From assembly GCA_030650095.1 (NCBI GenBank), contig JAUSEE010000002.1, positions 70,711 to 115,335 of the forward strand: a stretch of 44,625 bases of DNA, written 5' to 3'. Under the pieces are notes generated by a model that saw nothing but the letters and a program-made list of their open reading frames with translations, did no database searches and was not told the origin of the DNA. This document shows, in pieces, positions 1-44,625 of the stretch. The DNA comes from Candidatus Buchananbacteria bacterium (GTDB lineage: Bacteria; Patescibacteriota; Patescibacteriia; 2-01-FULL-39-33). Numbering within the stretch: the first letter of the stretch is position 1; the number at the start of each line of letters is the position of its first letter. Position numbers and translations under genes: made by a program.

Positions 1-1510
1 CAGCTAATTTTTGCTTGGCTTTAGCTTGGTTTATCATCGCCTCGGAAACATCATAACCGTAGGCATTGTAGCCGCTACTATTTAGCAAACTCACTAATTC
101 TCCGCCGCCGCAGCCATAATCTAAAATAGCATCATTTTTTGAAACCAAATTCTTGGTTATTTTAAAGGTGGAATTATTATGTCCTCTGATTCCGCCTGCC
201 CTATAATCATTAACCAAAGAATTAATTTCATCATAAGCCTGGGCTATAATTTTATTCCTGGCCGGTCCCGGGGGCGTAGCCAGTATTTTAAGAGCGTATT
301 CTTTTTCCAATTCATAGTGCTTTTTTTCCGCTCCGGATTTTTCTATCAGCGCATTATAAATTTTTATAATTTGGCGCAAATGGCACTTAGCAGTAAATTT
401 TTCTTCGGCCATTTTTTGGGCAAATTGTCCCATTGATTTCCTTAAATCAGGGTTTAAAATTAATTTCTCCAGAGCTTCTTTCAACTGGCTTATGTCTGAC
501 GGCTCAAAAAGCAAGCCGGTTTTATTTTCAATCACGTTTTCCTCGTAAGCTCCAACCCGGGAGGCGATAACCGGTTTGCCCAAAAAATAACTTTCTACCA
601 CGCCCAAACCGAAAGTCTCGCAAACCAAAGAAGGAAAAACAGCAAACAAGCTCTGAGCTATGATTGAGGCCAACTCTTGTTTGTGGCAGTAGGGGATGAA
701 TTCAATCTTATTTTCCATTTTCAAATCATGGGCCAATTGCTTCAGTTCTTTTTCTTTTGGTCCGCTGCCGATAATTTTTAATTTGGCATCGGTGCTTATT
801 TGGGAGAAAGCTTTTATCAATCCGTCAACGCCCTTGCTTTCATCCAGTCGCCCGAAACAAACAAAATAATTTTTTTCCTCATTTGTCTTGATTTCTTCAT
901 CTACTTCCACAAAATGGGGGAGAACAATTATTTTGTTCGCTTTAAAACCGGCTTTGACCAATTGGTTTTTAACAAAGTCGGAAGGCGCAATAAACAAATC
1001 AATATTCCTTTGATATATCTTGATTGATTTGTGGAAAGAATATTCCAACAGCATCAGGGCTTGCGCCAAAAATGATTTGGATGACTTATGATTTTTTGTA
1101 ACCCAAAGAGTGTAGTTGGGATTAACCAATTTAAAATCATGGACAGTCATGACAATCGGCAGGCCGGCCGCATGCAGAACCGGCAAGATCGAAGGTGATA
1201 TTTGATGGTAAATATTATGGATATGAACCAGATCAATCTTTTCCTGATTGATTAATTTTTTAATATTTCTTTTAGCCGAAAAAGACCAGAAGATGCGGCC
1301 GATTTTAAATATATTCTTAAAGTAGAATTTTTCCAGTTTGATTTCATTCATAAAAAATTCCCGGCCTTTTATGTTTATATTATTTTTATTTCTTTGCGAG
1401 AAGCCCATGACTTCCTGGCCGTTTTTTTTCAGCAGCGAAATCAGCGAGAGCAGATAAGTTTCTGTTCCGCCTTTGGGATAAAAGAATTTGTTGATTTGCA
1501 ATATTTTCAT
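1..1510 (-). CDS. Glycosyltransferase family 4-like protein fused to a C-terminal SAM-dependent methyltransferase domain; runs off the left edge
   Basis: Absent from the ORF track because it has no stop in the window. Minus-strand translation from ATG at 1510 reads MKILQINKFFYPKGGTETYLLSLISLL..., with GT4-type ...CETFGLGVVESYFLGKPVIAS..., then an uninterrupted frame to NDAILDYGCGGGELVSLLNSSGYNAYGYDVSEAMINQA (SAM-binding motif I). Confidence 0.85.
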   Translation of the reverse strand, partial: MKILQINKFFYPKGGTETYLLSLISLLKKNGQEVMGFSQRNKNNINIKGREFFMNEIKLEKFYFKNIFKIGRIFWSFSAKRNIKKLINQEKIDLVHIHNIYHQISPSILPVLHAAGLPIVMTVHDFKLVNPNYTLWVTKNHKSSKSFLAQALMLLEYSFHKSIKIYQRNIDLFIAPSDFVKNQLVKAGFKANKIIVLPHFVEVDEEIKTNEEKNYFVCFGRLDESKGVDGLIKAFSQISTDAKLKIIGSGPKEKELKQLAHDLKMENKIEFIPYCHKQELASIIAQSLFAVFPSLVCETFGLGVVESYFLGKPVIASRVGAYEENVIENKTGLLFEPSDISQLKEALEKLILNPDLRKSMGQFAQKMAEEKFTAKCHLRQIIKIYNALIEKSGAEKKHYELEKEYALKILATPPGPARNKIIAQAYDEINSLVNDYRAGGIRGHNNSTFKITKNLVSKNDAILDYGCGGGELVSLLNSSGYNAYGYDVSEAMINQAKAKQKLA

Positions 1511-1514
1511 ATCT

Positions 1515-2978
1515 TTATGATTTCCGGCTGTTGATTATAAGGCCGCTTCTTAAAAGCCCCAATATGATCCAAAGGAATATGCCGGTTAGATTTGTTTCTA
1601 AATAGGGCTGGAATAAACTGGCAAAAAGTATGGCGGCAGCTCCTGCCAGCAAGCTGAAGTAATAGGGTTTTAGTTCTTCATTTTTGAAAATATATCTTAA
1701 ACTGCCCACGACATTGGTTAGGATAAACATAATGAATAAGCCGATGCCTATCAGGCCCATTTGGATGGTTATGGCTAGGGGTGAATTGTGGATATTTCTT
1801 ATCTCTTCAAAAGTTTGCCAATCGCCTAATTCCAAGGGCAATTTCTGGCCGAAACCCAAGCCGGTAACTGGGCTTTCTATCCAAGATTTTTTGGCGACAT
1901 TCCAAAAATTTATGCGCCAATTGATGCTGGTATCCTGCGATCCGCTGGCAATGGAGATAATTCTTTGGCTTAGTGTTTGATAAGAGTCGTTTAAAGGCTG
2001 GGAAATATTGTATAAGGCGAATAAATTGACTGACAATAAAATCACGGCTATCAAAGTGATTAGGATAGTTCCGCTTTTGAATGATAATCTGATTAAATTT
2101 TTTCTATTGGTCAGGGGTATAAGAGCCAAAAGCACCGTTAGGCCCACAAAAAGTGATAGCCACAAATGCCTCATCAGCGACATCACAATGCCGCCCAGCC
2201 AAATGATTATTATCAAACTGATAAAACCTTTATTTTTTAAGCGGTCAAAAGCGAGCAAGCTTAAGCCGATTAAAGTGGCAATCATTAGGTAAAAAGCATG
2301 AGTGCCGGCTAAAAATCTAACGCCGGAAGTTGAGAGCGGTGTGTACTCTGTCCATAAGCCCTCGCCCCTCATCAGGCCGATGATGATAAAAGAAATTATG
2401 GCGACGCCGGCCAAAAGAATCAGATGCATGACATTCTTAAATTGCTTTTTTGTCTGCACCGAATAAATCACTAAAAAATAAAGCAGAGGATAAAAAGCGT
2501 AATTTTTAAAGGAAGAAAAAGCTACTTCGGCATCGGCATTGATGTCGAAAAAGCTTCTTATCAAATAAATAAAATTAACAACTATGAAAGTGGCTAATAT
2601 TTTTTCGGGCAGGCCAAAGAAAAGTTTATGGCTGGAATTCTTAATTTGATCTATAAGCCAGCCGATGAAAGTTATGATCATAATCACATCCAAGGGATAT
2701 AATTTGTAGAGCGAATAATCTGTTATTAGAGGTGAAAGTGAAAACCATCTTTCAAAAATCATGGTCATAAAGATGATCATATATATGCCCAAAAGGTGGG
2801 AGGGGAGTATGAATATCAAGCTGACGATTAAAAACAACCCGTAAATAATCGGAGAGAAGCCGACAGTCATGCCTAAAATAATAAAACAGCCTATGTACAG
2901 ATAGGCCATAATACTATAAGTAGCATTAAAACCGGAGTTGGGGTTTAATGCCTTTTGGCTTAAAGCTGCTTGGCTCAT
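1515..2978 (-). CDS. O-antigen ligase/polymerase-like polytopic membrane protein
   Basis: ORF 1515..3035; start moved to the internal ATG (MSQAALSQ, 2978), which removes the overlap with the upstream ORF. Many TM segments and the late motif ...SPVTGLGFGQKLP...NIHNSPLAITIQMGLIGIGLF typical of Wzy/WaaL-type proteins. Confidence 0.8.
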   Translation of the reverse strand: MSQAALSQKALNPNSGFNATYSIMAYLYIGCFIILGMTVGFSPIIYGLFLIVSLIFILPSHLLGIYMIIFMTMIFERWFSLSPLITDYSLYKLYPLDVIMIITFIGWLIDQIKNSSHKLFFGLPEKILATFIVVNFIYLIRSFFDINADAEVAFSSFKNYAFYPLLYFLVIYSVQTKKQFKNVMHLILLAGVAIISFIIIGLMRGEGLWTEYTPLSTSGVRFLAGTHAFYLMIATLIGLSLLAFDRLKNKGFISLIIIIWLGGIVMSLMRHLWLSLFVGLTVLLALIPLTNRKNLIRLSFKSGTILITLIAVILLSVNLFALYNISQPLNDSYQTLSQRIISIASGSQDTSINWRINFWNVAKKSWIESPVTGLGFGQKLPLELGDWQTFEEIRNIHNSPLAITIQMGLIGIGLFIMFILTNVVGSLRYIFKNEELKPYYFSLLAGAAAILFASLFQPYLETNLTGIFLWIILGLLRSGLIINSRKS

Positions 2979-2982
2979 GGCT

Positions 2983-3732
2983 TTATCGGTTGTAATATTC
3001 TTTGTCTGGGTCTGATGGATTTTGGTAGCCCTCATCTTCTAAATAAGCGTTTTCATCTTGTCCATTGACACTGGCAAAAACTATAGTTTCGTCTCTGAAA
3101 GTCGGTTTTTTGCCCAAGAGAAAATTTAACAATTCTTGTTCCGGGAAAATAATAATGAAAGTTAGGCCAGCAAATATACCGGCGATCAAACTTAAAAGTA
3201 AGTTTTGAGCGATATTAGGTTCGGTCCATTTTTCGGCTACAGACGGGGTGCTGATCATTTTTATAGTCACACTTTCGCCTGAACCATGATACAAACTATG
3301 ATTGGTAATCAACATGTAACTGATGGCTTGGGCAAAATTGTTGGCCTGTTCCTTGTCCTTATTGTAGACATCTATGGTAATAATGCCTTTGTTGTCCTCT
3401 AATTTGGCTTTAACCATTTTTCTCCATTGCTTTAATCTCTTGTCCGGAGCAAAGCTAAAATCATTGTTTAAATCAAAATTAGTTTTTAAAACACCGTCAA
3501 TAAAAGAATCGGAATAAATCACTTCTTCCAAAATACCAGCGATATAATTGGAAGTTTGGGCCGAAGTATATGGATTCATATCTTTTTGGCTGAAAATAAC
3601 CAGTAATTTGGCGGAAGACTTGTATTTTGGAGTTTGCACGAAACTAATAACCAATCCAAAAATTACAACAATAATTGTAATAAATAAGATAGTTTTTATA
3701 TTTTTAGAATTGAATATATTTTCTGGGTTCAT
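2983..3732 (-). CDS. Wzz-like polysaccharide chain-length determinant / co-polymerase
   Basis: N-terminal TM, periplasmic domain, then PSVAEKWTEPNIAQNLLLSLIAGIFAGLTFII (proline-rich segment plus second TM). Confidence 0.8.
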   Translation of the reverse strand: MNPENIFNSKNIKTILFITIIVVIFGLVISFVQTPKYKSSAKLLVIFSQKDMNPYTSAQTSNYIAGILEEVIYSDSFIDGVLKTNFDLNNDFSFAPDKRLKQWRKMVKAKLEDNKGIITIDVYNKDKEQANNFAQAISYMLITNHSLYHGSGESVTIKMISTPSVAEKWTEPNIAQNLLLSLIAGIFAGLTFIIIFPEQELLNFLLGKKPTFRDETIVFASVNGQDENAYLEDEGYQNPSDPDKEYYNR

Positions 3733-3789
3733 ATTTTTGTCTAAATTTAGTAATTTTTAGATGATTATTAACTATTTAATTAACTGTTA

Positions 3790-3818
3790 ATATTAGCATG
3801 AAAGTTAATTATTGTCAA
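3790..3818 (-). promoter_or_regulatory. Sigma70-like promoter for the polysaccharide operon
   Basis: Minus strand TTGACA (3818-3813), 17-bp spacer, TAATAT (3795-3790), upstream of the Wzz-like start at 3732. Confidence 0.7.
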
Positions 3819-3844
3819 TAGGGAAAGTGTTTTTAATAATAAGA

Positions 3845-3874
3845 GCCCCATCTTCTAGACATCGAAGATGGGGC
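3845..3874 (-). terminator. Hairpin downstream of the 115-aa ORF, probable intrinsic terminator
   Basis: Perfect 11-bp inverted repeat gccccatcttc / gaagatggggc with an 8-nt loop, just after the minus-strand ORF ending at 3890; T-rich tail on the minus strand. Confidence 0.6.
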
Positions 3875-3889
3875 AATATAGCAGATTGA

Positions 3890-4237
3890 TCAGGTTTTCT
3901 TGCGTAGACGCCTGACTTTAATTCTGGAGACAAATAAAACCGTATCACCATTTGTCGGTATAAACCCGGATTTATTTTCGTTAATGAGCGTACCGTTAAC
4001 TCGAAGTTCTTTGGTACGAGTAAACCGTTTAAAATCAGTCTTTTTCCAAATTCTGCCTCTCTTGGTGCGGTGATCAAATCTTTGCCCAAGAAGTTTATCT
4101 TGGATTGCCTTGTCAGTCCTGCTTTCATCAAGCAGAAGCAATAATTTTCCGACTGTCAGTTTTGGCGTGATACGCAAACTATCAATAATTGGGCCAGGTA
4201 ATACTCCAAATTTTATAGAAATCGTAGGCTCTGACAT
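3890..4237 (-). CDS. Hypothetical protein, possibly beta-grasp/MoaD-ThiS-like
   Basis: 115-aa ORF with its own promoter and terminator. The C-terminal half ELRVNGTLINENKSGFIPTNGDTVLFVSRI has MoaD/ThiS-like spacing (VNG...GD.V), without a C-terminal GG. Confidence 0.6.
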   Translation of the reverse strand: MSEPTISIKFGVLPGPIIDSLRITPKLTVGKLLLLLDESRTDKAIQDKLLGQRFDHRTKRGRIWKKTDFKRFTRTKELRVNGTLINENKSGFIPTNGDTVLFVSRIKVRRLRKKT

Positions 4238-4304
4238 TAGTTTGATTCTCCTTTTCTCACGGTTTTGGTTTTTTTATTTTATCTAACGAACTAACACTTT
4301 TAAT

Positions 4305-4333
4305 AGTATAACATAGTGTTTAATTATTGTCAA
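4305..4333 (-). promoter_or_regulatory. Sigma70-like promoter for the 115-aa ORF
   Basis: Minus strand TTGACA (4333-4328), 17-bp spacer, TATACT (4310-4305). Confidence 0.7.
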
Positions 4334-4395
4334 TAGGGGAAGTGTTTTTCAATCTTTATAGACAAAAAACAGAAAAATCGTTTATAATAAAGTAT

Positions 4396-4770
4396 ATGAT
4401 TTTATATAAAATACAGGATTCAATATTGATGAGCCCGGCCAAAAGGGATCGATTAATAATAATGAACCTGTTTTTAAGTGTCCTGATAAATGCCATCATG
4501 TGGGTGTTGTTGATTTTTAATTTTTGGCAAGACAGCCAGTATATTGTTTTGGGCTATAATATTTATTTTGGCATCAGCTCTTTTGGGCCCTGGTATCAGA
4601 TTCTGCTTATGCCGATTTTAGGAGTGGCGGTTATTCTGCTTAATTTTTCTTTGAGTTTTTCACTTTACCTTAAAGAAAAAATTTTAAGCTACTCTTTGGC
4701 TTTCATTGCTTCGATTTTTAACTTTATAATTTTTTTGGCCGCAAATATAATTATTTATGTAAATATATAA
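4396..4770 (+). CDS. Hypothetical integral membrane protein
   Basis: ORF 4327..4770; the likely start is internal (MILYKIQ at 4396 or MSPAKRD further on). About three hydrophobic segments. Confidence 0.55.
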   Translation: MILYKIQDSILMSPAKRDRLIIMNLFLSVLINAIMWVLLIFNFWQDSQYIVLGYNIYFGISSFGPWYQILLMPILGVAVILLNFSLSFSLYLKEKILSYSLAFIASIFNFIIFLAANIIIYVNI

Positions 4771-4781
4771 TCATTTAAGTT

Positions 4782-5846
4782 ATGCCCACAGGACTATTTG
4801 AATTCTATGTTATAAAAATTTTTTTTCTGGCTTTTGTTTCCTTTATTTTAGCCATTGGCTGGACGCCTATTTTAACTCACTTTTTGTACAAATATAAATT
4901 AGGCAAGCAAATCAGAAGCTCTGATAAGACGCCTATATTTTCCAGCCTGCATGCCAAGAAATCCGGCACGCCGGTGATGGGCGGAGTTTTGATTTGGGTG
5001 ACGACACTGGTTTTAGCCTTGTCATTTTATTTTCTGGGCCAGTGGCTGGATGGCATTTTTTATAATTTTAATTTTTTAAGCCGTTCCCAAACTTGGCTGC
5101 CGCTGGGCGCCTTGGTTATCACCGCCTTAGTCGGCTTATTTGATGATTATTTGAATGTCAGAAAAATCGGCCCTTACGGCGGCGGATTGTCGGTGCGGCA
5201 TCGCTTGGTAGTTTATATTGTTATTGCTTTGGCGGTAGCCTGGTGGTTTTATTTCAAATTAGAATGGGATTTTATACGCCTACCGTTTTTAGCCACTTAT
5301 AATTTAGGTTTTTGGTATATACCGGTTGTTATCTTCGTGGTGATTGCCACTGCTTTTTCCGTCAATGAAATAGATGGCCTAGACGGCTTGGCCGGTGGCA
5401 CACTAATGGCTTCATTTTTATCGTTCGGAGCAATTTCCTTTGTGCAAGGACGCTATGATTTGGCTGCTTTGTGCGGAGTGATTGTGGGCAGTCTCTTGGC
5501 TTTCTTGTGGTTTAATATTGCTCCGGCCAGATTTTTTATGGGTGATACCGGCTCGATGTCACTGGGGGTCACCTTAGCTATTATTGCCTTAATGACTAAT
5601 ACCGTTTTGCTACTCCCCATAATCGGATTTTTATTTGTGGTGGAATCACTTAGCGTTATCATTCAGGTAACTTCTAAAAAATTAAGGAAAGGCAAAAAAG
5701 TTTTTCTGTCGGCGCCCATTCATCATCATTTTGAAGCTAAGGGCTGGCCGGAAACCAAGGTGGTAATGAGGTTTTGGGTTATCGCTGCCATGATGTCGAT
5801 AATCGGCTTGGTGATATTTTTAATGGATAGAGGGGGATGGATGTAG
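4782..5846 (+). CDS. mraY: Phospho-N-acetylmuramoyl-pentapeptide transferase
   Basis: Motifs VNEIDGLDGLAGG, FMGDTGSMSLG and APIHHHFEAKGWPE. Confidence 0.96.
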   Translation: MPTGLFEFYVIKIFFLAFVSFILAIGWTPILTHFLYKYKLGKQIRSSDKTPIFSSLHAKKSGTPVMGGVLIWVTTLVLALSFYFLGQWLDGIFYNFNFLSRSQTWLPLGALVITALVGLFDDYLNVRKIGPYGGGLSVRHRLVVYIVIALAVAWWFYFKLEWDFIRLPFLATYNLGFWYIPVVIFVVIATAFSVNEIDGLDGLAGGTLMASFLSFGAISFVQGRYDLAALCGVIVGSLLAFLWFNIAPARFFMGDTGSMSLGVTLAIIALMTNTVLLLPIIGFLFVVESLSVIIQVTSKKLRKGKKVFLSAPIHHHFEAKGWPETKVVMRFWVIAAMMSIIGLVIFLMDRGGWM

Positions 5847-5856
5847 GATTATCTTT

Positions 5857-5882
5857 GTTACTTTTGGGTCGCCAAAAGTAAC
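5857..5882. repeat. Hairpin gttacttttgg-gtcg-ccaaaagtaac
   Basis: Perfect 11-bp inverted repeat with 4-nt loop directly after mraY. Confidence 0.7.
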
Positions 5883-6017
5883 CAAAAGCTCCGAGCGATG
5901 AAAATTTTACTTTACGCTTCATCCAAATTTTCATATGCTCGTATTTATTTTTTAAAATAGTATTTTTTAAGGCGAGCGTTCATTTTTTGACAATATTTTG
6001 TTTATAAAAATCATTAA

Positions 6018-7415
6018 ATGCTTAATTTCAAAAATAAAAAAGTAGTTGTTATGGGCTTAGGGCTCTACAGCGAGGGCAGCGGTATTTCCGCTACCCGTTT
6101 TTTACTCTCTTCTGGCGCCAAAGTGACAGTGACTGATTTAAAAACCAAAGAAGAACTCTCTGATCAAATTAAAAGATTGGGCCATTTGGCTAATAAGGTT
6201 AATTTTGTTTTGGGCCGGCATCAGGAAAAAGATTTTAAAAAGGCCGACATGATCATTAAAAATCCGGCCATTCCCAGAAATTCCAAATATTTGGCCATTG
6301 CTCGGCGCCATAAAATACCCATTGAAACGGATATTTCCTTATTTTTTAAATTAACCAATAGGAAACAAATAATCGGCATCACCGGCACCAGAGGAAAAAG
6401 CACTATTACCACTTTGATTTATGAAATGCTGATGCTCGCCGGCCAAAAGGCGATTATCGGCGGCAATATTACCAAATCACCTTTGGTTCAATTAAGTAAA
6501 ATGAAAAACAACGGTTTGGCTGTTTTAGAGTTATCGTCTTGGCTGTTAGAGAGTTTGGAAGAGGCCAAGTTAAGTCCGCACCTGGCTGTTTTTACCAATA
6601 TTTATCCTGATCATTTAAATACCTATGATGATATCAATGATTATGCTCTGTCCAAGGCCAATATTTTTAAATGGCAAAACCGGCAGGATTATGTTGTTTT
6701 GAATTTGGATAACAGCTTCACCAAAAAGATGGGCGCCTTGGTGCCCTCTAAAAGATTTTGGTTTTCCCTAAAAGAATTTAAAAATGAAAACGGCTGTTTT
6801 TTGAAAAACAAAAATATTTATTTTCGAATTGATGGCCAAGAAGAAAAAGTTTTGTCGGTCTTAGATATTAAAATACCCGGCGAACATAATATCGCCAATG
6901 TTTTGGCGGCCGTTTGCGCGGGCAAGATTTACGGGCTTAAATCTGCTGTTATTAAAAAAGCGGTTAGAAATTTTTCCGGCGTTTCCAATCGTTTGGAGTT
7001 TATGAAAAGTGTTGGTGGAGTGAAGTATTATAATGACACGACTTCCACCATGCCCGAAGCCAGTTTGGCGGCCTTGCGAGCTCTTAAATTGAAGAGAAAA
7101 AATATTATCTTGATTGCCGGCGGCGCTGATAAGGGTCTGGATTTCCATGAGCTTACCAAAGAAATAGAGAAAAGCGTTAAATATTTGGTTTTATTTGGTG
7201 GCACAGGCACAGATAGGATTTTACAGCTTTTAAAAAATAAGAAGATGCCTGTGGCGGTAGCCGGTTCCATGGCCGAAGCCGTTGGTTTGGCTAAAAGCTT
7301 GGCTAAATCGGGTGATACCATACTGCTTAGCCCAGCTTGCGCCAGTTTCGGTATGTTTAAAAATGAGTTTGACCGAGGCGATCAGTTTAGAGCTATAGTT
7401 AAAAAATTAAAATAA
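6018..7415 (+). CDS. murD: UDP-N-acetylmuramoylalanine--D-glutamate ligase
   Basis: Mur ligase motifs GITGTRGKST, NIYPDHLNTY, YYNDTTSTMPEA, LLSPACASFGMFKNEFDRGDQF. Confidence 0.95.
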   Translation: MLNFKNKKVVVMGLGLYSEGSGISATRFLLSSGAKVTVTDLKTKEELSDQIKRLGHLANKVNFVLGRHQEKDFKKADMIIKNPAIPRNSKYLAIARRHKIPIETDISLFFKLTNRKQIIGITGTRGKSTITTLIYEMLMLAGQKAIIGGNITKSPLVQLSKMKNNGLAVLELSSWLLESLEEAKLSPHLAVFTNIYPDHLNTYDDINDYALSKANIFKWQNRQDYVVLNLDNSFTKKMGALVPSKRFWFSLKEFKNENGCFLKNKNIYFRIDGQEEKVLSVLDIKIPGEHNIANVLAAVCAGKIYGLKSAVIKKAVRNFSGVSNRLEFMKSVGGVKYYNDTTSTMPEASLAALRALKLKRKNIILIAGGADKGLDFHELTKEIEKSVKYLVLFGGTGTDRILQLLKNKKMPVAVAGSMAEAVGLAKSLAKSGDTILLSPACASFGMFKNEFDRGDQFRAIVKKLK

Positions 7416-7590
7416 AAAACTGCCAAATGTCTTTTATGACAAATTGGCAGGTTAGGTAACCCTTTTTTGCTAAAGTCGTTTGGTGGCTGAATGGATCCTA
7501 TTCTAGGTTAAGGATTGAAACCAGGATTAGTTCCATTCTACAGCCTTAGCAGGCTACACGCTAGGAGCCAAAATCTGCTCTTCGGTGCGT
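7411..7590 (-). ncRNA. Candidate structured small RNA (~180 nt) of unknown family
   Basis: Minus strand: TTGACA (7625-7620), 17 bp, TAACTT (7602-7597), then a 5' hairpin (CACGC...GCGTG), a long central hairpin (TGCTAAGG...GGCTGtagAATGGA / TCCATTCAGCC...CTTTAGCA) and a terminal hairpin CTGCCAATTTGTC-ATAAAA-GACATTTGGCAG followed by TTTTTT. Confidence 0.6.
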
Positions 7591-7637
7591 GGTAATAAGT
7601 TATCATATTTTTTATATTTTGTCAAATATTAAATTTA

Positions 7638-8789
7638 ATGAATAAAGTAAAACTAAAACATTTTTTAAAAGATTTATTCCGCAAGCGAGGCGAAAAAAAA
7701 GCCGATTTACAACTGATTGTGCTGATTTCTTTTTTAACTGTTTTTGGCTTACTTATGATTTTTTCGGCCGGGGTGTCTTTGGGCTGGCAAAAATTCGGCG
7801 ATAGTTATTTTTTTGTAAAACATCAAATTCTTTTCGGACTTTTGCCGGGTCTGTTTTTATTTGTCATTCTTTCTAAAATAGATTATTTCAAATTGAAATC
7901 ACTGGCTACACCCATGCTTTTTATTTCCATCATTCTTTTAGTATTGGTTTATATACCCGGCATCGGTTCCGGCTATGGCACATCCAGAAGCTGGATTAAT
8001 TTTTTCGGCTTTTCTCTTCAGCCGTCAGAAATAGTCAAACTAACCTTTTTGATTTATTTGGTGGCTTGGCTTTCGGAGAAGGGAGAAAAACGCCTCAAGG
8101 ATTTGCATCAAGGCTTTTTGCCTTTTGTTATAGTTTTGTTTGTCGTCATGCTTTTAATTTTTTTCCAACCGGATACCGGTTCCATGTCGATTATCGTTCT
8201 AACTTCTTTAATAGTCTTTTTTGTGGCCGGCGGAAGTTTGATGCACTTGTCTTGGGTAAGCGCTTTGGGGTTTTCCGGCTTGTGGCTGGTTATAAAATTT
8301 TCGTCCTACAGAGCAGAAAGATTAACCACCTTTCTTCATCCGGAATTAGATCCACTGGGAAATGGCTATCATATTAACCAAGCCTTGCTGGCTGTGGGCT
8401 CGGGCGGATTTTGGGGGCGAGGCTTTGGACATTCCAGGCAAAAATTCGCTTATTTGCCGGAATCGGCCGGTGATTCTATTTTTGCCATTATTGCCGAAGA
8501 GCTGGGCTTTATTGTTTCAGCTGCGCTCATTATTGCTTTTATTTTTTTGATGTTGAGGGTTTTAAAAATAGCCCAAAGATGCAACGAGCCTTTCGGCAGA
8601 TTGCTAGCCATAGGCATAGTTTCTTGGTTTGTTATCCAAGCCTTTATCAATATCGCAGCGATCACCGGACTCTTGCCGTTAACAGGCGTTCCTTTGCCTT
8701 TTATTTCTTATGGCGGAACAGCTTTAATGACTTGCTTGGCAGCTTCCGGGATTTTAGTTAATATATCCAGGCAAGTTGATTTAGAATAA
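7638..8789 (+). CDS. ftsW: SEDS family lipid II polymerase/flippase-type cell division protein
   Basis: FSLQPSEIVKL, HINQALLAVGSGGFWGRGFGHSRQKFAYLPE, GVPLPFISYGGTALM; position between murD and murG. Confidence 0.93.
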   Translation: MNKVKLKHFLKDLFRKRGEKKADLQLIVLISFLTVFGLLMIFSAGVSLGWQKFGDSYFFVKHQILFGLLPGLFLFVILSKIDYFKLKSLATPMLFISIILLVLVYIPGIGSGYGTSRSWINFFGFSLQPSEIVKLTFLIYLVAWLSEKGEKRLKDLHQGFLPFVIVLFVVMLLIFFQPDTGSMSIIVLTSLIVFFVAGGSLMHLSWVSALGFSGLWLVIKFSSYRAERLTTFLHPELDPLGNGYHINQALLAVGSGGFWGRGFGHSRQKFAYLPESAGDSIFAIIAEELGFIVSAALIIAFIFLMLRVLKIAQRCNEPFGRLLAIGIVSWFVIQAFINIAAITGLLPLTGVPLPFISYGGTALMTCLAASGILVNISRQVDLE

Positions 8790-8817
8790 GTAAAATAATT
8801 AATAAATCAGATTAGAA

Positions 8818-9879
8818 ATGAAAATCCTTTTTTCGGGCGGCGGCACCATGGGCTCGGTTAGCCCGCTTATAGCTGTTTATGAAAAAATAAAAAAAGACAA
8901 TCCCCAAACAGAATTTCTTTTTATCGGATCAGAGAGTGGGCCGGAAAAAAAAGCGGTGGAGAGTTATAAAATACCGTTTAAAAAGATCTCTTCCGGCAAA
9001 TTAAGAAGATATTTCAGTTGGGATAATTTTGTCGATCCCTTTAAGATCATCTGGGGGTTTTTCCAGGTTATTTTAATAATAATAAAATTCAAGCCCAATG
9101 TGGTTATGATTGCCGGCAGTTTTATCGGTGTGCCGGTGGCTTGGGCGGCTTATCTTCTTAGAGTTCCGGTTTTGATACATCAGCAGGATATTATAGCTGG
9201 CTTGGCCAACAAGATGATGGCCAATTTTTCTAAAAAAATAACGATTTCTTATGAGCCGTCTTTGAATGATTTTTCTTCGGCTAAAACGATTTTGACCGGC
9301 AACCCGGTGCGGGAAGAATTTTATGTTTGCCATCCTAAAAAAGGACGCGATGTTTTTGGCTTAAAAGAGGATTTACCAGTTCTTCTTATTTTGGGCGGAG
9401 GCACTGGTTCGCAAGTCTTAAATGAGCTGGTGGAAAAATCTTTAAATGATTTATTGCAATTTTGCCAAATTATTCACATTACAGGACGTGATAAAAAAAT
9501 TAATCTTCAGGCGGAAAACTATCATCAGTTTGAATTTCTAACCCATGAAATGACCGATGCTATTTGCGCCGCTGATTTGGTGGTAACCAGAGCCGGCATG
9601 TCGACTTTGTCCGAGTTGGTGATTTTGGCCAAATCGACAATTATTATTCCTCTGCCAGAAAGCCACCAGGAATATAATGCCGCTTATTTTCAAAAAAATA
9701 ATGCGGCTATTGTCTTATCCCAGCCATCGTTAAACAGCGAAACTCTAATTAGCGCTGTTAGGGAATTATTTTTTGAAAAATATAAAAAAGATAATTTGTC
9801 CAGGAATATATCAAAAATAATGGATTTTTATGGCGCGCAAAAGGTAGCCAAAGAATTGTTAGCCCTAGCTAAAAAATAA
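8818..9879 (+). CDS. murG: UDP-GlcNAc--MurNAc-pentapeptide-undecaprenol GlcNAc transferase
   Basis: GGGTMGSVSPLIAV, LILGGGTGSQVLNEL, VTRAGMSTLSEL. Confidence 0.93.
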   Translation: MKILFSGGGTMGSVSPLIAVYEKIKKDNPQTEFLFIGSESGPEKKAVESYKIPFKKISSGKLRRYFSWDNFVDPFKIIWGFFQVILIIIKFKPNVVMIAGSFIGVPVAWAAYLLRVPVLIHQQDIIAGLANKMMANFSKKITISYEPSLNDFSSAKTILTGNPVREEFYVCHPKKGRDVFGLKEDLPVLLILGGGTGSQVLNELVEKSLNDLLQFCQIIHITGRDKKINLQAENYHQFEFLTHEMTDAICAADLVVTRAGMSTLSELVILAKSTIIIPLPESHQEYNAAYFQKNNAAIVLSQPSLNSETLISAVRELFFEKYKKDNLSRNISKIMDFYGAQKVAKELLALAKK

Positions 9880-9889
9880 TAAACTCAGG

Positions 9890-11260
9890 ATGATTGACAG
9901 AATTGATTTATCAAAAGCCAAGAAAATATTTTTTATCGGCCTAGGCGGGATTGGCATCTCGGCATCAGCTCGGATTTTAAAGCAGATGGGCAAAAATATT
10001 TCTGGCAGCGATTCAACCAGAAGCGAGATTACCGATCAATTAAGCCAAGAAGGCATAAATGTTTTTATTCCCCAAAAAGCCGACAATATTCCGCCCGATG
10101 CGGATTTGATTGTTTATACCATGGCGGTCAGTTCTGATAATCCAGAAAAAAAACAAGCCGAAGATCTTAATTTGCCCCAAATAACTTATCCGCAACTGCT
10201 GGGACTACTCATGCAAGACAAGGTGGGCATAGGCGTTTGCGGCACAGACGGCAAAACAACAACTACGGCTATGCTGGGCAAAATATTTATGGAAGCTGAT
10301 TTGGATCCCACCATTGTTATAGGCAGCAAGGTTGATTATCTGGGCGGCAATTCCCGGGTGGGAGAAAGCCGGTATTTTATTTTTGAAAGCGATGAATACA
10401 AAAAAGCTTTTCATAATTATTATCCCAAAGTCGCCGCCGTTACCAATATCAGAGCTGATCATTTGGATGTTTACAAAGATTTGGCGGAAATAAAAGAAGC
10501 TTTTTTATATTATCTCAAAAGAATACCAAAAGACGGTGTGATTGTTATAAACAGCGATGATGACAACTCTATGGAAATCGCCAACTCTTGCCAAGCTAAA
10601 ATCGTCACTTATGCTGTGGCTAGCCCCGCAGATCTTAAAGCTTCGGATATAAGGTATGAAGACAGCAGGCAAAAATTTAAAGTTTCCTGGAATAATGATT
10701 TGCTGGGTGAGATAGAATTAAATTTTCCTGGCCAATACAATGTCTCTAACGCTCTAGCCGCTATCGCTGTGTCTCTGGCCGAAGGCATAGATTTTGCCGT
10801 AATTAAAAAGGCCCTGCATGATTTTGTCGGCGCTTGGCGGCGGTTTGAAAATTTAGGCACCAAAAATGATACGCAAATAATCACTGATTACGCCCATACC
10901 CCCGAAGGTTTAAGGCAGGTGATTGAAGCTGCCAAAGATTTTTTTCCACAGAGCCGGATACTTTTTGTTTTTCAGCCTCACCAATACAATCGAACCAAGA
11001 ATTTTTTTGAGGAATTTGTCTTGGCTCTTAAAACCGATGCCAACATCATGGTCACCGATATATTTTATGTCTTGGGCCGGGAGAATCCAAATGATTTTGA
11101 CATTAATTCCAAGATTTTAGCCGAAAGAAGCGGCGCGGAATACAGCGGCAACCTAGAAGAAACCGAAGAATTGCTAAAGAGGAAAATTGCTGATTTTGAT
11201 GTTATAATGTTAATAGGAGCTGGGGATATATATAATGTGGCGAGAAAATTAGTAAAATAA
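9890..11260 (+). CDS. murC: UDP-N-acetylmuramate--L-alanine ligase
   Basis: FFIGLGGIGISASARIL, GVCGTDGKTTTTAML, TDYAHTPEGL, FQPHQYNRTKNFFEEF. Confidence 0.95.
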   Translation: MIDRIDLSKAKKIFFIGLGGIGISASARILKQMGKNISGSDSTRSEITDQLSQEGINVFIPQKADNIPPDADLIVYTMAVSSDNPEKKQAEDLNLPQITYPQLLGLLMQDKVGIGVCGTDGKTTTTAMLGKIFMEADLDPTIVIGSKVDYLGGNSRVGESRYFIFESDEYKKAFHNYYPKVAAVTNIRADHLDVYKDLAEIKEAFLYYLKRIPKDGVIVINSDDDNSMEIANSCQAKIVTYAVASPADLKASDIRYEDSRQKFKVSWNNDLLGEIELNFPGQYNVSNALAAIAVSLAEGIDFAVIKKALHDFVGAWRRFENLGTKNDTQIITDYAHTPEGLRQVIEAAKDFFPQSRILFVFQPHQYNRTKNFFEEFVLALKTDANIMVTDIFYVLGRENPNDFDINSKILAERSGAEYSGNLEETEELLKRKIADFDVIMLIGAGDIYNVARKLVK

Positions 11261-11263
11261 AAA

Positions 11264-11283
11264 GACTCAACAAAAGTTGAGTC
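11264..11283. terminator. Hairpin between convergent murC and the 65-aa ORF
   Basis: gactcaac-aaaa-gttgagtc perfect 8-bp stem. Confidence 0.6.
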
Positions 11284-11300
11284 AATTAGTTGATTCTAGT

Positions 11301-11498
11301 TTACTTCTCAGGAGATATGACAGTATATCCGCAAGCCATACAGAATTTCTGTTCTATGCCGACGGTCTCATTACATTTTCGGCACCCTTGGACATCTTGG
11401 TGAATTAGTTCATTTCCGTCATTTGCGCAGAAATAGAATTGAGGATGATAGGTCTGTTCACATAATGGACATTTTTTCATAGCGCGTCTTTCTGACAT
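11301..11498 (-). CDS. Small double zinc-ribbon protein
   Basis: CPLCEQTYHPQFYFCANDG...GCRKCNETVGIEQKFCMACG: paired CxxC motifs. Confidence 0.7.
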   Translation of the reverse strand: MSERRAMKKCPLCEQTYHPQFYFCANDGNELIHQDVQGCRKCNETVGIEQKFCMACGYTVISPEK

Positions 11499-11568
11499 CG
11501 AAAATTTTCTCCTTTCCCTTGTATATTATCTCGCGTGATGAAAGAATAATAAACATACCAATATTTCC

Positions 11569-11916
11569 TCATTTTTTCTCCTTCTTGTCTGGTGCCGGTT
11601 CAAACGGGTTATGGACAGTAATTTCGCCATCGTTTACAGTGGTCAAAGCCAGGATAATCTTTTTAACACTGGGGAAAATTCTGCCGCCTCCGGGGAAGAG
11701 TGTTTCATCTCCTTTGGGGATAACAATAATGCGTTTTATTAAAGTGGCCTCGGCTGATGGTGATAATTGATAGCTATTATCGGCGCATAATTTTAAAAGT
11801 TCATGGAGGAGTTCCGGGTCTTCATTGGCCATGTTCTTCAAAGTTTCAAAATAGATGTCAAGTATTATTATTTCTTTGGAATTTTCAGGAAATTGCACTA
11901 TTTCTACTTTTTGACC
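11569..11916 (-). CDS. Hypothetical protein
   Basis: ORF 11569..11952; the start may be MFEPYK (11952) or the internal MGQKVEIV (about 11919). A good promoter lies upstream. Confidence 0.6.
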   Translation of the reverse strand, partial: GQKVEIVQFPENSKEIIILDIYFETLKNMANEDPELLHELLKLCADNSYQLSPSAEATLIKRIIVIPKGDETLFPGGGRIFPSVKKIILALTTVNDGEITVHNPFEPAPDKKEKK

Positions 11917-11958
11917 CATTTTCTTGCCTTTCTGTTTGTAAGGTTCAAACACACCGTG

Positions 11959-11987
11959 ATAATACCATATATGTACAATTTTGTCAA
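11959..11987 (-). promoter_or_regulatory. Sigma70-like promoter
   Basis: Minus strand TTGACA (11987-11982), 17 bp, TATTAT (11964-11959). Confidence 0.7.
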
Positions 11988-12038
11988 ATATTATATAAAT
12001 TTATTATTAATCATATCTAATAAACTAACTTAAAGAGT

Positions 12039-12290
12039 ATGAATCAAACTGATCAAGATGACAGTTTGGATCAAAGCAACATTTTAGATCCCGATGAGGA
12101 GATAGAGGAGCAGCTTGACTTAGAGGAAAGCCTAGAGCGCCAATACGGCGGTCTGAGTGAGGAGATGGAAGAAAAGAGAACAAAAGCCATGGGACCTGGT
12201 TTTTCCAAGCAAAAGCAAGTTATGGAGGAAAATGAATTTTATCGTGGAACTGGCAAGAAAAAGAAGATTATTCTGAAGAAGAGTAAATAA
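12039..12290 (+). CDS. Hypothetical small charged protein
   Basis: 83-aa ORF just upstream of murB; acidic N-terminus and lysine-rich C-terminus. Confidence 0.55.
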   Translation: MNQTDQDDSLDQSNILDPDEEIEEQLDLEESLERQYGGLSEEMEEKRTKAMGPGFSKQKQVMEENEFYRGTGKKKKIILKKSK

Positions 12291-12302
12291 ATAAAAATTT
12301 TA

Positions 12303-13271
12303 ATGGATACTTTAAACAGATTAAGGTCTGTTGTTTCTAGCCCCATAAAAGAGGGGGAATTATTAGCGTCTTATACTTCATTTAAAATTGGCGGACCAGC
12401 CAAATATTTTTGCGTGGCCGAATCAACAGACGACATTGTCAGCCTTATGGGTGTCGCTCATAAACTGAAACTGCCTTATTTTATTTTGGGCAGCGGCACC
12501 AATGTCCTGGTTTCCGACAATGGTTTTGACGGCTTGGTGATCAAAATTAATGATAATAAGTTAAAAGTTAAAGACGAAAAAATGGAATGCAGTTCCGGAG
12601 CTCTTTTAAGCAAAGTTGTCGGACAAGCCCTGGCCTCCGGCTTAACCGGCTTGGAATGGGCCTCTGGCATACCCGGCACTATTGGCGGGGCTGTCTGCAA
12701 TAATGCCGGCGCTTACGGCGGCGATATGGCTGGCATCGTGGATATGGTGGAAATAATCAGGGATAATAAAATTAAAAAACTTAATAATAAAAAATGCGGG
12801 TGGGCTTATCGCTCCAGCATTTTTAAAAGCGCTGACAATCATGATATTATTCTGTCTATAACGCTCAATTTGAAACGTGGCAGTAAAAATGAAATAAAAG
12901 CCAAGATGGATGAAATCATAAGCCAGCGGAAACAGAAAGATGATAAATATCCCAGCGCCGGCAGTGTTTTTAAAAATATTAAATTAGCGCCGGAAGAAAT
13001 CAAGGACTTCGTTTCCAAGTATTCTGATTTACCGGAAAATTTTTCAGCTTATGCCACCATTCCCGCGGCTTGGCTGATTGAACAATGCAATCTCAAGGGC
13101 AAAAAAATCGGCGGAGCCATGGTATCAGAAAAACATGCCGGCCGGATCATTAATGCCGGACAAGCTACGGCCGAAGATGTTATAATACTGATAAGCGTGA
13201 TTAAGCAGAAGGTTAGGTCTAATTTTAATCTGCAATTAATGGAAGAAATAGAATACAAGGGATTTAATTAG
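12303..13271 (+). CDS. murB: UDP-N-acetylenolpyruvoylglucosamine reductase
   Basis: TSFKIGGPAKYF, LGSGTNVLVSD, GIPGTIGGAVCNNAGAYGG, YPSAGSVFKN, KHAGRIINAGQATAEDV. Confidence 0.95.
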   Translation: MDTLNRLRSVVSSPIKEGELLASYTSFKIGGPAKYFCVAESTDDIVSLMGVAHKLKLPYFILGSGTNVLVSDNGFDGLVIKINDNKLKVKDEKMECSSGALLSKVVGQALASGLTGLEWASGIPGTIGGAVCNNAGAYGGDMAGIVDMVEIIRDNKIKKLNNKKCGWAYRSSIFKSADNHDIILSITLNLKRGSKNEIKAKMDEIISQRKQKDDKYPSAGSVFKNIKLAPEEIKDFVSKYSDLPENFSAYATIPAAWLIEQCNLKGKKIGGAMVSEKHAGRIINAGQATAEDVIILISVIKQKVRSNFNLQLMEEIEYKGFN

Positions 13272-13314
13272 TTCATAAAGTTCATAAAGTTTGTAAAGCT
13301 CATAAAGTTAAGAA
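13270..13314. repeat. Five tandem ~9-nt units (AGTTCATAA-like), left arm of an inverted repeat
   Basis: AGTTCATAA AGTTCATAA AGTTTGTAA AGCTCATAA AGTTAAGAA, ending exactly at the ATG of the next gene. Confidence 0.85.
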
Positions 13315-13659
13315 ATGAAAATAGCAAGTTTTGAGGATATTATTATATGGCAAAAATCAAAAATATTAACTATTAATATTTATAATAGATTTAAAGATTC
13401 TCGGGATTTTGGGTTTAAAGATCAAATACAGAGGGCTTCCGTTTCTATTATGAATAATGTAGCTGAAGGATTTGAAAGAAAAGGAAACAACGAATTTAAA
13501 CACTTTTTATTTATTGCTAAGGGATCATGTGCTGAAGTTAGATCAATGTTATCTTTGTCTAAAGAATTAAACTATTTGTCTGAAAGTGATTTTTCTTTTC
13601 TACATAATCTGTCTATAGAAATTTCTAAAATGCTTTCTGGATTGATAAAAACTTTATAA
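13315..13659 (+). CDS. Four-helix-bundle protein (23S rRNA intervening-sequence protein / S23-like)
   Basis: FEDIIIWQKSK...FGFKDQIQRASVSIMNNVAEGFERKGNNEFKHFLFIAKGSCAEVRSML is the signature of the IVP/S23 four-helix-bundle family. Confidence 0.92.
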   Translation: MKIASFEDIIIWQKSKILTINIYNRFKDSRDFGFKDQIQRASVSIMNNVAEGFERKGNNEFKHFLFIAKGSCAEVRSMLSLSKELNYLSESDFSFLHNLSIEISKMLSGLIKTL

Positions 13660-13687
13660 CTTTACAAACTTTCGACTTTATAAACTA
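13648..13687. repeat. Right arm of the inverted repeat enclosing the four-helix-bundle gene
   Basis: aaactttataactttacaaactttcgactttataaact is a near reverse complement of 13270-13314; it includes the stop codon. Confidence 0.8.
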
Positions 13688-13697
13688 AATAAGTACT

Positions 13698-13994
13698 ATG
13701 CAAATAAACATCAAGGCGACCAATGCCAAATTAACACCCCAGTCGCATGAAATCATAAATGATAAGATAGGCAGTTTGTCTAAATATTTTGATAATATAA
13801 TCAGCGCTGATGTGGAAGTGGGCATTAATTCCTGGCATCACAATAAGGGGAATATTTATAAGGTAGTGGTTAATTTGTCGGTGCCCAAAAAAATATTAAG
13901 AGCCAGCGCTGAAACGAGTGATATTGTAAAATCCATGAACCAGGTAAAAGATAAATTAAAAATAGAACTAGTCAAATACAAAGAAAGGCGTTAA
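13698..13994 (+). CDS. hpf: Ribosome hibernation promoting factor / RaiA family
   Basis: MQINIKATNAKLTPQSHEIINDKIGSLSKYFDNIISADVEVG...; adjacent to secA as commonly seen. Confidence 0.88.
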   Translation: MQINIKATNAKLTPQSHEIINDKIGSLSKYFDNIISADVEVGINSWHHNKGNIYKVVVNLSVPKKILRASAETSDIVKSMNQVKDKLKIELVKYKERR

Positions 13995-14007
13995 CCACCG
14001 TTAAAGA

Positions 14008-14033
14008 AAGCTCCGCCAGTCGGAGCTTTTTAT
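14008..14033 (+). terminator. Intrinsic terminator of hpf
   Basis: aaagctccg-ccagt-cggagctttttt-like hairpin with T-tract. Confidence 0.8.
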
Positions 14034-14171
14034 AATGTTGCTGCCCGAATACCCCTGGCTTTTAAGCCAGGGGATGAAGGGCAGTATGAGGAGAAATACG
14101 TCGGCGGAGCCGACACCCTCCATTTGAAACCGCCCAGATACCCCGCTCTTTAGAGCGGGGGCGGGTTCATT
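14031..14171. mobile_element. Three-hairpin dispersed element, copy 1 (candidate non-autonomous IS200/IS605-like element)
   Basis: Near-identical to 21690-21831 and to most of 44467-44575. Hairpins CCCCTGGCT-TTTA-AGCCAGGGG (inside CTGCCC/GGGCAG), GTCGGC-GGA-GCCGAC and CCCCGCTC-TTTA-GAGCGGGG. Confidence 0.75.
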
Positions 14172-14172
14172 A

Positions 14173-14201
14173 TTGCAAATAATCGGTTTTTCTGGTAGAA
14201 T
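14173..14201 (+). promoter_or_regulatory. Sigma70-like promoter for secA
   Basis: TTGCAA (14173-14178), 17 bp, TAGAAT (14196-14201). Confidence 0.55.
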
Positions 14202-14233
14202 AACTGGGAAAATTATATTTTTAATTATTTATT

Positions 14234-16990
14234 ATGTCTATATTATCAAGGTTTTTAGGCGATTCCAATGAAAAGGTGCTAAAAGAGATTAGATCGGTGA
14301 TTGATCAAATAAATGGCCTGGAAGAAAAGATGAAGTCGCTTTCCGACGAGGAACTTCAAAATCAAACGGCAAAATTAAAAGAAGAATTGAAAAATGGCAA
14401 AACTCCGGACGACATTTTACCAGAAGCTTTTGCTACGGTGAGGGAAGCCGCCGGGAGAGTTATTGGGCAGAGGCATTATGATGTCCAATTGATTTCCGGC
14501 TTATCCTTGCATCGCGGACATATTTCGGAAATGAAAACAGGCGAAGGCAAGACCTTGGCGGCCACTGCCCCACTTTACTTAAACGCGCTCACCGGCCGAG
14601 GCGTTCATCTTATTACGGTTAATGATTATTTAGCCAGGATTCATGCCGATTGGATGGGCCGGATTTATGATTTTTTAGGACTCTCTACCGGTTGCATCGG
14701 ACAGCAGACTATTTCTTATAAATTCAATAAAAATAAAAAAGTCGCCGAAGGCGATGACATCTTGGATGTCCAATATTTAGAAACTTGCAGTCGCAAAGAG
14801 GCTTACGCCTGCGATATTTTGTACGGCACCAACAATGAATTCGGTTTTGATTATTTGCGCGATAACATGGTGCCGACCGAGGAAGAAAAAACCCAAAGAG
14901 GATTGCATTATGCCATTGTCGACGAAGTCGATTCAATTTTAATCGACGAAGCCAGAACGCCACTCATTATTTCTGCGCCCGATATGGAATCAACCGATAA
15001 ATATTATCAATTCTCTAAAATAGTCCTTAAATTAGCAGAAGGACCGGATTACAACATTGATGAAAAAATGAGGGCCGTTACTTTAACCGACGAGGGTATT
15101 GAAAAAATAGAAAAAATATTAGGCGTTGATAATATTTACACCGATAGGGGCATTAGGGATGTCCATCATATCGAGCAGGCTCTCAAAGCTCACGCTATCT
15201 TTAAAAAAGACAGGGATTATGTGGTGAAGGATGGAGAGATTGTTATTATTGATGAATTCACCGGACGAATGATGTTTGGCCGAAGATACAGCGAAGGTTT
15301 GCATCAAGCCATTGAAGCCAAAGAAAATGTGCCCGTTCAGAAAGAGAGCGTTACTTTGGCGACTATTTCTTTCCAGAATTATTTTAGAATATACGAAAAG
15401 TTAGCCGGCATGACCGGAACCGCCGCCACCGAAGCTGAAGAGTTTTCTAAAATTTATAAATTAGAAGTCGTGGTGGTGCCGACCAACAAATCGACTGTCA
15501 GAAAAGATTTAAATGACAAGATTTATAAAAATGAACATGGCAAATACCAAGCTTTGGTTGAAGAAGTTAAAATCAGGCATAAAAAAGGCCAGCCGATTTT
15601 GATTGGCACGATTTCCATTGAAAAAAATGAAATCATAGCCGATCTTTTGGAGCGCGAAGGCATACCGGCTCAAACTTTGAACGCCAAGCATCATGAAAAA
15701 GAAGCTCACATTATCGCTCAAGCCGGAAAATTAGGAGCCGTGACCGTGGCGACCAATATGGCCGGACGAGGCGTGGACATTATTTTGGGCGGGCATCCTT
15801 TTAATGGAGAAGAATACAAGCAGGTTGTGGCCACCGGCGGTCTTTGCGTTTTTGGCACCGAGAGGCATGAATCACGCCGTATTGATAATCAGTTGCGGGG
15901 CCGCAGCGGCCGGCAAGGCGATCCCGGCGTTTCGCAGTTCTTTTTATCCATGGATGATGATCTGATGAGGATCTTCGGTTCATCCAGGATGAAATCACTC
16001 ATGAACACCCTGGGCCTGCCCGATAATGTGCCGATAGAAAATAAAATAATATCCAGATCAATCGAACAAGCCCAAAAAAGAGTTGAGGGCAATAATTTTG
16101 ATATCAGAAAACATTTGGTGGAATACGACGATGTGATGAACAAGCATCGGGAAACCATTTACAAAAAAAGAAACCAGATTCTAGAGAGTGGCAATCAAGC
16201 CGACAGCCAAGAGGTAGACAGATTGAGCACTAAAACTCTGGTCTTGGATGCTATTTTTAATGAAATAGACAGTGTGGTTAATTTTCACACGCAATCTAAT
16301 TTGAAAAGCGAGTGGGATCTTAACGAAATTTATCAATCCGTTAATTCTATTTTTCCGGTAGTGCCGGAAATGCGAAAAAATTTGGAAGATATTAAAAATG
16401 AAGCCGGCACCAGTACAGAAGATGATATGAGCCGGGAAAAGATTGCCGGTTATATAAAGAAGATGGCTGTTTTAAGATATGACGAATTGGAAAGGAGCAT
16501 GAATATGCTGCCCCAAGGAGAATCAGAATTGGAACCAATGAGACAAATTGAAAAAAGCCTGCTGCTTAGAACCATTGATACTATTTGGATAGAACATTTG
16601 GATACCATGCAGAATTTAAGAACCGGCATCGGCCTGCGCGGTTATGGCCAGAGGGATCCCTTGATAGAATACAAAAGGGAATCAATCAGATTATTCAGGC
16701 AGCTGCTTTCTGAAATAGACAAACAGGTGGCTTACAGTATTTTCAAAATAGGTTTGATAAACCCATCTCAAATGACGGGACTAGAAACACCCCAGTCTAA
16801 TTTGCAATTCAGCGCGCCCAGCAAGGAATCAATGGCTAAATCTCCGATGGAAGCTGATGCTGGAATCCAAGAAAGAAAAGCAGATAAAATCATAGCCGAT
16901 AAATCCCACTTTGATGGCGATAAAGTAGGACGAAATGATCCCTGCCCTTGCGGTAGCGGCAAGAAATTTAAAAAGTGCCATGGTAGATAA
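14234..16990 (+). CDS. secA: Preprotein translocase ATPase SecA
   Basis: MKTGEGKTLAATAPLYLNALTGRGVHLITVNDYLA, TNMAGRGVDIILGG, C-terminal SEC-C zinc motif CPCGSGKKFKKCHGR. Confidence 0.97.
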   Translation: MSILSRFLGDSNEKVLKEIRSVIDQINGLEEKMKSLSDEELQNQTAKLKEELKNGKTPDDILPEAFATVREAAGRVIGQRHYDVQLISGLSLHRGHISEMKTGEGKTLAATAPLYLNALTGRGVHLITVNDYLARIHADWMGRIYDFLGLSTGCIGQQTISYKFNKNKKVAEGDDILDVQYLETCSRKEAYACDILYGTNNEFGFDYLRDNMVPTEEEKTQRGLHYAIVDEVDSILIDEARTPLIISAPDMESTDKYYQFSKIVLKLAEGPDYNIDEKMRAVTLTDEGIEKIEKILGVDNIYTDRGIRDVHHIEQALKAHAIFKKDRDYVVKDGEIVIIDEFTGRMMFGRRYSEGLHQAIEAKENVPVQKESVTLATISFQNYFRIYEKLAGMTGTAATEAEEFSKIYKLEVVVVPTNKSTVRKDLNDKIYKNEHGKYQALVEEVKIRHKKGQPILIGTISIEKNEIIADLLEREGIPAQTLNAKHHEKEAHIIAQAGKLGAVTVATNMAGRGVDIILGGHPFNGEEYKQVVATGGLCVFGTERHESRRIDNQLRGRSGRQGDPGVSQFFLSMDDDLMRIFGSSRMKSLMNTLGLPDNVPIENKIISRSIEQAQKRVEGNNFDIRKHLVEYDDVMNKHRETIYKKRNQILESGNQADSQEVDRLSTKTLVLDAIFNEIDSVVNFHTQSNLKSEWDLNEIYQSVNSIFPVVPEMRKNLEDIKNEAGTSTEDDMSREKIAGYIKKMAVLRYDELERSMNMLPQGESELEPMRQIEKSLLLRTIDTIWIEHLDTMQNLRTGIGLRGYGQRDPLIEYKRESIRLFRQLLSEIDKQVAYSIFKIGLINPSQMTGLETPQSNLQFSAPSKESMAKSPMEADAGIQERKADKIIADKSHFDGDKVGRNDPCPCGSGKKFKKCHGR

Positions 16991-17450
16991 TACAGAGATT
17001 ATAATTAGAAAAGCAGAAATGGACGACGCTAAAGCCATCGCCGAACTGCACAAAAAGGTTGTGACGGAGATTAATTCTGAATCTTATTCCCCAGAGGCTA
17101 TAGAGGAATGGGCTAAAGACATATCAGAAGAAAATGTGTTATATCAGTTACAAAATTCAGATTGGATAATAGCCGAGGCAGATGATAAATTAGTTGGATT
17201 CGGACAGTATTCAGTAGCCGATGGTGAAATCTATCAAATCAATGTTGATCCTAATTTTCTGAAGAAGAAGATCGGTAAAAAATTGTATGATTATATGGAA
17301 AGTAAATTCAGAGGTGCTGTCAGAGAAAAAATTTCTTTGAACGCGACCTTGAATGCGGTAGGTTTCTATCAAAAACTGGGATTTGTAGAAATACAAGAAA
17401 TCCATATGGGATTAATTAAAATGATAAAAATGGAGAAATCCCTGCGGTAG
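16980..17450 (+). CDS. GNAT family N-acetyltransferase
   Basis: ORF 16935..17450; likely start MVDNTEIIIRKAEMDDAKAIAELH at 16980, overlapping the secA stop by 11 nt. GNAT-like core ...NVDPNFLKKKIGKKLYDYME. Confidence 0.8.
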   Translation: MVDNTEIIIRKAEMDDAKAIAELHKKVVTEINSESYSPEAIEEWAKDISEENVLYQLQNSDWIIAEADDKLVGFGQYSVADGEIYQINVDPNFLKKKIGKKLYDYMESKFRGAVREKISLNATLNAVGFYQKLGFVEIQEIHMGLIKMIKMEKSLR

Positions 17451-17494
17451 GTTATTGAAGATCAAGATGTATCATGGGGCATAGGAATTAATAT

Positions 17495-17893
17495 ATGAAC
17501 AGCGAAATCAAAAAAATCATCAAGGAGAGCACCTTTAAGGTCGAAGAAGGAAAGTTTGTGTACGCTAAAGTTTCGAAGGTTCCGAACATAGAAAACCACT
17601 TTTTGGTAAGTAGGGATGCTGACGAAATTACGGTTGTTACAAAAGAAGAAAATCTTTCTGAATTAGACATTAAGGAACGCAATAAAGATTTTTATCGATT
17701 GATAGCTATTAACGTATCGATTCCATTCTATTCCGTAGGATTTTTAGCAACTGTCAGCCAAGCTATAGCCGAAAAGAGCATGAATATTTTAATCGTATCA
17801 ACTTACTCGAAGGATTATATTATGGTTAAGGATGATAGATTAGAAGATGCAAAATCAGTTTTATTAAAACTTGGCTTTAAAGAATTGAGATGA
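17495..17893 (+). CDS. ACT-domain protein (CASTOR/ACT-type)
   Basis: ...FYSVGFLATVSQAIAEKSMNILIVSTYSKDYIMVKDDRLEDAKSVLLKLGF. Confidence 0.75.
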   Translation: MNSEIKKIIKESTFKVEEGKFVYAKVSKVPNIENHFLVSRDADEITVVTKEENLSELDIKERNKDFYRLIAINVSIPFYSVGFLATVSQAIAEKSMNILIVSTYSKDYIMVKDDRLEDAKSVLLKLGFKELR

Positions 17894-17930
17894 TTTCTGT
17901 GAATACAGAAATAAAATATTAAGAAGTGCT

Positions 17931-18206
17931 ATGGAAAATTTAGAACAAAAAATCAAAAAAATTGAGGAACGAAATCAACGAGTTGAAGTAGACAAGTCAT
18001 GGGAAACTAGCTGGACAAGGCGAATGTTGCTTACAATCTTTACCTATCTGGCGATAGGAGTGTATATGTGGGCGATAGATATTCCGAGAGCGTGGCTAAA
18101 TGCAGTAGTGCCTGCAGTGGCGTTTATGTTGTCAACACTCTCAATGCCTTTTTTCAAGAAGCTTTGGATCAGAAGGAATAAAAAATCATTGCGGGATGGG
18201 GAGTAA
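17931..18206 (+). CDS. Small two-TM membrane protein with N-terminal coiled coil
   Basis: 91 aa; MENLEQKIKKIEERNQRVEVDKSWETSWTRRMLLTIFTYLAIGVYMWAIDIP... Confidence 0.65.
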   Translation: MENLEQKIKKIEERNQRVEVDKSWETSWTRRMLLTIFTYLAIGVYMWAIDIPRAWLNAVVPAVAFMLSTLSMPFFKKLWIRRNKKSLRDGE

Positions 18207-18242
18207 GTAGAATAAGTGATATGGAAAATAAACTATAAAAAT

Positions 18243-18569
18243 ATGAACGCTAAACTCGCATTAAAAAGTGATAAGTTCAAGAAAAGCCGAGGCGGATATT
18301 CCAGGTGGTTATCTTTGAGTTGTGAAAAATGTAAAGCCCAACTCATGATTTATCAGAAAGATGGTCCAGGAATACTTAAACGTCTTTATATTGATAGAAT
18401 TGTTTTTCCAACACATATGAATGGAAAGCCAAAATTAGAGTGTAAGAAGTGCAGAACGATTCTTGGTGTTCCAATGGTATATAAAAAAGAAAACAGATTG
18501 GCGTATAGATTATTTGCGGGAGCGATTGAGAAGAAAATTGTAAATATGAATAAGATCAAAATTACATAG
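18243..18569 (+). CDS. Small zinc-ribbon protein
   Basis: CEKCKAQLMIYQKDGPGILKRLYIDRI...LECKKCRTILGVPMVY; start at MNAKLAL (18243) inside the track ORF. Confidence 0.65.
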   Translation: MNAKLALKSDKFKKSRGGYSRWLSLSCEKCKAQLMIYQKDGPGILKRLYIDRIVFPTHMNGKPKLECKKCRTILGVPMVYKKENRLAYRLFAGAIEKKIVNMNKIKIT

Positions 18570-18673
18570 CAAATAAAATCATAAATACATAATATTTTTT
18601 ATATAAATAAACTATCATATCCTTACGGACATAGTGGTTTATAATTCAAGCTTCTCTTGTTAGCTGTTTTTTC

Positions 18674-18778
18674 TGTCATTGCGAGGGAGCTCAAGCGACT
18701 AAAGCAATCTCGCATTCTATAAACATAGGATTGCGGAGTTTGTTCCGAGCATAGCGAGGAATCCCCCTCGCAATGACA
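18674..18778. repeat. Palindromic repetitive element (TGTCATTGCGAGGGAGC...GCAATGACA), copy 1
   Basis: Inverted ends tgtcattgcgaggg / ccctcgcaatgaca and internal AGCAATC / GGATTGC; related copy at 35087. Confidence 0.75.
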
Positions 18779-18817
18779 AATTAGAATGTGGAAAATATTT
18801 TATTCATAGGTAGAAAT

Positions 18818-18850
18818 AAAAAAACTCGATTTCTTTGAATCGAGTTGTTT
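18818..18850 (-). terminator. Intrinsic terminator of the small minus-strand operon
   Basis: Minus strand AACTCGATT-CAAAGA-AATCGAGTT followed by a T-run. Confidence 0.75.
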
Positions 18851-19082
18851 ATTTTGTTCGAATAATTGATAGGGTGGTTATAATAGCCCAAGTAATTTGC
18901 AGAGCTAGCGCCGGCCAAGCTTCCTGATGGAAAACATTAATACTGACACCAATAGCGCCAAATAAATTCATTAATTGATAAATTCGGCTTTGGCTTTTTA
19001 GATAATTACGAGAAATAAGGAAATAGGCCAGCACTATCAGTATAGTGCCAATCCAACCGCAGGCTTGAACAATCACTTCCAT
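18849..19082 (-). CDS. CBU_0592-like small membrane protein
   Basis: VQACGWIGTILIVLAYFLISRNYLKSQSRIYQLMNLFGAIGVSINVFHQEAWPALALQITWAIIT. Confidence 0.75.
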   Translation of the reverse strand: MEVIVQACGWIGTILIVLAYFLISRNYLKSQSRIYQLMNLFGAIGVSINVFHQEAWPALALQITWAIITTLSIIRTK

Positions 19083-19117
19083 GACAGTTTCTCTCCAAAA
19101 TGTTACTGGAAAAAGAG

Positions 19118-19369
19118 TTAATCGTTTTTACCTAAGTCATTGGTTTTAAGTCCGTAGTCAAGACACTGATCAGCTCCCACCGCATTAATGAAATCAACCA
19201 AGATGGCATCGATTAATCTCTGAATCCTTTTTTGATTTTCTTCAATCCAGCTTAAATCTTTTGTGGAAAGATCATTCATGTGTGAATTGCGCTTAACTGA
19301 GTTTATCGCATCGGCGCGGTATGTCCCAGCTACGCTTTCCAGGTATTTTAAAAGTTCTCCGCGAGTCAT
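19118..19369 (-). CDS. Hypothetical protein
   Basis: 83-aa ORF within a compact minus-strand array of small genes. Confidence 0.5.
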   Translation of the reverse strand: MTRGELLKYLESVAGTYRADAINSVKRNSHMNDLSTKDLSWIEENQKRIQRLIDAILVDFINAVGADQCLDYGLKTNDLGKND

Positions 19370-19384
19370 TGTTTTTCTCTCCTA

Positions 19385-19585
19385 TCAGATTAGAGTTGGT
19401 TGCGGGCATGGGGCAGCTTTGCCCATGATCAGGCAAAAATGCATGCAACAGACATAAGCGGTTAGGCCATGTCGGCAACTGTCTGGATCATCAGACATAA
19501 TATCTTCTCTAATTTTGTGTGTGGCTGGCGCTTGGCAAATAGAGCAAGGCTCGCCTTGGCAAGAAGCCGAAATAAAATGTGCCAT
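19385..19585 (-). CDS. Small Cys/His-rich putative zinc-binding protein
   Basis: CQGEPCSICQAPATHKIREDIMSDDPDSCRHGLTAYVCCMHFC; preceded by a good promoter. Confidence 0.6.
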   Translation of the reverse strand: MAHFISASCQGEPCSICQAPATHKIREDIMSDDPDSCRHGLTAYVCCMHFCLIMGKAAPCPQPTLI

Positions 19586-19621
19586 TTTCTTTCCTCCGTA
19601 TGAGTGTTAGGCTCTTAGGCC

Positions 19622-19650
19622 ATAGTATTCTGGAGCAGCGGTTTTGTCAA
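19622..19650 (-). promoter_or_regulatory. Sigma70-like promoter of the small-protein operon
   Basis: Minus strand TTGACA (19650-19645), 17 bp, TACTAT (19627-19622). Confidence 0.7.
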
Positions 19651-19705
19651 TAATTACTTTTAAATGGTAAAATATAAAAATAATTAAGAAGTAAAGTTAT
19701 TTAAA

Positions 19706-20170
19706 GTGAATAAAATATTAACACTCTGTATTATTCATCAACACCCGCGCGTTTTGCTAGGGCTAAAAAAACGTGGTTTTGGCGTCGGCAGATGGAATGG
19801 TTTTGGCGGAAAATTAATGGAGGATGAAACAATTGAGGAAGCGGCCAGAAGAGAAATAAAAGAAGAATCAAATATTGAGGTGGATGAGCTGGACAAAATG
19901 GGCATTATAGAATTTGAATTCCAGGGCAATCCGGAAATTTTAGAGGTGCATATTTTTAAATCGCAGAATTTTTCCGGCGAATTAATTGAAAGCGAGGAAA
20001 TGAAGCCCCAATGGTTTGAGGTTGATGAAATTCCGTTTGAGGAAATGTGGCCGGATGATAAGTATTGGCTGCCTCTATTTTTAGCCGGCCAGAAATTCAG
20101 GGGCAAATTTATTTTCGGCGCAGGCGATGTTATTATAGATTATGATTTAATTCAAGTTGACAATTTTTAA
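19706..20170 (+). CDS. NUDIX hydrolase, MutT/MTH1-like
   Basis: NUDIX box GGKLMEDETIEEAARREIKEESNIEV; GTG start. Confidence 0.92.
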   Translation: MNKILTLCIIHQHPRVLLGLKKRGFGVGRWNGFGGKLMEDETIEEAARREIKEESNIEVDELDKMGIIEFEFQGNPEILEVHIFKSQNFSGELIESEEMKPQWFEVDEIPFEEMWPDDKYWLPLFLAGQKFRGKFIFGAGDVIIDYDLIQVDNF

Positions 20171-20214
20171 TTATTATGTTAGATATAAATCAGAACCTTA
20201 AAAAAGGAGACAAA

Positions 20215-20802
20215 GTGAAAATAATTTTTGGCACATCTTCCAAATGGCGTCAGAAATTCTTTGACCAATTCGGCTTTGAATACAAAATAATGTCAGCAGA
20301 TATTGATGAAAAATCCATTCGCCTTGATGACCCAAAAAAATTGACTCTGGCTATTGCCAAGGCTAAAGCTGATGATATTTTGAAAAAGATAACAGAGGAT
20401 GTTATTTTGGTTACTTTCGACCAAGTAGTTGCTTGTAACGGCATTATTTATGAAAAACCAAAAGACCAAGAAGAGATGAGGCAATTTTGGAAAAGTTATG
20501 AAAAATATCCGGCTCTAACTTACAGCGCGGTGGCGGTCACCGATTCTGTTAGCGGCCGTCAATTCTCCGATGTGGATATTGCCAGTGTATTTTTTAATCC
20601 TGTTCCGGCTGATGTTTTGCAAAAGATATTAGCCGATGACAATATGTACACTTCGTCCGGAGGTTTTATGATTAATTATCCTTTAACCGATAGTTATATC
20701 AAAAGTACCAATGGCGACATTGGCAGCGTTGAAGGCATACCAGTGGAATTGACTAAAAATTTAATCAGCCGGCTTATCAGAGCCAGGGGAGACAAGATAT
20801 GA
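20215..20802 (+). CDS. Maf-like nucleoside triphosphate pyrophosphatase
   Basis: [32 protein letters not shown]...[21 protein letters not shown] start at 20215 preceded by aaaaaggaga is preferred over the track ATG at 20176. Confidence 0.88.
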
Positions 20803-21335
20803 GTTTATATTTTATAACCGGAAACAAAAATAAGTTTAGGGAAGTTGGCTCTTTAATACCTGGTTTGAAGCAGTTGGATATTGATTTGCCGGAAATCCAA
20901 GAGATTGATGCCAGAGCGATAATCCAGACAAAATTACAGGAAGCCTTCAAACACACTAATGGGGAATTTATCGTCGAGGACACCTCTCTTTATATGGATT
21001 GCTTAAATGGACTGCCTGGTCCGTTGATAAAATGGTTTTTGCAGGCTATTGGCAACCACGGCTTAGCTAAGCTGGCTATAAGTTCTGGCAATCGTCGAGC
21101 CTATGCCAGTACAATCATTGGTTATGGCAAAAGCCCCAAGGAGATATTTTATTTTAAAGGCGCTCTAAATGGCCAGATAGTTATGCCCCAGGGTCATTCT
21201 GATTTTGGCTGGGATCCGATTTTTTTGCCCAATGGTTATGAGCAGACTTTTGCGCAAATGACTGAAGCTGATAAAAATAAAATCAGTATGCGTAGAATGG
21301 CGGTGAATAAATTGAAGGATTTCTTGGCTAGTTAA
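20799..21335 (+). CDS. Non-canonical purine NTP pyrophosphatase (RdgB/HAM1-like)
   Basis: [13 protein letters not shown]...[24 protein letters not shown]...[18 protein letters not shown]; overlaps the Maf stop by 4 nt. Confidence 0.92.
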
Positions 21336-21377
21336 TAATTGTAATGCTCTTAAAAAACCAAAAAAGGATGAATTAAA

Positions 21378-21671
21378 ATGGCCATACTTGGATTGTTGGC
21401 AACATTATCATCATTAATGATCGTCTTTTTGGGCTTTCCGGCTCAGATTATCAAGAACTATCGTCGCAAGAGTTGCGACGGCATAGCTCCGACCTTGATT
21501 TATTCAGCCTGTTGCGGCTATACCTTGTGGAGCCTTTATGGCTGGACAAAGCCGGACTGGTTTTTGGCTATAGCTCAAACACCTGGGTGCATACTCTCAT
21601 TCATTTTACTCTTCCAAATTTTTTATTACAGAAAAAGACAGGAAAAACAAAATTTAATTCAACTGCAGTAA
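21378..21671 (+). CDS. SemiSWEET/PQ-loop family transporter
   Basis: Three TM segments; FLGFPAQIIKNYRRKSCDGIAPTLIYSACCGYTLWSLYGW. Confidence 0.85.
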   Translation: MAILGLLATLSSLMIVFLGFPAQIIKNYRRKSCDGIAPTLIYSACCGYTLWSLYGWTKPDWFLAIAQTPGCILSFILLFQIFYYRKRQEKQNLIQLQ

Positions 21672-21691
21672 GACAAAACTGCAGTTTTTTT
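21663..21691 (+). terminator. Intrinsic terminator of the SemiSWEET gene
   Basis: ctgcagt-aagacaaa-actgcag followed by ttttttt. Confidence 0.75.
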
Positions 21692-21831
21692 ATAATGTTG
21701 CTGCCCGAATACCCCTGGCTTTTAAGCCAGGGGATGAAGGGCAGTGTGAGTAAAAATACGTCGGCGGAGCCGACACCTTCCATTTGAAACCGCCCAGATA
21801 CCACGCTCTTTAGAGCGGGGTCGGGTTCATT
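21690..21831. mobile_element. Three-hairpin dispersed element, copy 2
   Basis: Near-identical to 14031-14171, with the same three stems. Confidence 0.75.
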
Positions 21832-21891
21832 TTTACTAAAAATGATAAAATGCTATAATCATGAAATTAAATAAATTAATCATATAATCAT

Positions 21892-22776
21892 ATGCCAGAA
21901 TTGCCAGAAGTGGAAACATTGCGGCGCGAATTGCAAAAAGCGGTCAAGGGTAAAATAATAAAATCAGCACAGGTGAAGTGGCCAAAAATGGTTAGGCCTC
22001 TTTCGGTTAAATCTTTTTCGCGCCAGATATCCAACAATAAGGTTATGGATGTGGATAGGCGAGCCAAAGTTTTATTATTAAAGTTATCCAAATGCGATTT
22101 AAAAACCAAGGATTGCTTCTTGGCTGTTCATTTAAAAATGACCGGCCAACTTATTTTGCGCCCCAAGAAAGGCAAATTAGTAGTAGGCGGCCATCCGCAA
22201 AAAGACGGTACCAGTGATCTGCCGGGCAAGCACACTCATGTAATAATAAAATTTACCGACGGCTCGATTTTGTATTTCAATGACATCAGAAAGTTCGGCT
22301 GGATGAAGGTCTTAAATAATAAAGCTGTTGCTGAACTTTCTGTCGGCTTCGGGGTTGAAGCTCTTTCGCCAAAATTTGATTTTAAAAAATTAAAAGAAGT
22401 GATAAAGCGATATCCCAACAGGAAAATAAAACAGATCTTAACCGATCAAAAATTAATTGCCGGCATAGGCAATATCTACGCCGATGAATCTTGTTTTTGC
22501 GCCGCCATCATGCCTAATAGATCAGCCAAGGATATATCAGACAAAGAAATAACAAAACTTTTATCTTGTGTTAAGAAAATCTTAAAGCTGGCTATAGCCA
22601 AAGGCGGAACATCATCTGATACTTATGTCCAATTAAGCGGCCAGCCAGGCGGCTTTGTGCCTTATTTGAAAGTTTATGGCCGGAAAGGGGAAAGATGCAA
22701 AAGATGCCAAGGCAAAATAGAAAGAATACGAGTAGGCGGTCGAGGCACTCATTTTTGTCCCAGTTGCCAGAAATAA
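21892..22776 (+). CDS. mutM: Formamidopyrimidine-DNA glycosylase
   Basis: MPELPEVETLRREL N-terminus, DIRKFGWMKV, KQILTDQKLIAGIGNIYADE, C-terminal zinc finger CKRCQGKIERIRVGGRGTHFCPSCQ. Confidence 0.96.
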   Translation: MPELPEVETLRRELQKAVKGKIIKSAQVKWPKMVRPLSVKSFSRQISNNKVMDVDRRAKVLLLKLSKCDLKTKDCFLAVHLKMTGQLILRPKKGKLVVGGHPQKDGTSDLPGKHTHVIIKFTDGSILYFNDIRKFGWMKVLNNKAVAELSVGFGVEALSPKFDFKKLKEVIKRYPNRKIKQILTDQKLIAGIGNIYADESCFCAAIMPNRSAKDISDKEITKLLSCVKKILKLAIAKGGTSSDTYVQLSGQPGGFVPYLKVYGRKGERCKRCQGKIERIRVGGRGTHFCPSCQK

Positions 22777-22795
22777 CTGTTTGTTTTGTCAAATA

Positions 22796-22828
22796 AAAAA
22801 AGCCGCTGCTAGAGCATTGGCTTTTTAG
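22796..22828. terminator. Bidirectional-type terminator hairpin after mutM
   Basis: aaaaaagcc...ggcttttt. Confidence 0.6.
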
Positions 22829-23034
22829 TTTTCTAATATCATTTCTTTACAATATTTAGGCTTATCCGGGGTGGTAAAAAGAGCAATTGGTTTTTGGCCG
22901 CTAACTTTTATGAGGCCAATAAATTTTTCCGGTGGGTGTGATTCATCAAAAGGCACAAGTGGAAATAATGTTCGGACTAACTGGGAAAATTGAGTTTGAA
23001 ACTTAAGTATAAAATTAACTTCGTTTTCCTTCAC
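22825..23034 (-). CDS. Hypothetical protein
   Basis: 69-aa ORF between terminator-like sequence and a plausible start region. Confidence 0.4.
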   Translation of the reverse strand: MKENEVNFILKFQTQFSQLVRTLFPLVPFDESHPPEKFIGLIKVSGQKPIALFTTPDKPKYCKEMILEN

Positions 23035-23064
23035 TGTTTTTCTCCTGGCGGTTTAAGTTAAAAC

Positions 23065-23514
23065 TTAGGTTTGTAAAAGCATAACATATAATATTAAAGA
23101 AAGGCAAGTACCCACAATAAATCCAACAATCACTTCTGGCAGTGAATGTCCGACTTTTTCATTTAAAAAGTCTATTTTAGCTTTGGTTTTTGGCGGCGCG
23201 TCTTTATAAATAATCGTAGCCAGCATATTGGTGAAGACGGCGTTTCGGCCTATCTCCCTCCTAAAACCGATGGCATCGCGCATCACGACCAGCATCAAAA
23301 CAAGGCTAATGGCAAAAGCAGCCGAGTCGAATCCTTGGCTTAGCCCTACGACCGTAGCTAAAGAAGAAACGAAGGAAGTGTGCGATGAAGGCATGCCGCC
23401 GTAATCGTTTATCAAGTGTTGCCAATTCAAATTATTTGGTATACCATCAATAATAAGCTTAAATATTTGCGTAATTAAGGCTACAACTATTGGTATAAGT
23501 AACAGTTCAAACAT
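23065..23514 (-). CDS. Divergent PAP2 family protein (DUF212/YuiD-like)
   Basis: GGMPSSHTSFVSSLATVVGLSQGFDSAAFAISLVLMLVVMRDAIGFRREIGRNA. Confidence 0.9.
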   Translation of the reverse strand: MFELLLIPIVVALITQIFKLIIDGIPNNLNWQHLINDYGGMPSSHTSFVSSLATVVGLSQGFDSAAFAISLVLMLVVMRDAIGFRREIGRNAVFTNMLATIIYKDAPPKTKAKIDFLNEKVGHSLPEVIVGFIVGTCLSLILYVMLLQT

Positions 23515-23538
23515 AATTAATTATTATATTTATTAAAA

Positions 23539-24360
23539 ATGGATTATTTATTATCTATTATCGCCGGAATTATCCAGGGTTTAACAGAGTTTTTACCCAT
23601 ATCCAGTTCCGGACATTTGGTTTTATTCCATGATATTTTTGGTTTTCATTTCCCCGATGAGCTCCTATTTGATGTTACTTTGCATTTGGGCACTCTACTA
23701 GCTGTGGTTTTATTTTTTTATCATGATATCGAAAAAATCATCCGTGGTTTTTTTTCCAGCTTGGTTAATTGGAATTTAAAAAATAATTATAATCAGCGCA
23801 TGGCTTGGCTGGTTTTAATCGGCACTTTGCCCGCCGCTTTGGCCGGTTATTTTTTTGAGGATTTTATCGTGAATAATTTAAGGTCGCCTCTTATTGTCGC
23901 TCTTATGTTTATTATCGTGGGCTTTTTATTTTTTGTTTTTGAAAAATATTCCAAAAGGCAAAAGGATATCCAGATGGTAACGCCTCTTGATTCACTGGTT
24001 GTCGGCTTGGCTCAAATCCTGTCTCTAGTACCCGGCGTCTCGCGTTCCGGCATAACCATTATAGCCGGTCTGGGCCGAAAAATGAAGAGAGAAGACGCCG
24101 CTAAATTTTCTTTTTTGATTTCGGCGCCCATAATATTTGGCGCAGCCCTCAAGAAAATATTGGAGATAAACAGCGTTAGCGAAGTTAACCTTATAGTTCT
24201 GCTTTTGGGAGTTGTGTCATCGGCTATCACCGGTTATTTAACCATTAAATATCTGATTAAATATTTATCTAATCATTCCCTGAATATTTTTGCTTGGTAT
24301 CGATTGATAATCGGCTGTTTAACGTTGATTTGGTTTTTCTTCTTTATGGTCGGCGTATAG
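23539..24360 (+). CDS. uppP: Undecaprenyl-diphosphatase
   Basis: GIIQGLTEFLPISSSGHLVLF, PGVSRSGITIIAGL. Confidence 0.95.
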   Translation: MDYLLSIIAGIIQGLTEFLPISSSGHLVLFHDIFGFHFPDELLFDVTLHLGTLLAVVLFFYHDIEKIIRGFFSSLVNWNLKNNYNQRMAWLVLIGTLPAALAGYFFEDFIVNNLRSPLIVALMFIIVGFLFFVFEKYSKRQKDIQMVTPLDSLVVGLAQILSLVPGVSRSGITIIAGLGRKMKREDAAKFSFLISAPIIFGAALKKILEINSVSEVNLIVLLLGVVSSAITGYLTIKYLIKYLSNHSLNIFAWYRLIIGCLTLIWFFFFMVGV

Positions 24361-25043
24361 GTCATAAGGTATAATCCCATAACTATTACCAGAAAATAAT
24401 TGTTATATCTGTTTAACTTCTCTATATTCCTAAGAGAAGTTATTTTTTGCCAAAAATTATCACTGGGAAAATAATTGTCGCTGGAGGCGTCAAAGGGCTG
24501 GTAATCATTATTTAATCTTTCACTTTCGCCTAAAACCCTGGAACCGAACAACTGGACTACGACAGCGGTTTGCCTGTTTTGATATTTTCCTTCCAAAACC
24601 GCTATCCCTATTTCTTGGTATTGAGGCTTGATAATATTTTCCCTGTGGCTTTCGCTGTTTAGCCAGGCTTGGAATATTTCTTGATTGCTGTTGAAATCTA
24701 TGGCTAAATTTTCGCCGACATAAAAATATTTATAGCCGACATCTTTGATCCATTCGGAGAATTTTATGCCTCCAGGCGAGGTATGGGCGAAATATTGTTC
24801 TAACAATAAATTTCTGGCTTTATTGACTGCCGCCTGGGTTAATCTGGCATTGGGTGTAAGTTCGTTCAAGCCCAGCTCTTTTCTATACTCATTAGTCATA
24901 TCAATCAATTCCTTGGCGTTGGCTTCTATATTGTTATCTGATGTTATGTTGGGATAAACAAAAATAGCCGTTAGCAGTATTAATTTTAAGGCTACTGACA
25001 CAAGGGAGAGGATGATTAATGTTTTTTTGATTATTTTAAACAT
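24273..25043 (-). CDS. CAP (SCP-like) domain extracellular protein with N- and C-terminal TM segments
   Basis: NEYRKELGLNELTPNARLTQAAVNKARNLLLEQYFAHTSPGG...YVGENLAIDF...AWLNSESHRENIIKPQYQEIGIAV. Start at MFKIIKK (25043); 3' end overlaps uppP. Confidence 0.88.
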   Translation of the reverse strand: MFKIIKKTLIILSLVSVALKLILLTAIFVYPNITSDNNIEANAKELIDMTNEYRKELGLNELTPNARLTQAAVNKARNLLLEQYFAHTSPGGIKFSEWIKDVGYKYFYVGENLAIDFNSNQEIFQAWLNSESHRENIIKPQYQEIGIAVLEGKYQNRQTAVVVQLFGSRVLGESERLNNDYQPFDASSDNYFPSDNFWQKITSLRNIEKLNRYNNYFLVIVMGLYLMTYTPTIKKKNQINVKQPIINRYQAKIFRE

Positions 25044-25100
25044 TTTTAGGTCTTGATTTATTATATTATAACATAAAAACATTTTTTGTATCTAAAGATA

Positions 25101-25131
25101 AAAAAGCCCGGTTTTTACAAACTAGGCTTTA
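25101..25131 (-). terminator. Intrinsic terminator of the DUF4406-like gene
   Basis: Minus strand AAAGCC...GGCTTT then TTT. Confidence 0.55.
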
Positions 25132-25536
25132 CTCATTATTTATTTGTTTTTCAAACCAACTTTTAATTTCATCTTCGTTGGTTAGCTTTATAGCCGAACC
25201 GTCGTCGATATAAATAGGCATTTCCAATTTCTTGGCGGTGACAAACAAGACAGATGCATCGTGTGATACTTCCCAGCCCGGCAGTAAAAAAAGAATGTCG
25301 CATTGGGTCATGATCCACATTTTTTTCGTTAAGAGGATTAACCAGGTGAGCAGTTCCGGCTCTTTATCGCATTGATAGGCTATGGTTGTGTCGGCATTGT
25401 TCAAATCAGGATAGGGCACATCTATTTCGGTTATAATTTGATGTCCTCGCTGTTCCAAGAATCTTTTAACGTCATCAAATCTTCTGAGGCGGTTGAGTGG
25501 TACACCGTCTATCGGACCGGAAATAAACAGTCGCAT
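25129..25536 (-). CDS. DUF4406 / nucleoside 2-deoxyribosyltransferase-like protein
   Basis: MRLFISGPIDGVP...ITQCDILFLLPGWEVSHDASVLFVTAKKLEMPIYID-type motifs (FISGPI; LLPGWE.S..A). Confidence 0.75.
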   Translation of the reverse strand: MRLFISGPIDGVPLNRLRRFDDVKRFLEQRGHQIITEIDVPYPDLNNADTTIAYQCDKEPELLTWLILLTKKMWIMTQCDILFLLPGWEVSHDASVLFVTAKKLEMPIYIDDGSAIKLTNEDEIKSWFEKQINNE

Positions 25537-25610
25537 TTTTCATCTCCCTTGAGTTAAAGGTGCTATATTTGTTTAAATATTATTATATTTTACCTTAAAT
25601 TACAAGGGCA

Positions 25611-25639
25611 TTGACAGTCTTGGCATATTCCCATAAAAT
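25611..25639 (+). promoter_or_regulatory. Sigma70-like promoter
   Basis: TTGACA (25611-25616), 17 bp, TAAAAT (25634-25639). Confidence 0.65.
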
Positions 25640-25699
25640 AATGTTAGTAATTAGTACTTTTTAATTCCAACAAGACAACAAAGCACGGAGGTGAGAATA

Positions 25700-27079
25700 A
25701 TGGTTACAAACAAGATATTACCCCAAAGGATGTTTCCCAAAAGGTATATCATTACCGCGGCCCAGGCTTATGGCGGCAGCGGCAAGGGTATGCCCAACGG
25801 TAATTTTTTAGCCGGTTTGGAGAAATATTGCGAATTTATGGGCGCTGAACTGGTGATTTTGCCGATGGCTGGCAGTTCTGTCAGGGAATTAGATCTTCAC
25901 TTTGATATTGCCCGTCGGCCAGAAGTTTGGCATGGCAGTAAAAGATTGAATCGGAAAATCGCTATCAGCGATATGATTGTTCCGCCTCAAAATGTCGATC
26001 CGTCTTCCGGACGCCTAAGATTCCCCCAGAGGGATAAAACTTTGATTTTGGCTCATCCCAAGCAAAGGCTTAAGGCTGTTCCCAACAGCAATTTCAAGAT
26101 TCCTAAATTCTTGGTTTCTACCGGCGCTTTGACGACGCCGAATTATAACGAGATGAACCATCGTGGCGATGCGGCCAAGCGCGATCATGTTTATGGCGCT
26201 TTAGTGGTGGAAATTGTAAGTGAAGATAGATATCATTTCCGTCATATCAGGGCTGCAGCGCAGGGTTCTTTTGTTGATTTGGGCCTTAAATTTGACGGTG
26301 CCAAAAAGCCGGTACCAGTGCAGATAGAAGCTCTAGTTTTGGGCGACATCCATGTCGGCGATACTGATCCGGTGGTGCGACTAGCTAATTACAGAATGAT
26401 TGAAGCTTATCATCCCAAGCGCTTGATTCTTCATGATCTTTTCAACGGCCATAGCGTTAATCACCATAATTTTGGCAAGATGATAACGCAAGTTCAGGAT
26501 ATCGAAGCCGGCCGAGCCAGCTTAGTTACGGAACTGCGCGAATGCTATAGCGAGCTTTGCGAATTCTCTCGGGTTATGGGCAGTCGCGGCGAAGTTATAG
26601 TCGTGGCTTGCAATCACCATCAATTCCTGAATCGCTATCTTGAAGAAATGCGCCTCAAGGATAATCCTCTTAATGCTAAAATAGCTTCCAGATTGATTGC
26701 GCCGATGGTTGACGGCCGTGATCCAGTGGCAGTAGGCCTCTCCATGATCGGTCGCATTCCCAGAAACGTCAGATTCTTGGATTATGATGATGATTACAAA
26801 GTTCGCGGTGTTCAATTGGGCAGCCATGGCGACAAAGGCATGTCCGGAAGCCGTGGCAGTATGCGCAGCCGTGAGTTTGCTCATGGTCGGAGCATAACCG
26901 GCCATAGCCACACGCCAGAAATACTGCGTAATACGGTAGTAGTCGGCACCAGCACATTTTTACATCTTCCTTATACCAAAGGTTCGGCTTCATCTTGGAT
27001 GAATTCCAACGCTTTGTTATATGAAAATGGCAGCGTTCAATTGATAAATATCATTGACGGCCAATGGACTTTTAGTTAA
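25700..27079 (+). CDS. Calcineurin-like metallophosphoesterase family protein, possibly related to phage T5 A1-type proteins
   Basis: Motifs LGDIHVGDTD, VACNHHQFLNRYLEE, GSHGDKGMSGSRGS, ITGHSHTPEI. ATG at 25700 is preceded by ggaggtg; the track start is an upstream GTG. Confidence 0.65.
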   Translation: MVTNKILPQRMFPKRYIITAAQAYGGSGKGMPNGNFLAGLEKYCEFMGAELVILPMAGSSVRELDLHFDIARRPEVWHGSKRLNRKIAISDMIVPPQNVDPSSGRLRFPQRDKTLILAHPKQRLKAVPNSNFKIPKFLVSTGALTTPNYNEMNHRGDAAKRDHVYGALVVEIVSEDRYHFRHIRAAAQGSFVDLGLKFDGAKKPVPVQIEALVLGDIHVGDTDPVVRLANYRMIEAYHPKRLILHDLFNGHSVNHHNFGKMITQVQDIEAGRASLVTELRECYSELCEFSRVMGSRGEVIVVACNHHQFLNRYLEEMRLKDNPLNAKIASRLIAPMVDGRDPVAVGLSMIGRIPRNVRFLDYDDDYKVRGVQLGSHGDKGMSGSRGSMRSREFAHGRSITGHSHTPEILRNTVVVGTSTFLHLPYTKGSASSWMNSNALLYENGSVQLINIIDGQWTFS

Positions 27080-27084
27080 ATCCA

Positions 27085-27111
27085 GGCGCTACAAAAGTAG
27101 CGTCTTTTTTT
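27085..27111 (+). terminator. Intrinsic terminator
   Basis: ggcgctac-aaaa-gtagcgtc followed by ttttttt. Confidence 0.85.
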
Positions 27112-27159
27112 ATTGCCTTATCTTATGTTATACTAAAATAGTAACAATCAAAATCAAAA

Positions 27160-28158
27160 ATGAAAAGAATAATCATCATTATTATAGCCATAATAGCAAT
27201 TGCTTCGGCTTATTTTGCCATCAGCATTTCTTTGCCGGCTAAGGGAGAAAAGGCGCCGGTTTATTTTAAAATAGAATCCGGTGAGACGCTTAGCATGGTG
27301 TCTCAAAATTTAGCTGATCAAGGCTTAATCAGGAGTCGTTTTATTTTTGAAATATATGCCAAATTGCGGGGCTGGCAAGGCAAATTAGTAGCCGGCGACC
27401 ATTTACTTAATAAGAACATGAACATCAGAGAGGTTTTAAGGAGTATTGTTAGTAGTAAAAATCTGGTTAATGAAAAAGTCATCACCATCATAGAAGGCTG
27501 GCGGACGTCTGAGATAGCCGATTATTTGGAAAAAAATAACGTAGTTTCCCAAGAAGATTTTTTAAATGAAATCGCCGTCGGAAATTGGCCAGAACAATAT
27601 GATTTTTTAAAGAATGTCCCGGCTAAGAATTTAGAAGGTTTTTTGTTTCCCGACACCTATAGGGTATTCATTGATGCCACGGCTCACGATATTGTTAAAA
27701 AAATGCTGGATAATTTCAACAGCAAATTAACAGCTAAAATGAGAAGCGATATCATCAGCCAAGGAAAAAATATATTTGAGGTGGTTATTTTAGCCTCAAT
27801 TATAGAAAGGGAAGTGCCAAAAGATGCCGATAAAAAATTAATTGCTGATATTTTTTTAAAAAGAATTGAAGCTGGCATTGCTTTGCAATCCGATGCCACA
27901 GTTAATTATGTAACCGGTAAAGGCAGAGCCCAGCCGAGTTATGACGATTTAAAAATAGATTCTCCTTACAATACTTATAAATACAGAGGTTTGCCGCCAG
28001 GACCGATTTCTAATCCGGGCATTAAAAGCCTTGAGGCGGTTATTTATCCAACCAAAAATCCTTACTATTATTTTTTAACCACTCTAGATGACGGCACGGT
28101 AATTTATAGCCAGACATATGAAGAGCACTTAATAAATAAAGCCAAATATTTAAACTAG
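27160..28158 (+). CDS. mltG: Endolytic murein transglycosylase MltG (YceG-like)
   Basis: VILASIIEREVPKDADKKLIADIFLKRIEAGIALQSDATVNYV...SPYNTYKYRGLPPGPISNPG. Confidence 0.93.
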   Translation: MKRIIIIIIAIIAIASAYFAISISLPAKGEKAPVYFKIESGETLSMVSQNLADQGLIRSRFIFEIYAKLRGWQGKLVAGDHLLNKNMNIREVLRSIVSSKNLVNEKVITIIEGWRTSEIADYLEKNNVVSQEDFLNEIAVGNWPEQYDFLKNVPAKNLEGFLFPDTYRVFIDATAHDIVKKMLDNFNSKLTAKMRSDIISQGKNIFEVVILASIIEREVPKDADKKLIADIFLKRIEAGIALQSDATVNYVTGKGRAQPSYDDLKIDSPYNTYKYRGLPPGPISNPGIKSLEAVIYPTKNPYYYFLTTLDDGTVIYSQTYEEHLINKAKYLN

Positions 28159-28163
28159 CCAAC

Positions 28164-28700
28164 ATGGATAATGGATATTATACTTCTGGCGAAAAAGAAT
28201 TTCTTCTTAAGATAGCCATAAAATCATTGGAAAAATTTCTGTTGTCCGGAGAAAAATTTGAACCGCAAACAATCAATAAAAAACTTTGGGAGAAAAGGGG
28301 CGTTTTTGTTACGCTTTATTTAGATCATAAGCTGCGCGGTTGCATGGGTACGGTTGAGCCGGTAGAATCACTGATTTTGTCGGTTAGAAATAATGCCCTT
28401 CTGGCGGCTTTGGATCCCAGATTTAAGCCTCTTAAAATGGATGAATTAAAATCAATTATAATAGAAATATCCATCTTATCAGAACCGCAAAAAACCGATT
28501 TAAATGGCATCAATTACGGTGATGGAGTTTTAATAAAAAGAGGCCAGAATTTTGCCACTTATCTGCCCAGTGTTTGGAAGCAGTTAAATGATAAAGATAA
28601 GTTTTTAGCCAGTTTATGCGAGAAAGCCGGTTTAGGCATCGATGCTTACCATGATCCGGAAACAGATTTTTTTGTTTACAGCGCCATATCTTTTAAATAA
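28164..28700 (+). CDS. AMMECR1 domain protein
   Basis: GVFVTLYLDHKLRGCMGTVEPVESL...ALDPRFKPLKMDELKSIIIEISILS... Confidence 0.92.
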   Translation: MDNGYYTSGEKEFLLKIAIKSLEKFLLSGEKFEPQTINKKLWEKRGVFVTLYLDHKLRGCMGTVEPVESLILSVRNNALLAALDPRFKPLKMDELKSIIIEISILSEPQKTDLNGINYGDGVLIKRGQNFATYLPSVWKQLNDKDKFLASLCEKAGLGIDAYHDPETDFFVYSAISFK

Positions 28701-28708
28701 AATCGCAC

Positions 28709-28737
28709 TTGACAAAAATTGTTATTTATGATAAATT
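28709..28737 (+). promoter_or_regulatory. Sigma70-like promoter of the DHH gene
   Basis: TTGACA (28709-28714), 17 bp, TAAATT (28732-28737). Confidence 0.6.
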
Positions 28738-28817
28738 AAGCTGTTTAGTACTTTTAATTTAGAAAATTATTATTTCTTCTGAAAACAGGCACAATATGAG
28801 CCAAGAAAGGATAGAAT

Positions 28818-29864
28818 ATGAACGGTGAGGATGTTTTTAAGAAAAGAATAGCGATGATTAATGAAATAGTTGAAGGTAATAAAAATGGCCGCATCAATAT
28901 TTTAATCGCCCAAGTTGATCCCGATGCCATTGGCGCCGCCATTGGCTTATCTTATATTACCAGGTCTATGGGCAGTAAGGTGGCAATTTGGTATTGCGGT
29001 AGCATTGGCCATCCTCAAAATCGCAGCATTGTTAATCGTTATGATTTAGTGCGCGTGATGAAGCCCATAGCTGATTACGCGCCGGAAGAGGGAGATATGT
29101 TTGCTTTAGTTGATTCTTCCACTATTGATGACAGCCGTTTGGGGGAACTTAAAGGCAAAATATCTCCGGTGATTGTTATTGATCACCATCGTAGCAGCAC
29201 GGCCGAATCAATTGGCAAGATGATTTGGGTGGAAGATATGGGTTCCACTTGCACCATGGTCATAGAATTGATCAATGCCATGGAGTTGGAGATACCGGAC
29301 AATCTCGAATATATCCCGATGCTTCTGGCGATGGGTATTTATACCGATACCAAATCTCTCATCAATATAAGTGATCGCGATCTGGCCGCTTATAACTCCA
29401 TCAGCCGTCAAGTGCCGCCGCAGGAATTCGGCGATTTGGTGAGTTATCCGCTTCCGGAAACTTTCTTCCATAATCTCCAATCATCTTTGGCCAATATCGT
29501 CATCCACGGCTCACGGCTGGTAACCAATATCGGCATGCTGACTACCAGGCAGGCTGATGATTTATCCACTATTGCCGACATGCTTATTCGTTGGGATGGG
29601 ATCAGTTTGGTGGTGGTTTGGGGTGTGATTGGAAACAAAATCAGGTTTAGCGCCAGAAATGATGATATCAGCACGCCGCTTGATGATCTGCTTAAAGAAT
29701 GCTTTGGTGACAGATCAGGCGCCAAACTTACGCCTGACGGGCAAGGCGAAGGCGGGGGATTGATAGATTTGAATCTTGGATTTTTACAGGGTGATGATGT
29801 CAAAGAAGAAATTATCGCCATAATCAAGAAACGCATGGAAACATTAATTTTCGGCTCAAAGTAA
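28818..29864 (+). CDS. DHH family phosphoesterase (NrnA/RecJ-like)
   Basis: VDPDAIGAAIGL, LVDSSTIDDSRLG, VIVIDHHRS (DHH), C-terminal GEGGG segment. Confidence 0.85.
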   Translation: MNGEDVFKKRIAMINEIVEGNKNGRINILIAQVDPDAIGAAIGLSYITRSMGSKVAIWYCGSIGHPQNRSIVNRYDLVRVMKPIADYAPEEGDMFALVDSSTIDDSRLGELKGKISPVIVIDHHRSSTAESIGKMIWVEDMGSTCTMVIELINAMELEIPDNLEYIPMLLAMGIYTDTKSLINISDRDLAAYNSISRQVPPQEFGDLVSYPLPETFFHNLQSSLANIVIHGSRLVTNIGMLTTRQADDLSTIADMLIRWDGISLVVVWGVIGNKIRFSARNDDISTPLDDLLKECFGDRSGAKLTPDGQGEGGGLIDLNLGFLQGDDVKEEIIAIIKKRMETLIFGSK

Positions 29865-29885
29865 TTAAGAAACAATCAATTTTAA

Positions 29886-29905
29886 GGCAGAACCCCTGCC
29901 TTTTT
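29886..29905 (+). terminator. Intrinsic terminator
   Basis: ggcag-aaccc-ctgcc ttttt. Confidence 0.75.
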
Positions 29906-30012
29906 ATTTTTTATTGACCACGGTTAAATATTTTTTGGCAGAGTAATAATAAGCCCACATTTTTAGCATATAGTTTATATTCACTTTAGAAATTGTAATT
30001 TATTTAACACGG

Positions 30013-30040
30013 TTGACAAAAAATATAAATTTGCTATAAT
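30013..30040 (+). promoter_or_regulatory. Promoter of the rplJL operon
   Basis: TTGACA (30013-30018), 16 bp, TATAAT (30035-30040). Confidence 0.8.
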
Positions 30041-30045
30041 AGTGT

Positions 30046-30152
30046 CATAAGTAAAACTTATCCGCAGACAGTGGGCATAAAAATAAGACCTGCCGAGGAA
30101 ATAAAGCTAATTTTAGCTAATTCTATGCGTCTGCTGGTAAAGCAGATTTTTT
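30046..30152 (+). promoter_or_regulatory. Ribosomal protein L10 leader RNA with terminator-like hairpin
   Basis: Structured leader upstream of rplJ. GCAGAC (30064-30069) can pair with GTCTGC (30129-30134); the alternative hairpin TCTGCT-GGTAA-AGCAGA is followed by TTTTTT. Confidence 0.75.
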
Positions 30153-30177
30153 ATTATTAATAAGTGTATATAAAAAT

Positions 30178-30702
30178 ATGGCTAAAACCAAAGCCCAGAA
30201 AAAAGAAATATTAAGCGGTTTAAGCAAAAAACTAGATGAGATGAAATCAGCCGTTTTTGTTAATTTTTCCGGCATTCCGGTTAAGGAAATCAATAATTTG
30301 AGAAATACTTGCAAGGATGAAAATGTCGGCTATGTGGTGGCTAAGAAAACACTCTTGAAAAAAGTGTTGTCAGAACGAGGCCTAATAAATTTAAAAGACG
30401 ATGATTTTAATGGCGAAGTAGCTACAGTTATCGGTTTTACAGATGAAATAACGCCAGCCAAATTAGTCAGCGCTTTCTTGAAAGAACATGACAAGATGAA
30501 AATTTTAGGCGGTGTGCTTGAGGGATTACTGATTGATGAAAATAAAGTTAAGGCTTTAGCTAAGCTTCCTTCCAGGCCAGAGCTGTTAGCTAAAGCAGTC
30601 GGTTCTATTGCCGCTCCTCTTTCCGGCTTTATTAATGTGCTTTCCGGCAACTTGAGGAATTTGGTTTATGTGCTGGGTGCTATTGGTGAAAAAAAATCAT
30701 AA
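30178..30702 (+). CDS. rplJ: Large ribosomal subunit protein uL10
   Basis: MAKTKAQKKEILSGLSKKLDEMKSAVFVNFSGIPVKEINNLRNTCKDENVGYVVAKKTLLKKVL. Confidence 0.95.
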   Translation: MAKTKAQKKEILSGLSKKLDEMKSAVFVNFSGIPVKEINNLRNTCKDENVGYVVAKKTLLKKVLSERGLINLKDDDFNGEVATVIGFTDEITPAKLVSAFLKEHDKMKILGGVLEGLLIDENKVKALAKLPSRPELLAKAVGSIAAPLSGFINVLSGNLRNLVYVLGAIGEKKS

Positions 30703-30744
30703 AATAATTAAAAAATAAATAATATAAATAATAAATTTAAAATT

Positions 30745-31146
30745 ATGTCAGAAGAAAAAAAAGAAGTTATGGTTCCGGAAAAGTTCAAATCACTAGTTGA
30801 GCAAATTGAAAAGCTTAGCGTTATTGATTTGTCAGAGCTAGTCAAAGTTTTAGAAGAGAAATTCGGCGTTTCGGCCTCTGCCCCTGTAGCCGCTGTATCA
30901 GCCGCTCCGGCAGCCCAAGAAGCTCAAGAAGAAAAAGACAGTTTTGATATCGAACTTACTGCCACTGGCGCCAACAAAATCGGCGTTATCAAGGCGGTTA
31001 GAACAGTAACAGAATTAGGACTTAAGGAAGCCAAGGATTTGGTTGATGGAGCTCCTAAGATTGTCAGAGAAAGCGTTAAGAAAGAAGAAGCTGAAAATAT
31101 CAAGAAAACTCTGGAAGAAGCTGGCGCTACCGTTACCTTAAAATAA
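30745..31146 (+). CDS. rplL: Large ribosomal subunit protein bL12
   Basis: [24 protein letters not shown]...[56 protein letters not shown]. Confidence 0.97.
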
Positions 31147-31163
31147 AAATTATATTTTAACTA

Positions 31164-31194
31164 AAAACCCCTAGGTTCGCCTGGGGGTTTTTGG
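31164..31194 (+). terminator. Intrinsic terminator of rplJL
   Basis: aaaacccctagg-ttcg-cctgggggttttt. Confidence 0.85.
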
Positions 31195-31198
31195 TTGG

Positions 31199-31444
31199 CT
31201 ATTTATTTCGGCTGATTTTTTTCTTGTCTTCAATTATTCTTTTAAAATGTTCGTCGGGCAGATTGGTAATTTTAAAAGTTTCATCACCCCGGCCGTTTTT
31301 CAAAGCTTCGGCTATTAAAAAATCCCTTTCCTCCTGGATTCTTAGCCTTAGATCCATGTCCTGAGGCCTTTTGGTTTCGTAAACTTTTTCACCATCTTTA
31401 CTGGTAAACACTAGTCTTTCTCCCTCTTGGTTTTTTAATGCCAT
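31199..31444 (-). CDS. Hypothetical protein
   Basis: MALKNQEGERLVFTSKDGEKVYETKRPQDMDL...; start at an internal ATG (31444). Confidence 0.55.
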   Translation of the reverse strand: MALKNQEGERLVFTSKDGEKVYETKRPQDMDLRLRIQEERDFLIAEALKNGRGDETFKITNLPDEHFKRIIEDKKKISRNK

Positions 31445-31448
31445 ATAT

Positions 31449-33764
31449 CTAATTGTTATTTTCAATTAAGTATATTTTTTTGTCAGAGAGCAGATATATC
31501 TTTTTTTCCTTATTGTCAATAATCATTGATTTCATATCGGTGAACTCCTTGGAAGAGTATTGTGTTTTAATATTGCCGCTATTTTTATCAAAAACAATCA
31601 AACGCTGATTATTTTGATCAAGCGCGTATAGATAGCTGGAATCACCGTCGCTGAATATTTGCTTGGGGGCAGAAACGGGCGGGACAAGAGCTGAAAAATT
31701 AGTAACGGTTATTTTGCCGTTAAGCAGATATTTAATGTCGCCGTTTTCATAAATAACGTAGACGCCCCCATCAATCGTGAAAGCGGTTGACTTACTTAAA
31801 TCGGTGTCGTCTTTAACCCAGCTGCTGCCGGAGTTATAGCCGGTTCCAACCGGCAAATGCTTGAGTATTTGTCCTTTTTCTGATTTTAAAGAGTAAAGCT
31901 TGCCGCCGTAAAGAGCCAAATCGGTTATTTTATCATTGCCGGTTAAGATGTTTTCGGCCGCATTGGCTTCAAAATCATATTTGTACACATCGCTGTCGCC
32001 GTTTAGCGCAATTATATTATTTTCATCCACGGCTGTTATTTTTCTGACATTGTTAAAATTGCCAGTCAATTGCCTGGATATGGTTTGTTTCTTTGCCAGA
32101 TCGATTTTGTAAATATTCTGGTTCTGGTTGTCAAAGGCAAAAATGTAATTGCCTGATTTGGAGATGGAGGATATATTAGCCGATTGATTTTGATTGGACA
32201 AATCGGATACGACAGCCGGATTATCAAGGTATGATATTTTTTGCAGTGATTTATTAAGCTCATCTATCCTTTGCTGCAATTTTTCCTTGTCACTCTGGTA
32301 TTTTTTGCTGTTGGGTATTTGACTCATTAGATCAATGGCTGTTTGCAGAGATTCTTTGGCGCCAGCTTCATCATTAAAAATATTTTTAGCTTCGCCGGCA
32401 TTAAGAGCATCTTCTATCTGCTTGATCAAATCAGCAGCGCTTGTTTTTTCGGATGCATTTCTTACTTGTCCTTGCCAAACCATGCTTTGTGAGAAAAAGA
32501 ACAATAAAATAAGTACAGCCACAAGCAGAACCTGTGGCAGTCTTTTTAAACTGACAAATTTAGCTATTTGATTGTTAAGCCAATAGCTGATGGAGCCGGC
32601 TAATCCGCCTGTCATTTTGGGGCGGCTATAATCTCTTTCTTTTATGTCATCATTTCTTATTTCCAGGACATCATTTTTATTTAATAACCCATCACCAAGG
32701 TCTTCCTCTGGGACGATATTATTGTTTTGGCGGTTCTTTTTTGTTAGCTTGTTAATTAGGAGGGGGATATTTTTCTTAAGATAAATGAATAAATCATTTA
32801 AGAGCTCAAACAGCTCAATCAGCCCGATTTTAAGATATTTATAAAGGAATTTAGCTGTCACTTTAAAAATCAAAACCACCAGGATCAGGGCTTTTTTCCA
32901 ATTGGGAGCCACTCCCGGCGCTAGATATTTTTCGGTGTTCTCTTGAGTGGAAATCAGTTTATTGATCGAGTTTTGGGAAGGCACTCTGGGTTGTTCCCTG
33001 GTATTATCACTAGGCTGATAGGCCGGCATAAGAACTGCTGATTCTTCACCGGTTTCACTTTCCTTAACGACCGGTTCTACGGCTATGGCATAAAAATTAT
33101 TGTTTTGGCTTTCTTTTTTGAGTATAGCTTCGATTTCTTTTAAGGCTGATGCTGGAGATTCACCGGTGATTATTTCCATTAACTCATTTTGGGATATGTA
33201 CTCCAAAACGCTGTCGTTGCAGAAAAGCAGATTGTCCTTTTCGGTTATAACGCCATTGATAATATTGGAAAACATCTTTTCCTTGTTTATCTTGGCGGTT
33301 TTATCTCCGGCTTGTGAGAATATATCAATGATAATATAATCGTATTTCTTTTTTCGATGAAAAAGGAGGGCATTATTTTGGCCGATTTGGCTTAGGTATA
33401 TCCTACCGCGGCTGATTAAGCCCACTAGGGCATTTATATTTTTGAGTTCTATTTCAATAATAGAATCATTTATGGCTTTATTGATTCGGCGATTGGCCCT
33501 TTGCAGACACTCCTCGAATCTTTTTTCTATTCCGCCCTCGGTTTCCAGCGGCGGCAGATAATATTCGGTTTCCAAATCATTTATTATTTCAAAAAATTTA
33601 TCAACAAATTCATCCGGCTGGCCGAATAATTCCACAATTCCCACTATAGTTCCCAGACGGCTTTTTAATTCCGGCTTCGGTTTGGCCACAAAACAGTCGC
33701 AGACAGCAGAATCTTTGCCGCTGTCCATGGACAATTTGCTGATTGAAGTTAGGAGTTGACTCAT
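31449..33764 (-). CDS. Large membrane protein: N-terminal PP2C-like domain, TM helix, coiled coil and C-terminal beta-propeller-like repeats
   Basis: 771 aa. N-terminal ...GRIYLSQIGQNNALLFHRKK...NLLFCNDSVLEYISQNELMEIITGESPASALKEIEAIL; TM VLLVAVLILLFFFSQSMVW; C-terminal repeated ...IFAFDNQNQNIYKIDLAKK..., ...IIALNGDSDVYKYDFEAN... blades. Confidence 0.65.
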   Translation of the reverse strand: MSQLLTSISKLSMDSGKDSAVCDCFVAKPKPELKSRLGTIVGIVELFGQPDEFVDKFFEIINDLETEYYLPPLETEGGIEKRFEECLQRANRRINKAINDSIIEIELKNINALVGLISRGRIYLSQIGQNNALLFHRKKKYDYIIIDIFSQAGDKTAKINKEKMFSNIINGVITEKDNLLFCNDSVLEYISQNELMEIITGESPASALKEIEAILKKESQNNNFYAIAVEPVVKESETGEESAVLMPAYQPSDNTREQPRVPSQNSINKLISTQENTEKYLAPGVAPNWKKALILVVLIFKVTAKFLYKYLKIGLIELFELLNDLFIYLKKNIPLLINKLTKKNRQNNNIVPEEDLGDGLLNKNDVLEIRNDDIKERDYSRPKMTGGLAGSISYWLNNQIAKFVSLKRLPQVLLVAVLILLFFFSQSMVWQGQVRNASEKTSAADLIKQIEDALNAGEAKNIFNDEAGAKESLQTAIDLMSQIPNSKKYQSDKEKLQQRIDELNKSLQKISYLDNPAVVSDLSNQNQSANISSISKSGNYIFAFDNQNQNIYKIDLAKKQTISRQLTGNFNNVRKITAVDENNIIALNGDSDVYKYDFEANAAENILTGNDKITDLALYGGKLYSLKSEKGQILKHLPVGTGYNSGSSWVKDDTDLSKSTAFTIDGGVYVIYENGDIKYLLNGKITVTNFSALVPPVSAPKQIFSDGDSSYLYALDQNNQRLIVFDKNSGNIKTQYSSKEFTDMKSMIIDNKEKKIYLLSDKKIYLIENNN

Positions 33765-33938
33765 TTGGTATAATTTAGTTGAAATATTTTAGCCCTTGAT
33801 ACTTAAGCATTAAATATTATACAATATTTACTAGTGACAAGTCCAATAATTATTAAAGATGGGGGAATCGGCAAAAGCTGCCAATTTTCAGTTTTTTAGT
33901 TATTTTTGCTTTACCAGCCTAATTAATCATTAAAGCCA

Positions 33939-34547
33939 ATGATTGAACAACTCTTTGGTTCAAAGACTCGGGTAATGCTTCTGAGGTTGTTTTTAAACAA
34001 TCCGGAGAAGTTTTATTATGTTCGGGAATTAACCAGAAACTTAGACACCCACATCAATTCGGTCCGTCGCGAACTGGATAACCTCCAAAAAATGGGGATT
34101 ATCAGCTTTTATACTAAAGAAGACTTAGAGCGGGAAATAGAAAAGGAAATCAAGGATAATAAGAAGTATTATAAGTTGAATAACGACTTTATGTTTATTT
34201 CCGAATTAACCTCCCTTCTAAACAAAGCTCACGTTATTTTGGACAAAACTTTGGCTAAAAGAGTGGAAAATTTAGGCGATGTAAAGTTTTTCTTGCTTTC
34301 GGGCATTTTTGTCGGCCGGGAAGACGTTCCCATTGATATGCTGGCCGTGGGCACAATCAATCGCAATAAATTAAGGAATTTAGCCAGAACTTTCGAAAAA
34401 GAGCTAGGCAAGCCGATAAACTATACTATTATGACCAGATCAGAATTTCAGTACCGCTACAATATAACCGACCGGTTTTTATATGATTTATTAGGCGGCA
34501 AGAACATGGTGATTATTGATTCTTTGTTGGTTAAAATTAAAAAATAA
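33939..34547 (+). CDS. Winged-helix transcriptional regulator fused to a degenerate nucleotidyltransferase-like domain
   Basis: MIEQLFGSKTRVMLLRLFLNNPEKFYYVRELTRNLDTHINSVRRELDNLQKMGII (wHTH) followed by FFLLSGIFVGREDVPIDMLAVGTINRNKLRNLARTFEKELGKPINYTIMTRSEFQYR (MNT-like layout). Confidence 0.75.
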   Translation: MIEQLFGSKTRVMLLRLFLNNPEKFYYVRELTRNLDTHINSVRRELDNLQKMGIISFYTKEDLEREIEKEIKDNKKYYKLNNDFMFISELTSLLNKAHVILDKTLAKRVENLGDVKFFLLSGIFVGREDVPIDMLAVGTINRNKLRNLARTFEKELGKPINYTIMTRSEFQYRYNITDRFLYDLLGGKNMVIIDSLLVKIKK

Positions 34548-34571
34548 TAACCAGAATTAAATATCTAAAAT

Positions 34572-34970
34572 ATGTTTTTAATAATAAATACAGCCATTGA
34601 TAAATCTTTAGAGGTGATTTTAGCTAAGTCTAAAAATGATTTTAAGGTTAAGGAAGTTGAAGGCGAGAGAAGGCAAGCGGAAAATTTATTGCCGCTGATC
34701 AAGGAAAACCTGAAGAATTGGCACAAAGAAATTTCTGATATAAAAGGCATTGCCGCCGTTACCGGCCCGGGCGGTTTTACCGCTTTAAGAATAGGCATTG
34801 TGACGGCTAATGTCTTGGCTTACGCTCTTAATGTGCCGGTAGTCGGTTTGGCTTTGGATGAATTTAAGAGTCAAGAGGAGCTAGTGGAGAAAGCCCTTGA
34901 TAAATTAAGCCAGGCTAAGCCAGGCGATATAATTATGCCAGCCTACGGCCGGGAACCGAATATCTCGTAA
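34572..34970 (+). CDS. tsaB: tRNA threonylcarbamoyladenosine biosynthesis protein TsaB, short form
   Basis: MFLIINTAIDKSLEVILAKS...GIAAVTGPGGFTALRIGIVTANVLAYALNVPVVGL. Confidence 0.85.
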   Translation: MFLIINTAIDKSLEVILAKSKNDFKVKEVEGERRQAENLLPLIKENLKNWHKEISDIKGIAAVTGPGGFTALRIGIVTANVLAYALNVPVVGLALDEFKSQEELVEKALDKLSQAKPGDIIMPAYGREPNIS

Positions 34971-35086
34971 CACATAATGCAAAACGGTTTATACATCATT
35001 TATTTCTTCCCCGAAATGCTACGATGTTAGCCCGTAGATGAAGGATTACCCATTCCTTTATTTGTCATCCCGAGCCTATTCTTAAC

Positions 35087-35202
35087 TGTCATTGCGAGTG
35101 AGCTAAAGCGACCGAAGCAATCTCATTTCTAATAACTTGGGATTGCTTCTCCGCCCTGGGCGGATCGCAATGACAGTAATAGGAATCTCCCCTGCAATGA
35201 CA
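35087..35202. repeat. Palindromic repetitive element, copy 2
   Basis: tgtcattgcgagtgagctaaagcgaccgaagcaatctc ... gggattgcttc ... gatcgcaatgaca ... ctgcaatgaca; related to 18674-18778. Confidence 0.7.
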
Positions 35203-35229
35203 AAAACAAAATATTAACAAATATTATAA

Positions 35230-35262
35230 AGAGGTGCAGTTGATCAGCAGCTCTTTTTTAAT
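35230..35262 (+). terminator. Terminator-like hairpin
   Basis: aaagag-g-tgc-agttgatca-gca-g-ctcttttttt. Confidence 0.5.
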
Positions 35263-35286
35263 TCATAAGTTATGTTTTAGGCGCGT

Positions 35287-35338
35287 TGTGGATAAAGTGT
35301 AACTAAATAGTTCGCAGTGCCGGGTAAAATTATCCACA
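35287..35338. promoter_or_regulatory. Pair of inverted perfect DnaA-box 9-mers
   Basis: tgtggataa (35287-35295, minus TTATCCACA) and ttatccaca (35330-35338), starts 43 bp apart. Confidence 0.6.
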
Positions 35339-35367
35339 ATTTATTTTAAACTGGCTTTTTTGTGAGT

Positions 35368-35403
35368 AAAACAGTCTAAAATAAAGCCTTTTAGACTGTT
35401 TTT
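35368..35403. terminator. Perfect 14-bp inverted repeat
   Basis: aaaacagtctaaaa-taaagcc-ttttagactgtttttg. Confidence 0.55.
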
Positions 35404-35420
35404 GTTAGTAGAGATAAGTG

Positions 35421-35449
35421 TTGACCAGTGATGACTAGTGGGTTATAAT
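35421..35449 (+). promoter_or_regulatory. Promoter of the mraZ operon
   Basis: TTGACC (35421-35426), 17 bp, TATAAT (35444-35449). Confidence 0.75.
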
Positions 35450-35484
35450 GAATGCATATGGATAAAAGTGGGGAAAAGTGGGGA
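35438..35484 (+). promoter_or_regulatory. Putative MraZ operator (GTGGG direct repeats)
   Basis: GTGGG(G) at 35438, 35468 and 35478; the last two are exactly 10 bp apart, downstream of the -10 and upstream of mraZ. Confidence 0.7.
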
Positions 35485-35561
35485 AATATACAAGTTAGAT
35501 TAAAACCACTTTCCAAGTAATTAATTAAAACTTCCATGCTTGTCGAGCTTAATAAAACATC

Positions 35562-35990
35562 ATGTTTGTCGGTCAATATTCACACAACATCGATTCAAAG
35601 GGGAGGATGGCTATTCCAGCCAAATTTCGCCATGAGTTAAAAAAGGCAGTGGTTACCAAGGGATTGGATAACTGTCTTTTTTTATATTCCAAGAAGGAAT
35701 GGGATAAGTTAGCGGAAAAAATCGCTTCTTTGCCTATTAGCAAATCCAATACCCGAGCTTTTTCCAGATTAATGCTAGCCGGAGCCATGGATGTTGACGT
35801 TGACGGCCAAGGCAGAGTGATTTTGCCGGAGTACCTTAGGAAATTTGCCGGTTTAAATAAACAGACCATAATTATCGGACTCTATAACAGATTGGAAATA
35901 TGGGATGAAAAGAGGTGGGAGAAATATAATCTGGAAAACGAAAAGAATTCAGTGTCTAATGCCGAAGCGCTTGATGATATAGGGGTATAA
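35562..35990 (+). CDS. mraZ: Transcriptional regulator MraZ
   Basis: MFVGQYSHNIDSKGRMAIPAKFRHEL...MDVDVDGQGRVILPEYLRKFAGL. Confidence 0.96.
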   Translation: MFVGQYSHNIDSKGRMAIPAKFRHELKKAVVTKGLDNCLFLYSKKEWDKLAEKIASLPISKSNTRAFSRLMLAGAMDVDVDGQGRVILPEYLRKFAGLNKQTIIIGLYNRLEIWDEKRWEKYNLENEKNSVSNAEALDDIGV

Positions 35991-36013
35991 ATAAACCGAT
36001 TAATTTTTCAAGT

Positions 36014-36901
36014 ATGACTACTATCCATGAACCAGTATTGCTTCAAGAAATTTTAGACGGTTTAAACCCCCAGACAAATCAAAATTATGTTGATTGCACT
36101 TTTGGCGGCGGCGGACATTCTTTGGCCATTTTGGAGAAAGTAAAGCCGTCAGGCCAGGTGATTGGCATAGATTGGGATCCGACTGTGGTGCAAAACAGCC
36201 AAAATGAAAATCTTATTTTAGTTAATGATAATTATAGAAATTTAAAAAAAATAATAAATGGACTTGGTATTAGTAAAATTAATGGTATACTACTCGACCT
36301 TGGTTTATCATCAGATCAGCTCGGCTCAGGGGCTAGGGGATTTAGTTTCCAAAGTGAAGGCTTTCTGGATCTAAGGTATGATCCTAAATCGGATCGGCCG
36401 ACTGCCGCTGATATTTTAAGAACTTACAGTGAAAAAGAATTATTAGAAATATTTAAAAATTACGGAGAAGAACCGCTAGCTTGGCAAATTACCAAGAAAA
36501 TTATAACCCAAAGAGAGCAAGGCGAGTTCATTGAAACGGCTGATATGCTTGTCCAGCTGGTTTCAGATGAATATCGCAAAAAGTACCGTTCCAGATCAAA
36601 ACATAACCCGGCTACCAGAGTTTTCCAGGCGCTGAGAATCGCAGTTAATGACGAGTTTGGCAATATCAAGAATGTTCTGCCTGACGCTGTTAATCTTTTA
36701 GCTGCTGGCGGCCGGTTGGCTGTAATTTCTTTCCATAGCGGTGAAGACAGAATCGTTAAGCATTTCTTTAAAAAAGAAGCTATAAAAGAAGAGCCAAAAA
36801 TAAAAATAATTACCAAAAAACCCATAATCGCTTCCGAAAATGAAATAAAAATGAACCCCCGAAGCCGCAGCGCTAAATTAAGGATAATAGAAAAAATATA
36901 A
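36014..36901 (+). CDS. rsmH: 16S rRNA (cytosine(1402)-N(4))-methyltransferase
   Basis: HEPVLLQEILDGL, YVDCTFGGGGHS, LLDLGLSSDQL, NPATRVFQALRIAVNDE, VISFHSGEDRIVKHFF. Confidence 0.96.
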   Translation: MTTIHEPVLLQEILDGLNPQTNQNYVDCTFGGGGHSLAILEKVKPSGQVIGIDWDPTVVQNSQNENLILVNDNYRNLKKIINGLGISKINGILLDLGLSSDQLGSGARGFSFQSEGFLDLRYDPKSDRPTAADILRTYSEKELLEIFKNYGEEPLAWQITKKIITQREQGEFIETADMLVQLVSDEYRKKYRSRSKHNPATRVFQALRIAVNDEFGNIKNVLPDAVNLLAAGGRLAVISFHSGEDRIVKHFFKKEAIKEEPKIKIITKKPIIASENEIKMNPRSRSAKLRIIEKI

Positions 36902-36926
36902 ATCATTTAAGCAACTGGTAAAAAAT

Positions 36927-37298
36927 ATGTGTCGAGATTGGAAACAAGAAGAATGTAACCATCACTTTCCCGAATTAAGGAAGAAAAGGAATATCCTCAA
37001 GATGCTTCTTAGTCTTGTCACACCCAAAAAATTAAGCCTAGTGATCGTTTCGCTAACTTTTGTCATCACCGGCGCTTATTTAATGCAAATCAATCTTACG
37101 GCTACCAAAGGCTACGAAATAAAAGATCTGGAAAGTAGGCTTAATCAGTTGCAGGAAGAGAACAAGAAACTTAACCTGTCTTATGTCGAACTGCAATCTA
37201 TGGCTAATATTCTTGAGCAAGTTCCTAAACTTAATTTGGTCGCTACGGAAAATATTGAAATATTAACGCCGGCCGGTTCAGTGGTGGCTTTAAGGTAA
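36927..37298 (+). CDS. FtsL-like cell division protein
   Basis: Single TM plus leucine/coiled-coil segment between rsmH and ftsI; the start may be further downstream. Confidence 0.6.
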   Translation: MCRDWKQEECNHHFPELRKKRNILKMLLSLVTPKKLSLVIVSLTFVITGAYLMQINLTATKGYEIKDLESRLNQLQEENKKLNLSYVELQSMANILEQVPKLNLVATENIEILTPAGSVVALR

Positions 37299-37432
37299 TT
37301 TTTTAGCCAGACTGATTTTATGTTATAAAAGTATCAGGTGGAGCAAGTTGTCGGATTGACTGACAAATTTTATTCATATTCGCTTGCGTTACCAGTGGCT
37401 AAACTGCTGGCGATTCGGCGGGCAAACTAATA

Positions 37433-39319
37433 ATGAGCTGGAGAGAGAATAAACTGATCCGTTTTAGAACCAGGGAAGGGAAACAAGGCAGAATTAAATT
37501 TCTAGCCGTTTTTTTTGTTATTTTTTCCATATTGATTATCATCAAGCTTTTTTATCTGCAAATATTTCGAGGTTCATTCTATGAGGCTTTGGCTATCGGC
37601 CAGCACGAACTTTACCAAAAGTTATTTCCGGAAAGAGGCTCAATTTATGTGGTGGAAAAAAATGGCGATAAGCAGATATTATTCCCGCTGGTGACCAATA
37701 AGGATTTGCATATGCTTTACGCTATTCCCAAAGACATTGAAAATCCCCGTCAGACGGCAGAAAAATTATTTGCCCTATTCGGCTTGCCGGATAATATCGA
37801 TATGAAAAAAGTTGAAGCAGAACTATTCTCTGATATAACGCCGGATATGGATCCGGCTATGTCCAGTGAAATAAAGAAAGCTCGTTTGGATAAATGGCAA
37901 GAGGAGCAAAAAGAAAAGGAGATAGCCAGGCTGGAAGGGCTGCTTTCAAAACCTGATGATCCTTATGAACCAATTAGGCATAAACTGAAGAATGAAGATT
38001 TGGAAATTATAAAATCCTGGAACATAAAAGGTTTGGATTTTAAAGATGAGACTTGGCGTTTCTATCCGGAAAAGGGCATGGGCGGCCATATTTTTGGTTT
38101 TTGGGGCTTTGAGGGCGATAATAAGGTGGGAAAATATGGCTTGGAGGGCTACTTTGACAAGGAACTGACCGGGCAATTCGGCGCTATTCAAGGAGAAAAA
38201 GACGGCTTGGGCAATTTAATAGCCATTGGCAGCAGCTCCTTAAAAGAAAAAGTTGACGGGTCTTCCTTGGTCTTGACTATTGACAGGGCCATACAGTACA
38301 AGGCTTGCCAAGCTCTTAGCCAGGCGGTTGATTATTTTAAAGCTGAAAGCGGATCGGTGATAGTGATGAATCCTAAAACCGGAGCCATTCTAGCCATGTG
38401 CGGAGCGCCCGATTATGACCCTGATGAATATAATCAAGTTGAAGATATAGAAGTTTATAACAATCAGGCTATTTTTAGCGCCTATGAACCAGGATCTATT
38501 TTTAAAGCCATTACCATGTCTATAGCTTTAGATACCGGCAAGGTAGAACCCAATACAACTTATGTTGATGAAGGCGGTGTTCAAATCGGACCTTATCTTA
38601 TAAAAAATTACAATGATCTGGTTTACGGCAAGCAGACTATGACCGAAGTCCTGGAAAAATCCATCAATACCGGCAGTATTTTTGCCGTAAATAGAATAAC
38701 TCCTAAAGTTTTTTCTCAATATGTTAAAGATTTTGGCTTTGGCCAAAAAACGGGCATTGAATTAAATAAAGAAGCCAGCGGAGATATTTCTAACTTGGAT
38801 AAAAAGGGAGAAATTTATGCCGCCACCGCTTCTTTCGGTCAAGGCCTGACAGTGACGCCGATTCAAATGATTACGGCCGTGTCGGCTTTGGCTAATGGCG
38901 GAAAATTGATGAAACCATATATAGTTTCCCAGATAATTAAAAGTGACGGCAAGATTGAAACATTTAAGTCCCAAGAGGTTAAGCAAGTTATTTCTTCCAA
39001 AACCTCCTCCACTATTTCCGGCATGCTGGTGAGCGTGATAGAAAATGGCCATTCCAAGGGAGCAAAAATAGACGGCTATCGCATTGCCGGCAAAACCGGC
39101 ACGGCCCAGGTAGCCAACAAATCAAACAAAGGCTATTCTGATGCGGTGAATACCTCGTTCATAAGTTACGGCCCGTTCTCTAATCCGGTCTATGTTATGA
39201 TGGTTAGAATTGATAAGCCCCAATGGGGCAAGACCGGCGAAGCTGTGGCTGTGCCGGTAGCCACCGACATTGCCAAATTCATCTTACAGTACTACAATGT
39301 GCCCTATGATAATAAATAA
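37433..39319 (+). CDS. ftsI: Class B penicillin-binding protein (FtsI/PBP2-like transpeptidase)
   Basis: AYEPGSIFKAITMSIAL (SxxK), SINTGS (SxN-like), RIAGKTGTAQVANK (KTGT). Confidence 0.93.
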   Translation: MSWRENKLIRFRTREGKQGRIKFLAVFFVIFSILIIIKLFYLQIFRGSFYEALAIGQHELYQKLFPERGSIYVVEKNGDKQILFPLVTNKDLHMLYAIPKDIENPRQTAEKLFALFGLPDNIDMKKVEAELFSDITPDMDPAMSSEIKKARLDKWQEEQKEKEIARLEGLLSKPDDPYEPIRHKLKNEDLEIIKSWNIKGLDFKDETWRFYPEKGMGGHIFGFWGFEGDNKVGKYGLEGYFDKELTGQFGAIQGEKDGLGNLIAIGSSSLKEKVDGSSLVLTIDRAIQYKACQALSQAVDYFKAESGSVIVMNPKTGAILAMCGAPDYDPDEYNQVEDIEVYNNQAIFSAYEPGSIFKAITMSIALDTGKVEPNTTYVDEGGVQIGPYLIKNYNDLVYGKQTMTEVLEKSINTGSIFAVNRITPKVFSQYVKDFGFGQKTGIELNKEASGDISNLDKKGEIYAATASFGQGLTVTPIQMITAVSALANGGKLMKPYIVSQIIKSDGKIETFKSQEVKQVISSKTSSTISGMLVSVIENGHSKGAKIDGYRIAGKTGTAQVANKSNKGYSDAVNTSFISYGPFSNPVYVMMVRIDKPQWGKTGEAVAVPVATDIAKFILQYYNVPYDNK

Positions 39320-39337
39320 TTCTATCCATTAACAGTT

Positions 39338-40615
39338 ATGAAAAGATTAGTTCAATGGTTTTTAGCTAAATTGGCTAGATTAATTTTAAATAAATATAAG
39401 CCCGATGTTATAGGCGTTACCGGCAGTTTTGGCAAAACATCAGCTAAAGAAGCTATTTTTACGGTTTTATCCGGCAAGTTCAATGTGCGCAAAAATATCA
39501 AGAATTATAACAACGAAATCGGCTTGCCCCTTACCATTATCGGCGTCGGCTCCGGCGGCCGGTCTGTTTGGGCTTGGCTGGGCGTTTTCATTAAAGCTTT
39601 TATTTTACTGATTTGGCGAGAAAAAAATTATCCGGAAATTTTGGTTTTGGAGATGGCGGTTGACCATCCGGGCGATATGTCTTATTTAACCGGTTTGGCT
39701 CCTTGCAAGATAGGCGTGGTAACCGGCGTCGGGCCGGTGCATATAGAATTTTTCAAAACGATTGAACGGATTGCCAAAGAAAAATCAGTTATGGTTTCTC
39801 ATATTGATAAAAACGGCTGGGCGATACTTAATTGCGATAATGAATATGTGTGCGAGATGGACAAATTAACCAGAGCCAGATTGTTAACTTACGGCATTAG
39901 CAATAACGAAGTGGATATCAAAGCCAGCGAAATTTCCATGTCCCAACATGAAGATGGAAAAATTTCCGGTTTGAGCTTTAAATTATTTTACCAAGGCAGC
40001 AGCGTGCCCGTGCTCCTGCCGAATATATTAGGGGAGCATTTGATTTATGCGGCTTTGGCGGCCGCTGCCGTGGGCCGGGTTTATGATATCAATATGGTTG
40101 ATATAGCCGATTCTCTTAGGGCGTTTAAAGCGCCCAAGGGCCGAATGAATTTGATAGATGGCATAAAAAACACCCATATTATAGACGACACTTATAACGC
40201 CGGTCCCGATTCTACTGTGGCGGCTTTAAATGTCTTGGGAAAAATAACAACCGAGAGCCGTAAATTCGCTGTTTTAGGCGACATGCTGGAATTGGGCGAT
40301 TATACCGAAAGCAGCCACAGGGAAGTAGGCAAAGCTGTTTTTAATAACCATATTGATTATTTGATAACCGTGGGAGAAAGAGCAGAGTTAATTGCGTCTG
40401 AAGCCCAAAAGCAGGGCTTGGATCAGGATAATATTTTTATTTTTTCGGAAACGGAAAAAGCCGGCTTGTTTTTGCAAGACAAAATAGAAACCGGAGATTT
40501 TATTTTAGTTAAGGGTTCGCAGGGTATGAGAATGGAAAAAATAGTCAAAGAAATCATAGCCGAACCGTTAAAAGCCGGCGAATTGCTGGTTCGGCAGGAT
40601 GATGAGTGGCTCTAA
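39338..40615 (+). CDS. murF: UDP-N-acetylmuramoyl-tripeptide--D-alanyl-D-alanine ligase (Mur ligase)
   Basis: GVTGSFGKTSAKEAIFTVL, NYNNEIGLPLT, IDDTYNAGPDS, ILVKGSQGMRMEKIVKEI. Confidence 0.9.
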   Translation: MKRLVQWFLAKLARLILNKYKPDVIGVTGSFGKTSAKEAIFTVLSGKFNVRKNIKNYNNEIGLPLTIIGVGSGGRSVWAWLGVFIKAFILLIWREKNYPEILVLEMAVDHPGDMSYLTGLAPCKIGVVTGVGPVHIEFFKTIERIAKEKSVMVSHIDKNGWAILNCDNEYVCEMDKLTRARLLTYGISNNEVDIKASEISMSQHEDGKISGLSFKLFYQGSSVPVLLPNILGEHLIYAALAAAAVGRVYDINMVDIADSLRAFKAPKGRMNLIDGIKNTHIIDDTYNAGPDSTVAALNVLGKITTESRKFAVLGDMLELGDYTESSHREVGKAVFNNHIDYLITVGERAELIASEAQKQGLDQDNIFIFSETEKAGLFLQDKIETGDFILVKGSQGMRMEKIVKEIIAEPLKAGELLVRQDDEWL

Positions 40616-40684
40616 TGCCTATTGACATGTTAGGCTGATTTTGTTATATAAGTTATGAAGCCAGGTTAAAAAAGGAGATAAAAA

Positions 40685-40792
40685 GTGCCAGAGCATAAAA
40701 AGAAGAAAAAGCATTGGAGAGTTAAAAAAATTTGGATGGTAATCATGAAACGATTATCTGGTTCTGGTTATAGTCCCGGTCGTTATAAATAA
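40685..40792 (+). CDS. Putative 35-aa basic small protein
   Basis: GTG start 7 nt after GGAG (40674-40677): VPEHKKKKKHWRVKKIWMVIMKRLSGSGYSPGRYK*; followed by an intrinsic terminator. Confidence 0.45.
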   Translation: MPEHKKKKKHWRVKKIWMVIMKRLSGSGYSPGRYK

Positions 40793-40809
40793 ACATTAAC
40801 GATTATGCC

Positions 40810-40836
40810 AACTTCCGATATTTCGGAAGTTTTTTA
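40810..40836 (+). terminator. Intrinsic terminator
   Basis: aacttccga-tatt-tcggaagtt tttta. Confidence 0.8.
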
Positions 40837-40843
40837 TTTTCCG

Positions 40844-40929
40844 CTCCTTTTCAAGGAGGGGTCAAAAGGGGAGGTTTATACTAATGCCTCAAAAACCCCT
40901 CCCCGGCCTCCCCTTGGAAAGGGGAGGAG
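40844..40929. repeat. Palindromic CTCC/GGAG-rich repetitive element
   Basis: ctccttttcaaggaggggtcaaaaggggaggttt ... aaaacccctccccggcctccccttggaaaggggaggag: nested inverted repeats. Confidence 0.7.
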
Positions 40930-41038
40930 TAATTATCCTATTTTTTCAATTCACTCCATTACAATTGTGAGCTACTAGATCGCCTAACGAGCCAAACAGA
41001 TACTCTAGCGTTCAGTTGAGGGTATGTTCATTAAAAAA

Positions 41039-41064
41039 GCGTCCGACAAATTAATGTCAGACGC
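41039..41064 (-). terminator. Terminator of the vWA/kinase/PP2C operon
   Basis: gcgtccgaca-aattaa-tgtcagacgc; T-run on the minus strand (ttttttaatg). Confidence 0.8.
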
Positions 41065-41081
41065 TGTAAAAAATCTTTTGT

Positions 41082-41969
41082 TCAGCTGGTAGCGATGGAG
41101 GCTACGCTTTGGCTGAATTGATTGATGGCGTGGCGCACTTCGGCCGGATCAGAGTGGGGTGTTACCACTTTGGTTATGCCCATGTCCGAAAAGACCTGTC
41201 GGTATTCCCTCATAGACTCATCATTGCCTATGGGAGCTACGCCCATGCCTACAATATAATCGCCGTTTTCAATAAGCCGCTGGAAGTCGCTTGCCCTTTT
41301 ATCACCGCTATTGGGGAATCCATCAGTGGTAATTAGGAGAGCTACCGTGGTGGGTATGCCCAAATCTCGGTATTGCTTGGCTTTAGCTCTTAAGTCCCGC
41401 AAATGATCAATGCTATAGTCAAACAGCGGTGTTGAGCCCCAATTGGGTTGATAACTATCAAACTGATCATCTATTACATCTCTTAGCATGCTACTGAAAT
41501 AACTTCCTTTAAAGCCCCTGACATCCAAGAAAAAGTCGCTGCCCTTGGCTCCCTTGAAAGCTTCAACCGCCAGATTCAAACCATCAATGACTGCTCTTCT
41601 AAGGTGGTCCATTGATCCGGAATCATCAACGAAAATTCCTACTATCGCCATGCGATCGGCTTCCGGCATGATTAATCTGGCCGGAGAACGGCGCGGCGAC
41701 TGCATAGCCTGAACATTCAGGAACTGATCCAAATCAATTTCATCTTGATCAGGTTCGGGTTCTGGTTCAAAAGCTATGGGTTCAAAAGCGACAGGCGCCA
41801 GCTCTGGTTCTGGTTCTGGCTCGGGCGCAATTTCTGGCTCTGGTTCTTGATTTGTCGCATCTTCATTTTGAGGTTCAGTATTTTCCTGATTTTCCGGCTC
41901 ATACGGTATAGTAAGCATTATACCGCCATCTTGGTCCAAATCTCTCCTCGTCGGCCTAATTGCTATCAT
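41082..41969 (-). CDS. vWA domain protein (TerY-like)
   Basis: MIDAS GIFVDDSGSMDHLRRAVIDGLNLAVEAF; LLITTDGFPNSGDKRASDF; N-terminal (PE)n linker. Confidence 0.85.
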   Translation of the reverse strand: MIAIRPTRRDLDQDGGIMLTIPYEPENQENTEPQNEDATNQEPEPEIAPEPEPEPELAPVAFEPIAFEPEPEPDQDEIDLDQFLNVQAMQSPRRSPARLIMPEADRMAIVGIFVDDSGSMDHLRRAVIDGLNLAVEAFKGAKGSDFFLDVRGFKGSYFSSMLRDVIDDQFDSYQPNWGSTPLFDYSIDHLRDLRAKAKQYRDLGIPTTVALLITTDGFPNSGDKRASDFQRLIENGDYIVGMGVAPIGNDESMREYRQVFSDMGITKVVTPHSDPAEVRHAINQFSQSVASIATS

Positions 41970-42008
41970 AAATATCCTCTCTTTCTGGGGGTTTTGGACG
42001 AATCTCCA

Positions 42009-43007
42009 TTAGTTATTAGCCAGGCTGTCAAAAATTTTCTTATCGGGGATGAATCTTTTGTGGAGATGGAAAACTTTAAAAAATGTTTCCAAAATCGGTC
42101 GCGGCACACTGCTGAGTGGCTTGGCTATCAAAGGATAGACAACTGGTTGGTCAAAAACAGTTATTCTTTGACTCATCCTTTCTGCTAAATCCATATCATA
42201 AGCTACTCCGCCATAGGGATCGGTGAAAGTCAGGAGTCTCATGGCTATAACCAAATACGAATACCAATCGGTTAATTCATTGTAGGTTGTGGCCATGGCA
42301 AACGACCACTGTCTGATATCTTTTTTCTTTCTTCCGCTTCCGGCATCGGAGTTGGTTATCCTTAAAATTTCCGGCGCGGTAAAACGCGGTATGAATGATC
42401 GGCATTGGTAGGGGCCAAATTGCATGGAATCGGCGTCGATAAGATAGGGGATATCCCTGAAGACGATAATATTATTTTCATTGAAGTCACCGATTATCAC
42501 GCCCTGCTCATGCAGTTTAACCACAGTATCGTAGAGGCTGACCAGCATTTTTTTTGTTTTCTTGGCCGTGGGGTTCATATTGGTTCGTCCCAACTTATCC
42601 AAGGAAGTGCCATTGATGAAAGGCATAACGTAGCCAAAAACACGGTTACGACCGTTAACCAGAACGCCAGTAGGCGTTACCAGTTCGGCCGGCAAGTCTT
42701 TAGGGAAAGAAAATAATTTTGTTTGCATTTCCTCTATCCTAACCCAGGCCGCTTCTCTCAGTTCAGGATCTTCGGCGAATTCAGGGGCGTCAGGCTTGAG
42801 GAATATTTTGGCGACTATGCCGGGCTTTAAGGTATAAATTATGGCCTCTCCGCCTCGGCCCAGTTCTTTGAAATTTTTGGCCTCCCAACTGGCGGCTTTT
42901 ATCTTTAGCACCTTATTTCTCCTTTGGCCCCGTTTTGGTTTTGCCATTTTCTTAGGCTTGGGCTTGGCATATTTGACTGTTTTTTTCTTGCCGCTTGCGC
43001 CAGCCAT
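42009..43007 (-). CDS. Protein kinase-like protein (TerY-P triad kinase type)
   Basis: ELGRGGEAIIYTLKPGIVAKIF, HEQGVIIGDFNENNIIVFRDIPYLIDADSMQFGPYQCRSFIPRFTAPEIL. Confidence 0.8.
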   Translation of the reverse strand: MAGASGKKKTVKYAKPKPKKMAKPKRGQRRNKVLKIKAASWEAKNFKELGRGGEAIIYTLKPGIVAKIFLKPDAPEFAEDPELREAAWVRIEEMQTKLFSFPKDLPAELVTPTGVLVNGRNRVFGYVMPFINGTSLDKLGRTNMNPTAKKTKKMLVSLYDTVVKLHEQGVIIGDFNENNIIVFRDIPYLIDADSMQFGPYQCRSFIPRFTAPEILRITNSDAGSGRKKKDIRQWSFAMATTYNELTDWYSYLVIAMRLLTFTDPYGGVAYDMDLAERMSQRITVFDQPVVYPLIAKPLSSVPRPILETFFKVFHLHKRFIPDKKIFDSLANN

Positions 43008-44285
43008 TTATTTTTTCCCATGGCGTTTAAACCATTTTCCGCCTTTGCGTTTAAGAACCCGAACTACTTCCGGCAGAGTTAATTGATGCGGCGTTTCTGG
43101 CTGCGGTTCAAAACGAGGAAATGACTTGGTATAAGGGAAAGGATCGCCCCCAATGTAGGGGCTTCTGTAACGATCATCATAATAATATTCCTGATCATCA
43201 AAGTGTTTTGGCGTGTGCTTTACTGGTACCAAAACCGGCTGGTATTTTTTGTCTATTTCCCGGCGCAGTTTTTCCACTTGCGTTCTTAGCGTAGCAACTT
43301 TACTCTCAAACGAATTAAGGGCTGTGGCCTTGGCCTCAACTTCTTCCAGATTTGTTTCCAGCTCTCTTATTTTTTCTTTCAATGTTAACATAGTGGAACG
43401 GGTTCGGGTTAGATCGCTATCAAGCTCTTTAATCAAGGCTTCCAGATCGCTTATCATTTGTTTGAGCTGGGCAATTTTGCTTCTGTTGGCAAACAGCCTT
43501 TTTTGAGCTTCTTCTGTTCTTATGATCATCAGAGTGACATCATCCTTGCACTTGCCCAAAACAAATGTGCCATTATTTAGCTTTTCTGTCGTTTGGGCAT
43601 TAAGCCAATTCTGGAGCATTCTGGGTTGAACCAAAGCCGGATGGTGCAGATCTTCACTGGCCAAAGGCGCCAAACCGTCGGTGCCTATTATAAGACCCTT
43701 AGCCAGACTGGAAAGTTGCAGAGTCCTTATTGGGTTGAATTCTAAATACTGCTTAAACTCCTCGGTGTGATAGGCGCTTTTTTGGACCAAAAGATAACAT
43801 AAGTAGGGCGGAGAATTAAGTATAGGCGGTTGAAGATCAATGACTTCGTCATCAATAATCACCAAACCGTCGCCAAATGAGGCTACCGTGGCTATGTCGC
43901 CCGTTATCACCAAAACAATAGCGGTAAAGGAAAAGCGCTCTATGGCCGCTTTTTCAAAAGCCGGCACGGAATCATTCAGGGTAAATTTCCTGATTTCTGT
44001 CTTCAACAGCCTGCTTGTTTCATTAGTTATTTCAGTCCAGTCCAATTTTTCTATTTCACAGCCACTTAACAATTTTTTGTTGATTATTCCAGCTATAAGA
44101 TTGGCGCCGATGTCGGCGCCGGTGCCGGAAAATGGCTGTGAACTGCAGCCGTCGCAAAGGACAGCTACCAAGCCTTTAGGCGATTCTCTGGTGGCCAAAG
44201 CATCTTGGTTGTTGATTTTGCCGGGCTGTCCCGGGTTAACATGGGTAAATCCCGGAGCTGTCGCTGCTACTGTGTGCATATCCAT
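43008..44285 (-). CDS. PP2C-family serine/threonine phosphatase with C-terminal coiled coil
   Basis: INNQDALATRESPKGLVAVLCDGCSSQPFSGTGADIGANLIAG, LIIGTDGLAPLASED, CKDDVTLMIIRTEE, then a long coiled coil. Confidence 0.85.
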   Translation of the reverse strand: MDMHTVAATAPGFTHVNPGQPGKINNQDALATRESPKGLVAVLCDGCSSQPFSGTGADIGANLIAGIINKKLLSGCEIEKLDWTEITNETSRLLKTEIRKFTLNDSVPAFEKAAIERFSFTAIVLVITGDIATVASFGDGLVIIDDEVIDLQPPILNSPPYLCYLLVQKSAYHTEEFKQYLEFNPIRTLQLSSLAKGLIIGTDGLAPLASEDLHHPALVQPRMLQNWLNAQTTEKLNNGTFVLGKCKDDVTLMIIRTEEAQKRLFANRSKIAQLKQMISDLEALIKELDSDLTRTRSTMLTLKEKIRELETNLEEVEAKATALNSFESKVATLRTQVEKLRREIDKKYQPVLVPVKHTPKHFDDQEYYYDDRYRSPYIGGDPFPYTKSFPRFEPQPETPHQLTLPEVVRVLKRKGGKWFKRHGKK

Positions 44286-44466
44286 CTTCTCCTTTTTGCT
44301 TGATTTTTTATGTTTTTAAAGTACTCTGTAATTTCTGGCAATAGTTAAAATAATTTGTCCAATTTTAGACCATTATTATTATAAATAACTACCAATTCAG
44401 AACTGTTATTTTTACCATATAGACCATCATTTGTCAAATTATGGCCGCTTAAAATTACCGGTGGCT

Positions 44467-44575
44467 TTATAATGTTGCTGCCCGAATACCCCTGGCTTTT
44501 AAGCCAGGGGATGAAGGGCAGTGTGAAGAGAAATACGTCGGCGGAGCCGACACCTTCCATTTTCAATCGCCCAGA
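44467..44575. mobile_element. Three-hairpin dispersed element, copy 3 (right hairpin diverged or missing)
   Basis: ttataatgttgctgcccgaatacccctggcttttaagccaggggatgaagggcagtgtgaagagaaatacgtcggcggagccgacaccttccatttt, matching copies 1 and 2; the third stem is lost. Confidence 0.75.
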
Positions 44576-44625
44576 CCTGCCCGCCATTGCCGTCTCTATT
44601 TTTTCTTAAAAACAAATTAGTTTTA

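Follow-up and report, generated by a model that had tools for sequence, protein, structure and literature searches.

A 137-bp repeat with putative guides at both ends in a Candidatus Buchananbacteria genome, very probably a non-autonomous transposon of the IS200/IS605 kind

The window analysed here is a stretch of 44,625 nucleotides (contig C13:70711-115335 of genome G000, a Candidatus Buchananbacteria bacterium; the window ends where the contig ends). It carries three copies of an element that is very probably a non-autonomous single-strand transposon of the IS200/IS605 kind, that is, a palindrome-associated transposable element (PATE) moving by the mechanism proposed below. This reading rests on copy number, defined edges, insertion at TTTAT, empty sites in relatives, covarying ends, the match between guides and cleavage sites, and relatedness to TnpA-bearing elements. 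The same identity had been named in the original prediction, and it is supported by the guide/cleavage complementarity and the lack of a target duplication (PMC5934647). In one small Patescibacteria genome of 1.16 Mb, about 40 sites are taken by a 137-bp element, and the family to which it belongs spans many host families.

A BLAST search of the host genome (1.16 Mb, 62 contigs) detected 40 copies in both orientations, 33 of them full length and seven carrying about 101 additional bases that separate position 108 from 109. The 23-mer of the right-end hairpin also occurs 40 times in this genome, and its reversed control does not occur (0). Flank divergence among the 40 copies sets the length at 137 bp; the sequence runs from AATGTTG to GGGTTCAT, and TTTAT stands nearly always directly 5' of it. 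In the window, the copies and all their parts described below lie on the + strand. Copy 1 occupies 14034-14170, delimited by flank divergence and by an empty site in the congener G002, and copy 2 (21694-21830, likewise 137 bp) lies upstream of mutM. Copy 3 (44471-44625) is a long form, 238 bp when complete, in which 101 bp are nested at the foot of the right end; this insert starts at 44576 and the contig end cuts the copy. The three near-identical copies first predicted are therefore real and in place, with edges that had been set too wide (141 bp in place of 137 bp, and copy 3 starting at 44467). The third, placed there at 44467-44575, is no truncated relic; it is the long form interrupted by the contig end.

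Presence and absence at orthologous sites was compared among relatives found in a pattern scan, which are Candidatus Buchananbacteria genomes (Patescibacteria). The hpf-secA region of G002 lacks copy 1 and reads GGAGCTTTTTA/GATTGCAAATAATC, compared with GGAGCTTTTTAT-element-TATTGCAAATAATC in the window; the flanks are joined at the predicted site, and this empty site is exact and shows no target duplication. Copy 1 is also absent from the congener G001, and no element lies upstream of mutM, the site of copy 2, in either G001 or G002. In a reciprocal case, G001 has a 177-bp copy immediately following TTTTTTTAT, in the interval from the ribosomal protein L10 leader to rplJ, and the present window holds the empty site. 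The leader itself (RF00557) maps to 30044-30163 of the window; the G001 element follows it directly, before rplJ. Empty sites in relatives, which had been proposed as a check on mobility, thus exist in congeners, and the copies do not all occupy orthologous positions. An empty-site comparison attempted for a copy in the more distant carrier G349 found its two flanks not syntenic in relatives. Insertion takes place 3' of TTTAT without target duplication, and a bias towards intrinsic terminators was not significant (11/40 copies versus 16/111 intergenic TTTAT sites, p = 0.09).

The folding energy of copy 1 in single-stranded form has a z-score of -7.7, and 0/200 shuffles were as good. Each end consists of an inner stem, an internal loop that holds the guide (GAATA or GATA) and an outer stem; the two end hairpins of the original prediction are each longer than was stated there. 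The left-end imperfect palindrome (14041-14084) has the outer stem CTGCCC/GGGCAG, the internal loop GAATA/ATGAA and the inner stem CCCCTGGCT-TTTA-AGCCAGGGG. The comparison took in congener copies and three TnpA elements; over its 13 distinct sequences, 99.5% of cells are paired and 9/15 pairs changed on both sides, and no shuffle reached the same covariation score. The right-end imperfect palindrome (14126-14168) is built from the outer stem GAAACCG/CGGGTTC, the internal loop CCCAGATA and the inner stem CCCCGCTC-TTTA-GAGCGGGG, with 93.3% of cells paired and 11/15 pairs changed on both sides. Both palindromes are near-terminal and imperfect, and terminal inverted repeats are absent. Between them lies the middle hairpin B (14100-14114, GTCGGC-GGA-GCCGAC), nearly invariant within the genus and covarying in other families, with a conserved core around it.

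A further helix, P1, connects the two ends. The left terminus T-AATG (14033-14037) pairs with CATTT (P1', 14121-14125), the bases just before the right hairpin, and the pairing shows long-range covariation over 17 distinct family sequences. The variants TAATG/CATTA, TTATG/CATAA, TTACG/CGTAA, TTAGG/CCTAA and TTAAA/TTTAA occur; 89.4% of cells pair, and one pair appears in all four Watson-Crick types with 17/17 sequences paired. Naive complementarity between the left terminus and the right-end foot is confounded by runs of T and A, and pairs were counted at fixed positions instead. The two windows are short and were positioned visually with a constant offset, the first base being the last T of the flank and its partner lying a fixed distance after the middle hairpin; the resulting covariation score was reached by no shuffle and no slid version. 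Minimum free energy folding does not show this short helix. P1 may bring both cleavage sites together, and as a long-range pairing between the two ends it lies outside the picture of IS608 in the source used here (PMC5934647).

For the guides, base 1 was compared with site base 2, base 2 with site base 1 and base 4 with site base 4, the last pairing being our assumption, drawn from the IS608 sequences. In IS608, 4-nt guides 5' of the hairpins recognise the cleavage sites (CL TTAC with GL AAAG, CR TCAA with GR GAAT), and A16 contacts T-3 and A17 contacts T-4 (PMC5934647). By this code, the putative left guide AATA (14048-14051; +15 to +18 of the element) is complementary to the putative left cleavage and target site TTAT at 14030-14033 (PMC5934647). 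This site is counted as outside the element and precedes 40/41 copies with a complete flank; flank conservation ends one base beyond it. The left guide predicts TTnT, with a full match to TTAT in 35/44 copies; about eight copies have a perfected left palindrome and no usable guide. At the other end, the putative right guide GATA (14137-14140) predicts TCnT, and the element ends in the putative right cleavage site TCAT (14167-14170), with a full match in 24 copies and one G-T pair in 14.

The fourth guide base covaries with the fourth cleavage base across families (A-T 24, G-C 3, other 3). An element of G057 (L183), for example, combines the left guide AATG with the flank TTAC and the right guide GATG with TCAC. 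The first two guide pairs of the right end are ambiguous, because the C/T of the right cleavage site also pairs, and covaries, in the outer stem (GAACCCG/CGGGTTC, AAACCCG/CGGGTTT). T follows the insertion site at +1 in 39/44 copies. This agrees with the base preference known at +1 in this family, where C is found in about 70% for IS608 and G in about 90% for ISDra2 (PMC5934647). The cross-family covariation amounts to a natural experiment on the IS200/IS605 guide code.

The host genome encodes two full IS200-type TnpA genes (L031, L032), fragments at contig ends and a RAYT-like gene (L033). L031, L032 and L033 were rejected as the source of the element, as their end hairpins differ. No TnpA with the exact ends of the element was found in the assembly of the host genome, and none with the right-end tip of this genome among 380 genomes of the phylum. 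In G001, the left end of a TnpA element (L106) reads TTTTAT-GTCGCA-GAATA-hairpin-ATGAA-TGCGAC and follows the 44-nt plan of the element, its right end being lost at a contig end. This TnpA matches the structures of ISHp608 and related TnpA proteins as well as NCBIfam NF033573. TnpA genes in G291 and G330, with 71-79% identity to L106, have the same left plan, and this 44-nt architecture including GAATA/ATGAA is common to the TnpA elements of all three genomes. Just 3' of tnpA, both the G291 and the G330 IS200-type elements carry ATACTGCGGTCTTTAGACCGCAG, a 23-mer identical to the right-end hairpin of the G001 copies. With up to two mismatches allowed, G001 has 13 occurrences of it, located where its copies end on the right, and none of the reversed control. 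Ends in common with a TnpA-bearing element hence hold for the copies of the congener G001, and TnpA-bearing elements with the same kind of ends, which were expected in the lineage if the prediction was right, are present (G001, G291, G330).

At a separate locus of G005 (L108, about 1890-1955 in tnpA orientation), the sequence after a TnpA gene consists of GTCGGC-GTA-GCCGAC, then a right-end hairpin and then GTTCATT. This order equals hairpin B plus the right end of the element and, judged from sequence, hints at where the element may have originated.

As had been suggested for relatives, we searched with a covariance model, built from 17 copies of the genus, and obtained full-length matches in 16/381 genomes of the class, distributed over 14 genera. 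The family plan comprises TTTAT, the left hairpin, the middle hairpin GTCGGC-GGA-GCCGAC (with compensated variants), the right hairpin, and TTCAT or TTTAT. One copy from another family of the class (L177 in G153) has left and right hairpin tips as in the G000 copies and unlike the other copies of G153, possibly a horizontal transfer of the subtype. In the literature searched (open-licence papers only), we found no description of such a family in Patescibacteria; the new aspects are its wide distribution, ends that are bipartite and covary, the helix formed over a long range and the fact that its transposase is missing.

Within the class sample, TnpA of the L106 type and the element co-occur in the own genus only. 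A Y1 transposase is present in the host genome and in G001, and 7/13 carriers outside the genus gave no Y1 hit. Among the TnpA/RAYT loci of the other carriers, none was found to bear the signature of the element, a gene having been placed in all but six loci. One carrier without a Y1 hit, G349, contains at least eight copies, with 99% identity between two of them. Assembly often loses IS genes that are present in many copies, and because the carriers are draft genomes, a missing Y1 hit is not proof of absence. Since these seven carriers include the one with the 99%-identical pair, we leave the general mobiliser of the family unassigned; carriers in which no Y1 transposase is recognisable allow a direct test of how the element is moved and by what.

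In the proposed mechanism, the + strand of the element would become single-stranded, presumably during replication, and the left and right imperfect palindromes would fold. An IS200-type Y1 TnpA, provided in trans, would bind them. Each guide, located at the foot of its hairpin, would pair with its site, AATA on the left with the flank TTAT and GATA on the right with the end TCAT. TnpA would then cut 3' of TTAT and of TCAT, the element would leave as a circle, and the circle would be inserted 3' of another TTTAT. The single-stranded intermediate and the identity of the acting TnpA are part of this proposal. Mobilisation in trans by an IS200/IS605 TnpA is likewise something we infer, because the host assembly holds no exact-end TnpA and Y1 is not detectable in 7/13 distant carriers. 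More tentatively, the elements could form a distinct and ancient class of non-autonomous single-stranded DNA transposons, in which a conserved global fold of left hairpin, middle hairpin and terminus-foot helix pre-assembles the cleavage sites and, in genomes without Y1, a transposase not yet recognised acts; we consider this rather unlikely.

The strong conserved fold, the covariation of all helices across many families, including the long-range one, and the conserved core around hairpin B would also suit a structured RNA or cis-regulatory element present in many copies, with selection acting on the fold of the RNA and mobility being secondary. We regard this as improbable: Rfam gave no match at the element (RF00557, the sole match in the window, lies elsewhere), copies occur in both orientations, flanks diverge exactly at TTTAT and after TCAT, empty sites exist, most of the G001 copies, which are near-identical, have a nested REP that breaks up hairpin B, and the match of guides and cleavage sites is not explained by a role as RNA. 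Movement by another kind of transposase, either as an ordinary MITE of a DDE enzyme with terminal inverted repeats and target duplication or by, e.g., IS607, would accommodate the several carriers without Y1, and IS607 elements also have neither terminal inverted repeats nor duplications (PMC6188088). However, neither feature of a DDE MITE is seen, and a 5' flank fixed as TTAT, together with guides that match at both ends, agrees with Y1 chemistry, which makes this explanation very unlikely. That the element is a repeat of the REP/BIME type which the genome's RAYT (TnpA-REP) has spread is hardly credible, for although a RAYT-like gene is encoded with GTAG-type palindromes beside it and the G001 copies contain such a REP, no copy of the element has a REP end or, at the foot of a 20-40 nt palindrome, a GTAG or CGTC tag of its own, the REP is a nested insertion confined to G001 copies, and the end palindromes match IS200-type TnpA elements rather than RAYT flanks.

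Taken as a PATE, the element has its closest known system in the haloarchaeal PATEs, the palindrome-associated transposable elements of Haloquadratum walsbyi (PMC3119063). Both have no transposase, near-terminal IS605-like palindromes, neither terminal inverted repeats nor target duplication, and a high copy number (PMC3119063). Terminal-only derivatives of about 50 bp and small repeats nested inside palindromes, known from PATEs (PMC3119063), have counterparts here in a 48-bp single-hairpin form and in nested REP or CCTGCC palindromes. In contrast to PATEs, the present element belongs to a different phylum, has three hairpins in fixed order with bipartite stems and a covarying long-range helix (a feature examined in the present family alone), and reaches 14 genera by the covariance model.

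Like IS608 (ISHp608) and ISDra2, it has subterminal imperfect palindromes on a single strand and 4-nt guides that lie 5' of the hairpin feet and match CL and CR; it inserts 3' of a short target, which stays in the left flank, and shows a +1 base preference (PMC5934647). The left guide lies at +15 to +18 here and around +16 in IS608, and in either case the left hairpin is followed by A and T. The element differs from IS608/ISDra2 in having no tnpA or tnpB, TTTAT as target and a guide in an internal loop closed by a covarying outer stem. REPs linked to RAYT are likewise non-autonomous palindromic DNA connected with Y1-type transposases (PMC8266576), whereas the present element has no GTAG tag, a length of 137 bp, two different end palindromes and a TTTAT target, the nested REP being a separate element. 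The RAYT-like gene of the host genome (L033:1310-1858, G000:C62) is flanked by GTAGAGACG...CGTCTCTAC palindromes and has an orthologue in G001 (L112).

Several copies are composites or altered forms. The amplified, near-identical copies of G001 (L050-L061, e.g. L051:1504-1680) contain a RAYT-type REP (GGTAGAGACGGGGCATGCCCCGTCTCTACC) inside hairpin B, which is disrupted in most of them, and hairpin B seems dispensable, as the REP replaces it there. The same copies carry a CCTGCCTGCCGGCAGGCAGG palindrome at the right-end foot, and this composite has been amplified as a whole. In the long form, the 101-bp insert (window 44576-44625; also L036, L037, L038, L039 and L040) is positioned at AGA^TACC, as is the CCTGCC palindrome of G001, and the common position suggests an insertion hot spot or shared ancestry. 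In L022, L026-L030 and L045, several of which lie at contig ends, the left palindrome is perfected (GAATA to TTCAT), suggesting template switching or an assembly artefact. Finally, a 48-bp derivative that has both termini but just one hairpin (L043:301-348; G000:C26:30900-30947) resembles the terminal-only PATEs of Haloquadratum.
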